Source of the DNA: Saururus chinensis
Taxonomy: Eukaryota; Streptophyta; Magnoliopsida; Piperales; Saururaceae
DNA length: 64,000 nt
Assembly: GCA_035235625.1 (NCBI GenBank)
Contig: CP141141.1
Span: 5,694,968-5,758,967 of the forward strand
Direction: 5' to 3'
This document shows positions 1 to 64,000 of the stretch, one piece after another; position 1 is the stretch's first letter, and every line of letters starts with the position of its first letter. The position numbers were made by a program, and so were the translations under genes. The notes beneath the pieces were generated by a model, which ran no database searches, was not told the origin of the DNA, and worked only from the letters and a program-made list of their open reading frames with translations.

Positions 1-1239
1 GACTCCTTAAGGTGGAATGTTCGAAAGAGAAAAACTGAAAATCCACAAGGAGTCCTCCGGTTGTATAGAGAGTTAGACCACCACCAGCCTTATCAGGTAA
101 TTTTATTTCATTATCAAATTTCATACAATGATTATAAGATATGTATGGTAATTTAAACTTAATTATCTTTATAAAATGTGTAGGTTATTTGGTAGTCGTA
201 TTTGCCAGAGGTTTTGGCTATGTTACCTCATCTCTGCACCGATGGTTGAGATGTGTGGCTCTCACGAATGCCACTCATCTATTTTGAAATTATCGAGATG
301 TATGTGCCAGATCATGTGATGCTCTAGTTTAACTTGCAGCAAGAGGTCCCACCTCATACTGTCGAGTTTGTCTATCGCATCACTCGACAAGGTCTCCATA
401 TTACCGACTAGGCTATACATCATGCAGCATATATCGCTTGATGGGATAATAGGAGAGCCACTATTATCCGAGGGGAGATGACTATAATATCGCGAGATGT
501 TCATAGTTCATATATGTAGTGGTATTTACCCATTACATGGCAAAATATTTTACCGCGCGATGATGTAGAGGAGATGACATATCAGCCTAGGGTTGTGTCA
601 GAGGTAGCTTTGGTAAGTATATCTTTGTTAATTATATAATAATATTTTCTTATTTCTCATTTATTATTTATCTAACTTTTATTTTAATTTTTATATAGCT
701 TGGATTAGCGTGATGTACACTTGCAAATTTGACTGAAGCTGTTAACACTTACCTTAGGGTGAGATTTTATTAACATCATGTCAATCGATGATCAGGCAAT
801 ATCAGGATGTCCTTAGTAGCTTGCCACTCCTTCAGCCGGTGATTACAGACATTCATGGGCATTATCATACCGACAATGCAGCTCATACACAGCCGAGGCA
901 TGATCCATTCGCTGATATTCCGTCTTCATCTATAGCACCTACCTCTCCTCCACGTTCATCATTTCTGGATACTCCACATGTAGCTTACCCCCATCCAAAT
1001 CTGATACTCTATTATAGACAAGAGCGGCCAGCTCGTGTTGAGCCATTGGTTACTTATGCACAATCGGAGTCAGAGCTGGAGCAAGAGTAGGGGGACCATG
1101 AGGAGCAGGGGGTCTATGAGCAGGAGGATCAAGTAGACCATGAGGAGCAAGAGGAGCTAGTACAGCACCGTCGGGGTCGGGGTCTGGGTCTAGGCCAAGG
1201 TCGAAGTCGAAGTCGAGGACGTAGAAGTAGAAGAGATTG
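1..1239 (+). pseudogene. Decayed plant mobile domain (PMD, MAIN-like) gene, C-terminal half
   Basis: Read on the plus strand, the first 100 bases encode a stretch beginning DSLRWNVRKR that ends at a GT splice donor near base 100. A second block from about 265 encodes MPLIYFEIIEMYVPDHVM and, further on, IHHAAYIA. This is the order seen in plant mobile domain proteins, a family shared by plant transposons and a few domesticated genes such as MAIN. A third block (788-1239) is an acidic, Pro/Ser-rich tail ending in an Arg/Gly-rich RGRG-type stretch and a stop at 1237-1239, also typical of the family. Several in-frame stops interrupt the middle block (for example in the codons after the VM of DHVM and before WDNRR), so it is not a working gene. 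Its 5' half lies outside the window. A homologous relic lies at 33640-35480 on the other strand. Family call fairly sure; exact exon limits are inferred. Confidence 0.6.
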
Positions 1240-1394
1240 ACTGTATTAGATTTGCCATATGTTTGTTTTGAACTAAACATTTTATTAACATATGTGATGT
1301 TAGATTTATATGTAGATGATAGTTGATGTGGATAAATTTGATGTTGTGTAGAATGTACAGGGACATGTTAATTTCAGTTGTAAGTTATCTTAAA

Positions 1395-1738
1395 AAAAAT
1401 TATGAATCAGATTTCATCCTTTGAAAGCACGAAATTAGGCTTTGGAGACTTGAAGCCGGAATGAATAAAAGGACCCTGATTTTGTCCTTTCAGGTTAATC
1501 CTTTAGAAAGATAAAATCAATGCAGAGCATGTCATTTGTCTAGATTTCATCCTTTGGAATGATTTTGTCCTTCCAAAGGACGAAATCAATTAAAATTGTA
1601 AAAAAAAGCCACGTAAGAGCCAACACTTAGTTGGCGCCTACGTGATGAAAATCAACACCACTTTAGAAAATATTTCCCAAAGTGGGTTATTTCAGTAATT
1701 ATTTCTTTTTTAATTATTATTTAAATAAATTTCCCTTA
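1395..1738. mobile_element. Palindromic MITE family P, copy 1 (right part)
   Basis: Contains repeats of a TTTCATCCTTT motif in both orientations and ends in an AT-rich arm (TTTAATTATTATTTAAATAA). The same core and the same right arm occur at 55190-55610 and 31963-32416. The left arm is not recognisable here, so this copy looks truncated. Non-coding. Confidence 0.5.
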
Positions 1739-1814
1739 ATTTTATATTTGTTCTATTCTTATGATTGTGTATCATATGGATGTCGAGTATTACATGATAT
1801 TATATCATAAGATA

Positions 1815-2624
1815 ATAGCAGCGTATATATATAAATTAGATAATAAAAAATAAAATAAATTAGAACTAAAAATAAAAAATAAAATAAATTAGAACTAAAA
1901 TATCATGGAAGAAATGTTGTTATAGTTATAATATATACTTTGAAGATCATAATAATAATAAATTATGTGCACATATAACTATAAGTATTATATTTACACA
2001 TATATTCTCATAGATGGCAATTAGGATTAATATCAAATTAAAGGTTTGCGAAGATAATGGTGTCAAAAGGCTTCGCACCATGGAGTGCATCATTTATATT
2101 GAAAACTAGTTTGGTCATTGATCTTAGCTAATAGAGCTCCTCAAGAGTTTTTAATAGTGTCAAAAAAACATAAATCTAAGCATGTGTAATATAGGTAAAA
2201 ATATGAAAATATATTATTTTGATGCATATTTTATGTGTGGCCCAAAAAAATTAGAGAAAACATAATCACGTGGTATTCTCATTTGATAAAACTTGTCAAG
2301 AGTTTTCTAATGATACTAAAAATACTCAAATATAAGTTTAAAAGTATAAGATATAACCTTATAAAGTTAAAATTAACGTAATGTAAAAAATAGGGCCCAT
2401 ATTGTATCATCAACTAGTATTTGGTTAGCATGTGGTGGTCATCTAAAAGAATTTAACTAAATAATTTTATGAAAATACCCTTATCATATACTAATTCAAA
2501 TTTGTACATTAGAGAAAAATGTGATAGCAATATAGGAAGCTTGGCAAAAATCCACCGTCACTCAATATATAGAAATTTTAGAAAAAATCTATCGTCATTC
2601 AATTTTCTATAAATAGTAGTATGA
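1815..2624 (-). mobile_element. Non-autonomous Helitron, copy A
   Basis: On the minus strand the element starts TCATACTACTATTTATAGAA just after an A, and ends near 1815 in a sequence that corresponds to the CTAG end of the other copies but is mutated here (CTAT). About 0.8 kb, no coding capacity. Homologous along its length to 13700-14531, 26071-26866 and 51859-52602. TC at the 5' end, CTAG at the 3' end and insertion between A and T are the Helitron hallmarks. Confidence 0.6.
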
Positions 2625-3916
2625 TTCATAAGTGTGTTGGCTTGCTTTGCCTACTAATGTTGGTCATTATTTATAAGTTGTTATGCTTTTGCTGATGCTA
2701 TCAAATTTATGACTATGCATTCTGATTAAATTTTTTTTTTTAAATATTCAATTATATGTTGTAGATTAATCTTTTATATGTTCTGTTCAGGTGAAAGTTG
2801 GATCAATGGGAAGGAATTTTTCTATTGCATTGCAAAATTATACTTCAAAAACTCGTTCTCGAATGTAGGATTATGGCATGCATTATGAAACCGTACTTTC
2901 AAAGAGCAATTTGCCAAAATAGCCCTTGAGTATAGTATAATACACAAAATGTCACATATTTCCCTATAATACACAAAATGACCCTATGCACATGTAAACC
3001 TCTACATATGTGGCAAGAATTGTCTACAATACTCATTTTCTATTTTCTTCTTCTTAACTTCACTAACCCACTGCTTCTCTTTTCTAGCAACTCTGGTTTT
3101 GACTCCACCACTAGCTCCAGCACCTCTGTGATCAACTCTACTGCCTCCACCACAACTTCGCTTTCTCTGCCACTGTCTCTGCTTTATTGGACTTTGTCTT
3201 CACCTCCTCGACGATCACCTTTTTATCCCCTCTTCTACACCTCCTCCTCCCCTTCCTTTTCCTCCTCCCATCCCTTCCTCTTCCTCCCTTCCTCCTCTCT
3301 CTCTCCTCTCCTCCTCTTCCTCCTCCCCTGTAACGACCTGAGCCAAGCCGGGCCCACAAAATCACTAATAGGAAATTTTTCTCTTTCCTTGAGCCAGGAA
3401 TCATCGTCTGAGTGCGAGAGGTACAACGTTCGTCTACACACTACGAAGCTTTAAAGCTTCTTCGTGCGTAGACTTAGGTTGTAACGAACACGTACACACA
3501 ACGAAGCTTCATAGTTCGTCGCATGTAAAACAAAATAAAACATATTATTATAATGATTTGGATCGGGTCAACGTTGCCTTGCCGTTGGTTGCCTACGTAC
3601 GTATTGGATATTATTCCAATACGATCGGATCCGAACGTAGTTCTGCCTAATAGCTACTACATACTACAAACATCACAAAATTATACGTATAAAATACATA
3701 TCTCCGAATATTTAATCGGAGTATACAAACACTCATCATATATCGGAGTCAAGCGGAAGTTAATAAATTAATGGAATCGTACATCTCGCTCTACCACAGA
3801 GCGGGATCAAAATCTCATACACGTATCTCGCTCTATCACTGAGCCGAGACCGAGAACACAAATTACACGTCTCGCTCTACCCTAGAGTGAGACCACACAC
3901 GTCATATAAGTATACA

Positions 3917-4790
3917 TCATGGCATCTAGGCACATAGCGTAGTATGTAAGCACATAGCATGACATAGAGGCACATAGCATAGTATATAGGTATATAGCAT
4001 GAAATATAGGTACATAGCATGACATATAGGCACATAGCATGGCATATAGGCACATAGCATGGCATATAGGTACATAGCATAGTATAGAGGCACATAGCAT
4101 GGCATATAGGCACATAGCATAGTATATAGGCACATAGCATGGCATATAGGTACATAGCATAGTATATCGGCACATAGCATGGCATATAGGCATATAGCAT
4201 AGTATATAGGCACATAGCATGGCATACAGGCACATAGTATAGTATATAGGTACATAGCATGACATATAGGTACATAGCATAGTATATGGACACATAGCAT
4301 GGCATATAGGTACATAGCATAGTATATAGGCATATAGCATGGCATATAGGCACATAACATAGTATATAGGTACATAGCATGGCATATAGGCACATAGCAT
4401 GACATATAGGCACATAGCATGACATATATGTACATAGCATAGTATATAGGCACATAGCATGGCATACAGGCACATAGCATAGTATATAGGTACATAGCAT
4501 AGTATATAGGCACATAGCATGGCATATAGGTACATAGCATGACATATAGGTACATAACATAGTATAGAGGCACATAGCATGTCATATAGGTACATAGCAT
4601 AGTATATAGGCACATAGCATGGCATATAGGCACATAGCATAGTATATAGGCACATAGCATGGCATATAGGTACATAGCATAGTATATCGGCACATAGCAT
4701 GGCATATAGGTACATAGTATATAGGCATATAGCATGGCATATAGGCACATAGCATAGTATATAGGCACATAGTATGGCATATATAAATCG
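3917..4790. repeat. 20-nt tandem array, about 43 units
   Basis: Imperfect units of 20 nt that alternate between CACATAGCATGGCATATAGG-like and TACATAGCATAGTATATAGG-like forms. All three minus-strand frames stay open through most of the array because the unit contains no stop codon in that orientation. This is a structural consequence of the repeat, not evidence for a protein. Confidence 0.9.
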
Positions 4791-4899
4791 TAGCATAACA
4801 CACATCATAACTTAGCACATGCTGTACGGAAGATCAGAAATGCTTACTTCCATCATAACCCATACAGTATTGGTATCTACGGATAGAACCCCGTCTTAC

Positions 4900-5430
4900 T
4901 GCGGGTGTCTTTTTCTTGTTTTGGTGTTCGAGCAGAGCCTTGCTTAATCTCGGGGCATTTCCTTCTTATAAGATTGTCAGCTCAGAAAATGGAACCCACC
5001 ATCGCGTAGAACACCTTCGATTTAGTCAAGAACGGCTCTTGAATCGACTAAATCAGAGTTGGGATGGCCAGAAACAGAGAAAACAAAGTTGGTCGGTACG
5101 GGTAGAACCTCTCCTTGTCTTGGGGCATTTCCTCTTCATACGATTGCTAACTCAGAAAACGAAACCCTCCATTGCGTAGAACATACTCGATTTAGTCAAG
5201 AACGCCTCTTGAATTGACTAAATCGGAGTTGGGATGGCCAGAAACAGAGAAAACAAAGTTCGTTGGTGCATGAAAATAACGGGCAGGACCTCCTCTTGTC
5301 TTGGGATGTTTCCTCATCATACGGTCTCCAACTCGAAGAACGGACAGCTCCATTGCGTAGAGCATACTCGATTTAGTAGGAAACGAGTCTTGAACGGCCT
5401 TAATCGGCCTCAGAACGGTCAGAAACGGGG
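4900..5430. repeat. Three-copy tandem repeat of about 175 bp inside the solo LTR
   Basis: The landmark CATTTCC(T)CTTCATA recurs at about 4956, 5126 and 5306, and GTAGAACA/GCATACTCGATTTAGT recurs after each. Units differ by many substitutions, so the array is old relative to the element's insertion. Confidence 0.75.
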
Positions 5431-6821
5431 GTAGAGAAGTTCTCGTTTCAGAATGAAGAAGAATGGGGTATATATAGCCCCCGAGCCGCGCCGAAACCGC
5501 GGCTGCGCCGCTGGTTTCGGGCGGCAGCGCCCGCGGTAACGCGTGGTTCACACCCGCGTTACCGCGGGCGCGTGCGGTTTTGCGGCCGCGCGCCGGCTCG
5601 CGCCAAAAACGCGCTGCGGCGCGCGCCGCGCGCCATTTCTTTTTTATTATTTTTTTATTTTTAAATCCAAAACTTCAAACGCGCGTATCTTCCTACCCCG
5701 GATTCGGATTCGCGTGTTCTAGGTACCGTTGAACTCGTATTGATGAGCCCTTCGATACCAACCCACTTAAAGCAGCAAAATACACTATTTCCAAGTGGGC
5801 CTCATCTATATTGCACGTTTCTTAAATATCATAATTTCTGGTCCCGACCTCCATTTTGCGCGTTCATCGAATCGTTATGCTCGTAATGCCAAGCTCTACC
5901 TGGCTACGGGTATTTTATCTAATGAAAACCCTTAATATTAATCTCAAATTACTGAATTACCCTTAACCCTCCCGGGTTAAGCGTAACCGAAAAACGGGTC
6001 GTTACATCCCCTCCTCTCTATCCTCCTCGATTGACTCCTCTTCCTTCTTCCTAGAATTTTACAAGACTAGTTACAAACTCGTCAGTGGAGCTATTAATTT
6101 TTTTCTTACAAGCTAAAATTTTAAAAAATAAACTCGTAAACATGTTAAACTATTCAAAACTAAGAGTGAGTTTTATTTTAACCTGATTCATAGCATTTTC
6201 TAACTCAACTCTAACATCATACTGATAGTCAACTGTTGACAAATAGATTTATATTAATAAAAAGGATATAAGACAACATTATGAGTGACAATATCTCTGT
6301 AGATAATTATAATGAACTATCTTAACAAACTAAATAGAAAATATAAAAAGCTACAGCAAATTTAAAACACAACTGTTGGTTGTCGAATGTTCTGATTGTC
6401 AACTGATAGAACGTTTGACGTCAGAGATCACCTTCTTCTCTGGCGGTGGCAATTAGAATATTCTTCTCCAACACTGACAACATTTTACTAATGTGTGACA
6501 ATCTACTATGAGGAGATTCGACAGCCAACAATCGACCATTGCATATTTAAAATTTGCTTTATTTTTTATTTTATTTATTTAGTTTGTTATGATAGTTCAT
6601 TATAATATTGTCACTCATAATATTGTCATATATTCCTTTTATTGCAATAAATTTGATTATTGAATGTCGACCATTAGCATGAGGTTAAGATTAGCATTAG
6701 AAAATTATCAGAATTAAGTAAAAATAAAATCTACTCTTGGTTTTGAGTAGTTTAACATATTTATGGATTCATTTTTTAAGATTTGAGCTATTGAGAAAAA
6801 ATTTGTAATAGCTTCGCTAGA

Positions 6822-7343
6822 TAGGGGTGTAAATGGCATCCGTTTCTCCGGTGTCCGTCCGCGTCCGTGTCCGTCTGCACTAAAATGGACAACATTGATT
6901 TTTGTCCGTCCTAAATACGGACGGACATGGACAAGGGTTAGCCGTGTCCGCAGCCGTCCGTGTCCACCAACTATATATTTTATTATTTTTATTTTTACTT
7001 TATACTAAATTACTAACCTATGTCACATAGTTAATCTTCACAACAAGATTGTAAAAAATACATATTATACTCTCACATGTCTTTTATAACATCATTATTT
7101 ATTTATTTTTTAGATTAGTCTATCTTACTATTATTATAACTTATTTTTTAATTAATTTTTTACTAACCATCCCTAATTTAAGAACAAAAGAGTATATGTT
7201 AAACTTTTACCTTTATTCCATCCGTGTCAGTCCATTTTTGTCCGTGTCCATCATGGACAAATATGGACGGACAAGCACTTGGTATGTGTAAAAACGGACG
7301 GCTGCGGACATGCCTTGTCCGCGTCCATCCGTTTACACCCCTA
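6822..7343. mobile_element. hAT-type MITE, 522 bp
   Basis: Terminal inverted repeats TAGGGGTGTAAATGG at the left and its near complement CGTTTACACCCCTA at the right. The flanking 8-mers TCGCTAGA and TCACTAGC are an imperfect 8-bp target duplication, as expected for hAT. The interior is rich in GTCCGT/ACGGAC words in both orientations. No coding capacity. Confidence 0.75.
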
Positions 7344-7617
7344 TCACTAGCTAGTTTGTAACCGGTCTTGTCAGATTCTGAAAGGGGGAAGAGGAGGTGA
7401 CCTAGGAGAAAAAGGGGAGGAGGAATAGGAGGATAAGGAAGAGGAGGAGGTGGTAGCAATAGAGGGGAGGAGGAGAAGGAAATGGTCGAGGTGGTGAAGA
7501 CGAAGTCGGATAAAGTAGAGCTATTGGCAAAAATGGCAAAGTTGGTGGCGGGGACAAATATTAATTCTTGCTCTAGTTCGTGGTATAAAGAAGTAACCTA
7601 TTTGTCATAAAAACAAA
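7344..7617. other. Right arm remnant of the foldback element and flank
   Basis: Purine-rich complement of the CT-rich left arm (3180-3330) up to about 7560, then about 55 bp of unassigned sequence before the MULE target duplication. No gene seen. Confidence 0.5.
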
Positions 7618-7697
7618 GAGTTTTTTCCATATTGCCTAGTCAAAGAATGGAAAATTCCATATTCCTTGGATTTTAAATGGAAATGCCATAAAACCTG
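7618..7697 (+). repeat. MULE left terminal inverted repeat
   Basis: Pairs with the reverse complement of 13123-13202. Immediately preceded by the 9-bp target duplication AAAAACAAA. In Mutator elements such repeats carry the transposase binding site and the promoter for the adjacent gene (family knowledge). Confidence 0.8.
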
Positions 7698-8497
7698 GAA
7701 TAACATGATATAATGTAAATTTTGAACTAAAATATCCTTGACCGGAGGTAGGTTTTATATCGTGTAAAACCCTCACAAAGTCGTATTCATTGGCATACGA
7801 CTTCAAAAGCCGATGATTCCTCTGATTGAAAACTCCGTTCCGATTCAAAACTCCATTCCGATTGGAAAGTCCTCTGATTGAGCACCGTTCATGCAGCATG
7901 GGAGAAGATTTTGCAACCTATCCGACTAGACATGGAAGATTAGGGTTTTTTTGTTTTGGAGCAAGTTTGTGAAGAACAAATTTTGGAACTAGTTTTTCTC
8001 TAAGTTGAGTTTTGAAACTGTACGGCCCAAAGCTGTTTCTTCTTTGTAGTGTGGTTCGGGCTTTCAACAATCCCGATAAAGGAGTAAACTTTGTAGTAAA
8101 GCAACGGCCGAACAAGTGGTTAATCCGGCTTGGAGAACAACAACAACAGTTTCGTGGTAAGGCATTTCGGATATTTGTATACACGAATTTTTATTTAGCG
8201 TGTATGAGAGCACATGACATAGGCAGTTGAAGCAGGCTATCGTTGGGTCAGAAAGATGATGAGTCATATATCGTGTGTTCAATAAGACGTGGAAAACACG
8301 ATGTTCAACCATTATGATATCGTGTATGAGAGTTCCTTATAGCGTATATTCGATGACACAATAAATATACTTATCGTATAAAGAGAAGTTGGTTATATAA
8401 TGTGAATAGACGTGTCTATTGATTATGGTCATGACCTATGGTTGATTGACATATATTTATCCAATTTTGCAGATGTAAAGTTAGAGTATTACATCAA

Positions 8498-10139
8498 ATG
8501 GCGGAGTTAGTGAATGTTGTAGAAGAGAAGAAAAAAAGAATTTATGGGAGAAGACCGGGTCTGGGAACGAATAGTTTCTCCACTGGACTGTGTCTATCAA
8601 AAGACCTTGTAGATTCACGTTCAGGATGCAAGTCCATATTGGTGGAGACTGGGTTCTACCCAGTATATGATTGCGAGCCCATCATCATCTCTAGGCCATT
8701 GTTGGATGTACTCATTGGTGATTGTTGGGATGACTCACTAGAGGTCTTCAACCTAAGGGGCAAAAGACTACCCCTTATTGTGGCTGAAGTGGCTATGATC
8801 ATGAGTTTGAGTGGAAAAGGGAACCCTTGTAAATTGAAAAGTAGGGAGGGAAGGTTGTCCAAGGTAAGGGGCAATTCTACAAGAAGTTCTTCCAAGGGAA
8901 GCGGCTGGAGAAAATAGGACTTGAAGAAATGTTGAAAGAAGTGGCTGCCAAAACAAGGACTGTTTCAGACAAGGACTTAGCATAGTTGGTGATCATGCAC
9001 ATGGGTGTCCTCGTGTTATTCACACAGAGCAACAGAGTCGTATCCCTAGCTCTGTGTGATTACTTAGATGACCTATTGGTCGTAGGGAGCTACAATTGGG
9101 CTAGTGCCGTACAAGATATGCTAATGAGAGGTATATCAACAGCCCACCAGAACATCATGAGTAGATAGGATAAGCATTCCGCCACGACTGGAATTCTCGT
9201 TGGGGCTTCATTAGTGCTCTAGGTAACGCTTGTATGTGTTATACCACGTGAAATCTAATATCGTCTCACTAATGTCATGGTATGTTTACACAGATAAATA
9301 TCACCGTATAAGTCACACGATATGAACTAAATTGTGTTATCAAATATACGACATATAACATGCACATAGACATATTGTGTTCTCGGTAACACAACTAAGT
9401 ATAATATCGTGGATAGGACATTAGATGATCGGTACGTATCGTGTTACCGCAAACACAATGTGGCTCAAAGCGTGTTATTAGTAATATGACTAATTTGTCA
9501 TACTGAGGATACTGACCATTTACACTAATGACTATATTCTTTTTGTATTGTCTGCCAGGTATGGTTTTATGAATATACGTCCATATGGGCTCCTTGTGGT
9601 CCTCTATGCAGCCCAAGGTGAAAGAGGTGGCCCAGATTTACCTAATTTTGAATGATGTGGAGAAGACCAATAAACTTGACCCGACCTACGAAAAGGGGAA
9701 GAAGAAGATTCTAGACCATCACCGGATGAGGAAGTGGTATGAGGAGGTCTTCATACGGGTAAAGCCAGACTCACAAATTATAATATGAATCACACCAATT
9801 GCCGAAGAGGCGCACTTGATGGATGGCCAACGGGCGACCCCGTAGGCTAAGAAGGTGGGTACGCAGACTTTCCAGCAAATGAGATCCACCCACGCCCTCC
9901 ACAGTGAGACGTCGAGGCATGTATATTCCGGCCAGGATGTCATTAAATCATTCATCATGCCAATTGATGTCATGACGGGGATTTGTGATGTTGTTTTGGA
10001 GAAGGTTGTTCTCTACGGTGAGTGGGGATGGAACACAACCCGAGTTGAAGATGCACTCCAACGTGTTAAGAGTGGTCTCAAGGTGGCAACTAGCATCACA
10101 AAACAGATGCAACCCCCCGAGGAAACGGAAATAGAGTAG
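8498..10139 (+). pseudogene. DUF1985/PMD-like accessory gene of the MULE, broken
   Basis: Plus-strand coding blocks: 8498-8860 (MAELVNVVEEKKKR..., then a core with RPLLDVLIGDCWDDSLEVF and LPLIVAEVAMIMSLSGKG), 8890-9170 (GVLVLFTQSNRVVSLAL, YNWASAVQDMLM), 9560-9790 and 9855-10139. The order 'terminal helix, IxRPLL, YNWAxAV' matches the DUF1985/plant-mobile-type domain that precedes Ulp1-like proteases in some plant MULEs (Kaonashi-type). I see no Ulp1 catalytic His-Asp-Cys domain; short frames at 10743-11112 may be the decayed remainder. Blocks are separated by frame changes and at least one in-frame stop (before LVIMHMGV, and after NIMSR), some of which may be introns. Function in transposition is unknown. 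Confidence 0.5.
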
Positions 10140-11330
10140 CCATCTGAACCACCTCATCCGGATGTTGCCCAAGCATCAACTCCCCCTCCAAGAACCAAAG
10201 GATCATCGTCGGTTAGTTTAAAGGCAAGAGCTTCAAAATCCAGATAAGCTCACCAACCATCTGCCCCCAAAGATCAACCAATACCTGTCCCTCAACCAGT
10301 GGACGAGGGATTCATTTTGAGTAAGTATGACATTTTAATGTATCGTGTATCGAACAGGGATAATCATGTAATCGAGGACACGATAGACTACCCAGTTGTG
10401 CATTAAGAAAGATGATTCCATTATGGTCATGTCATCGATCACATGAGCATTGAAGCAGACATTACTGAAGAAAACAAATTGCTTGTGGTCGTGTGATTGT
10501 TAGCACGATTTTTCCTTTTTTCATTTTTCCATCAATACGATATGCAGTTTTATCGTGTATGGTAAAAGACAATTGGCATGCATATCGTGTATTTACTAAA
10601 GCAACTGCTTACTTTTGAAATACAAAGAAACGACAACCGAAAGCTGCCACCAAACCGAAGAAGAAGACCGGTCCGAAGTTGCAAAGGACCGTAATAACTA
10701 GATTTTTATCGAAAATAAATACAAAATACCTAGAACAACCTCATGAGATTAAAGAACAACCCCAGGAGATCGAAGAACAACCCCTGGAGGTTGTCAAACA
10801 ACCCCGGGATGTCGAAGAACAACCTTGGGAGGTCATGTAACCGGAACAACCCCGAGAGGGACCGACAAAACATCCATAATACTCTTTTGAAATCGTACCT
10901 ACCTATAGGTCGGGGAATATTACATGATCTCACTGAGACAACTACACTTCCTGGATTTATATATTCTATCAGTCTCTCGTAAGCAGGAAGTAAGTGATAG
11001 GATTCGTCTGGGTCACCATCTATTAAATCAGTTAGAGCTTTACCTAAACGACCGAATACAATTTAGTAAAGGTTATACGACAGGAGCTTACATTGTGTTC
11101 CCGATCGCATGACATTTTATGTTTTTGTGTGATCAAAATTCATACACGATGACTAGTCATGTTTATGGTAACATGATAGTGACATATGTCATGTGAGTAC
11201 AAATTCCAACTATAGTTTAAGTGTGTAAACAATACACGCTAGACTAACATATCGTGACACTAAATCAATACTTCGATTATTCTCATTCATTACCTATGCG
11301 CCAACATTTCTTGTAGTTTGCAGTTATGCC

Positions 11331-12913
11331 CTAGTGCTTTGAAATATAACTTGCTATGCTCTTTGGTGTAATGTCCACCAAGTCTTTAAATAGGCCATAA
11401 TATTTTCTCTCTATCCAAAGGTACGATGATAGGGGATGGTCAGTTGACTTCCTTTGGGTTCCACAAGCATGAATTGGCACTAACCTTGTGACAGTCACAT
11501 GATGTCTTATATTTGAAGCCCTTATGTACCAGTTACAAGAATCATTGGAGCACTTTGTGGCGTACATATTCTGGTTTTCATCCACAACATGATATGTAAA
11601 ATTCACCTTTATTGCTAAGTCGATCACGACCCTCTTGAAATTCAACAGGCTTAGAAAATGTTCTCCCAATTCAAGGAGCTTCTGATAATCCTTAGCTTGC
11701 AAACTGCCCGCCATTAGCTGGCCTTCACCAATATTCAGTTCTAACATGTTTAAATCATGGACTATATCCCAATATGCCTCCACCTCAACGTCGACATTAC
11801 TGGGAACCTCGCTATTTCCAATTTCTTAGTGGTCAGACATACTTTCCATGTCAACTATATCATTATTGTACCACTGATCCTCACCCCACATATTTTCAAC
11901 TTCTTCACCTTCTCCACCATCGTAATTACAAGGGTTGTATGGAGGTTCGTAGTTATCAAATGAAGTCCTTATCCCACCCATCGTTGGTGACAATTCCTCT
12001 GATATATTTTGATTGACTTCTATTTTAGGTTTTGTACTCGTTGGATTGGTGAAAGAAGATTGACATGGATTTGTTGAGGGCAAGTTTCTCGGTTCTCCCA
12101 ATCTGCATTGCACATTATCGTGTTAAAAAATTGTGACATCAGTCGACATTGTGTATTCTGTTACCACACTTACATTTCAAAACATGTAATCGAAACCACG
12201 ACATGAATGCATGTCGTGTTATTATCTCTACATTGCAACTCATAATTGCTATATCGCATGTTTATATCGTGTAATTACTAGTGTGATATATTACACATTA
12301 TGTTTATTACATCACACGATATGATTTACCCTTAACATGATATGTTCAATATCGTGGTCTCGAGTACACGAAATATTCCAATTGCGTATAATCTAAAGAT
12401 TCATTGTTACCTAACAGTTTCAAAAGTGAACTAGGTTTCATTGAATCTAGTATGAAATCCGACATTAGAGCTGGGATGAGCCATTACGATGGGTGATTTA
12501 GCTCTATTGACTGTCTGGTTCCTTTCTACGGAGGGTGATGGTAATTTATCACCTTTATCGGGCTGTTTCATCTCGGCATACAATGATTACACCTCCTTAT
12601 TCGCCTTCTTATGAATGGAGAACAATGATTGGAGGTCCTCATCATCTTGTAATTCATATATCATGGATGATTGGGAAGATGGAATTGAATACTTCAAACC
12701 GACATTACCATTGACGAAAAGTCGTGCTTTGACTTGCCCCAGCAGCTTGCTAAAGCTCACCGACGGATGAATGTTCATCAATTGTGCCATTCCACAAATA
12801 TACATGTCATCATTGCCTACCTCTCTATTGTAATGGATGCAAATACTGATTCTATCCATGATCAGTGTAAAAGAAAGATTATTTCTGTGAAATACAGCCT
12901 TTAGAGAACTCAC
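11331..12913 (-). pseudogene. MURA-type transposase relic (N-terminal half)
   Basis: Three minus-strand blocks run right to left. 12913-12587 encodes an N-terminal PB1-like domain (ISICIHYNREVG..., typical of plant MULE transposases). 12113-11826 is an acidic linker. 11783-11331 encodes the MuDR DNA-binding domain, with FKRVVIDLAIKVNFTYHV, the metal-binding pair CSNDSCNWYIRAS, HACG, and WIERKYYGLFKDL. The downstream DDE catalytic domain expected of a full transposase (about 700 aa) is missing: the gene stops 40 bp before an ATCGTGT-rich spacer and the opposing gene. An intron-like spacer separates blocks 1 and 2 (12114-12586). This looks like an internal deletion derivative that could only have moved in trans. 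Confidence 0.7.
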
Positions 12914-13122
12914 ACAGCATTTGCGGTGTCAAAAAATATTTTTTTCTTGTTCATCGACGCTCACCGATGAGTCACCTCCGGTCAGCTCCCGCCGGCAAGT
13001 TCCATTCACCACCGATGACTCCCAGCACACCGGAATAGTGTATCACTATTCTAGTGTTCATTTATTACTCTCTACCTTAAAACTTGATATAGTGGAAACC
13101 TAAGGGCAGTTTGGTCCATAAA

Positions 13123-13202
13123 CAGGTTATATAGCATTTCTGTTTAAAATCCAGGGTATATGGAATTTTTCATTTTTTGGACAAGCAATATAGAAAAAAC
13201 TC
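13123..13202 (-). repeat. MULE right terminal inverted repeat
   Basis: Reverse complement of 7618-7697 with about 20 percent mismatch. Followed directly by the second copy of the 9-bp target duplication (13203-13211). Confidence 0.8.
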
Positions 13203-13211
13203 AAAAACAAA

Positions 13212-13699
13212 AAAAGAAGAAACATAATTACGAATGTATCCTCACAATGTACAAAGAAGAAACCTATTTACCAATGTGTCCTCACCTAGTATAACGAAGA
13301 AGCCTATTAATCCTGTTAGGATGCCTGGCGTATGTAGAGGTGTGTTATTTTGAATCGTTGATCGCATGCCCATAAAACTCATAGGGCAGGTAGGTGTTTA
13401 TAGGTAAGGGAATTTTAGTCACCCACCTGCCCCTTGTTTGATGCAAGCTGTCAAATCATGATCCATTAATTCACATCGCATCAAGCTCATATTTTTTAAT
13501 ATAGAACCTCACACATTAACTATTTTTAATATTAATAATTCAACATGGACTGACATGCTATTGCTAGTTGCATAAGCCCTGCTATCTCCCGTCTTCACTA
13601 TCATCCATTGCATATATTGTTGATTTTATATTAATTTTACATTTGCTCTATTCCTATGAGATGGATATCGAGTATGGCATGATATTGTATCATAAGTTA
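13212..13699. other. Intergenic sequence, no gene
   Basis: AT-rich sequence between the MULE and Helitron copy B. From about 13610 on it is homologous to about 1740-1815, that is, the duplicated unit starts here. Reading frame 13568-13753 runs into the Helitron end and is not convincing. Confidence 0.4.
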
Positions 13700-14531
13700 C
13701 TAGCAACACGCATTACGAGTATAAATACAGATTATATAACAAAAAATAAATAAATTAAAACTAAAATATGCATAAAAGAAATGTCTCTCTTGCATGTTAT
13801 AGTTATAATATATGCTTTTAGGATCATAATGATCATAAATTACACTTACATATAACTATAAATGTTATACTTACCTTTAAACACTCAGAGTACACAACTG
13901 CGAGTTTAAATTTTATAGGATTAATATCAAGTTATAGGTTGGTGAAGACAATGGTGTCAAATAGTTTTGCACCATGGAATGCATCATTTATATTGAGAAC
14001 TAGTTTGGCGGTAGGTTTTATCTTAATGAGCTCCTTGAGTTTTCTAATAGTGTAAAAAATATGTAATCCAAATATGTGTAATATAAAGAAAAATAAAAAA
14101 ATATATTATTATGATGTGTGTTTTATGTGTGGGACCCAAACAAATTAGAGAAAATATAATCACGTGGGATTCTCATTTGATAGAGATCGTCAATAGTTTT
14201 CTAACAATACTAAAAACGCACAAATCGAAGTTCAAGAGTATAAGATATAGCCTTACAAAGTTAAAATCAACATAACTTAAAAAGTAGGGCACGTGTTGTA
14301 TCATCAACTAGTATTAGGTTGGCATGTGGTTGCCATCTAAAAGAACCCAACTAAATAATTTTACTAAAATAACCACATCACATACTAATTTGGATTTGTA
14401 TTGTAGGACATTATAGGAAAATGTGACAGCAATATAAGAAATTTGGCAAAAATCCACTGTCATTCAATGGACAATATAGGTATTGTAGAAAAAATTTATC
14501 AACACTCAATTTGCTATAAATATTAGTATGA
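13700..14531 (-). mobile_element. Non-autonomous Helitron, copy B
   Basis: On the minus strand it starts TCATACTAATATTTATAGCA after an A and ends ACTCGTAATGCGTGTTGCTAG before a T. A short palindrome precedes the CTAG end, as in Helitrons. 832 bp, non-coding. Confidence 0.7.
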
Positions 14532-14827
14532 TTCATAAAAATGTGTTGGCTTGCTTTGCCTACTAATGTTGTTTGTTATTTATAAGGTGCTTCGCTTTTG
14601 CTAATGCTATCAAATTTATGACTATGCATTTTAGATTAATTTTTATTTTTAGTTATTCAATTATGTATTGTGGATTAATCTTTTATATCTTGTGTTTAGG
14701 TGAAAGTTAGATCAATGGTTAAAATTAACATGTGAATTTTTATGTTGCATTCCAAAATTATAGTGTAGAAACTCGTCCTCAAATGTAGGATTATGGCGTG
14801 CATTATGAAACCATAGTTTTTAAAGAA

Positions 14828-15990
14828 AAATTTACCAAAATGACCTTTGAGTACATTGTAATAAAAAAGATGTGTATTTCCTTGTAATATACAAAACAAC
14901 CCTATACACATGTGAACCTTCACATATGTGGCATGAATTATCTTCACCTCCTCCTCGGCAATCACCTTTTCCTCCTCCCCTCTTCTACCACCACCATCTC
15001 CTCCTCCTCCTCCCCTCCTCGATTACCTCCTCTACATCCTTCCTGGAATTTAACAAGACTGGTCACAAACTAGCTAATGGAGCTATTAATAAGTTTTCTT
15101 TCTCACAAGATAAAATCTTAAAAAATGAACTAAAAAACATGTTAAACTTTTTAAAACTAAGAGAGTTATTTTTACTTGATTCTAAACATTTTGTAATGCT
15201 AACCCAAACCTCATATTGACAATCAATTGTTAAAAATCAAATTTATAATAATAAAAGAAATATAAGACAATATTATGAGTGACAATATCTCGCTAAGTAT
15301 TTACAATGGACTATTTTAACAAACTAAATAAAAAATAAAACAAATTTTAAATACGTGACTGTCGACTGTTAGCTATGTCAGATGTCAAATGTCTCAACTA
15401 TCAACTAACGTAATGTCTAGCACCAAAGAACACTTCTTCTCCAATGCCAACAATGAGGATATTCTTCTTCAGCACTAGCAATCTTTTACTGAAACGTGAC
15501 AATCAGCAATTAGGATATTCAACAGTCAAAAAATTGACAATTGCATGTTTGAAATATGCTTTATTTTTTATTTTATCTATTTAATTTTTTGAGAAAGTTT
15601 ATTAAAAGTACTTGGGGAGAAATTGTCACTCGCAATATTGTCTTATATCTCCTTTATTACAAGAAATCTAAATGTCAACTATTAGTACAACGCTTGGGTT
15701 AGCATTAAAAAAATTGAGGTGAAGAAGTCAAATGAAACGGAGCCGGTAGTGGAGATTGCAAATGCAACAAAATCGAAGGTAGAGGTGGCAGAGCCAATAG
15801 CAGTCAAAGCCAAAACTATGAGAAAAGAGAAGTTCTGGGTTGGTGAAGTTAAAATGATAAAAATATGGAATATTATAGACAATTCTTACCACGTGTAGAA
15901 GTTTACACATGCATAAAGCCATTTTAGGTATTACAAGGTACAATAAGACATTTTGTGTACTACAATGTATTCAAGGGCCATTTTGGACCC
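14828..15990. mobile_element. Long-inverted-repeat (foldback, Mutator-like) element, copy B
   Basis: About 1.16 kb with arms of roughly 500 bp: 14828-15360 is answered by the complement of 15540-15990. Left end ACCAAAATGACCTTTGAGTA, right end the complement of CCAAAATGGCCCTTGAATAC. This is the uninterrupted version of copy A. The short centre (about 15360-15540) has ATTCTTCT/ACTGACAA-like words. No coding region; the exact target duplication is not clear. Confidence 0.6.
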
Positions 15991-16579
15991 CTCTTTGCAG
16001 TTGGCAAACAAAAAGGCATTTCCAATAGAAGGTCCATCTATGGACCCATTAATCTACTCCATTGTTCCTATTGCCAGTATGACCTTGATTACCATTAGAT
16101 GTTATATCCAACTTCATATGCTGCCCAAGATAATAGGATTTTTCAAAAAAAAATCTTCTGTTCATGATACTATGTATAGCTTTTCCATTATACAAATGAT
16201 TTTTGCATTGACTACAAAATGGTGACATACAAAATCCTTGTTGTCAACCGGAGGATTGATGGTGCCATATTTGTGGTTAACACTATCTTGAAAGAAAAAA
16301 GGTCCAATAGAAAGCACAAGAAAGAAAAGTAAACGCCAATCTCAAGACTCTAAGTGATTTAAATGAAATATTGAAGACCATAATAAACACTCTCAGAACG
16401 TACAGATACAATACAAAATTTTTCTGCAAGGCAACATTAAGCACATCTCCATAGAAATAATTTCCACTGATTATAGAAGTAACATATTCTTTGCAAATAA
16501 AAAATAAAAAATAGAAACATGTAGCCTAAAAGGACATTGACCACCCCTCCCAACGCCTCTTAAACCATATCCATATACG
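15991..16579. other. 3' flank of PAT10
   Basis: Probably holds the 3' untranslated region of the minus-strand PAT10 gene, which stops at 16580. No other gene or repeat recognised. Confidence 0.4.
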
Positions 16580-19500
16580 TCAACAACATCGACATGTCAT
16601 AACATCAGCGCATGTATACGGTTTTGCCTTAGATTCCAGTTCCTCGGCAGTCGGCAATGGTTCAATCATATAAATGCTGCTCCTTGAGCAGCAAAAGTTG
16701 TAAATATTTCTGCACAGACCTTTACTGAAGGGATACACCCTCTCAGGAATTCCCCTAAAAATTATAGAAAGAATGTCAGTGATTGTGCAGAAAAATTACT
16801 CTCTCCATTTTAAGGTTAATCAGTCATACCTAAGATAAAATATCCGACGCCTCCTGACCAGTTCATAAGTGGTCTGATTGGTGAGTATCAGATAACTGCA
16901 GAGCAAAAAACAGAGAATCAGAGAGTATATCTATCATGAAACAGTGGGTTCATCATATTAATCCAAGGAACTATCTTAAAGTAGAAAGCATTCAATACAT
17001 AATATCCCTAGTTTCCATAACAAACATATTAAACAAGTTAAACAGCTTCCAACTGAGTTGAACATTTCTGTTATATGACAATTTGACATATGGTAATAAA
17101 AAATCCTTTAGAAATAGGGGAATATAAGACACTACATGTATAACAAAGCTTATGTCCTTCCTTACCTGTGAAAAAGAAGAAGCAAGAGCAGAAAAATAAT
17201 GGTGAGGAACAATATTGCCACAAAAATTATCATAATCGCGTCCTTCCACCTGATTCAACATAAATTTAACATCTCAAACTCAAAATTAAATAGCAACCCG
17301 AGTCTGGAAAACTAAGGCAGAATTCCGCTTGAATAGCAGTACAAACTGAGAGAGAGAGAGAGAGAGACCATGCTTTTGGCGTACTGGCCTTCAGAAATGT
17401 GATGTATAGGACAACAGTCCAAACACATAACACTGTTTCTTCAAAGATATACCACCTGAAATGAGAAAGTTTAAGAACATTTCTGCCCAGAGACTTACAC
17501 TCCAAGTGATATGTAGTTTTCTCACAAAAATATATCAATATTTTGCATGTGAGCAACGCAAAACCTGAGTAGCTAATCCACAGATGGTTAGGGTGAAGCA
17601 TAGATGATGTGGTTTTTTAACTTTATGGTTCCACGTGGTATCAACAACCTTTAGCCTTTCCTCTTCACAGGAGTAAGAAGCCATTGCCAATAAATGAATA
17701 GTTCTGTTAAACAACAGCTGAAGTACCAGTAAATCTTCAGGCACATATGAGGAAAATGTAATTCTGTAGGCCCATTTCCACACTCCCCACCCACCATAGC
17801 AGTGAACATATAATCTTTATCAGACAAACCACACCAATGCTTCTCCAAGTTCCTTTACAATTATATATGACGATTTGACATATGCCCAATTTCCTATTTT
17901 GCAAAAAAAGGTAGCCATCACACCATGTTAGATCTACCAAATACCTCTGTTAGAACCTTAATTCCATCTGCACTCTAATCTTTCCTCTTTCTTCCTTTTC
18001 AAGTACTCTCGAAACTTGTCTCACAACTTTCTCTCGTTCTGTTTTGCCTCTGTGCCAACATGCCAACACATGCTACACTTCCCACTACAAACATAAGCAA
18101 CTGATTTCAGAGCATATGAACCACTATGATATAATATTTCATATGGCCTCTTTTTATTATTGTCACCCTGGTATGTGAGAAGTTATGCATTCTTAAGATA
18201 TGACATAAATTTTATCCGAGATGATCCCAGCCTCTCCCCCTGACTTTTTTGACATTTTTATCCACCAATGTTAACAAACCCTTCTCTGAATTTTTCTACA
18301 AAACATAAGAAACTCCCAAGCCAATTTAATATGTATTTAAAAGCAAAATACTGCTTCCTTCTGCACAATAAGAATTGTACTATATATTATATAAAATGCA
18401 GAATTCACAACTGATTATGATTTCTATGCATTAACTGTTAGAATATAAGATGCAAAAAATATCGAAGCCTAGATGGAAAAAATATAATCAAACAGTTTGT
18501 CACCAATTAACAAAGTAAACAAAAACAAAATCACAAAGAATGTACACACTAGAACTACCATATAGAGTTGGCATTAAAAATATCATATAATGTGTATACC
18601 AAAATCGGCAGTGGTTCCCTTGCCCTATGCATGTGCCAAGCCACACACAATGATGATCAAACTGAAGAACACATTTATCACAATCATGACAATGTTTTGA
18701 TCGTGGAGGCTGCAGGGAACAAATAACATATCAACAATTGTAATATTGCTTATCAGCAAAAGACCCAAAATATTAAGATATCAGGAAAAAACAATAAAAT
18801 ATTATATTTCTGAAGTTAATATTAGTTTCTGAGACATTGTTAAAGAAATATTTATACAGAAATAAAAAAAGGGAGCATTGCAATTGCAGAAAATTAGATA
18901 ATAATGCCCTATTTCTACCACTCGGAACTAAGAAACTCGCAACAGGAGCAACTTCCCCCTTCCCTCCCAGTGGAAGTTATATGAGTCTTCCCATTCTTAA
19001 GATAACAAAGTAGTTTTACATTATTTGTTGAATTTCTAGACCAATACCTAGGGAAAAGCTTGCAAAATATGTATTTTTAAAAAAATTGTAGAACTACAAG
19101 TAGGCAGTCAGGTGCAGCTGCTTCATCCACATCACCATATGCTAGTTATTTGAAGCCAATGGCTAGCAAGACTCAAATATCCTAAATGTCTTTTACTAAA
19201 AATAACTTGCACTTGCATGCATTTTGTTTATTTCTCTAATTATATGTTTATTTACTCATTATTTACTTTTGTAAATTTCAAAATTAATAGAAAAAGTGTA
19301 TGATGAAGCTGATTTCCTTGGATGGTTGAGTCAGGACTCATGATAGGCATGTGAGATGAAAATCTTGCCAGTGCCTTCTCCAATGGATCTTGTAGCATCA
19401 TAATTATGTATAACAGTCAAATGGTGATCTAAAATCCACATCATTGGCCCCACATAGCCAAGATAATGCATAGATGATGATGATTTTTTTTTAAGTTCAA

Positions 19501-22500
19501 ACAGAGAAACGCACTAGCATAGTAAAATTTATACTAAAGATACTTGACATCAAATTCATTTAATTAGATTGATGCACACCATGCACTTGCTTATTTGAAT
19601 CCTCTCAATCAACCAATCAAGCATAACCACTGCCAAAAAGAGCACTCATAAACAGATGGCCCTTAAAACAAGCAATGGTCCCCTTCTCAGAATCCATTTA
19701 CTTATTATGCAATCAACGTAGATCATCTTTTGTCCATGCCCAATGGAAACTAGTCAACAGAAAAACCAAAGCAGAAGCCACAGCTAGGGATTTCTTTATA
19801 GATTAGTTAAACAGTGAAACAAACAATGGCAATCTAAATGCATTTAATGTCTTCTTTTACTTCAAATTTCAGTTCAAATTACTCAAATCTGGAATAATCT
19901 AGTAAATATTGCATGGATAAGCCTGCAATAGCAAATCAATACCCCATTCTACACCATTCTGGAGAGGAACACAATTATGCCACTAAGATCAAAGCTTGTA
20001 ATAAGTGTTAGAGGAGCATTTGCTCTTGTGCTCAAGTATTTGTTCAAGTCGTTAATATAGAGTTTAGATTATTAAGGGGTAGTTCAGTCATTAATGTGCA
20101 ATCTTATTTTCCTATTGGTCAGCCCTTCACTTGCGAAAGTATTATAGTATTTTCTTGTAATTGGCAGCTGAGGTGTATTAGAGGCTAACCGAACCCGTTT
20201 TGTATTATTCTTCTCTTTCATGAACAAAATACAGAGAGTTCTTCCTCTTTCTAAAACCCAAATTCTCTTAATTCTTTAATGGCAGGTGAGGCAAGGGGAT
20301 TCTGATTTGGTTATTTGTTTGAATACATCTGTGATTATTGGTTCAAGAGAGGGGGGTTGCAATTTGGTTGTCTGCACTATTATGAGAAGAGCCGCCACCA
20401 AATACATATGTGAAACTGATAATTGTTTCTGTTGGGGAGTGTTTTTCTTCATAGTCCCTTGGTCGTGCAACCCCTGCTGGATTGCTTCTGAGAAGTTTGA
20501 GAGCCTATGCATCATCTGCACCTCTACTTTCTGATTGGTGGTCAGGAGACGTACTATGTTATGCCTGTTTTGTCCACATCCGACAGTGACTTCTGTGACA
20601 GCTTTCCACACTCAGTTGAGAATGGATTTTGAATTCGCCCTCTTCTGAATTTTGGTCCAGGAGTTTTGCCCATACAACCTGCAACCCCCATAAAGCCTAC
20701 CGACATGACACTATTTACTAAGTCCAAACCTAACATTACTTGGGATGAATGCAGTTATGGCCATGAAGGCTTATTGGAAGGCACAACACTCCAGGCAAGA
20801 TGTCTTTCAGCATCATCTCAGCCTTCTAGTTGTCCTGCGACATTCCAACCCGCTAGTACTTTTCAGCAAGGTCATGGACCTTGGCTTTCTGGTAGTATTC
20901 CATTGATTGAGAGCACTGTTTCTACTACATCCGCTTCCTCAATAGCTTCTTTGCAATCTAAAAGTACTACCCTTGAGATTCAGTCTATCCTTGTTCCTAC
21001 TATTTGATGCAGCAGAAAATAGGAAACAGCAAATCTCAACAGAAAACTCACTCAGAAGCTATCGATATCAAGAAAACACAGTAACACACAGGAAGAATGG
21101 AAAAAGAACAGGAGATTTTCTATTCAGATTTCTGGAGTACAAGAATAAAGCTTGAATCCACAAGCTGATTGTTACAAAATGGAAAGAAAATTACAGGTTG
21201 AATCCATAACCCAGCTCAAATCCATGAGCATACAAGAAATAGGAAAATTTCTGGATTCAGTAAGTTCTTCAAATTCGAATGTGCTCCTCTTCAGTCCTTT
21301 CTTCCTTCTTATTCTCTCTCTGGCCTCCTCCCTGGCACAACGGACGCTGACATTCTGTTATAAAAAATTCTGGACAAAAGACAAGTCTGCCCCTTCTATT
21401 GTTCCTGTCTAAACAGCCTGTACACGCTGGGACAGAAATACCCTTGTACCCTTTTTGCAGGGAGCCAACTGGAAGCTGTGACACAGGCTGTGAAATAGGG
21501 ATTAAAAGACTAATCTGGGATTAGATTGGGAGGATGAGAGGACTGAAATATCCCTCTGCGTCACTATTAGGTACTCCTGTCTCTCCATCTACTTTTATGT
21601 CTGTCATTGATTCAGGTTTGCCTTCTACATCTGAATGTTTACATATTTCTCCGTCAACTTGGATTTTTTACTCTTGGGCCACCAATCATGTTACATCTAA
21701 TTCCTCTTATATGTGTCATTGTGGTCTCTCCTTTGAGTTTACCTCTGTTCATATTGCCAATGACAGTTCTACGTCTTTGTCTAGTGTCGGAACTATTAAG
21801 TCTCCTAATTTGTGTTATTCAAATGTTCTCCATGTTCCCCAGCTAGCCCTCAGTATCTTGCTAAACTTGGTTACTAGGTTGTGTTTTCTTCTTCTAGTAT
21901 TTGAGCAGGATATGAAGACAGGCCAGTAAAGTGGGACTGATCATGGATCAGTTGCATGTTCCGACCGCTACTGGTGTTCAGTCTACTAGGGGGGGTTTGT
22001 GTCTTAGTTCTGTGTCTTCTTTTTATTTATAGCATTCCTGTTTAGGTCACATTTCTTAAGCTAGATTACAGTATTTAATTTCTACCTATGCTTTAGGACA
22101 ATTAGATGTTAGTGATATTTCTGGATTCATTGGCTGCAAACTTAAAAAAATTACAGCTTTATCATTTCCATAAAGTGATTTGGTATCTGCTAATCCATGA
22201 GACTTAATTCACTATGATGTTTGGGGACCTACTGCTGTGTCTACTAAAGGTGGAGCATGATATTATGTGGTGTTTGTTGATGATTGCACTCATTAGCATT
22301 GGATTTACCTCATGCAGCGTCACTCTGATCTTGGTGTTCACCGTGATTTTATTGCCACAATGTGCACACAATTTCAAGCTTGCATTATGGTAATTAAATC
22401 CAACTCAGGTGGTGAGTAATTGTCATCAGATTTTTAGGTTGTCTTTGCGTATGAGGGCATTCTCCATTAGCTGTCTTGCCCTCGCACACTAGAGCAAAAT

Positions 22501-25500
22501 GGGGTTGCCAAACACAAGCACTGCCTATCCTTAAGATAGTTAGGTCCTTGTTACTTAATGCTGAGGTTCCTACCATCTTTTGAAGTAAAGCTATTTTTAC
22601 TACCATATATTTGATTAACTGCATCCCTTCCTCTGTGACTGCAGGGAAGACCCCTAATGTCTTTTTCATACTTACCTTGATTAGCACTCGTTGCGTGTTT
22701 TTGGATGTGCTTGTTTTATTTTATTATCTGTTGTGGCATGCAGTAAGTTGTCCTTTAGGTATTGTTTATGTGTTTTCTTAGGCTATGCTATCGGGCAAAA
22801 GGGTAATCAATGTTATGACCCTGTCTCCAATAAACCCAAGTTCCTCATTATGTTATTTTTATAGAGCGTGTGATTTATTATAATAGACCAAATCGAGATC
22901 CACCTGTTGATAAGTCTGAGTTACTTTTCATTGATCCTTTTCCAGTGTGCATGAAGGATTGTATTAAGTTTCTTGATGTGTCTAATTTGTCTTTGACGCA
23001 TCCTCCTGTGGTGCAAGTATACCAGTGTACATTAGGCCAAAAATGCAAAATCGTTAGCCCAAGAGGTTCGGGACCAACTGGATCCTAACCCAAATGCTTC
23101 CAGGCCTACTCTTGTGCTTGCCTCTTGTTACGGTGCCCCCTGTTCTGCCTGCTCCCAATTTTTCTTCTACGTCTTTAAGTTTTGCCTAGCCTGTTGGAGA
23201 TTCTTCTGATTGGGATGACGTCTCTGTTCCTTGTTATTTCTCTCATTTCCCTTCCTTTTATCTATTCTTCACTCTCTTCATGAGCCTTGGTCCTATAAAA
23301 AAACTCCGTCAAACCCAACTGGCAAAGGGCGATAGAGGAGTTAGATGCATTACATAAGACTAGTGCTTGGCACTTTCGTCTCCTGCCTAGTAAGCATACT
23401 ATCGGCTGTAAGTGGGTAAACAAAATAAAAATTGTACGACAACTCTCATAAATGGTACAAGGATAGGTTGGTTGCCAAGGAGTTTCCACAGGAGTATAAT
23501 TTTGACTATGAGGAGACCTTTGCCCAGTGGACAAGATGACCATTGTCCATACTCTCTTATATACTGCCTCAGTTCTTTAGTGGCCATTATATCAAATAAG
23601 TGTCAAATATGCATCTTTGAATGGTGATCTTGAAGAAGAGGTGTACATAAACCCCGCACAGATCTTCCTCACAAGGGTAGTCAGATTTGCCAATTGTTTT
23701 GTAAATTATATGGTCTCAAACAGGAACCCAGGGCCTCATGTGAGATGTTCAATACAATTCTATATCATTTGGGGTTGTATTCTAGTGCTCATGATTTAGT
23801 CTTCTTCTTCAAGGATTCTTCTGTTGGGCGGATTCTTCTTTTGCTTTATGTGGGTGACATGATAATTACGCGTGATGGCTCACTAGGGATTGCTTCTCTT
23901 AAGGCTCAACTTCAGGAGCTCTTTGAGATAAGGATCTTGGTTTCTTGTGGTATTTTCTAGATATTGAGCTGGCATAATCTCATAGAGCTATTTGATATCT
24001 CAGTCCCAGTATGTTCCTAACACCATTGCTTGGTCGGGTTTGACCGACTAGGCCTATTGAGAGTCCTATGGAAGTGGACTTGAAGTTGGACCTTCAAGAG
24101 GGTGTTCCTTTGGATAACCCTATCCACTATGAGGAGGTTGTTGGGTCATTGTTATATTTCACTATTACCCGATCAGACATTCAACATGTAGTTCATGTGG
24201 TTAGTTAGTTTTCTTTCACTCCTCCAACGACACGACTCATTAGGCAATTGTTCCACATCCTACATTACGTTTGTGGCACTTTGACTCTTTCTTTCTTTGA
24301 TCTGGTTTTGAGGGCCTTTTCAGATGCTAACTAAACTAGTGATGGAGTAGACCGAAAATCCACCACTCGCTATTGTGTTTTCTTGGGTGATTGACTTATC
24401 TTGGAAGAGTAATTATTGAGGCTGAATACCATGCTATGGTTTCTATTATTGTTGAGGTTGTGCAGCTTGGATGGCTCCCTTGCTGGTATGGGTGTGTCTT
24501 GTACTGGTCCTACACTTATGTATTGTGACAGTAAGAGTACCATTCATATTGCCCACCAAGGTTCGCAATTTCGTGAGATCTTGGAAAATCTTGGCAAGAT
24601 CCTGGTCTCGGTAGGGATATTAAGTAAAGAGACCATGTAATCAAGCTATTTTGCATTTTTACGCAGAAATTCTTGGCCAGACTTGCCATTTCTCACCAAG
24701 ACACAAGATAGTCAAAATTATACATGAAAAAACCTTTCTCGAAGATCGAAATGATGAGATCATTTTACATGACCTCTCTGAGATCTATCCGGAATCTCTC
24801 CAATATCTCTTTTCTTTGGCTGACTGAGATGAGACCATGTAATCTGTCCGAGGACATGAAGCATATTGCAATTACTTGTAACTATGTGTGCCACCATCTC
24901 CATGCTAGGACCCTGACGCTACCTCAAAATCAGACCTTCTATCAGCTAGTTGATTTCTTCACGAAGCCTCATATTGTTTCCCACTTTCAAATCCTGTCAG
25001 CAAAGTCTCGATGTTGACAACATCTAGAGTTCAAGTGGGGGTGTTAAAGGAGTATTTTCTCTCATCTTGTGTATTTGTTTGTCACTAGTATAGAGTTTAT
25101 ATTAATAAGGGGTAGTTTAATCATTAGTTTGTAATCTTATTTTCTTATTGGTCAGCCCTTTACTTGTAAAGGCATTACAATATTTTCATGTATTGGCACA
25201 ATCCAGGTCTATTAGAGGCTGGTCAAACCCTTTTCGTATTATTCTTCTCTTTCATTGTAGCAATATAACGAGTTCATCCCCTTTCTCTCAAACCCTAGTT
25301 CTCATAATTCTATCAATACAGACGTAGAAATTCCCTAGTTCTCATAATTCTATCAAGACAGATGTAGGAATTATGACAGATGAACATGTTCCTTTAAAAT
25401 CAATATGATAATGTCAAGATAATAAACATGCCAAGGGTTGTTAAGCACTTCCCCTAAAAGCTTATGTTGTTAGGAAAGGAATAACTCTTATGTTAACATA

Positions 25501-28500
25501 CTAACACAGAAACACTTTCCTGCACATACAAGAACCACAAAGTATTGGATATTATTAACACACAAGGGGGGACACAAATAACATGAAACAACGAGTCCCC
25601 TGAAAAATGAACCCAGAACCTATGCTTAGATACCGTAACACTTCTCCTAAATGCTTAAACTAGAAAAGAGGTCACTTTTATATTAACACACTAACAAACG
25701 AGATAAGTTTATGCCAATATTAAACAACACTTGCCTAAGGGTCTCGGTAAATGCCTAGGTGAATTTAGTTGTTTGATCTCCTAGCTAACATAGCCTAGCC
25801 TGTCATTTTATTTTATATTTTCCGTTACATGTCTGCCATATTTTCATGTCTAATAGGTCTTTTTCTTTAAATTATGGCCCCTCAATGGAACCTAACTTAT
25901 GCGCAAAGCTTTAAATTGATTAATTGTTCAAGGTATGAGTTGGTTCTCCCTTCAATTCCCAAACAAGCTCAAGTTATAAGAAGGGAAAAAAGTACAATAA
26001 AAAAAATACATAACTACGGAACTCAATTATTATTTATCCAATCAAACTTATGTCAACAACCACATTGTAATCATACTACTATATAAAGCAAGATGAGTGG
26101 CGATAGAACTTTCGTTTTCTAACTATTTTACCCATGTTTTATATCCATATGCAAGTCTGAATTGGTATGCCATTTGAGGATATTTTAGTAAAACCATTTA
26201 CTTAGATTCTTTTAGATGGCTGCCACATGTCAACCTAATATTGGTTGCTTATATGGTATAGGCTCTACTTTTACATTATGTTGATTTTACCTTTTGTAAG
26301 ATTAGATCTTACACTCCCAAACTCGGATTAGTGTGTTATTGATATCATTGGAAAGTTTTTCAACAAACTCCATCAAATGTGATCCCACATGACTATGTTT
26401 CTTCGAACTTTTTTTGGTAGGTCCTACACATACAACACTCTTCTCTATAATAATTTTTTGCATTTTTTCTTATATTACACATGTTCAGATTCAGGCATTT
26501 TTGACATAATTGAATAACTCCTAACTAGCTCTATCATATGAGCCCCACCGCCAAACTAGTCTTGAATATGAATAGAGGACTCCACAGCATGAAGTCCTTC
26601 GACACTATTGTCTTCGCCAACCTATGACCTAATATATAGCATATGAGATTTAGACTTGCAGTTGCCTACTACAAATGTATTTGGGTTAGTACAGGGTTTA
26701 TAATTATATGTTCATATCATTTATGATCATTACAATCATGAAAGCATGTTTATAACTATAGCACGCAAGGAAGACATTTGTTCAAAACACACTTTATTTT
26801 TAATTTATTTTATCTTTTCTTACCTAATCTGTATTTACACATGTAATGCATGTGCATCCTTGCTAGTAAAAGATAATTTGTATTATTTGATTTTTGTCTT
26901 TAATTAAAGCTTGTTTTTTCTAGGTGACCCCTCTAGGCAACTAAATCCACCAACTCTCTGATGGCTTGCATAAATATGGTTTGTGCCATATTTGGCAAAA
27001 AGGCTTGCTGCATATGAATAAAAACTTCGACAACATAGACCCTATAGGTGGCGAATGTAGCATAAACACCCTCCAAGTCAACTGGTTTTCCAAATAGTCA
27101 AACACAACTTCCAAAATGATAGGAAAATTGCTTTTTAATTATTCAAAGATGTGAAATTTGATGGCATTTGCAAACAGAAGCGAGTTTTTTCCAGGAAAAA
27201 AAAAGTAGGTGGGTTCATCTATAAGGCTTAGTAGGGCGTTCTTTTGGTGTTCTTTTTCCACAATTCTATAGTTTTAGAGTGGAAGGCCATATTAGGTGTT
27301 TGGCAGAGCATACCACAAAATTAAAGTTGTAGGACCTTACTGAAATCCACAGTATAAAATTTCTATGGAATTAAAACACCCTCAAAGCTACTTTTAATTT
27401 GTAGAAACCTATTGGGCTCAGGCTCCTAGCCTTTCTCCATCCTCTTCTTCCCCCTCCTTGACCCCAGATGAAACCTCAGCTCCCTCTTCCTCTCCTCTCC
27501 CTCCTGGATTCTGCTGCCTGTCATGCCGCTAACTCTACTCCTGAAATGGCACTTTTGTAGGCTCAGCCCTCAGCCACCGGCCCACACCTTCCCCACCATC
27601 CATGCCTCCAATGACGTTGCCTGCCTCAGCTCCCCCAAACCTAACCCCAGGCCAGGCACCTCCTCTCCCTCCCTCCTTTCTCACCGGCCGTTGCACAGTA
27701 AAACAATGGTAGCCCGGCCCAAAGCCTGGGTGATCGTGATCTCCAGGATCAAGCACTTCTTCACTGACACCCCTGGGAAAGTGACTCAGAATCGGTCTAT
27801 CAAAGGCATGGTTTTAAGAAGATTATTTCCTGGGTTTTGCTCAAAAGTTGAGCATATGAAATGTTTATGTGAGATTCATGTTACTACCAGAGTTTGTGCT
27901 TGCAGTATACATTATGACTTCTATGATTAATAATCATACTTTGTTCAGCTTTGGTTGCAAGCAGTAGAATATAATTTGTAATTCACTCATAAGTACTTCA
28001 TCTATGTACATCTATTATCACGAACTGCATTATATTTGAAACTGCCTCAATCCGCAAACATAAAACTCATCAAACTTATGGCACTACTGCATACCAGCTC
28101 TATGATTCAATTCCTCACTGTAGGCTTCCTGGGTTTTTGCATCTCTGTTGTGTATTGTTAGTTAATTTTTTTAAATGGTTTCTTTTCTTTTATTTTCTGC
28201 AATTGTGGAGTTCGTGAATTTGTTTTCTTCCTGGTCTTTGAATGGTGGCTGCATATTTGTTTTGGGCTGGAGCCATGTTGGGAAGGCCAATGGGAAGGAT
28301 GGCCATGAGAATTCAGGTATGTTTGTGCTTCGAGGCCAAATGTGATGGGAATAATTGGAAAGTGAGACTGATTACTTGGACACGTGAGAGTAGGAAGGAA
28401 TTTGCTTGAGGAAAGTCAACGGCTTGATCAAGTGATGTCTGGATGTCTAGATCACTGATGACTATTATCCATTAGCAAGGTGCCTGGTGCGTTTGGCAAC

Positions 28501-31500
28501 TTCTACAAATGTGAAATTGTGGAGAGTTCTACCAAATAGGTCAGTACACCACAAATACCAACTACAAAGAATTAGTACAAACTAAAAATGCCAACTTATT
28601 TGTGGAAAAAGTTGCTAAGAAAAGAAGCTGCAACCAAACAGACTAAAAGGCTTTCTTAGGGACAATTTGCTGATATGTACCAGCAAGGGTAAGGGGAATT
28701 GAGTGTAAAGATGGAGTGAAATTGGACGAAGGGAACGTAGACCTTCCGTTGAGTACCTTGTGTGCAGGCAGAAGAGGATGGAAGGTAGACTTAGAGGAGA
28801 GAGGAATCAATTAAGTTGAGAAGTAACTTATCACTAATCAAATCAAAATGGCCTCATGGCCTTGCATAGTTTGGTACCAGCTGGGTCTACAGACAACTTA
28901 ACAAACTAACAATAACAGTTGTTCATCTAATCAAGCACTAAGCAGGAATTAGATGGGCCTTAAGGGCCAACTAAGCACGTAAAAGATTGACTTAGGCCCA
29001 ATTAGGAGGTGGTGAAGACACAATGTTTTCTTGGGGCTTTCTAGCCAACAAGTGAAGAGTAGAAGGTGATTATATGCTATAAGATTACAGATTCTGCCCT
29101 CCTGACATTTCTACAATATTCATTTACTACCACCAGCTTCACTCAATGAACTTAGGTCACAGCTAAAACAGAAATCAGTCATCTCAATTTTCCAAATCAC
29201 CGTAATTAAGGCCCTTTTATCTGTTTTATCACAAAGATACCAGTGATGGCTTTCCGAAGAAAAAAGTTAATTAACATTCCCATCATTATTATTAGCACAA
29301 TGAATACAGCCTGCTTCCCTTGAAGAATGCTATCTGTCATGCAAATTGAAGTATTATGCTTTTATCAGTGGTTGACAAAATTATAAATTCCCTCACTTAG
29401 AAAGATATACAGAACACAAAATTTTATCATTTAGAATGTGATCCCTTCACACCATATTGATTTCCTTCACTTGAAGAATTTTTGTGCATCTTTGTTCTTC
29501 TTCTTCTTCTTTTTTTTTTTAAATCCTGTTGATGAACACTACTTATAATACTTTCAAATTAATACATAAACTTTGCAAAAGTGAACTTATACTAGCATCA
29601 AGTAAAATTCACCAAATAAAGTGTTATCACATAATGGAAAAAAAGGTGGCGTACCTGCATGACATTGCAATATGTACAAGTCCAGTTTCTGTCGCAGGAG
29701 CAAAAGAGGTATAAGCTTAGGCAGAATATCATAAATAGACTATGTAGTTGTCATTAACTATCATGTCATTTATGTTACACCTTTTCTTTTCCTACATGCT
29801 TCCAAATCTAAAAAATTAACAGAAGATATAAAAAAAGTATAGCATTACTTATTGAAGGCTAGTTGAAAGGGCTGGATGAGGAAGCAGCTAAAAACCTTGA
29901 GTTAATCAGAAGGTTGACAAGAAAATGTGCACAATGCATGCTAATTGGGCACTCGTTGAAAGTAAACGAAATAGAAAAGCATGACCAGGTACTGCAAAAA
30001 TTTGGCTTGTATGTCCCCATTACTTTACTACTCCCTCTATCACATATAAAGTGTCCTATTTGGTTAATGACCTAAAATGGTCATTTTGAAAAACCACATA
30101 CGACACTTAATTTGGGACAGTGGGATTATTAGAGATAAATATTTCAAGACAATTTTAAATGTCGTCTAGTACTCCATAAATAATGGTTGCAATTTTCTAA
30201 CATAAATGCTTCAGCGATATAAGGCCTATGTTCCTCATTCACCATGAAGTATGTAGTAACTTTACCCTGTAATTAATGATTCGTATCAGATCAAGCAAAG
30301 AACTATATTTTATGACGACCATCATCATAAATAATACCAACATGCTGTGTCATACAGCTATTATTAGTCATAGACAAAATCCAGAAAAAGCAGGGTTTTC
30401 TTACTATTTTTATATAGCAGAAAAAAAAAGACACCAACTTGTTCAAACTAGTGTGAATATTTGAATCTCTAACTTTCTACATCCAGATTCAACTTGGAGG
30501 CAAAATTATGCACACACATGAAAAAGGTTAAGAAACAATAAAACTACTATAAAGTTGTATAATCAAATAAATTCTTTTTTCTTCACCTACCTGCTGGATG
30601 ATCCAGGAGGGTACATGTCCATGACTACTTTTGCCCACGAGTTGGTATTATAACCCCTCATATTTCTTCCCACTTGATTACCATCCACAGAAGTAAGTAG
30701 GCTCTGGGTTTTGCTTGAAGCTGACTGTCTTTGCTTGATCAGTAGATGCATTGATTAATACGTCTCAGTTAATAGAAAACTATAATAATAGGAAGCTCCT
30801 AAATAAAATGTGACTATACTTTGATGTCCTAGTAACCTCCCAAAAAGCAGCATGTGACTCGTTCCCAGCTCTCATTGCATCAACAACATACCTATAATTC
30901 ATCATCATTTTTTACTAAATAATCAAACGTTTTTGAGAATTTCAAATACACAAGTTGGACTAGAAAGTGGTCAATAGTTACCCCGGAGAAGAACCTGATG
31001 TCACAAAATATTGAACTAATGTTGCAGCAAACAGGACCAAGTAAATTGCAGTATACCTGAAATGAAAAGAAAACATTGAACCAAGAAAAGACACTGAGTA
31101 ATCAAAGTTGAAGTTTAGAAACTAGCATTTTGATAAAAAGAATATGCAAAATGTTGTGTTATGTAACATCTTAAATAATAATCCAAAGAGGTAAATAGAG
31201 GGTCATTATTTACATGATTTCAATCACTGTACTACTAACAACCAAATAGTTTGCAGCTCTGAGCTAATAGTTACACAAAGAGAAAGTATAAATAATGAGA
31301 ATATATCACAAATTGCAGTCTGCAATATATTGAAAGTAAAGGCCCGCCGACCAAAAAATAACATCAAAGAACGAAGAATACGAAATGTGTCACCATTACC
31401 ATGGCTCCTTTCTGGTTTTCTCAATCAAATCTCTGTCAAAGAGGAACAGAACACCCGCATACAACAGGTGCAGAACCACCAGCACTACCTTCAGACCCAA

Positions 31501-31676
31501 CGAAGATCTCCTAGCTGCAAAATAGTCAGACCCAGAATCAAAAGAGTGACGAAAGCTCATAATAACAAGACACTGAAAATTTGTTGCAGAAACATAAGAG
31601 GACCTGGATCAGCAAGGCACGGGAAGTGCTGAAAGAACCTCTCCCGAACCGGGCTGAAGAACCCGAAGGTCGTCAT
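16580..31676 (-). CDS. PAT10: DHHC-type protein S-acyltransferase (palmitoyltransferase), PAT10 orthologue
   Basis: Eleven exons with GT-AG borders join in frame to 335 aa: 31604-31676, 31400-31514, 30982-31056, 30837-30891, 30591-30724, 29655-29688, 18600-18709, 17369-17455, 17166-17249, 16830-16895, 16580-16754. The length and exon content match Arabidopsis PAT10 (about 340 aa) as I recall it. Membrane segments lie at about residues 30-50 and 65-82, and a second pair at about 205-220 and 233-254. The cysteine-rich domain runs from C155xxC158 through HCHDCDKC to the catalytic DHHC at 180-183, followed by the TTxE motif TTYE (264-267). The protein ends in CRCC. The enzyme transfers palmitate to cysteines of membrane proteins; PAT10 in Arabidopsis acts at Golgi/tonoplast and affects vacuolar function and salt tolerance (family knowledge). 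Start chosen at [14 protein letters not shown], which aligns with the family N-terminus. Intron 6 is 10.9 kb and holds several transposons. No broken frame seen, so it looks functional. Confidence 0.93.
18710..20005. other. PAT10 intron 6, part before the copia insertion
   Basis: AT-rich intronic sequence. No repeat with recognisable ends and no coding signal. Confidence 0.5.
20006..25315 (+). mobile_element. Ty1/copia retrotransposon fossil in PAT10 intron 6
   Basis: Related LTRs at 20006-20279 and 25042-25315 begin TGTTA and share AAGGGGTAGTT, CTTATTTTC(C/T)TATTGGTCAGCCC and GTATTATTCTTCTCTTTCA. A purine tract AGTTCAAGTGGGGG precedes the 3' LTR. Between them, in copia order, are a protease-like segment (around 21650), integrase (around 22080-22500), reverse transcriptase (around 23280-24000) and RNase H (around 24370-25000). 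It runs opposite to PAT10. Broken, with many breaks. The two LTRs are clearly diverged from each other, so the insertion is old. The flanks ATAAG and ATACA are at best an imperfect target duplication. Confidence 0.8.
21005..21563. mobile_element. Solo LTR nested in the copia fossil, 559 bp
   Basis: Starts TGATGCAG and ends CTGCGTCA (inverted termini), with the 5-bp target duplication CTATT at 21000-21004 and 21564-21568. It interrupts the copia element, so it is younger. Confidence 0.75.
25293..25372. repeat. 40-bp tandem duplication across the copia 3' LTR end
   Basis: Two near-identical 40-bp units start CCCTAGTTCTCATAATTC at 25293 and 25333. The first includes the last 23 bp of the LTR, so the duplication arose after insertion. 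Confidence 0.75.
25373..26070. other. PAT10 intron 6, unassigned
   Basis: AT-rich; no ends, repeats or coding signal recognised. Confidence 0.4.
26071..26866 (+). mobile_element. Non-autonomous Helitron, copy C, in PAT10 intron 6
   Basis: Starts TCATACTACTATATAAAGCA after an A and ends in the palindrome ACATGTAATGCATGTGC followed by ATCCTTGCTAG and a T. 796 bp. The best-preserved copy of the family for reading the ends. Confidence 0.75.
27229..28646. mobile_element. hAT-like non-autonomous element in PAT10 intron 6, 1.4 kb
   Basis: The left end TAGTAGGGCGTTC and the complement of the right end TAGTCTGTTTGG are related, and related blocks (CTTTTTCCACAA; GTTTGGCAGAGC against GTTTGGTAGAAC) recur about 30 and 80 bp inside. 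The flanks ATAAGGCT and AAAGGCTT share AAGGCT, an imperfect 8-bp duplication. It encloses a GC-rich stretch (27420-27760) that may be captured exon sequence; the open frame there (27523-27930) matches no family I recognise. Confidence 0.45.
28655..29654. other. PAT10 intron 6, part next to exon 6
   Basis: Ordinary AT-rich intron. No repeat ends or coding signal recognised. Confidence 0.4.
30031..30125. mobile_element. Short Stowaway-type MITE in PAT10 intron 5
   Basis: Starts CTCCCTCTATCACATATAAA after TA and ends in the related complement (GACACTTAATTTGGGACAGT). About 95 bp, non-coding. Confidence 0.6.
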
Positions 31677-31962
31677 GGAAGGCGAGCATCAGACTACCAG
31701 AGCGGGAAAGAAATTAGGTGAAAGCCAAACAGGAAGACCAAATCGGGGGAGGACAACCGGACAGAGGAGGCTGGTGGAAGGGCGGGGTGAGCTATAGCGG
31801 GCGCGGCCGAACCGGAGGTTGAATGGGAAGTGCGCAGTCTCCTGTGCCCGGCGCATTATAGCAGCTGCCGGTTTGATCAGTTTCGTGGTAGTTGGTTTTG
31901 AAATCGGATAAAAAAAGGAGTCGGACTATTTTTTTTTATCAAATTTTGTTTAGAAAAATTAT
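31677..31962 (-). promoter_or_regulatory. PAT10 5' flank (probable promoter and 5' UTR)
   Basis: Upstream of the PAT10 start on the minus strand. A GC-rich stretch at 31740-31860 fits a plant 5' UTR or core promoter; beyond 31862 the sequence becomes a diverged tandem repeat. No TATA box could be assigned with confidence. Confidence 0.4.
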
Positions 31963-32935
31963 TTAAATAATAATTTAAAAATAAATAATTATTAAATTAA
32001 TTTATTTTAAGAAATATTTTTTTAAATAATAATTTTTATTTATTTATTTTTTAGATTTCATCCTTTAAAATATTGTGATTTCATCCTTTAGAAATCAGTA
32101 TTGTACTCATCTTTTAAAATAATGAAAGTTATAATACTAATTTTACCTTTAAAAAAATATTATAAAATTAATATTATAATAATTTTATTATTTAAAATGA
32201 CAAAATTAATATAATATATTATTTTTATTCTTTTTTATCTTTTTAAAAGACTCATTTCATTTTTTAGAATGATAAAATCTAAAAAAATTTTAAAAAAGTC
32301 ATATAGGTGTCGATGCCGGCATGGCCAAAATTAATATTATTTTAAAAAATATTTCTTAAAATAAATTAATTTAATAATTATTTATTTTTAAATTATTATT
32401 TAAATAATTTATTTTAAAAAAATTGGCAGTCGCATTTTTTAAAAATATTGAGTGTAACCGGTTTGGTACAAAGAAGTTGTTGGTTTTGAAATCGGAAAAC
32501 AGAAGTTGATTGTTTTTGTAACACTGTGTTTTTTACTCTCTTTTTTTCTCTAAAGAAAACATTGGATTGTACTGAAAACTAGTAGGTGCATTTTTTTAAA
32601 AGAAATTGAGCGTAGTCCAAAAAGTAGATGGTTTTTTAAATCGGAGAAAGAAGTTGGGCTGTTTTTGCCCAATTTTATTTTTTTCTTTTTTAAAAAAGAT
32701 TTAGATTTCAACGAAAAACTGGCAGTTAGAAATTGAGTGCAACCGGTTTGGTCCAAGAAGTAGTTGGCTTTGAAATATTAAAAAAGAAGTTGCACTGTTT
32801 TTGCCACAAAAAAAATTCTTTTTTCTTAAAAAAAGTCGGATTGAACCGGACAATCGGCAGTCGTATTTGTTTTAAAAAATTGAGCGTAACCGGTTTGGTC
32901 CAAGAGAAATAAATAGTTAAATACCTCAGGTTTGG
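31862..32935. repeat. Diverged tandem repeat, about 130 bp, upstream of PAT10
   Basis: Units share words such as CGGTTTGGTCCAAG, GTTGGTTTTGAAATCGG and AAGAAGTTG...TGTTTTTG. Copies are seen near 31865, 32450, 32600, 32740 and 32880. The array is split by the palindromic MITE at 31963-32416. Short minus-strand frames here are repeat artefacts. Confidence 0.65.
31963..32416. mobile_element. Palindromic MITE family P, copy 2
   Basis: Arms of about 80 bp are near-perfect inverted copies, both starting ATTATTTAAATAATAATTTA. The core has repeated TTTCATCCTTTA and its complement. It sits about 290 bp upstream of the PAT10 start codon. Confidence 0.75.
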
Positions 32936-32959
32936 GTTGAAGCGTTGGCTCAAATACTA

Positions 32960-33560
32960 ATTGGGTCGCATGGTGTCCAGTTGAAGTGTCATCTTTTTTC
33001 TAAAAAAAAAATCAGGAATCTCATCTTTGTTTTGGGATAATCTCATCTAATCCATGTTTTTCACGCTATGGCCCAATAATTTTATTTTCTTTATTTTTAA
33101 AAAAATATTATTTTAAAAATAAATAAGAGAAACTTATCTAGTAAACTTATGTTTTGACATGCCACACAAGTGCCCGTGTGACAACCTGCGGTCTAGTGCC
33201 TGCATAACTTTTGTTTTTCATTTTTACCCAATTTTGTCGCTTGGATGGACAAAACCTTATCTTTGATAGAGTTGTCACTCACACGGATTAAAATCCAGTA
33301 AAAACTAATTTATCTTTTCCGTGATGATTTCTCAACACTTAGAACACATTTATGTGTGAGTTATGAGGGTTACATGATTTTATACTAATTTTGTCACTTT
33401 GAATGGCCAAATTAGTGTTACACAGATGTCAGTCACTCTAATTGGTGAAATCCAGGTTACACATGTTTTGTTATTTTGAGTGATGAAGTCAGTTATGTTG
33501 GTTTTTTTAATAGGCATCGATTTACCCATTAATATAACTTGCAACGTGTGAAGACATTCT
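32960..33560. repeat. Possible further family P-like element
   Basis: Contains three diverged copies of a TTTTGTC(A/G)CTTTGAATGGCCAAA-like word near 33235, 33400 and 33470, with AT-rich flank, reminiscent of the core of family P. Ends not found. No gene. Confidence 0.3.
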
Positions 33561-33639
33561 ATTTGAAATTTAAATCAGCATTTAAATAAATAGAATTATA
33601 ACAGAAAACAATGTTGGAGAAACAATGATCCACACATAC

Positions 33640-35480
33640 AACATTTACAAGTTACAACATTTATACAATATAAAAACTGTATCAATACATCTGTAACGAG
33701 GTCTACCTCTCCTACCCCTATTTTCTTCGAACCCAAACATCACCTTTGAACAAGAATTTGGTCCTCGTAGATAATTAATGAATCATCCAAACATGATATT
33801 GAAGATTGTAAATGAAGCCTTATAAGCTGCCCACTATCATCTAGTATATACCTTTAAACTGAGAGTCCTATCAACTTGAGGATGACCAAGTTGATCTAGA
33901 GCAACAAGAGATGATGAACACGGAGTATGGAGCGAATTTGATGCTAGAGCAAATAAAGAAGGTGAAGGGACTACTGTGGATGAAAATGGACTATTAGTAT
34001 ATGAAACTGACCTCATTGGTGCCTGAGTTGCCTCATGATGTCCATATACGTCTGTCACTGCAAAATGGAGTAGTGGCAATCACTCAAGGAAAGATGAATT
34101 GTATGTATGTATCGATTCACATGATGCTAGCAAGCTCTCATGGGATGTATCAATCTTAAGAACTTCCATACTTGAAATTGTTTGTCTCACACAAGTAAGC
34201 TAGCATCAAATATAAAATTACACTGATCACATAACCATTATGCAAGAAATAGCAAAAATAGACTTTATATAAGAACCAAAGTCACCTCGGTCTCACCCCT
34301 AGACTAATATATCATCTCCTTTAAATATATGCATAGTAGAATATATTGTCGAGTAATCCTCAAATACCGCTGCAAGTAGCAGCTAGTATCAATTTGCAAA
34401 GTTGTATAGTCTCCTTTGCAATAGTAGTTGCCCTCTACTAATTCCATCAAATAATATATAAAGCATGATGTATCGTCCAATCCACACTATAGTGGTCCTT
34501 ACGTGTAACTTGACAAATGAACTCCATATCCGGATGAGGAGTAACATGTTCTAGCCCAAACACAGTATCACCTGATTCATGACATATAATTCTACAATCT
34601 CAAAAACATATGAGTGATATTTTAGATAAACACACATCTCGTCCTAATGTACACAAATAAGATAACTCTGCTAATACATCATTATACGATGGTTTCCAAA
34701 TGAGCTAACAACATTTAAACATAATTTATATTTAAAGATATTAGATAGTTTATATTCATTACATGTTATATAAAACTCCCTCCACCCTAAAAATATATGT
34801 TTCATTTTGAAAAAGTCAAATATTTAAGCTACGTGATATCTCAAAACTTTTCAGAATTACCCTTTCTTTATTGACACATAAAAAAATTTATAGGGGTATT
34901 TTAGGAAAGATATACATAAAAACTGCATAAGAGAGGGAAAAGTAGTTGAGAGCTAAGCAAATGGGACACTTATTTCAGGACAAATTAATTTTTAAATGGG
35001 ATACTAATTTCAGGACGGAGAGTATAATATAATTACATGATATGATGGTTGGTAGTCTAAAGTTCATATGTATGATCCATGGGGATTTTTAGTTTTTCTC
35101 CTTCTAACATTCCACATGAAAATGTCAATTTAAAACCTATACATAAAACCGCATACAAGAAACACTAACATATATATAACATATATCTGGCTCCTAATAG
35201 AGCATTATCCACTAGTAGACTCTCCTAAATAGTTGGTCATCCCACATGTAAGTGCTCTCATGACCATAACTATGTTACAAAGTATTATAAAAAATTAAAA
35301 TAAATCATAATTATTTATACTTGTTTAAATAAATAATTAAAAAAAGTAATTTACCTGAAGAAGAGTAAGATACCTCGTAATCCCAAGTATGAGCTTAACA
35401 AGTTTTCCCCAACTCTCTTTATAAGAAAGCAAGGTGGCACTACCCCAAGCATATGTGCCTGCCACCTCAAAATCAACTAC
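33640..35480 (-). pseudogene. Second plant mobile domain (PMD) relic
   Basis: On the minus strand, right to left: around 35480-35360 a block with YAWGSATL and ITRYLTLLQ (the PMD motif 'WGSAxL ... LLQ') ending at a splice donor; around 34600-34400 FEIVELYVMNQVI and the words WTIHHALYI; around 34080-33840 LLHFAVTDVYGHHEAT and a Ser/Pro-rich tail. The last two blocks align with FEIIEMYVPDHVM, AIHHAAYIA and LLQPVITDIHGHYHTD in the relic at 1-1239, so the two are copies of one family. Several in-frame stops interrupt it. A Stowaway MITE is inserted at 34776-35022 and the gypsy fossil starts directly beyond 35480. Not functional as read. Confidence 0.6.
34776..35022. mobile_element. Stowaway-type MITE, 247 bp
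   Basis: Ends CTCCCTCCACCCTAAAAATA and the complement of CTCTCCGTCCTGAAATTAGT, flanked by TA-rich sequence. Homologous to 54100-54345 (shared TCAAATATTTAAGCTAC-like and ACTGCATAAGAGAGG words). Confidence 0.75.
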
Positions 35481-38400
35481 GAAGGTGTTGTGTCCCAAGG
35501 TAGGACACAAGGTATTATTCTTTGATAATCTTCAAAGTGGTCAGCGTCATACACTTATATACCCACCCCTTGGCTAGGTAATGCTGCCCTTGGCAGGGTC
35601 CCATGACCTATATCATTACATGATCTCTGCCCTTACTATGGGCCCTTATTTGGCATAAATAACCCTACAAATGTCTTACAATCAGGCAAATAAAATTGAA
35701 TAGAAGATCTATTGTGCCTTCATAGGCCTATGGGATATGTAATGAGCTGAGTTGTGTCGGTACATAACACTCCACCATGATTCGCTTATGCCTTGTCAAC
35801 AAGGCAACCAAGATGAGAAGTGAAACAAGAAATCATCCTTAGGCTTCCACCTAGTATCCTCAAGTGGGCAGTCAAGCCAAGCCACCAAGGCCTCCATGAT
35901 AATGTGTCTTGACTGGCATACCCGTCGTTTGTCCACCACATAAGCAATCACAAAGTTAGGGGAAATAGAGGAGGCCGAAGGTGGAGGGGGAACCGAGGCC
36001 AGGCATGTGGGGTCACTCATGTGGTGGCATAGTGTAGACACATGGAACTCTGAGTGGATGAGTACATCCACAGGTAAATCAAGGCGATAGGCACTCAGTC
36101 ACACCCGTTAGATCACTAAGCAAGGCCCATGGAAATGGTGAGTCGGCTTGCAGTGGGCCAGTTGATGAAGAGAGGTCTGGCACTAAGGTAAGATAGTCAC
36201 ATAGACGTAATCGCCAACCTAAAGCTCATTATCAGTCTACTGAAGGGTCATAAACGTACATATGGTTCTAAGTTGTGGCGAGGTTGCACTTGAGTTGGCG
36301 AAGAACTTCATCATGAATATGAAGGAGCTGGTCTATCTTAGCCACAAAAGAAAACTGTCGAACAAAGGCCAACATAGTAGGGAGCAAGCAGCCATACACC
36401 ACTTGTGAGGGAGTAATACCGGTTGCTATATGGAAAGTAGTGCTATACGTCCACTTTGCCGAAGGAAGAAGGTACAACCATCTGTGGGGGTGCACACCTA
36501 CAAAACAATGTAGGTATTATCATGGCCAGGGTTTTCTAAATAACATTTTCAAAGTAAATGCAATAGAAAAATCGAGTAAATTTTTTTTCAAGTCCAATCA
36601 TGTAAACCAATGACTAAAATATACCTCCATCTGTGACTGTCATTTTCCAACATAATGATAATATCAAACCATGATAACAATAATAGTTGATCAAATTCAT
36701 TATATAAAGAGCCACGCTACTCCTCCTCTGAGGTACCCGCATCACGGAGATGCATGAGTATACCTACTTATACTTAATAGGATCAAACAAGTTTATAAAA
36801 CACATTGAGGGACTAAGCTTTGGTTTTTAATTATAAGCCACTAATAATTATTCTTTCATTATCTAGATATGTTACAACCAAGCCCTTAACCCTTCCTCAC
36901 AGTGTTAAAAGTCTTGGAACAATAAAGTCTCAATATAAGAGATTATACTACCAAAATAATTAAAATTGATACAGAGGTTAACCTCTACAAGAACCTTGAA
37001 TGCCAAACTCCAACTTTGGAGTAGACTGCTTAATAACAGCTTGACCTAAATCCCCAGGGCTCTCAATAACCTGCCACAAATCTAAAAAAATAGATCCCAA
37101 CTGTGCTCATGGACACAAATTGACGAGAAACAGAAGTCTTCTATGATGCTCATGAAATTTCACTTTTCGTACGCACTATATGGTCTTGGGAAGACTTGTA
37201 GGTGACTCGTGGTAAAGACCTCTATAGTCAATACCCAAACTGTTATGGTGATGAAGAAAGCGTATCGCAATCTCCATCATTCCCCAAGTCTAGAAAAAAT
37301 AAGTCTATTCGGAACCTTGAGCTATAAAGTTTTAGGTTCCTTAAGGTTATAATTGAACTGTTCCATTCAAATTCGTTGTAGCTGTAGAAACTATAAGGAG
37401 ATCAGCAAGCCAGGATTGAGGTTAATGGAGGAGGCCTCGTAAGCATAGAAATTGTTCATCTTGTGTTTAGACTCGCCGGCATAAGTGCCTCTATTTCACC
37501 CTCTGGTAAATGCAGGTGTCTCTATTTCACCCGCTGGTGCATACAGAAGAGTCTGAAGGATCAAATGTTATTTTTGGTTCCGTGTGATGAATGGAGGGTG
37601 GAAACGGATATTTTTCTGGCAGCCTTAGACTGCCGGACGGGTGATTGCTCACCACTGGGGCTTCTCCTCCTCACTGTGTGTGGAAAGGGAGCGGAATGGA
37701 GAGGTGTCGGGGGTGGCGCTTGGGCCTTTAAAATCACCTAGAAGGGCTGAGGGGTGGGCGGCAAAAACTTCTGGCAGGACCAGTCCGCCGGACCGGCGGC
37801 AGCGCTCCCGATGCACCTCTTCCACTCTCTCTGCGTATTCTAGAAAGGAAGGCAGACTCACGGGGAAGACGACCTCATGAGGAAACAATCCAGACCGACC
37901 CGCACCTAAGGCGGCCCGATTCGATTGAATTGGGCCGGTTCAGGTCTATTTTACCCTCCCCTTTTAAGTTTTCTTTAAAAAATAAATAAATAATAAATAA
38001 ATATAAAAAATGTACAAATAAAAAATAATAATAATAAATAGTTTGTAGGATCGATGGGATGTGAAGGGTTTAGATGGTCTAATAATACCTATATTAATAT
38101 AGTAATTTTACTAATTTACCTTCAAGGGTGATTACAGGTTAATAATGGTGTGAGAACGTATTCGTAACATATGACCAAATTAACAGGGCCAAGGGTGACT
38201 CCGTCTTTCATTGGCAACCCGAGGGAGTCTCCGTTGGCCATCGACCAGGGTCAGCGAACCATTCGTTGGTCTGACCCTTCGTCGAAGTGAGGGGTAAGCA
38301 TGGACCGATCGACCGGCCTATAGAGAAGATTTTCCCGGCGTCCAGCAGTGCCTCAAGTACTCACCCGGGCCATGCTGTCACAGAAAAATTCCCTCGACAT

Positions 38401-40880
38401 CGGCCAGTAACTGGGCGAACCATGCTCGTGACCTCAAGTCCTCTTTTTTCTTCTCTTATAATTGCATAGCATTATGTTATGCCATTACCCACCGGCAAAC
38501 CAAAGACCTCGACGTCAATATCCTTATACGATGAACATGATACGATCCCTTCTACATTAAAATTTTACAGAAAGAATTAACAATCTTGCATTTATATTTA
38601 AATAAATGTTCACGCTTGGAGAATATAAATAAGGATCCTACCTTTTTCAGGTTGTATCTTTGTGCGTGCTCCTCCCCCTTGCCTCCTTTATTGTATCTTT
38701 CGGGTCATTAGAACTTCTAAGCTCTTAGCTTTAATAGTTTTTCCCAAGACTTATAAGGCTTATAAAGGAGATGGGGTTATGGTTTACTTGAAGAGGGGTT
38801 TAAATAGAGAAAGAGAGAGAAGAAGCCTTATTCTAATTGAAGAAGGTTGTGGTAAGTAATTGGCATCTACCCCTATCTCAAGTCACCCCTAGGTGGTCCT
38901 ACCCAATTTAATACCCCTAATAAATAAAACTCTAATTATGCTATTTTTTCATCAAATAATTCTAAAAAAATATATAAAATATAAAATAAATCATAAAAAT
39001 ACCTAAAAATTCCTAGATATAGGTTTTTTTTGAGGCAGTGATTATGCACTTCTATCGGGTTGACTATTTGTGGTTGGTATGTGGTACACATGGAGGGACT
39101 AAAAAATTGCTACCAAAATTGGGACATGAACACCCGATCAATATCCAATACGGTCGTCCTAGGCAGGATATGGAGCTTGGACACCTAGCATGTATAGAGC
39201 TAGCATGTGCCATTGGGCGAGTATGGGTGGCCCAAAGTGTAGAAGTGCACATACTTGGATAGTTGGTCCACCACCACCATGACCATTGTCTTACCTTGAA
39301 GAACGGTAAGGCCTCCATGAAGTCCATAGAAATGTCCTCCCATACTTAGCCTTTTATGGGAAGGGATTGAAGAAGGTTGACTAGTGTAATAGTGGTTGCT
39401 TTGGCTTGCTGTCAGACATCACATGCTGTCACATTGTGTTGGACAACATGTTTAATTGCTCTCCATATAAAGCTTGCATCCACCCACTTGTACATCTGGA
39501 AGCACCGTTCATGGCTGACAAAGGGAGTATTTTGGAGATGGGAGATGATTTTCTATTAGAGGCCAGCGTTGTTGGGCACCCATAAACTCCCCTTACAAAA
39601 GATCAACTCATCTTGCAAAATTTAAAAGAGTAAGTCAGAAGGTGTTGTCCTCAAGTGGGCCAGTAGCTCATGGGCAGTGGAATCACTAGCATAGGCCTGT
39701 CTCAAGTCATCTAGGAAAGGAAATGTAGGCAGAGAAAGGGAGAGGTAAGAGCCCTCTTGGAACTTGCAGGAGAGGCAAGAGTCCTCTTGGGCATCGACTA
39801 CTATGTTTTCTCTCCCTTTCTGGTAGACCACCTCACGATAATTACCCAACAACTTGCTCACCCAATGTTGTTGAGCCGGTGTCGAAACCCGCCACTCTAG
39901 AAAATGCATCAGGAGTTTCTGGTTAGTGCAAATAAGGAAATGACATCCAAGAAGGTAGGGCCTCCATAGGGTAATGACATGGATGATGGCAAACATCTCT
40001 TTTTCAAATGTGGAAAAGCTTAGAGAGCGGCCCGAGAGCACCTTGCTAAAAAAGGCAATGGGTTGTTCCTATTGGAGAAGGACAACTCCAAGTCCCCCAT
40101 CAGGTGCATCCATCTCCACCACAAATGGCTGAGTAAATTCTGGGAGGACGACCACTAGTGTGGCTACCATGACTTGCTTTAGTGTGACAAAGGCAGCTTG
40201 CACCTCAGCTATCTAGCTGAAGGCACTCCTCTTCAATAGAGCTATCAACGGGCTGGTAATAATTTCATAATGGGCAATAACGTGGTAGTAGTAATCAGTT
40301 AAGCTCAAAAAACCATGCATTGCCTTGGTTGAGGTGGGTTGTGGCTACGAGAGCATGGCGTCCACTTTGAAAAGGTTGGTGGAGATGCCATTGCGAGAGA
40401 TGATGTGCCTCAAATACTCTACATGTGGGCTACCAAAACAATATTTAGAGCACTTTAAAAACAATAAATATGCATGAAAAATGACAAAGACGACCGACTT
40501 GAAATGTGACAAGTGCTCAACCCATGTAGCACTATACACCAAGATGTCAGCAAAGAAAACCAACATTGATCACTGGAGGAGGAGGAGGGTCAGAATATAT
40601 AATTCATAAGTCTCTGGAAGGTTGGAGGGGCATTGGTGAGGCCAGAGTACATCACTAGGAACTCATAGTGCCCATATTTTGTACAAAATATAATATTTTG
40701 CATGTCCTCCAAGTGCATCTAGATTTGATGGTAGCTAGAGCGAAGATCCAAAATTGCTAAAGACATAGGACCCAGCCAACTCATCAAGTACCTTTTCAAT
40801 TATTAGAATGGGCTACTTATCTTTGATGGTGATGGCGTTTAGGGAATGATAGTCTATGTAGAAATGTTATAAACAATCCT
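35480..40880 (-). mobile_element. Ty3/gypsy chromovirus fossil
   Basis: Minus-strand parts in gypsy order from right to left: reverse transcriptase (about 40880-40345, with DYHSLNAITIKDK), RNase H (about 40041-39622, with LSFSTFEKEMFAI), integrase (about 39330-39010 and 36500-36250) and a chromodomain-like segment (about 36000-35830). A probable 3' LTR lies at about 35480-35769, beginning TGTTATGTACCGACAC after a purine tract. Broken, with many breaks; old. A 2.5 kb sequence is inserted in the integrase region. It lies beside, and probably inserted into, the PMD relic. Confidence 0.75.
36505..39010. mobile_element. 2.5 kb insertion inside the gypsy fossil, type unresolved
   Basis: The gypsy integrase homology stops near 39010 and resumes near 36500, so the sequence between is a later insertion. 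It has a GC-rich stretch (37450-37960) with short open frames of no recognised family and AT-rich ends. I could not fix terminal repeats or a target duplication. Confidence 0.5.
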
Positions 40881-41291
40881 TCCTCCATACACAAAGTAAG
40901 AGTTTAATATCTATCACAAATCTAACATATTAGTGCATTCCTCCTAAAATTAGTACTTTGAACAAAGTAAGAATTAAGATATATAACTTCTTTCTAAAGA
41001 AGAATTTTTGTATAGTTCAAACTAAATCAAAATTTTAAGCGCTACATATGATGAATCTATCAATTGATCATCCACAAAATCATGCAAGCATCACACAACA
41101 ATTGGTATGTGGATAACCCTAAATAGGGTAAAAAAAAACTACGACATGCTCAAAATGACAAATTAATGCACTAGATACCAAGAACTTACAAGACCTAGAA
41201 CAACCAACCAACTAACCTCTTGACTCAGACACAACAAAAACATCTTCTCTTTGTTTAGTCCTCATTTCTTGTTAGATTTCAAGATTATCCT
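40881..41291. other. Unassigned sequence, possibly copia leader
   Basis: No coding signal. The last about 100 bp may be the leader of the copia fossil whose gag continues at 46796, since the solo LTR between them splits a continuous CT-rich leader. Confidence 0.3.
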
Positions 41292-42426
41292 TGTCACACC
41301 TTGGCACCCACCCAACCTAACCCGAACCCGGTCCAAGGGACTGTTGAAGCACACAGGGGTGACAAATTGATAAACTGCGGACCTCTAGTGGGTAAATTAC
41401 ACATACGGAGTAGCACACCTTTAAATCTTTGTGCAAGAGAAATAAGCAAAAGTGAAAAGGATACTAAATCTGAAACAATCATCAAGTCTCAACCCAAAAA
41501 CTTACAACCATTAAGCTTTTCAACATGGCTAAAGTCATAACATCTGAAAACAAGTCAGAGCCACAACGACTAGTAGTGTACGAGACAAAGTCATCTAAAC
41601 ATGAAATTCTAATAAAACAGTAAAATAATCAGGAAACATACCGAGGTCTCAAGGCATCCATTCCTACTCCAAAGCATTCGCCAACCATTCCTTATGCGGA
41701 GGATCTTGATCGAGTGCATGTTGCACCATGTAGCCCCAAAATAGAAAACACAAAAAACCGGGGTGAGTATAAACTCAATAAGGTTTTGAATGTGGAAATA
41801 ATTAATCAGAAAAACAACTATGGCAGATCAACATGGTCTATCAGATCTACAAATAATATAATATCTCATTTATGATTACTTTCCTTACCATAACCATACT
41901 TGCTCAAAAGTAATCCTGCATGTAAATATCTCAAACATAATATCCATAACATGAATTATTACATTATGACATAAACATTCATCCATGCATGAAGAGTGTC
42001 TCAGGCATATCATACATATCCATGCATACCCATTCTCCTTCATAACATTCAACCTGCATGACACGTGTCTCCAACACACAATCACATCATGCATATCCAT
42101 AACCATTAACTTGCATGAGAAGTGTCTCTAACACACAATCATATCATGCATATTCATTATACTCTCTCCGTCCTATTTAAATAGCTCCAATAGATAAAAA
42201 AACTTGTTCTATATTAATTGCTCCATTTATTTTAATTTAAACGTGGATGGGTCTTTCTTGCTTCTCATGTGGGCAAAAGAGATAAAATATAGAAAGAAAA
42301 GCACAGAAAGTCGTGGATTAACAATAAACTCCTTCGAAGATTTATGCCGCCCATATTATGCTGCCCAGAAAGTCGTGAGCTGATTGAGACCATCTTCCAG
42401 GACGTACAGTCCCATATTATGCCGCC

Positions 42427-43200
42427 CGGAATCCGCCCCCAACCACCCGGAGCCCGTCGAGATCATATTCCAAGACGTGCAGTCCCATATTATATATGCC
42501 GGGCATAACCCACTGGCAGAGCCCCAACTACGTCGCCTACTTCCTCAGCAATAACAGCATTGCCACCACCAAGCTGGAGAGCATCGTCATGGATTGGCTG
42601 GGCAAAATGCTCAAGCTCCCTAGCGCCTTCCTCTTCTCCGGTGGTGGTGGAGGTGTCCTCCAGGTAACCACCTGCAAAGGCATCTTCTGCATTCTCTCTG
42701 CCTCCCATGACTGCCTCTTGAACTGCATTGGCCGCGAGCGCATGGGGCGCCTCGTTGTCTATGGATCCGCCCAGACCCACTGTGCCTTCCAGAATGCTGC
42801 CCAGATCGCGGGCATCCACCCCGCCAACTTCCGCACCGTGAAGACCTTCAAGTCCAATAACTTTGCACTGTACCCTGATAATGTCCATGCAACCATTGAA
42901 CAAGACCTGGCAAAGGGCTTCCGTTGCATGTGGGTCAAAGACCCTAGTGCCCTGGTGCAGGCCCTCTCCACGGAGCCCCAACATCTCCGCAACAAGGACA
43001 TCGAGTCAAGGCAGGTGGTGGATTATAAAGACTGGCAACTCGTGCTGAGCAGGAGGTTCCGGGCGCTGAAGCTGTGGATGGTGCTAAGGAGCCACGAGGT
43101 GGCCAACCTGCGCAATTTCTCGAGGTCCCACATGAAGATGTCCAAGATGCCGGAGAAGCTGGTGGAGCAAGACAAGAGGTTCGAAGTGGTGGTTGGGGGT
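42427..43200 (+). pseudogene. Captured tyrosine/DOPA decarboxylase (aromatic amino acid decarboxylase) fragment
   Basis: The frame from 42496 reads MPGITHWQSPNYVAYFLSNN, then LESIVMDWLGKMLKLPSAF, FSGGGGGVLQ, VYGSAQTHCAFQNAAQIAGI, WVKDPSALVQAL, VVDYKDWQLVLSRRFRALKL and LRSHEVANLRNF, all hallmark stretches of plant PLP-dependent TyDC/AADC enzymes. Two internal deletions are plain: about 25 residues after SNNSIA, and a much larger one between EQDLAKG and WVKDPS that removes the PLP-binding lysine (NAHKW) region, so it cannot be an active decarboxylase. The upstream piece (42427-42490, PNHPEPVEIIFQDVQSHI) is out of frame by a short insertion and is partly repeated at about 42360-42430. The homology ends near 43200. 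Plant TyDC genes are usually intronless, so lack of introns does not prove a retrocopy. Capture by the mariner-type element is the simplest reading. Confidence 0.8.
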
Positions 43201-43322
43201 CTTCGCGATCTCCCCGTCTTCCGCCATGGCCACCACTCTCTTTGGAGTTGCGTGGGCTCAGCTTAAGCTCGGCAGTGTCGGCACTCCACTGGTAGGCTTC
43301 GTCGCTTAAACCCCAAGTGTCA

Positions 43323-43697
43323 CTAAGAGATGGGTCTCTTAGTGGAGGTGCAGTTCGATGACATCAGAGTGGCGGCGGACCTCTGCATCGGGGGAGGGAG
43401 GGAGATCGGCATCATCTTCTTCGCGACGAGGAGGCTTAGGAGGACGTCGGCTATGGCGGGGTCGTTGAAGCCCCGGGGGTGGAGCGGAGGCGGAGCGACT
43501 CCGCAGGCGGGGGCTGAGGAGGCGGAGAGTGAGTCAGGGAGGAAAGGTCGTTGGAGAGGGAGGTGAGGTGGGTGGGCAGAGAAGGAGGGGTTGGTGACGA
43601 TGGAGCACCAAAGCTTGCAGACAGCGTCGACATGGAGGATGGAGCATAGGGGAAGGAGTGAGAGGATGGAGTAAATGAGGCCGGTGGTGGACCGCAT
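43323..43697 (-). pseudogene. Captured F-box gene fragment
   Basis: Minus-strand frame from 43697 encodes an F-box-like core (LIYSILSLLPLCSILHVD, then AVCKLWCSIVTNPSFSAH), followed by a Pro/Ser-rich stretch and a C-terminal tail ending at 43323. F-box proteins are substrate adaptors of SCF ubiquitin ligases (family knowledge). The fragment lacks any substrate-binding repeat region and directly abuts an unrelated minus-strand coding fragment at about 43690, so it reads as a captured piece and not a gene. Confidence 0.5.
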
Positions 43698-43990
43698 GCT
43701 TGGCCCACGAGATCAAGACGCCCACGTCTTGTAGGGCCACCACCAGCGGCAGCAGCTGGCTCTTGGTGCCGTGAGCCCACGCTTGGGACTTCTGGCTGAA
43801 CATGATAAACTCGGAGCAGACCCCAGCAAAGGCCAGCGCGGCCGCGTTGTCCACCAGCAGCTGGACCACGAAGGAGATAGCCTAGGCGAGGGCATGGAGG
43901 TTGTTGGCAAACTGGCGCTTGGTGGCCCTGGAATGCCACGATATGGCCCCAGGAGTCTCCAGCCCACCGTAGTTATCAATCCCAGAGTGG
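43685..43990 (-). pseudogene. Captured fragment of an unidentified gene
   Basis: Minus strand, GC-rich: blocks DNYGGLETPGAISWHSRATK, FVVQLLVDNAAALAFAGVCS and KSQLLPLVVALQDVGVLISW lie in one frame with one in-frame stop between the first and second. The composition is that of a real protein, with a hydrophobic helix, but I do not recognise the family. It joins the F-box fragment at about 43690 in a different frame. Confidence 0.4.
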
Positions 43991-46900
43991 TAGATGCCGG
44001 TAACCAGGTTGGGAGGGAAGAGTATTCTCGGTTGGGTCTCATGGTAGGACTGGTGGGCCGAGGGTGGTAGACGAGGTGAGGCTGTGCCAGGGAGGGGACC
44101 AGCTGGTAGTGGAAGTGAGTGTGGCGGCGATGTAGGTGGTAGGGAGAGGCCGCCTCAGGGGCGCCGTTGCTGCGGCAAGACAAACATGTCACGTATGACT
44201 CAGTGGAGAGGAGAGGCTGGTTATACGAGAAATTTTTTTTTCTATTGTTAGACGCGGAAGTTGATAGACGCGGACGAGAGATATATTAATAAAAATAACA
44301 AAATTTAGAAATGGAGCTATTAATATAAGACGGAGGGAGTATTTAACTTGCATGAAAAGTGTTTCGAACACACAATCATATCATGTATATTCATCACATT
44401 TAATCTATATGAGAAGTATCTCTAACACACTATCACATCATAAATATTCATAATCAATCAACCTACATGCAAAGTGTCTCTAACACACTATCACAACCAT
44501 ACAAATCGTTGAAACAACCCTACTTAATTTCAACCTACATGCAAAGTGTCTCTAACACACTATCACAACCATACAAATCGTTGAAACAACCCTACTTAAT
44601 TTGCTAAAGCTTAAGTTGTTGAAAGTATGAAAGAATTACGCAGTTTGGGTAAATTTTCTAATGGGGAAGAATACCCCCTAGCAAGCCGATGCACATGGCT
44701 ACACTAACTTGGATTCTCAGGGTCTAAATGGTCTCAATAGTTTTGTCTCCTTATAGCATTGCTATTCTTCTCAAATCAAGGAGGAAAACTTGTCTTCAAA
44801 GGACGTAAAACTCCGTCCTTTTGGACATAAAACTCCATCTTTTCAAACGTAAAACCGAATCAATAAGCCTTCGATCGATTAACCCGGCAAGCATTATCAC
44901 ACAATTGCATCCAATCGATCAACACGACTAATCTTGATAAAATCTCATTAGTAAATCCATATCATGATGCGTGCAACATGGTACATACATGAGCAATGAT
45001 TACATGAATTCTAATTTATGAAACGTGCTTCCCATCAGCCATATATGCATCATTTCTAATCATAAGTATCAACAATTATCATAATTACCCCCATATGTAT
45101 ATATACATGGTAGAAACATTCAATTCTAAGCATATAGACATGCATTATAAACATCCCATTAACATACTACACACACTCTATTTAACATTTAGTCATGGCT
45201 CCTTACTGAAATCATGAGTGAAAACCATCAAAAAGCACAATTCAATTTAAGTGCAATCTCATGCTAGACTTAAGTAAGCATATTCATTACTACATTTGAA
45301 GCTAGACAAGGCACCATCATCCATCCATAATTTAATCATTATATATGAAGGCATATAAATCCATTCTCATACTATAACCTTGATGGAATCATACTTAAAA
45401 TATGATGAATCATTCAACATGGATTCAAGATAATAAATCATAACATGCTTAACCGAATAACATGTAATTCACTTAATACTTAAACATTCATCATAGCTTC
45501 CAACATCAAATTTAGACCCTTCCAGTAGCTCTTCCTAACATAAATTACTCATCATAAACGTAAGAAATGATACTTAAGAGTAAAAACACAAAATGAGCAA
45601 ACATAACCAAAGATGGCCAAACTGCTGTGTTGGCATTCGAATGCCCTCGAACGCCCTACAGGGGCGTTTGATTGGCCTGCATGGCCATTCAAACGCCATA
45701 ATAGAAGTTCTAGTTCGTCTTCTTCCTTTTAAATCCAAAATCGAAAATGCGCATATACATCTTAAACCTTCAAATCTTACTCCCAAACATCACCATAATG
45801 AAATCTAAGCCTAGGAAATAGTAAATCTAGACATTTATCAACAAAAGCATGAAGAAATTGTAAGAAAGATTAAGCTTTTCTTAATCCGCTATTAAAGCTC
45901 AACTCCATGCAAACCCACATAAAATTCTACCACACTTCAAATCTGAAATCACCAACCTATTTAGGACAAAATCCCTTACCTCCAGTGTGTTTCTTACCTT
46001 GAAAACGACACTCCAACTCCTTCAAAATCCTACCCACAATAAGGTTTTGTTAATACTTTCATAAATCTGCTTTAAAATGCCTAAATCACTAGAAAACTTA
46101 TAGATCTAGGCTTTATTGAGTTCAAAAATGAAATTCCTTCCATAGAGGTTTGAAATAGAGGTCAAAATCAGAAGCTTTAAGGGTAAAAATCGAGATTAAT
46201 CCTTGGAAAAAGAAGGGATTTAGAAAGTTTAGGAGAAACCCTAAGTAATTAATGGAAAATCAAGCTAATCTTTACCTTAATCACCTTTCATTCTTTGGAA
46301 ATGGGGATTAGAGACTCATAAGCTCCAGATTCCAGCCCTTCCCAAATGGAAAAGTGGTTGTGCCTTACTATTTATAGTAGGCTCTGGAGTATACCTAACA
46401 AATATGTGGGGTATAAATAGAATTTAACACTAAAAATAAAAAACTTACTTATTTTAAGCCCAAATTGATGTCTAAAATTTTTGAAACATTTAATTATTGT
46501 CATAAGATGTTTTTAGGGTTATTTAAGACCTATCATCCTAATTTCACATGTGGGGCCCACAATGGGACCCGCCGCCTAAATTTTGGAAAAATAGTCAAAA
46601 ATTCTAAAAATTCCAAAAAAATTTGTATTGACTTATATTAACATAAAAGCCATCAAAGTGAAGAAAAATTGATTAAAACCATCATTAACCACCTTAAATT
46701 CAAAAATAAGTCAAACCAACCAAATTTAACATTAAACCACACAATAATAATTAAATAAAAATAATTAAACCGGTTTAGGATTTAGGGATCTTACACTCCT
46801 TCAAACTCTTGAGGCTTTCCCTCTTCATGTTCTGTCTTCATCTTCTTCTACCTCCTCAAACAACACCATGACTGAGCATGGAGACTTAGGAAATCTCATA

Positions 46901-49309
46901 AATCGACCACTCTTATTTAGTGGTCAAAATTTCTCCTATTAAAAGAACCGGATGAGAGCCTTCATTCAAGTCTTGGTGGCAATGTTTGAAAAGCTGTGAT
47001 TAAAAGCTAAAATCCACCTATGACCAGAGATAAGGATGGTAAATGAATTCTAAAAGATGAGAGCGAATAAGATGAGAATGCGACTAAACTTGCTAACTAC
47101 AATAGTAAAGCCCTAAGTACATTGTTTAAAACCCTGAGTGCATTGTTTAATGCCATAAAAAATTTTTAGTATTGGTTAATCTCTAATTATACATCCGCTA
47201 AAGTAGCTTGGGAAAAACTTGTCAAGTAAAATAAGGGAACCGAAGCTATGAAGGTGTCTATGTTACAAATATTCATACTAGAGTGTGAAAACATCATACT
47301 GAGTGAAGAAGAAACAATTTCTAAAATTGTGCTAAAATTTGGATATCATTAGCACATGTGATTAACTAGGAGAGCCAATACTGGATTACCTTCTAGTAAA
47401 GAAGATTCTAAGGCCCTTATCCTTAAAATTTAAAATTAAGGTGACTGTAATTAATGAATCAAAGAAAATTAACACCTTAGACATCGAAGAACTGAAAGGA
47501 AACTTATGAACTTTTGAAATGCAAGAAGTCATATGAAAACAAAAAGAGTTATTTGGAAAAAAAAACAAATTGCCCTAAGAACAACTAAGAAGTTTTCCAA
47601 AAAGTCCAAAGCCCTAAATATTTTTGAAAATTTTGAAAAAGTGAGAGCGAGGATGATCAAATGGTCTTGTTGACTAAAAACTTCAAGAAATTCTTAAAAA
47701 CTCAAAACTTTAGACTTGAGAAAAATGGTCAACCTTTATGGAAAAGACAAGGAGAAAGAAGAGGAAAAATATAGCAAACAAGATAAGAAGAACCTGAAAT
47801 GATTTTAATGTGGTAAATTAGGTCACTTCGCTATTAATTATCCAAATAATGCTTTTGATAGTTTATGAGAAAAAGAGAAAGGTGAAAGTTTTTCAAGCCA
47901 CTTTTTCTGATGAGAGCTCTTCTAAAGAAGAAGTGTGTAACTATATTGTGTCTATGTAAGTGTGAAGGAAGATGGTTCAAGTAAAGAGTCTCATAAGTCT
48001 ACTTTTGTTGAAGTCAACTCAGATTTAGTGCATGACCAAGATTTCGATGAGTATAGTGTTCCTCCAACAACTTCTAGTTTTATCTAGAAAGTCAAAACAC
48101 CTTGAGAGAGAATTAAAAAAAAAGACAAGGAATTAGAATTAGCTTCTTAAGAGTCCAATAGGTCGATAGAGTTGAATAAGAACCTTGTGAGGGAGGTTAA
48201 TATCCTTAAGAATGACCTTGAACAAGAAAGAGAGAGAGAGAGAAATCTAGTGCTCTTAATAAAGAACTTATGTCATCTATAGAGAAATGACATGGGTTCA
48301 AGAGTGAGAGAAAATCTTTAAATAACTTGTTGAGCATTGGTCAAACAAATAAAATGGGTTTAGGTTTTAAAACATGTTTATCAACACCTTAAGGTAGTGC
48401 CTAACCCACCAAGGTCAAGAGGGAAGGAGTTGAAATTCAATTCTATGATTGTAGGAGTTTGTGAGTTGTGTCATAAAGATAATCACACTAGAAAGGAGTG
48501 TCCAAATAACCATCTTCACAAACTTAGCTTAAGAGAAAAGGAGAAAAAGACCCTTACACATTCAACCCCTAGGCCACCCCACCAAGTATATGAGCATAAG
48601 ATGAAGAGGGTATGGGTGAGGAAGATTCACTCTAACAAAAAGGACTATTAGCGACGCATTTATACATCACTAATAGTCCCATAAGCATCACTAATGACTA
48701 TTAGCAACGTATAATAAATGTCGCTATAAGTGTCACAAAAAGTGTCATCGCTATTACCCATTCGCGACGTATAGCAAAAAGCGTTGCTAATAGGGCCTAT
48801 TAGTGATGTATAAATATACGTCGCTATTAGTAAATATACACCGCTAATAATAAATTATTACTGACGCTTATTTTCTAGCATTGCTAATGATAAGTTATTA
48901 GCGACACTTTTCTATACGTCGCTAATAGAAAAACTATTTTTTTAAAAATAAAAAAAATATTAAGGACGTATACCTATAAGTGTCGCTAATAAGGACTTAT
49001 TAGCTATACTTGCATATACGTCACTAACAGAAAAAGTATTTTTAAAAAAATTAAAAATAACTTATTAGTGACATATAATTATAAGCATCGCTAATAAGGC
49101 TTTATTGACGACACTTTCTATACATCGTTAATATAATAAATTTTTTAAAGAAAACATCAAAGCGTCACTAATATCATAATATTAAAAAAATTTAAATTAA
49201 ATAGCGATGCTTTTCAAGCGTCACTCATACATTTTAAAATAATAAAAAAATAATTTAGCGACGCTTTTTATGCGTTGCTAAAGATGATTTTTTTATTAAA
49301 AAAATCCCT

Positions 49310-49665
49310 GGTGGACCATTGGGCCCACCGGGGAAGGGAGAAGGGGTCAGAGGACGGCAGGGCACCAGAATCCGGACCCCCCGCCCCGCCGAACAGGAGG
49401 AAAAAGGGGGGGGGGTGCAGGGGGAGAGGAGGTCCAGAAAAGAGGGGGGAGCGAGAGGATGGCAACGGCGGTGGATGGGGGGCCAGAGAACAGTGAGGTG
49501 TGGGTAGGGGGTGGCGGTGGCGGTGGCAGGGGGCGGTGCCGCCCAACCGACTTCAAGTCCCCATGGATGAGGTGCGGAGCAGAGGGGAGAAAGGGGACCA
49601 GGAGGGAGGAGGGGCATCAGAGGTGGTGCGGGGCCCGGCGGGGGAACGATTGAATAAACTGGACG
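49310..49665. other. GC-rich cargo block inside the CACTA element
   Basis: Abrupt change from AT-rich to very GC-rich, Pro/Gly/Arg-coding sequence on both strands. It may be a captured gene fragment, but no family is recognisable and open frames exist on both strands simply because of composition. Confidence 0.4.
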
Positions 49666-49763
49666 ATGGGCCCTTTATAAGTAGCGGGCAAAGCAATGTA
49701 TAATAATATACGTCGCTAATATGTATACTAGTAGCGACATATATCACTATACGTTGCTATTAT

Positions 49764-50020
49764 CTCCCTCTCCTCTCTCTCTCTCTCCTCTCCCTCTCTC
49801 CTCTCCTCTCTCTCTCCTCACACTCTCTCTCCTCCCTCTCCTCTCTTTCTCTCTCCTCTCTCTCCCTCTCTTTCTCCCTCTCCTCTCTCTCCCACTCCTC
49901 TCTCTCCTCTATCTCTCTCTCCCACTCCTCTCTCTCGTCTCTCTCTCCCTCTCCTCTCTCTCCCTCCCTCTCTCCTCTCTCTCCCTCTCCTCTCTCTTCT
50001 CTCTCTACACACTATCTCTC
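49764..50020. repeat. CT-rich (pyrimidine) tract
   Basis: About 255 bp of almost pure C and T on the plus strand (CTCTCTCC-type). The Leu/Ser frame over it is an artefact. Confidence 0.85.
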
Positions 50021-50650
50021 TTCTAATTTCAATTTTTTATTTTTTATTTTTAAAAATAAATTTTAAAAATAAATAAATAAAATAAAATATACCTTTTAGC
50101 GATGTATAGAAATATATGTTGCTAATAAGGTAAGTATTAGCGACGTATATATGTCGCCAATACCTATATTATTAGCGACGTATATATTTACACGTCGCTA
50201 ATAGTATTTTTTTATTTTTAATTAATAACTATTAGTGACGCTTATTTTTAAGCGTCGCTAATAACAGGGCTATTAGCGACGCTTTTTCTAAGCGTCACTA
50301 ATAATGATATTTTTTTTTCTTTTTGCATTTAAAATATATATCTTTTAGCGACATTTATATAAAGCATTGCAAATAGGTTAACTATTAGTGATGCTCATAA
50401 TAAAGCGTCGCTACTATTTGACTATTAGCAACGTATATATTTATGCATCGCTAATAGTTGATTTTATTGCGACGCTTCTATATGCATCGCAAATAGTCAT
50501 TTTTAGCGACACTTAGTTTTGCGTCGCTAATAAATGTGTGGCTAATACTACATTTTATTGTAGTGATTGATCTTTAAGTCATGAAGGATTAATTAGATAA
50601 GATGAGCAAGTCCACCTTAGATTATCATAGAATTAGTTGGCTAGGCAAGG

Positions 50651-51858
50651 CTAAATAACTAAACATCTCTAAGTAAAAATATTAATTTATTTTCTTCATG
50701 ATTGAATACTTTATATGTTATGAGACACACATGTTTTAGATTTTATTTCATTTTTAATTTTTTCATGTTGATTTTCTTCTTAGGTTTTGAACGAAAAAAT
50801 AAATAAATACAAAAATATCAAAAACAACAAAAGAACCTTGTTTTTATTGTTCTTTGTTTTTTATATGTTCATTTCTTGAGACTAAAGTGAATTAATTATC
50901 TTTTAAGCTGAGAAACACCATGATATTGCAATTCTCTATTTTTTTAAAAATTTGCATATATCATGTTTATACTCAAGCCAATTTTACGAGTGAAGATTAA
51001 GAGAGAATTCTTAGACATGCATTGTCGTAAGAGCTTAGATTCTGGTGCAGTTAGGATAATCAAATTAGAGGAATTGAAGCTAGATTTCTAATTAAGATTC
51101 ATGACAATAAAATTCTTTGTAATATGATTTTAATAGTTATAAATTTTATACACTTCACCACATTATTTAATGGAATTGTTTTCATAAAGATAATGGGGAA
51201 CGACTACCTACTTAGGTCAGCGGTTAGTGCGAAGCTCCTATATGCTTGACATTAAAAAAATAGATAACAAATAAAAAAAGAAAAAACAGAATAATGTAAG
51301 TGAAGAGGATTAAAAAAAAAGCCAAACCCTCGAAATATTATTTGAGAAAAATATTATAACTCTGAAAAGACATGGGCATATTTTTCTTGAGCTTACTATT
51401 TTTTCTTTCTTTTTAGAAAATAATACACATAAATTATAACTAAAGTGAGTAAAAAATGAAAAAATTTTCTTTAATAGGGTGTTAACAAATTTGTCTCAAT
51501 TGAATAAGAGTTATCTTGCGATATTCATGTGTGAAAGAGACTATAGTTAAAACATTGTTTGTTTATTTTAAAATAAATAAAAGAGAATTAAAATATTAAA
51601 ATAAAGAAATAAAAATTGATAATAGAAAACCAATAAAGTTGTCTAATCTAAGGTAATATATAAATAAACATAATCTATAGATGCACTTAGATTACAAAAG
51701 AATTAATGAAATTTTCAAAAGAGTTCAATTTTGATGTTTCAAATATTTAATTTTATTTTGAGCTCTAGTGGTCCAAAAAATATTATTTTGAAGGAATTTA
51801 CTTGGTTTTGCATAGTAATTCTAAATTCTACTCATAACCACAACTGCCTCACAACATA
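50651..51858. other. AT-rich intergenic sequence
   Basis: No gene, repeat ends or RNA recognised. It may include decayed retrotransposon sequence downstream of the copia gag. Confidence 0.35.
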
Positions 51859-52602
51859 TCATACTACTATATAAAACAAATTGAGTGATGATAGAATTTT
51901 GCCAAACTTCCTACATTACCTTCACATTTGCTATAATATCCTTTTTAATATAAGTTTTAATTGGTATGTAATACAAGAATATTTTACTAAATCTATTTAG
52001 TTTGTATTGGTAAGTAATACAAAAATATTTTAATAAATCTATTTACTTAAATTATTTTAGATATTTACCAAATGTCAACCTAATACTTGTTGCTGATACG
52101 ATTTGGGCCCTACATTTTATGTTATGTAGATTTTGTAAAGCTATATTTTGAACTCCTAAACTCAGATTTACGGATTCTTAGAATCATTGGAAAGATCTTG
52201 ATAAGCTCTATCAAATAAGACCCATATTATTTTTTTGTACTTTGTTTGTTGATCCCATGCATATAATATGCTTCATGATAATTAATTTTTATCATTTTTA
52301 CCTATATTACACATGTTTTGATTCATGTATTTTTTATGGTATTGGAGATCTCCTCACAAGCTCATTCAAAATATAAGTACTACAAGTGTGTATGGACTCA
52401 CAATTACCTACTATGAGTGTATATAGATTAGTATAGTACTTATAATTATATGATTATAATTTATGATCATTATGGTCTTAAAAGCATGAATTATAACTAT
52501 AACATGTAAGGAAAACCTTTGTTCAATATATTCTTTATTTCTAATTTATTTTATCTTATTCAATTTATATTTATACTTATAATACATATGTATTCTTGCC
52601 AG
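51859..52602 (+). mobile_element. Non-autonomous Helitron, copy D
   Basis: Starts TCATACTACTATATAAAACA after an A and ends CATATGTATTCTTGCCAG before a T (CTAG mutated to CCAG). 744 bp. It lies 0.2 kb downstream of the ceramidase stop codon. Confidence 0.65.
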
Positions 52603-52806
52603 TTAATAATAATCTAATTGAAACAACCGAATGCACAAAGCGATTTCTTTTCCTTTTCTTGATTGCATAATCATGCAGCATAAGACCAAGACCAAGTTCA
52701 GTGACAACACTCACGATATTTATCATGATTGGCCAGCATCACATTTTATGATAATCTTAACAGTTTCAAAGTCTTTCATTTTCACAAGCACACTTGATAC
52801 ACGATT

Positions 52807-55800
52807 CTATGCAACCACAAAAGCACTTGATGCCCCAGTGAAGAACTTGGAGGGCAAGTTCGCTGACTCCTTCGCCGCACCGAAGTGCCTCAGCCTGTAC
52901 ACACCAGAAGCAGAGTTCTTTGGTATCTCCCACTCGATAATTGCAAGCCCATGGAGACCATTATCCACCCTCCACTTAAAAAATAAGCAGAAGTCATCGT
53001 CATCATATGCCGGCACCCACTTCTCTCCTTGCAGCATCTCAACCACAGCGAATGTCCCTTCTGTCAGGAGGTCATTCCTTGGACTTGCACTCCAGAATGT
53101 CGCACTAAGCTTGTCCCCTTTGGCAAAGGATTCTTGGTTGGCCGGGAGGAGGACATCGGTGCTTATGTCACCAAACTTCTTCCCCGTTGGGACCGAGTCA
53201 CCCCGAGGATCAGGCAAGAGGCTGATCAGAACGGAAGACAGGTCTGGTGGTGATGGCTGATTGGTTATATGGTGGTCTCCTTTGGCCATTGCAGTGGCTA
53301 GCTTCTTGAATTCTTGGATATATGCAGATAATGTGTGGGGGCCGTATAATGTTGAAGCAGCCTACATTCATTTATGAAAGAGAATTGTAATATGCCCTAT
53401 TTTAAGAATTTAAATATGTTGCCAAAGATTCACTACCATCGCTGGTGAAGTTTTACAAGTTGTTTGATGGAAAACGATACTTGGATTGACGACGGTGATC
53501 ACTGGAGTGCACGAAATCTGTTACATATATAATGGTTTTCTGTGAACTTCGTGCACTAGTGTGTGCTTTTGATCCAGAATCATCAGCTGACACTTCAATG
53601 TATTTAAAACCATTTTAATTTCGAAGATTTCTTGAGACTCCTTAAGGCATCTCTAACGGGAGATGTCAACTTGAGCTGTTGGGAATGTTCGGCTCAAAAT
53701 GACATCTCCAATTGCCTATGTGTCAATTTGACAATAAGTGAACTAAATACAAAGGAGGCCAAAACCTTGAGAAATTATGACTAAAATATATAAAAAATAT
53801 ATTTGAAGTATCAACATTAGACTTCAAATTTGGAGTCCCAAGTGTCGGGTGTCACTTTTACGTAGGAAATTACAACTGATCGAGTTAGAGTCAATGCGGA
53901 CTCCAAATTTGTTTACTGTAGATGCCATCTGGATTTGATGTCTGCCATTGGATAGGCTCTTAGTAGTTCCAAGTCAAATTATGTGAAGACTTAAAACTAA
54001 CATGAGACTGTAATTGATTCCATTTACTCTTTGAGTCAAATTACAAAATTTAAGTAAGGAGTGTCATTTCCACGTATGTATATGACTTTATCTTACTTAC
54101 TTTCTCTGTCCTTATATGTGTCTTATTTTGAAAATGTCACATATTTAAGCTACTTGATATCACTCAAAAGTTTCTAAAATTATCCCTTTTTAACGACACA
54201 AAAAATTGATAGAGGGTAATTTAGAAAAAAATATACATAAAACTGCATAAGAGAGGATAAAGTGGTTGGCAACTAAGTAAATGGGAGACTTATTTCAGGA
54301 CAACTTGTACTTTTAAACTGGGCACATATTTCAGGCTGGAGGGAGTATACTTTATATTTTTACAAATTTTATAAGCACAAATATATGCAACCATTCAACT
54401 ATTGATTTTAATCTTATAAAAACATTATATGAATGCATTTTTACTTGATAAATAGTGTATTTTTTGCACAGTTTTCATTTTTACACTTAGTAGATGAATT
54501 GCTTACTTATTTTAACTAAAATTCTTATTTATTGTATAATATATTTACAATTATGACTCCATTCGACTCGACTCAAATAGTTTTAAAGTGGAGTCTCAGT
54601 CTTGAATTTAAAGGCATTATTGTGATGTTTATATTCATTTTGTAATAATCTAATTCTCTTCTACTTACTAATTCAAGGTAGATACAGATAATGCATGCAA
54701 CTCACAACACTTGTGAAGAAATGCTCACTATTCAACATAATACAAAATGCCACCACCAAGAGCCAACACTATAATGGAAGCGATACCTTAGATGGTATAC
54801 AATGAAACTTTACTTGAGTTGAAAAAATCAGAGATGAGAAAATTCGAGAGCTAAAGGTAGGATCTAGGGCTGAAATGGAATGGTTATAGTGATGGTAAAA
54901 CTTATTCCGCTACCATAACTATTCTCCCTTTTTCTAACCATAGGTGTTCCCTTACTTATAGGGTGTATGAAATTTCATATCCATTCCATTAACGGATATT
55001 CACACTTTTTCATTTACTGAAAATTTTCCCCTTAGATTTGATAAATCGTTTCTAATAAACAATGCCATTCTTTTTCCTTTGTTAATATAGGTACAAAAAT
55101 GACTTATTCACTCCCTCTTCAAGTCACAATGTACCAAAGCTTAATGTTCTTGCCAAACTAATAATTAAAATGACTCTGAGTAATAATAGGAAAAATTATA
55201 TAAATAATGTTGAAAAAAATAATTATCTAAATAATTGAGAGAGAAAAATATTTTCTATAATGTTGTTTCTTTTTTCCATAAAGGCACCAATAGCTTTTTC
55301 TATTGCCTTTTATATGAGTTTCATTCTTTGGAAAGATGAAACTCATTTTACATAGAAAAGGACAAAATCAGTACATTTATCCTTTAGAATGATGAAATCG
55401 GTACATTGTGCGCTTGTGGGCAAGTGTACTGATTTCATCCTTCTAATGGACAACCACAATGGTAGTCTGCCAAGTACACTTCTACATGAAAAAAAAGTTA
55501 CACCATCTAGCACCTGTGTGGCGAAAAGAAACACCATTATGAGAAATATTTGTCTCTCTGTTATTTAAGTAATTATTTTTTTAATATTATTTATATAATT
55601 ATCTCGTAATAATATCACCATAAAGGACTTCTAGTACATGAGGACAAAAGAAGTAAAAGATTTTTACTTGACAATTCCTCACAAATAAATAAAAACAAAG
55701 AACCAACACATTTAAAAAAAACAACATAAAGTGGTAGAAGAAACGTCTATCACACAAAAAAAAATTATATAAAACATTAACTTGCAATCTTTATATGTGT

Positions 55801-58800
55801 GTGCATAAAATTTTACTTGAAAGAAAAGGCAGGATCTGTGGCTTAAAAGCACAATGATAATAACTCACAAGTAGAGAAGGAACGTCTATCACACAAATAA
55901 ACATTGCTTAGAGAACAGAGCCACAAAAAACAAACACATTTATAACAAACCTTAACCATATAAGACAGCAAGAGAAGACCTGATCAAGTAAACTACCTTT
56001 TGAGTCAATTAGAACATAAGGTATTCAACCTTGGTAAATCTTATCATTAAGAATCAAGAAGCCAAGTAGAGATATCACAGAGGAGCTTGTAAGAGCTTAA
56101 AGCCTTGCAGCAGTCACTTGGTCAGTTATTTTAGAAAATTACTTAGGGCTAGGGTACTTTGAGTAATTAGGACTCGGTGAGAGCTTGAGTGATTAGGGCT
56201 CATTAGTTTTTTCAAATATTAAGATTACGGAGAGGGTAGTATGAAAGTTGACACGAGGTATGGTGTATTTACACTCATTGCCAAACAGGTAACAAGTAAC
56301 GGACATGGAAGAAAACTTTTTCCATACCCATCTTATTTTAGAAATGGTTGGGAAAAATTATTATTTTTATTTATATATCTATCGAATAAATTTAACCACA
56401 TCATTTAACTTTTTAGCAGTATACTGTAATGAGTCAAACAGTAGCGGCAGAATCCTCACAGAGGTGATACTATTTGTCCCCAATCCAAGGTGCCCCCTAT
56501 CAAGTAGAGAAACCAACCATAGTACGGTATGGAGATCCACAATGTTAATATATGTACCCTGGCGCAGGGCAGATTACCTAGTAGGGACCTTATGCAGAAA
56601 TAAAATAATGTCTTTAGGGTAGTACTGTCACCAGTTTTGTGAGGTAAGAAATATTCGTTTTTCATGAGTTGGATTCAGATTTGTAAGGAGCTAACAGGGT
56701 TAATTAGGTCTTCACCTCATATCTTTGTTGTGTGTACTCCTCAAAAGTAGTCACATACTGAGAGTAAGCGTTGGTGAGACCTGCAATAAGGACATGGGTA
56801 TCGTCATTGAATTCTCCCTTCCCCTCTTTGATGAGTGTCTCTTTTACAGCTTCTCTTAATCTCCTACCAGCCATGGTCGTGAACTCTGTCAGGCAACTCA
56901 AGTAGCTTCAGTAGCTTCAACAATCATACCATCAGTAAATGTAATTTTTACCAAGCTTCACCCCTCAAACACAAGAAGAACAATATTGGGTCATTCTCGA
57001 AGTGAATATCAAACTCACCTCCAGGTACTGAAAGGATGACCACTGTGCCTATCCTCAATATCTGAATTGGTAGAATGGAAGGCTGCAAAAATGGTTAAGT
57101 TTAAAATTCAAAATTTATATAAAACGCTTTTTTTCTAGATAGTATATTGAGATTGTATATTCATGGAAGCTACATATAATTACCGCCCATTGGTATGGTT
57201 CAAACATTTCTCCTGTATCAAGCAAAATGGCCTTGGGTTTTTGGCAATCCACCTGCTTTTGGGTTGGCTTCTTAAGAACATCCCTCAGCTGTTTCCAAAA
57301 CTTATTGATCTACATTTGCACCCATATTATGTCACAGTAGTATTTCAGTATGGTCCATAAGCTCGCATACTTGTTTGATGTGTAGAAAAAGGGATGAACA
57401 TATTCAGTACCTCCGTATCACCTTGTTGAAATCCAAAGGCTCCGGGGCCATCAGTGGTGCCTGCTGCAAAACCTGGGCCAAGAGCAGCAGGGCAGGTCTT
57501 CACAACCTTGCTTTGGTCCAATTGTACACTTATGCTTGTGAAGTTTATGTACGTGTGTCGAAAATCAATCTTCCCGGTTAGCTTCTCCTTTGGTGAATTA
57601 AAGAGCTCTGCAGCCTTTTGAAACTGCCTCTCCCCAATAATCTTCGTGCTTACTACTTCGTTAGGGTATCTATCATCAGAATATAAAAACTGGCATCAAT
57701 TTGTGCATTAATTATAATTTCATATAAGTAATTGCCAAACCAAATTAACAATTTTTTGCAAGAAAATATAATGTATTTTTAACGTTTATAAAAATTAAAA
57801 TGTAACATGTTTGTTTTGTCGTTAAAAAAAAAAAAAACATAAGTTACGGAACAAATGAAAATATAACATAAGTTGGGCCAAGTCAATTTTGACCCCTAGC
57901 TTCGAGCTTGGCTAAAAGGGAAGACTATGCCAAATTATGCCAACCAGAGCTCAATTGTGAGCATACTTTCCCTAGAACAGTATCTTAATTTGTTAGACCT
58001 TCATCTTCTTTATATGAGACCCGTTTAATTATCCACCCACTCCCTCTATACTGTCATCTTGATCTGACACCTCGTGAAGCCCGGGCACATTATGTTAATT
58101 ATTCTTTAATAATATATTCTCTTCTTTCTAAATTAATAGATCCATTAGACAAAAAAAAGTTTGTTCTATAATAATTACTTTATTTTGTTCAATTTAAGTG
58201 GTTAAGTACTTAAAAAAAGTATGGTAAGCTTATTTTCCTTTCTCCTATATATTAATATGGGACGGAGTATATGTTTGTGGAAGTCTGTGTTTGTGCTGTG
58301 TATACATATTTATTCTGTATTTATACATGTCTTACTTGCTACTGAAATCGGAAGTCAGCTTTTATTTTACTAGACTAGATTGATTTGGCAAAATTCTCAG
58401 CTGTTATAAATGATATACCCTGGTCCTCTTCCCACGCAGAGCTGGTCATTTCCATGGCATGATGAATGATTGAAATCACAAGGCTTGCCGCTGTCAAGGC
58501 AAAATGCTCCAAGAACATTTGGGCTGACATCTCCCACATTTGACTGGCAGAATGCCCCCACAAACTGAGAACCGTTATTTTTCCTCACTTCGAACTTTTT
58601 GCTGGTCCTTTGATCACACGACTGCCCTCCTGTGGCTTTGATTCTCTTGGCCGCTTCAACCAAGTCACTCTTATCTGCTTCACATAATCAATTCAAGAAT
58701 CAAAAAGAAACTTCTAATGTAACAGAAGTATTGGTGTCAATCATTTTATATGCTTTTTCAACCATAAATATATATGGTAGTTTGCATCCTTAAAATGCTA

Positions 58801-61507
58801 AGTACCTCTTACTATATTTGCTTGGAAAGTCTGTTTGTTGCTTGTGGATCTGACCCAGTCCTCGAAGAACCTTGCTGCCGCACCTTTATTGTCTCCACTG
58901 ATCAGCTTATTGTCCCTGCTCATGGATGTCCCATGAGTGGCAAACCAACTGAATGCTCCAAGACCTTTTCCACTTTCATCATCCACAAACTTGAGAAGTG
59001 TCATTTGGGTGTCTACATTGGTAGGGTAACGAGCTCTCTCTTCTGCCGGATTGAACAAATACGCACTCGGGCTTCTGTTTATGCCGGCATTCTCAACATC
59101 CCCTGAATAAACAACGAGCATATGAAACAAGTTCGAATGCTGTAGCGAGAAGAGAGAGGGGTCGCAAACCTGTGTTGATGAAAATGGAGCCAGACCGGAG
59201 GTTGTTGTGAGCCTGGATCACACTTTGCTCGACGGCAGTAACGATGGCATCAAAAGACTGTTGAACAAAGCCTAGAGAAGTGATGGAGTATATGATATAC
59301 TGCAAGTATCCGCCTGGTCCAGCATGAGTGTGCGTCCCACTAATAGCAAGGTTCTCTTCATTGTAGACGTCTCCGTACCTGATCAATATGTGAAGCGCGT
59401 CACCGACTCACCGTAAGTAGCTAATTTAGCTATTATAATTAGAATAAAATTTATATAGAAAAAGTAAATATGCGCCAAGCTACACCTGCAACCATGTGTA
59501 CCTGGCATTTCGTGCACTCTCGGATTAAAGTCCGATGATACACGTGGATCACGGGCTGGTGGGTGTATCTAAACTGGCTTCGAAATGCACGACCCCAGGG
59601 CACGTACTTACTGGCACGTGTAGGCTGTAATAAATGGGACTCAATTTATAATTGAAACTGGACACAAACTTATAGTGATCGAATCATCTATGCTTAATTC
59701 AAATATGGTAAATCATTCAGTCCATGTAATCCTCAATAAATCCTATCATGTAAAATCATTTTAAGTGGCAGATCAGTTACACCGGATAATTTCTCAGGAG
59801 GAGGGAACAGTGCTTACGGTTCATCTCTTCTTTTTTTAAATTGTGGTAATAATACACATAATTTTGTGACATAATATCTCCCCAAAACCACTTGAGATCC
59901 GCTGTAGAGCACTCACACACACAAAAGCCCTGAGTGAGCTATGAAAACTTGTGCTGACTGTTCAAGCTCTTTTGTAAGAGCACTCACATGTGTGTAAGTG
60001 CCTAAGCCCCAATAACCTTTTTCTTTGTGGATCAATTAATAATATATGTTAAAAATAAAATTGCCTTGTATTTAGGACAAATTTCTATTTAGCGTGTGGA
60101 GTACTAATGTAACGTTTCTTTGTTAAGTATGTGATGCAGGCAACAAGTCTCCAAATGGGTTACTATGACGTTTGATAAGTCTGAATCACACCGAATGTTA
60201 AAAAATTTCTTGGAAAAGCGTTTCTTCAAGATGCGGTCATTTTATAACATGATCTAACTCGCAACTCAATGTTTTACATGAGCCAAAACACTTTAATGGT
60301 TTTGTGATTGATTACATGGATAAATTTAAATTGGACGTGTTTAAGGGGTTATTTGGGTGCTAAATTAATTTGGTAGTAAATTAATTCTAAAATTTTACCA
60401 CCGAATGTGAATTACGTTTAGCGGTAAAATTTGTTAGAATAAATTTAAATGTCATGTTAAACCCAATTTTAAAATTTTAAAGGAATATAACTCTCTTTCT
60501 CGAACTCGGATATGCATATTCTTGGTACCATTACGCTTTTAAATTCGACCTCTATTAAATAAAATCCCACGAGGGTAAGTAATTTTAAAATTTTAAAATA
60601 TGCCCTACCTATATAGCACGCTTCTCAAGGCTAAAATTAATATGAGATATAACTATTAAAAAATAATAGAATATATAATTTTCAAAACAGGGACGAGGAG
60701 ACAAAACCTACTGAATAAGTGATTCAAGCTGATCCAGGCTTAAAACGGCCTAAATCAACTTCAGAGCTGAATTTTTAATTCTGTGCAGCTTATACACAGA
60801 AACAAGATTCTAATAATTCAAGCCTAAATTGATGTTGAATCAACTAAATACCAAAATTTCATTACACAAATAACCCCTATCTAACCTGACCTGGCTTAAT
60901 GACTAGTGCTCGCGACTATGCTACATAGGCCACTTAACATGATACATAGAGATCATGACAATATATATCATAGCCTACCAATAATATATATCATAGTATA
61001 TATTGTTGTGGTAGTCTTCATGTACCATGTTAAGTGCTTCAAGTAGGATGGCCACTGGTTATAGAGACGGTCATGAAAACATTTTCGTAATTTTAAGCCT
61101 GATTGAGAGGCTTTTGAGGGCTTTCTCTGAATAAGATGCAGAGTGATACAACAAACACATCTTAAGTAGCATTACCTCGCTTTTAGCCTCTCAAGAACCT
61201 TGATAGTTACCAGCTGCGAAGCCATGCCAGCATCCAGGTTCACAAATGCAAAGCATGCACCATTGGGGCCGTCTGCAACAACAAATGCTCGCGCTCGCAG
61301 CCGGAAATGCACCCCAGCACTGTTCTGATCCATGTTCGCGTAACCCATCATGTTCACGTCTGATGCTGGACCCGTCATGTCGTAGCTTCCCAGTCCGATC
61401 AGATACTCCCCATTAGCACCATTTGCTAAAGAAGTCACAACACTGAGCAATATGCAAACCAATTGAAGAGATGGATGCTGGTGTGAAGGGTTTTCAGTTC
61501 TCAACAT
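52807..61507 (-). CDS. NCER: Neutral ceramidase
   Basis: Nine exons with GT-AG borders join in frame to 756 aa: 61176-61507, 59170-59378, 58806-59102, 58419-58677, 57411-57669, 57184-57309, 57019-57082, 56716-56885, 52807-53361. The length matches plant neutral ceramidases (about 760-780 aa). The N-terminus has a signal-like hydrophobic stretch (residues about 15-30), then EYLIGLGSYDMTGPASDVNM. Zinc and active-site motifs are present: GTHTHAGPGGY (125-135), FATHGTSM, and NVGDVSPN with the predicted nucleophile Ser331. The last exon encodes the C-terminal Ig-like domain and ends FVVA. The enzyme hydrolyses ceramide to a long-chain base and a fatty acid, acting in sphingolipid turnover at ER/Golgi or cell surface (family knowledge). 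Start taken at the first ATG of exon 1. No frame damage seen. The last intron (53362-56715) is 3.35 kb and carries two MITEs; intron 1 (59379-61175) carries one MITE and a hairpin. Confidence 0.93.
54100..54345. mobile_element. Stowaway-type MITE in ceramidase intron 8
   Basis: CTTTCTCTGTCCTTATATGT at the left and GGCTGGAGGGAG at the right, with TA on both sides (54098-54099 and 54346-54347). 246 bp, same subfamily as 34776-35022. Confidence 0.8.
55190..55610. mobile_element. Palindromic MITE family P, copy 3, in ceramidase intron 8
   Basis: Left arm (TAATTATCTAAATAATTGAG) is the near complement of the right arm (GTTATTTAAGTAATTATTTT). The core has ATCCTTTAGAATGATGAAAT and its inverse. About 420 bp, non-coding. 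Confidence 0.7.
58117..58267. mobile_element. Small mariner-type MITE in ceramidase intron 4
   Basis: About 150 bp ending GGGACGGAG before TA. Its left part (AATAGATCCATTAGACAAAA, GTTTGTTCTATAATAATT) matches the left subterminal region of the Pack-type element at 42162 (AATAGCTCCAATAGATAAAA, CTTGTTCTATATTAATT). It therefore looks like an unloaded relative. Confidence 0.6.
60344..60878. mobile_element. MITE with perfect 12-bp inverted termini in ceramidase intron 1
   Basis: AGGGGTTATTTG at the left and CAAATAACCCCT at the right; 535 bp, non-coding. The flanks do not give a clear target duplication, so superfamily (PIF/Harbinger or hAT) is open. Confidence 0.55.
60930..61034. repeat. Imperfect hairpin, about 105 bp, in ceramidase intron 1
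   Basis: CACTTAACATGATACATAGA on the left is answered by the complement of ATGTACCATGTTAAGTG on the right, with TATATATCATA-type sequence at the centre. Possibly the core of a small MITE. Confidence 0.5.
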
Positions 61508-62529
61508 GGTGGCTACTGTTTCAGCCAGTGGCAGGGAAAGTCTTCGAAGTAATTAAGGAGTAAATAGACAAATCTGGGCAGGGTGTCTTAGTATTGATTG
61601 ACAAAAATGAAGAAGAGTTTTGTCCCTGTCTCAGACGTGGACTGGCACAAGAGGATCTTCACTTGGGTTACTCCACCGGGGCTCTGATGGAGTCAGTAGG
61701 AGAGGGCGTTGTCCATTTATATGTGTCTTTATCTACTGATTCGGCTCTTACTTTTTGCTTTGAAGCTATGCACTTATCTAAATTAGACCTGAGCAGCATG
61801 GATAGGTGTATGCCAAGGTAAATGATTAGTCGTTCCGTTCGTAACATTGTGTTGTATATCGGAACTCATAAATCATCAGGAAGAACCAGCTCAAGCCATG
61901 CTTAACAAAAAATTATCACTGGTACGATAATAATTTGTGTGAATCAATGGCTAATGCACAAAAGCAGTTCTGATCAAGTTTTCCGTCGTTAAATCTAAAA
62001 AGCAGAAAGTACAAACTTCAAGATTATTATTGAATTAATACTATATAATATACTTTATTATCCTTTGAAAAAGGCATTTTTGTTTTAGTGCAAGTTTTGC
62101 TTTTTTTAAAATAGGAATATAGGAAACTATCATACTCAAAATAGTCATTTTAACCATGTAATAATATATAGGAGCATCCGTGGCAAGTCATATACCTTCT
62201 AAATGTAATCAAAGAAGTTTAAATGACATCTTCATGCCTTATTATCTTTTGTTATTAAAAGCAAAATAATAATAGGCAATCTTACTCATTGCAAACATCT
62301 TCTTGCAGTCTCGCTAACTACTTCTTAGATAAAGAAACTATACTACTAAGATGCCTGAGTATATCTACATATACTTAATAGGATTGCAAGAATATAAATA
62401 ACTACAATTCATTAGGTTGAGATTAATCGTTCACTTCATTCAATATACAATATACATTACCATTAATTATCTTTGTAAAGTCTAAATTTTTTATGACTAA
62501 TTTTGTTTCACAAAACAATATCAAATTAT
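61508..62529 (-). promoter_or_regulatory. Ceramidase 5' flank
   Basis: Upstream of the ceramidase start codon on the minus strand, so it should hold promoter and 5' UTR. No element can be assigned by eye. The short plus-strand frame 61594-61821 has no recognisable product. Confidence 0.35.
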
Positions 62530-63934
62530 TTATGTGTCTTTTGAGTCAAAAAATTTGAGTCATTGTTGTGTGTTCAAAGATTCAAGACGTTGAAGACTCA
62601 TCAAGTAATTAGAGAAACGTCATGCTTTTGCATGCAGTTGGTCAAACACATCATTCATCAAGAGATTAGAGATGTCATGTTTTTATATGTAAATGGTCAA
62701 ACGCATTGTTAGAACATATGTAGTTATATGTATTGTATTGGATTATTTCAGTAATCAAAACAATGTCAAGATGATGTATAATTTGAGTTATAGGATAGAT
62801 TGGTTGTTGTTTATAAAGATAAAGCAAAACACAAAACTCAGAAGTATTTTGATGGGTAAAAATATGTGCACACATCACATCCACATGCTTGGGATAATGG
62901 AATTATTATATTAGAGTGTGAAAAAGAGTGTTAGACTTTTGGACAAAATTTGTGCTTTTGTTCATCTCGTTCAATTGTTAATGATCATCTAATTGACCAG
63001 CCTTGAATATTTTCACAAAGTGCTCCAGGACACAAATTGATCACTTACCAGGTGGCTAGATTGATTGGTGCTGGTCTCTTAAGATTCTAGTAGAGTGAAC
63101 GATTAATTGCACTATGAAACAATCGATCACTTATATGTAAGATCAAGTCACAGTAACTTGAATGATTGATCGCCGTATAGAAAGAAGGAGCCTAGTAACC
63201 TAAAAGATTGATCACAGGTTTAAATGATCAATTGACACCTAGATCAGACAAATTCTAGCAATACAATCGATAGATCATTTTGTCAAAAGATTGATCGATT
63301 GCACACCTGTGTTCAAATAATACAAGGAACGATTGATCGCCTTGCAGAATGATCGATCGATATATTGTGTAGTTTCGTAAAATAGGCTATTCAAAGTAAA
63401 ATTAGATTCCTATTCAAAGTCTAAACACCTTAACTGACTTAGTTGTCTACATAAGCGGTATTTTGGGCATGAGAAAATTGGAGGGAAGCAATTGTTAAAA
63501 TAGATAGAGATTGTGAATCTGCTCTATTGAGCTTTGAGTGATTAGAGCTTTCCATTGGCTATATGCTTTGAAGAAGAATTTTACTTAGCCAAATAGATCC
63601 TGTAATTGTTTAATTCATGAATAATTGGTGAGGATTTATTCACAAATATACAATAGTTGCTAAAGATTACTTGTTTTATGTCAAACTAGGAATAGTTTCT
63701 TTCCAACTATAACTATGAAACCCTAATTGACTTAGATGATTATTTTAAGGACCTTAATGTGACGAATTGGGTTGAAGGAAAAAAAATTCGAGGAAAGATT
63801 GAGAGAAACTTTACTTAATGCCTTTCACAACCACCTTTGATCAAATTGAGAGAAAAATAATTAAAGGATGAGAGCTTTGGTTCATAAACATCTTATGAGT
63901 TAATGAGAGAACTTTGCGAGAGCACATACATCAT
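62530..63934. other. Unassigned sequence with GATTGATC-rich tract
   Basis: No gene found. From 63035 to 63365 the word GATTGATC or close variants (TGATCGATC, AATCGATC) recurs about ten times in both orientations. It may be part of an LTR or leader of a retroelement that continues beyond the window; no boundaries found. Confidence 0.35.
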
Positions 63935-64000
63935 TGTAACATCCCCGATTTTTTTGTAATTTTTCTGCATATTTTTGCTATTTTCTGTAATGTTCTATAG
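63935..64000. mobile_element. Probable start of an LTR at the window edge
   Basis: TGTAACATCCCCGATTTTT is a common start of plant gypsy-type LTRs. Only 66 bp are in the window, so this rests on the terminus alone. Confidence 0.35.

Follow-up and report, generated by a model that had tools for sequence, protein, structure and literature searches.

Gene fragments held between the ends of Tc1/mariner-type transposons are already known from rice and maize as Pack-Mariners, multi-locus elements included, and 19% of the rice Pack-Mariners draw on several donor loci, according to the portions of that study available (Gisby and Catoni 2022, PMC8903248). In animals, multi-copy Pack-TIRs spread by transposition, with gap-filling and FoSTeST models given for them in the available text (Tan et al. 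2021, PMC8277862); the main text of that paper never uses the word 'mariner'. Within the sections available, a grapevine study reports no Tc1-Mariner element there (PMC2528002), and a maize study counts MLE/Stowaway elements and says nothing of their capturing genes (PMC2773423). One study in the literature searched, on rice and maize, deals with the capture of genes by mariner-type ends. The description of gene capture by Stowaway ends as little described, made in a first-pass annotation of this DNA, is accordingly fair, while 'undescribed' would be wrong (PMC8903248), and the novelty of a further case is modest.

The element considered here lies at 42162-44339 of the window, i.e. the whole 64-kb stretch of DNA analysed, to which all coordinates without a contig prefix refer. 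It is read, with a probability of roughly 0.93, as a non-autonomous Tc1/mariner-type (Stowaway-ended) transposon carrying fragments of at least five host loci, that is, a Pack-Mariner, on the basis of its matching ends, TA sites, in-register empty site, second insertion, donor relatives and the presence of like-ended elements with other cargo.

Ends, target site and transposition as a unit

The 2,178-bp element is bounded by Stowaway-type inverted ends, with TA to its left and right (Table 1). The inverted arms (42159-42189 and 44312-44342, 31 nt each) are 87% complementary, the left end (42162-42173) reading CTCTCTCCGTCC and the right end (44328-44339, minus strand) reading CTCCCTCCGTCT, and the terminal inverted repeats start with CTCCCTCCGTC, as is characteristic of the Tc1/mariner (Stowaway) superfamily. 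The left ~110 bp are common to elements differing in cargo. Array copies at 42047-42160 and 44341-44454 are spaced 2,294 bp apart, which corresponds to the element (2,178), one duplicated TA (2) and two 57-bp periods (114), and when the element is removed and the flanks are joined through a single TA, an in-register 57-bp unit is regained. The GC content of the interior is 0.57, with 60.5% at 43001-44000 against 24-49% in the remaining 63 1-kb stretches of the window. The related inverted ends with TA on either side, the insertion into a tandem array and the GC-rich interior reported in the first-pass annotation are therefore all borne out, and the coordinates given there are exact.

Table 1. 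Features of the element and its flanks, as positions within the window.
Feature	Position	Strand	Identity
57-bp tandem array, left flank	42041..42157		
Target-site TA, left	42160..42161		
Left terminal inverted repeat and subterminal end	42162..42270	+	
Two direct copies of part of the decarboxylase 5' piece	42377..42420 and 42450-42493	+	82% to each other
Tyrosine decarboxylase fragment, three blocks (42422-42544, 42562-42922, 42925-43193)	42422..43193	+	79-81% to C9 gene
Open frame, 256 aa, spanning decarboxylase fragment and start of next piece	42496..43266	+	
124-bp piece	43198..43321	+ (strand of match)	93.5% to C1:6443990-6444113
Piece of C7:18108735 locus	43341..43575	-	91%
F-box piece from F-box/kelch gene C5:10146214	43574..43683	-	88%
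Lipid-desaturase (FAD4-like, PF10520) fragment, two blocks	43677..44230	-	81% and 76% to C5:1823679-1824466
Right terminal inverted repeat and right end common to related elements	44286..44339	-	
Target-site TA, right	44340..44341		
57-bp tandem array, right flank	44351..44495		

A second copy is present on contig C10, a different chromosome, and further elements with like ends carry other cargo; a search for such copies had been proposed. The C10 copy (2,122 bp including its TAs) is 95.6% identical to the window copy over 2,070 aligned bases (1,978 matches and 92 mismatches, 16 gaps aside), and a TA target-site duplication is found at both. As the C10 copy has TA at both sides and flanks unrelated to those of the window copy, the element moves as a unit, and the cargo-bearing unit has itself transposed, as expected of a Pack-TYPE element. 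Similarly, among 22 flanking stretches of 50-300 bases, taken from 11 complete elements, none resembled a flank of another element at E 1e-3. No empty-site copy of the C10 insertion was found in the genome, the search giving only its own two flanks. The 34-base end pattern had 613 matches genome-wide at up to 3 mismatches and 0 for the reversed control; taken with the second copy on C10, this places the element beyond chance.

The scenario named beforehand as fatal to the existence of a unit, two independent Stowaway MITEs around ordinary ancestral host sequence, draws on the great abundance of such ends in the genome (the 613 matches) and on the presence of short MITEs of ~200 bp (L038 2994-3196; L048 566-768 and 6042-6246). 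However, the entire block including both ends recurs on C10, TA-flanked and with other flanks, the array joins in register once the block is removed, and the interior combines pieces of five loci that are unlinked, leaving this scenario a negligible probability; the C10 copy excludes it as a description of the locus.

Cargo and donor loci

The interior of the Pack-Mariner derives from host loci present elsewhere in the genome, namely at least five: a tyrosine decarboxylase, the source of a 124-bp piece, a C7 gene, an F-box/kelch gene and a lipid desaturase (FAD4-like). Three donors had been proposed; two pieces beyond those noted were found. Relatives with long open frames occur elsewhere in the genome for 4 of the 5 sources; finding intact donor genes had been put forward as a check. 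The 124-bp piece is traced to a genomic position on C1 rather than to an identified gene. The decarboxylase lies on the plus strand (Pyridoxal_deC, E 3.2e-38; donor relative with a 521-aa open frame) and the F-box piece on the other, as first described (F-box-like, E 6.4e-5, 23.1 bits, slightly below the curated cut-off of 24.3; donor relative with a 372-aa stop-to-stop frame). A further minus-strand fragment, correctly noticed but labelled unknown, is now identified as a Lipid_desat (PF10520) piece (E 1.7e-11), with a donor relative of 315 aa in open frame and ~170 donor coding bases absent between its two blocks. The C7:18108735 locus has a 488-aa stop-to-stop frame for which a Pfam search with E up to 0.01 gave no family; a BTB/POZ identity was considered and rejected, Pfam giving just two unrelated matches (E 0.11 and 0.29). 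No transposase family was present in the six translations of the element submitted to Pfam, in keeping with a non-autonomous element, and with a length of 2,178 bp and five donor pieces it falls outside Stowaway MITEs in the narrow sense (under ~0.6 kb, no gene-derived interior).

The decarboxylase fragment has two internal deletions, the second of which takes out the part with the NAHKW motif, which carries the PLP lysine. The chimeric frame spanning this fragment in the window has a 344-aa stop-to-stop counterpart in the C10 copy, and both decarboxylase deletions preserve frame, features that would be expected of a new functional gene maintained by selection. This is nonetheless very improbable, as the enzyme's lysine region is deleted and pN is 0.029 against a pS of 0.026, from just 22 changes across 255 codons. 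With the lysine region missing and no sign of selection, this frame is most probably inert.

Related elements and the order of captures

The complete elements with like ends that were examined (n=11) measure 842-2,182 bp with both TAs counted, and their interior GC is 0.46-0.59. Those whose cargo was examined hold gene-derived pieces, and at least four other cargos are recognisable among them (phenylalanine ammonia-lyase, DUF4535, beta-amylase (GH14) and lactate dehydrogenase). Loci F, G, H, I, J and K, at which one or both ends were missing at up to 8 of 29 mismatches, were left out of this count, and L007/L046 and L060 had a left end only, with no partner within the DNA examined. TA formed part of the pattern by which ends were found in relatives; two weaker relatives deviate from it, with TG (L052) and TT (L058). 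In a small sample not picked by cargo, a partner end was present at 8 of 10 end-bearing loci and host gene pieces in 8 of 8, so annotations that take such ends for short MITEs could miss gene-carrying elements. The Pack-type mariner reading that had been proposed is thus upheld by the unit transposed to C10, the donor relatives and the like ends with other cargo.

By eye in the alignment, a decarboxylase 5' breakpoint is common to seven loci (B, C, D, G, H, K and N), indicating one first capture followed by different later ones; the breakpoint stretch is lost from the window copy, and locus J and the C9 gene continue past the breakpoint. The phenylalanine ammonia-lyase cargo occurs in a second branch (Lyase_aromatic, E 2.9e-38), with a donor relative at C1:5665222 whose 775-aa open frame rests on a single separate result, no closed frame of at least 400 aa being found in L057. 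A leucine-rich-repeat reading of one sister-branch piece was made by eye, with nothing found there by Pfam.

Capture mechanism and transposase

The favoured account of these observations is that cargo entered as genomic DNA while breaks inside the element were repaired, with copying that switched at short matches to templates not linked to it. The tyrosine decarboxylase piece would have been taken up first, by an early element, after which one branch (window and C10 copies) would have gained the C1, C7, F-box and desaturase pieces, and the other the leucine-rich-repeat-like and phenylalanine ammonia-lyase pieces. Because identity between the cargo blocks in the window and the donors read is only 76-94%, the joints and any short matches at them are hard to place exactly. 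Four joints in the window element link pieces of different loci: at two of them the pieces overlap, by 2 or 7 bases, and at the other two 4 or 19 unmatched bases intervene in place of a short match, which counts against the proposed switching.

The two published routes, neighbour fusion and template-switching repair, can be compared here through the joints. Under fusion, a pair of elements next to a gene moves as a single unit and their internal ends are lost by deletion or mutation, a model published as fitting a rice Pack-Mariner cluster in the text available (PMC8903248). Clustered insertions do happen in this genome, as four consecutive left-end matches at C6:25308366-25309102 indicate, and the model permits loss of internal ends. 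However, no end remnant was found inside the window element (best 30-mer distance 13, against a shuffle mean of 13.5 and minimum of 10, n=200), pieces from different loci adjoin directly with the short overlaps or few unmatched bases given above, and, at one interval per event, five short unlinked pieces need several rounds. Fusion is therefore unlikely, and the joints without internal end remnants lead us to infer that template-switching repair is favoured.

Gaps in the lactate dehydrogenase and desaturase cargo at first resembled missing introns, as would follow if cargo came from spliced transcripts through RNA-mediated capture. This is highly improbable, since the absent desaturase and decarboxylase stretches are coding (the 315-aa and 521-aa frames cross them). 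For lactate dehydrogenase it is refuted: the cargo lacks ~94 coding bases yet retains sequence past the apparent exon end, which points to capture at the DNA level.

Movement would depend on a mariner transposase supplied from elsewhere in the genome, which would bind the ends, excise the element and paste it at TA. A DUF7769-type transposase is present as relics and one full-length open frame of 476 aa on C11; its profile matched 8 places in the genome, and the protein search gave 50 matches, the sole full-length stop-free one being the query's own locus. A DDE_3 profile search found no match in the genome (the profile was positive in 3 of 14 control genomes). No matching ends were observed at up to 7 of 29 mismatches at transposase loci L053 and L054, or at up to 8 of 29 at L055 and L059, and there was no autonomous partner among the three DUF7769 loci examined (L053, L054/L055 and L059).

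Comparison with known systems

With at least 11 complete members, the family brings in a further plant genome, and the common first-capture breakpoint makes the order of capture readable. It is a tentative suggestion, with the odds slightly against it, that one Stowaway end-pair family constitutes a general gene-shuffling system, drawing on at least 10 host loci by repeated template switching, with donors stacked stepwise, cargo halves swapped and a datable series of chimeras.

As in plant Stowaway MITEs, the elements have the end sequence CTCCCTCCGTCC and TA targets, with 200-bp like-ended relatives in the same genome; unlike them, the 11 complete elements span 842-2,182 bp at GC 0.46-0.59, with gene pieces in those whose cargo was examined. 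Pack-MULEs have long ends and 9-bp target duplications, and differ from the present elements, of another superfamily, with their 30-bp ends and TA. The gene-fragment patchwork between inverted ends is shared with Pack-MULEs (as cited in the available text of PMC8903248 and PMC2528002). Chimeric TIR elements and short matches at joints are shared with the animal Pack-TIRs, as far as the available text describes them (Tan et al. 2021, PMC8277862), whereas the present case is from a plant and stacks several donors. The closest likeness is to the rice and maize Pack-Mariners, which have Stowaway/mariner ends, TA targets, host coding pieces, mostly low copy number and sometimes several donors; in contrast to those described in the available text (PMC8903248), the window element has no internal end remnant, at least five donors are joined in this one element, and a sister series is traceable from one first capture.

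Structure and mobility of the window element

The element at 42162-44339 of the window (A) has related inverted ends of 31 nt with 87% complementarity and a TA directly outside both, and is inserted within a 57-bp tandem array, whose copies to its left and right have a spacing of 2,294 bp, equal to the element (2,178) plus one extra TA and two periods; joining its flanks with one TA gives a normal array unit. GC content of the interior is 57%, and across 1-kb stretches of the window 43001-44000 has 60.5% GC and all others 24-49%. Other repeats in the window comprise a perfect 72-bp tandem duplication (44458-44602) adjoining the 57-bp array and containing part of one array unit, a satellite-like array of a 40-bp unit in about 21 copies (3927-4783), and repeated units of 20, 37 and 102 bp containing CGCTAATA, with a long TC-rich array between (48810-50532).

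A genome search recovered a second copy, B, on contig C10 (2,122 bp including its TAs), with a TA at both sides and aligning to A with 1,978 matches, 92 mismatches (95.6%) and 16 gaps. When the flanks of all 11 complete elements were compared as 22 stretches of 50-300 bases at E 1e-3, no similarity between different elements emerged; the sole hits were internal to one element, those in A coming from its array and a single 33-base hit lying in S. When an empty copy was sought for the C10 site, just B's own two flanks came back. A moves as a unit, as the first-pass annotation had proposed, and this is borne out by the TA-flanked copy B, with flanks unlike those of A.

Cargo of the window element

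Three host-gene sources had been proposed; several unrelated sources are indeed present in one element, but at least five were found by matching pieces to genome loci. Donor relatives with open frames lie elsewhere in the genome for four of the five, the decarboxylase, the desaturase, the C7-like piece and the F-box piece (an F-box/kelch gene); the C7 frame has no Pfam family. Gaps in the decarboxylase and desaturase fragments represent lost coding sequence, as the open frames of the donors run on through these stretches, and the second decarboxylase deletion takes out residues including the NAHKW motif, the lysine of which binds the cofactor in this family. The 256-aa frame differs between A and B by 17.5 non-synonymous and 4.5 synonymous changes in 255 codons (pN 0.029, pS 0.026); these changes, although few, give no sign of constraint.

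Cargo pieces, complete elements and related loci
Feature	Location	Details
Tyrosine decarboxylase fragment	A, first along + strand	three blocks; 79-81% to 521-aa open frame on C9
124-bp piece	A, second	93.5% to C1:6443990
C7-like piece	A, third, minus orientation	91% to 488-aa stop-to-stop frame on C7
F-box piece	A, fourth, minus orientation	88% to F-box/kelch gene on C5
Desaturase (PF10520) fragment	A, last, minus orientation	two blocks; 81% and 76% to 315-aa open frame on C5
Element A	window	
Element B	C10	
Element C	L034	decarboxylase + PAL
Element D	L048	
Element E	L051	
Element N	L056	
Element P	L003	PAL
Element Q1	L005	89% identical to Q2
Element Q2	L006	DUF4535 (E 1.6e-16)
Element R	L008	beta-amylase GH14 (E 2.1e-8 and 2.3e-6)
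Element S	L061	lactate dehydrogenase (E 3.7e-16)
Long copies of L008 294-1609	C7:37051196, C3:37309659, C4:32112621, C9:38359340, C4:25572994, C6:44531501, C4:7949233, C5:10688770, C10:10921867	
DUF7769 transposase frame	L055 1698-3125 (C11:21957197-21958624)	476 aa, without stops

A family of like-ended elements

The proposed search for other copies found like-ended elements with different host-derived cargo. The left 201 bases of A, with a ranking that favours ends resembling its own, gave at least 43 matches (40 of 726 candidates scored), and a 34-base end pattern gave 613 at no more than 3 mismatches (reversed control, 0). Both ends were read in 11 complete elements (842-2,182 bp including TAs), a non-random sample because D, E and N were reached via cargo matches. 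A cargo-blind sample of 10 loci, the window's own included, was drawn from the left-end search (8) and exact end matches (2 of 53); a partner end was present in eight (A, B, C, P, Q1, Q2, R and S), all with host-derived cargo, and was not found within the sequence read around L007/L046 and L060. Elements P, Q1, Q2 and R, with three cargo kinds, have in common a left end of about 110 bp and a right end of 54-83 bp.

The beta-amylase-bearing interior of R has nine further long copies (79-88% identity), which outnumber the window's branch; among the end matches listed, element ends lie close to three of them. At C6:25308366-25309102, four successive left-end matches, all minus-strand, lie within 0.75 kb, as clustered or tandem Stowaway ends.

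Acquisition of the cargo

The switch from element end to decarboxylase lies at the identical place in seven aligned loci (B, C, D, G, H, K and N), and the C9 gene and an interrupted decarboxylase locus, J, run past that breakpoint, most likely reflecting a single early capture of the decarboxylase; A has lost this stretch. Beyond the decarboxylase, A and B carry pieces of the remaining four donors; in C, D, K and N it is followed by a leucine-rich-repeat-like piece (recognised by eye) and/or PAL, and later sections of this second branch, lacking the shared start, occur in E, F and I. In P the PAL match adjoins the left end, and no decarboxylase was found at its place among the matches listed. 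A relative of the PAL donor (C1:5665222; 775-aa open frame) matches C at 88% in protein comparison. A tyrosine decarboxylase locus at and around C1:50808971-50810578 is interrupted twice, each time by about 1.05 kb; at 85-88% it is closer to the element cargo than the C9 gene, and may represent the true donor's lineage.

The lactate dehydrogenase cargo of S retains sequence beyond an apparent exon end, which we presume from the course of this family, and lacks about 94 coding bases as well as 25 bases up to that end, pointing to capture from genomic DNA.

Pieces from different loci meet at four joints in A, two with BLAST overlaps (2 and 7 bases) and two with unmatched bases (4 and 19). The joint within the desaturase fragment has a 3-base overlap, and unmatched bases number 17 and 2 at the two joints within the decarboxylase fragment. 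Fusion of neighbouring insertions, the model of PMC8903248, captures one interval per round and would be expected to leave end remnants, at least initially, whereas none was found inside A (best distance 13/30; 200 shuffles, mean 13.5, smallest 10). Template switching during break repair, argued for animal Pack-TIRs in PMC8277862, probably fits A better (probability about 0.6); because the donors have diverged, we infer this step.

Transposase and comparison with known elements

The ends and TA sites suggest that a transposase supplied from elsewhere in the genome would move the elements. Mariner-type frames (DUF7769) occur at 8 places, and a protein search with the 476-aa C11 frame gave 50 matches, only the query itself being full length without stops; about twenty other loci are fragmentary or contain stops. 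No Stowaway ends matching the elements were found around three DUF7769 loci read, including the C11 frame, which could be a solitary or domesticated copy.

Since Pack-Mariners have been described in rice and maize (PMC8903248), A belongs to an already known kind; within the literature searched, the term is confined to that paper. It reports several loci in 19% of rice Pack-Mariners; A draws on at least five, and behind it stands an unusually readable family of related elements.
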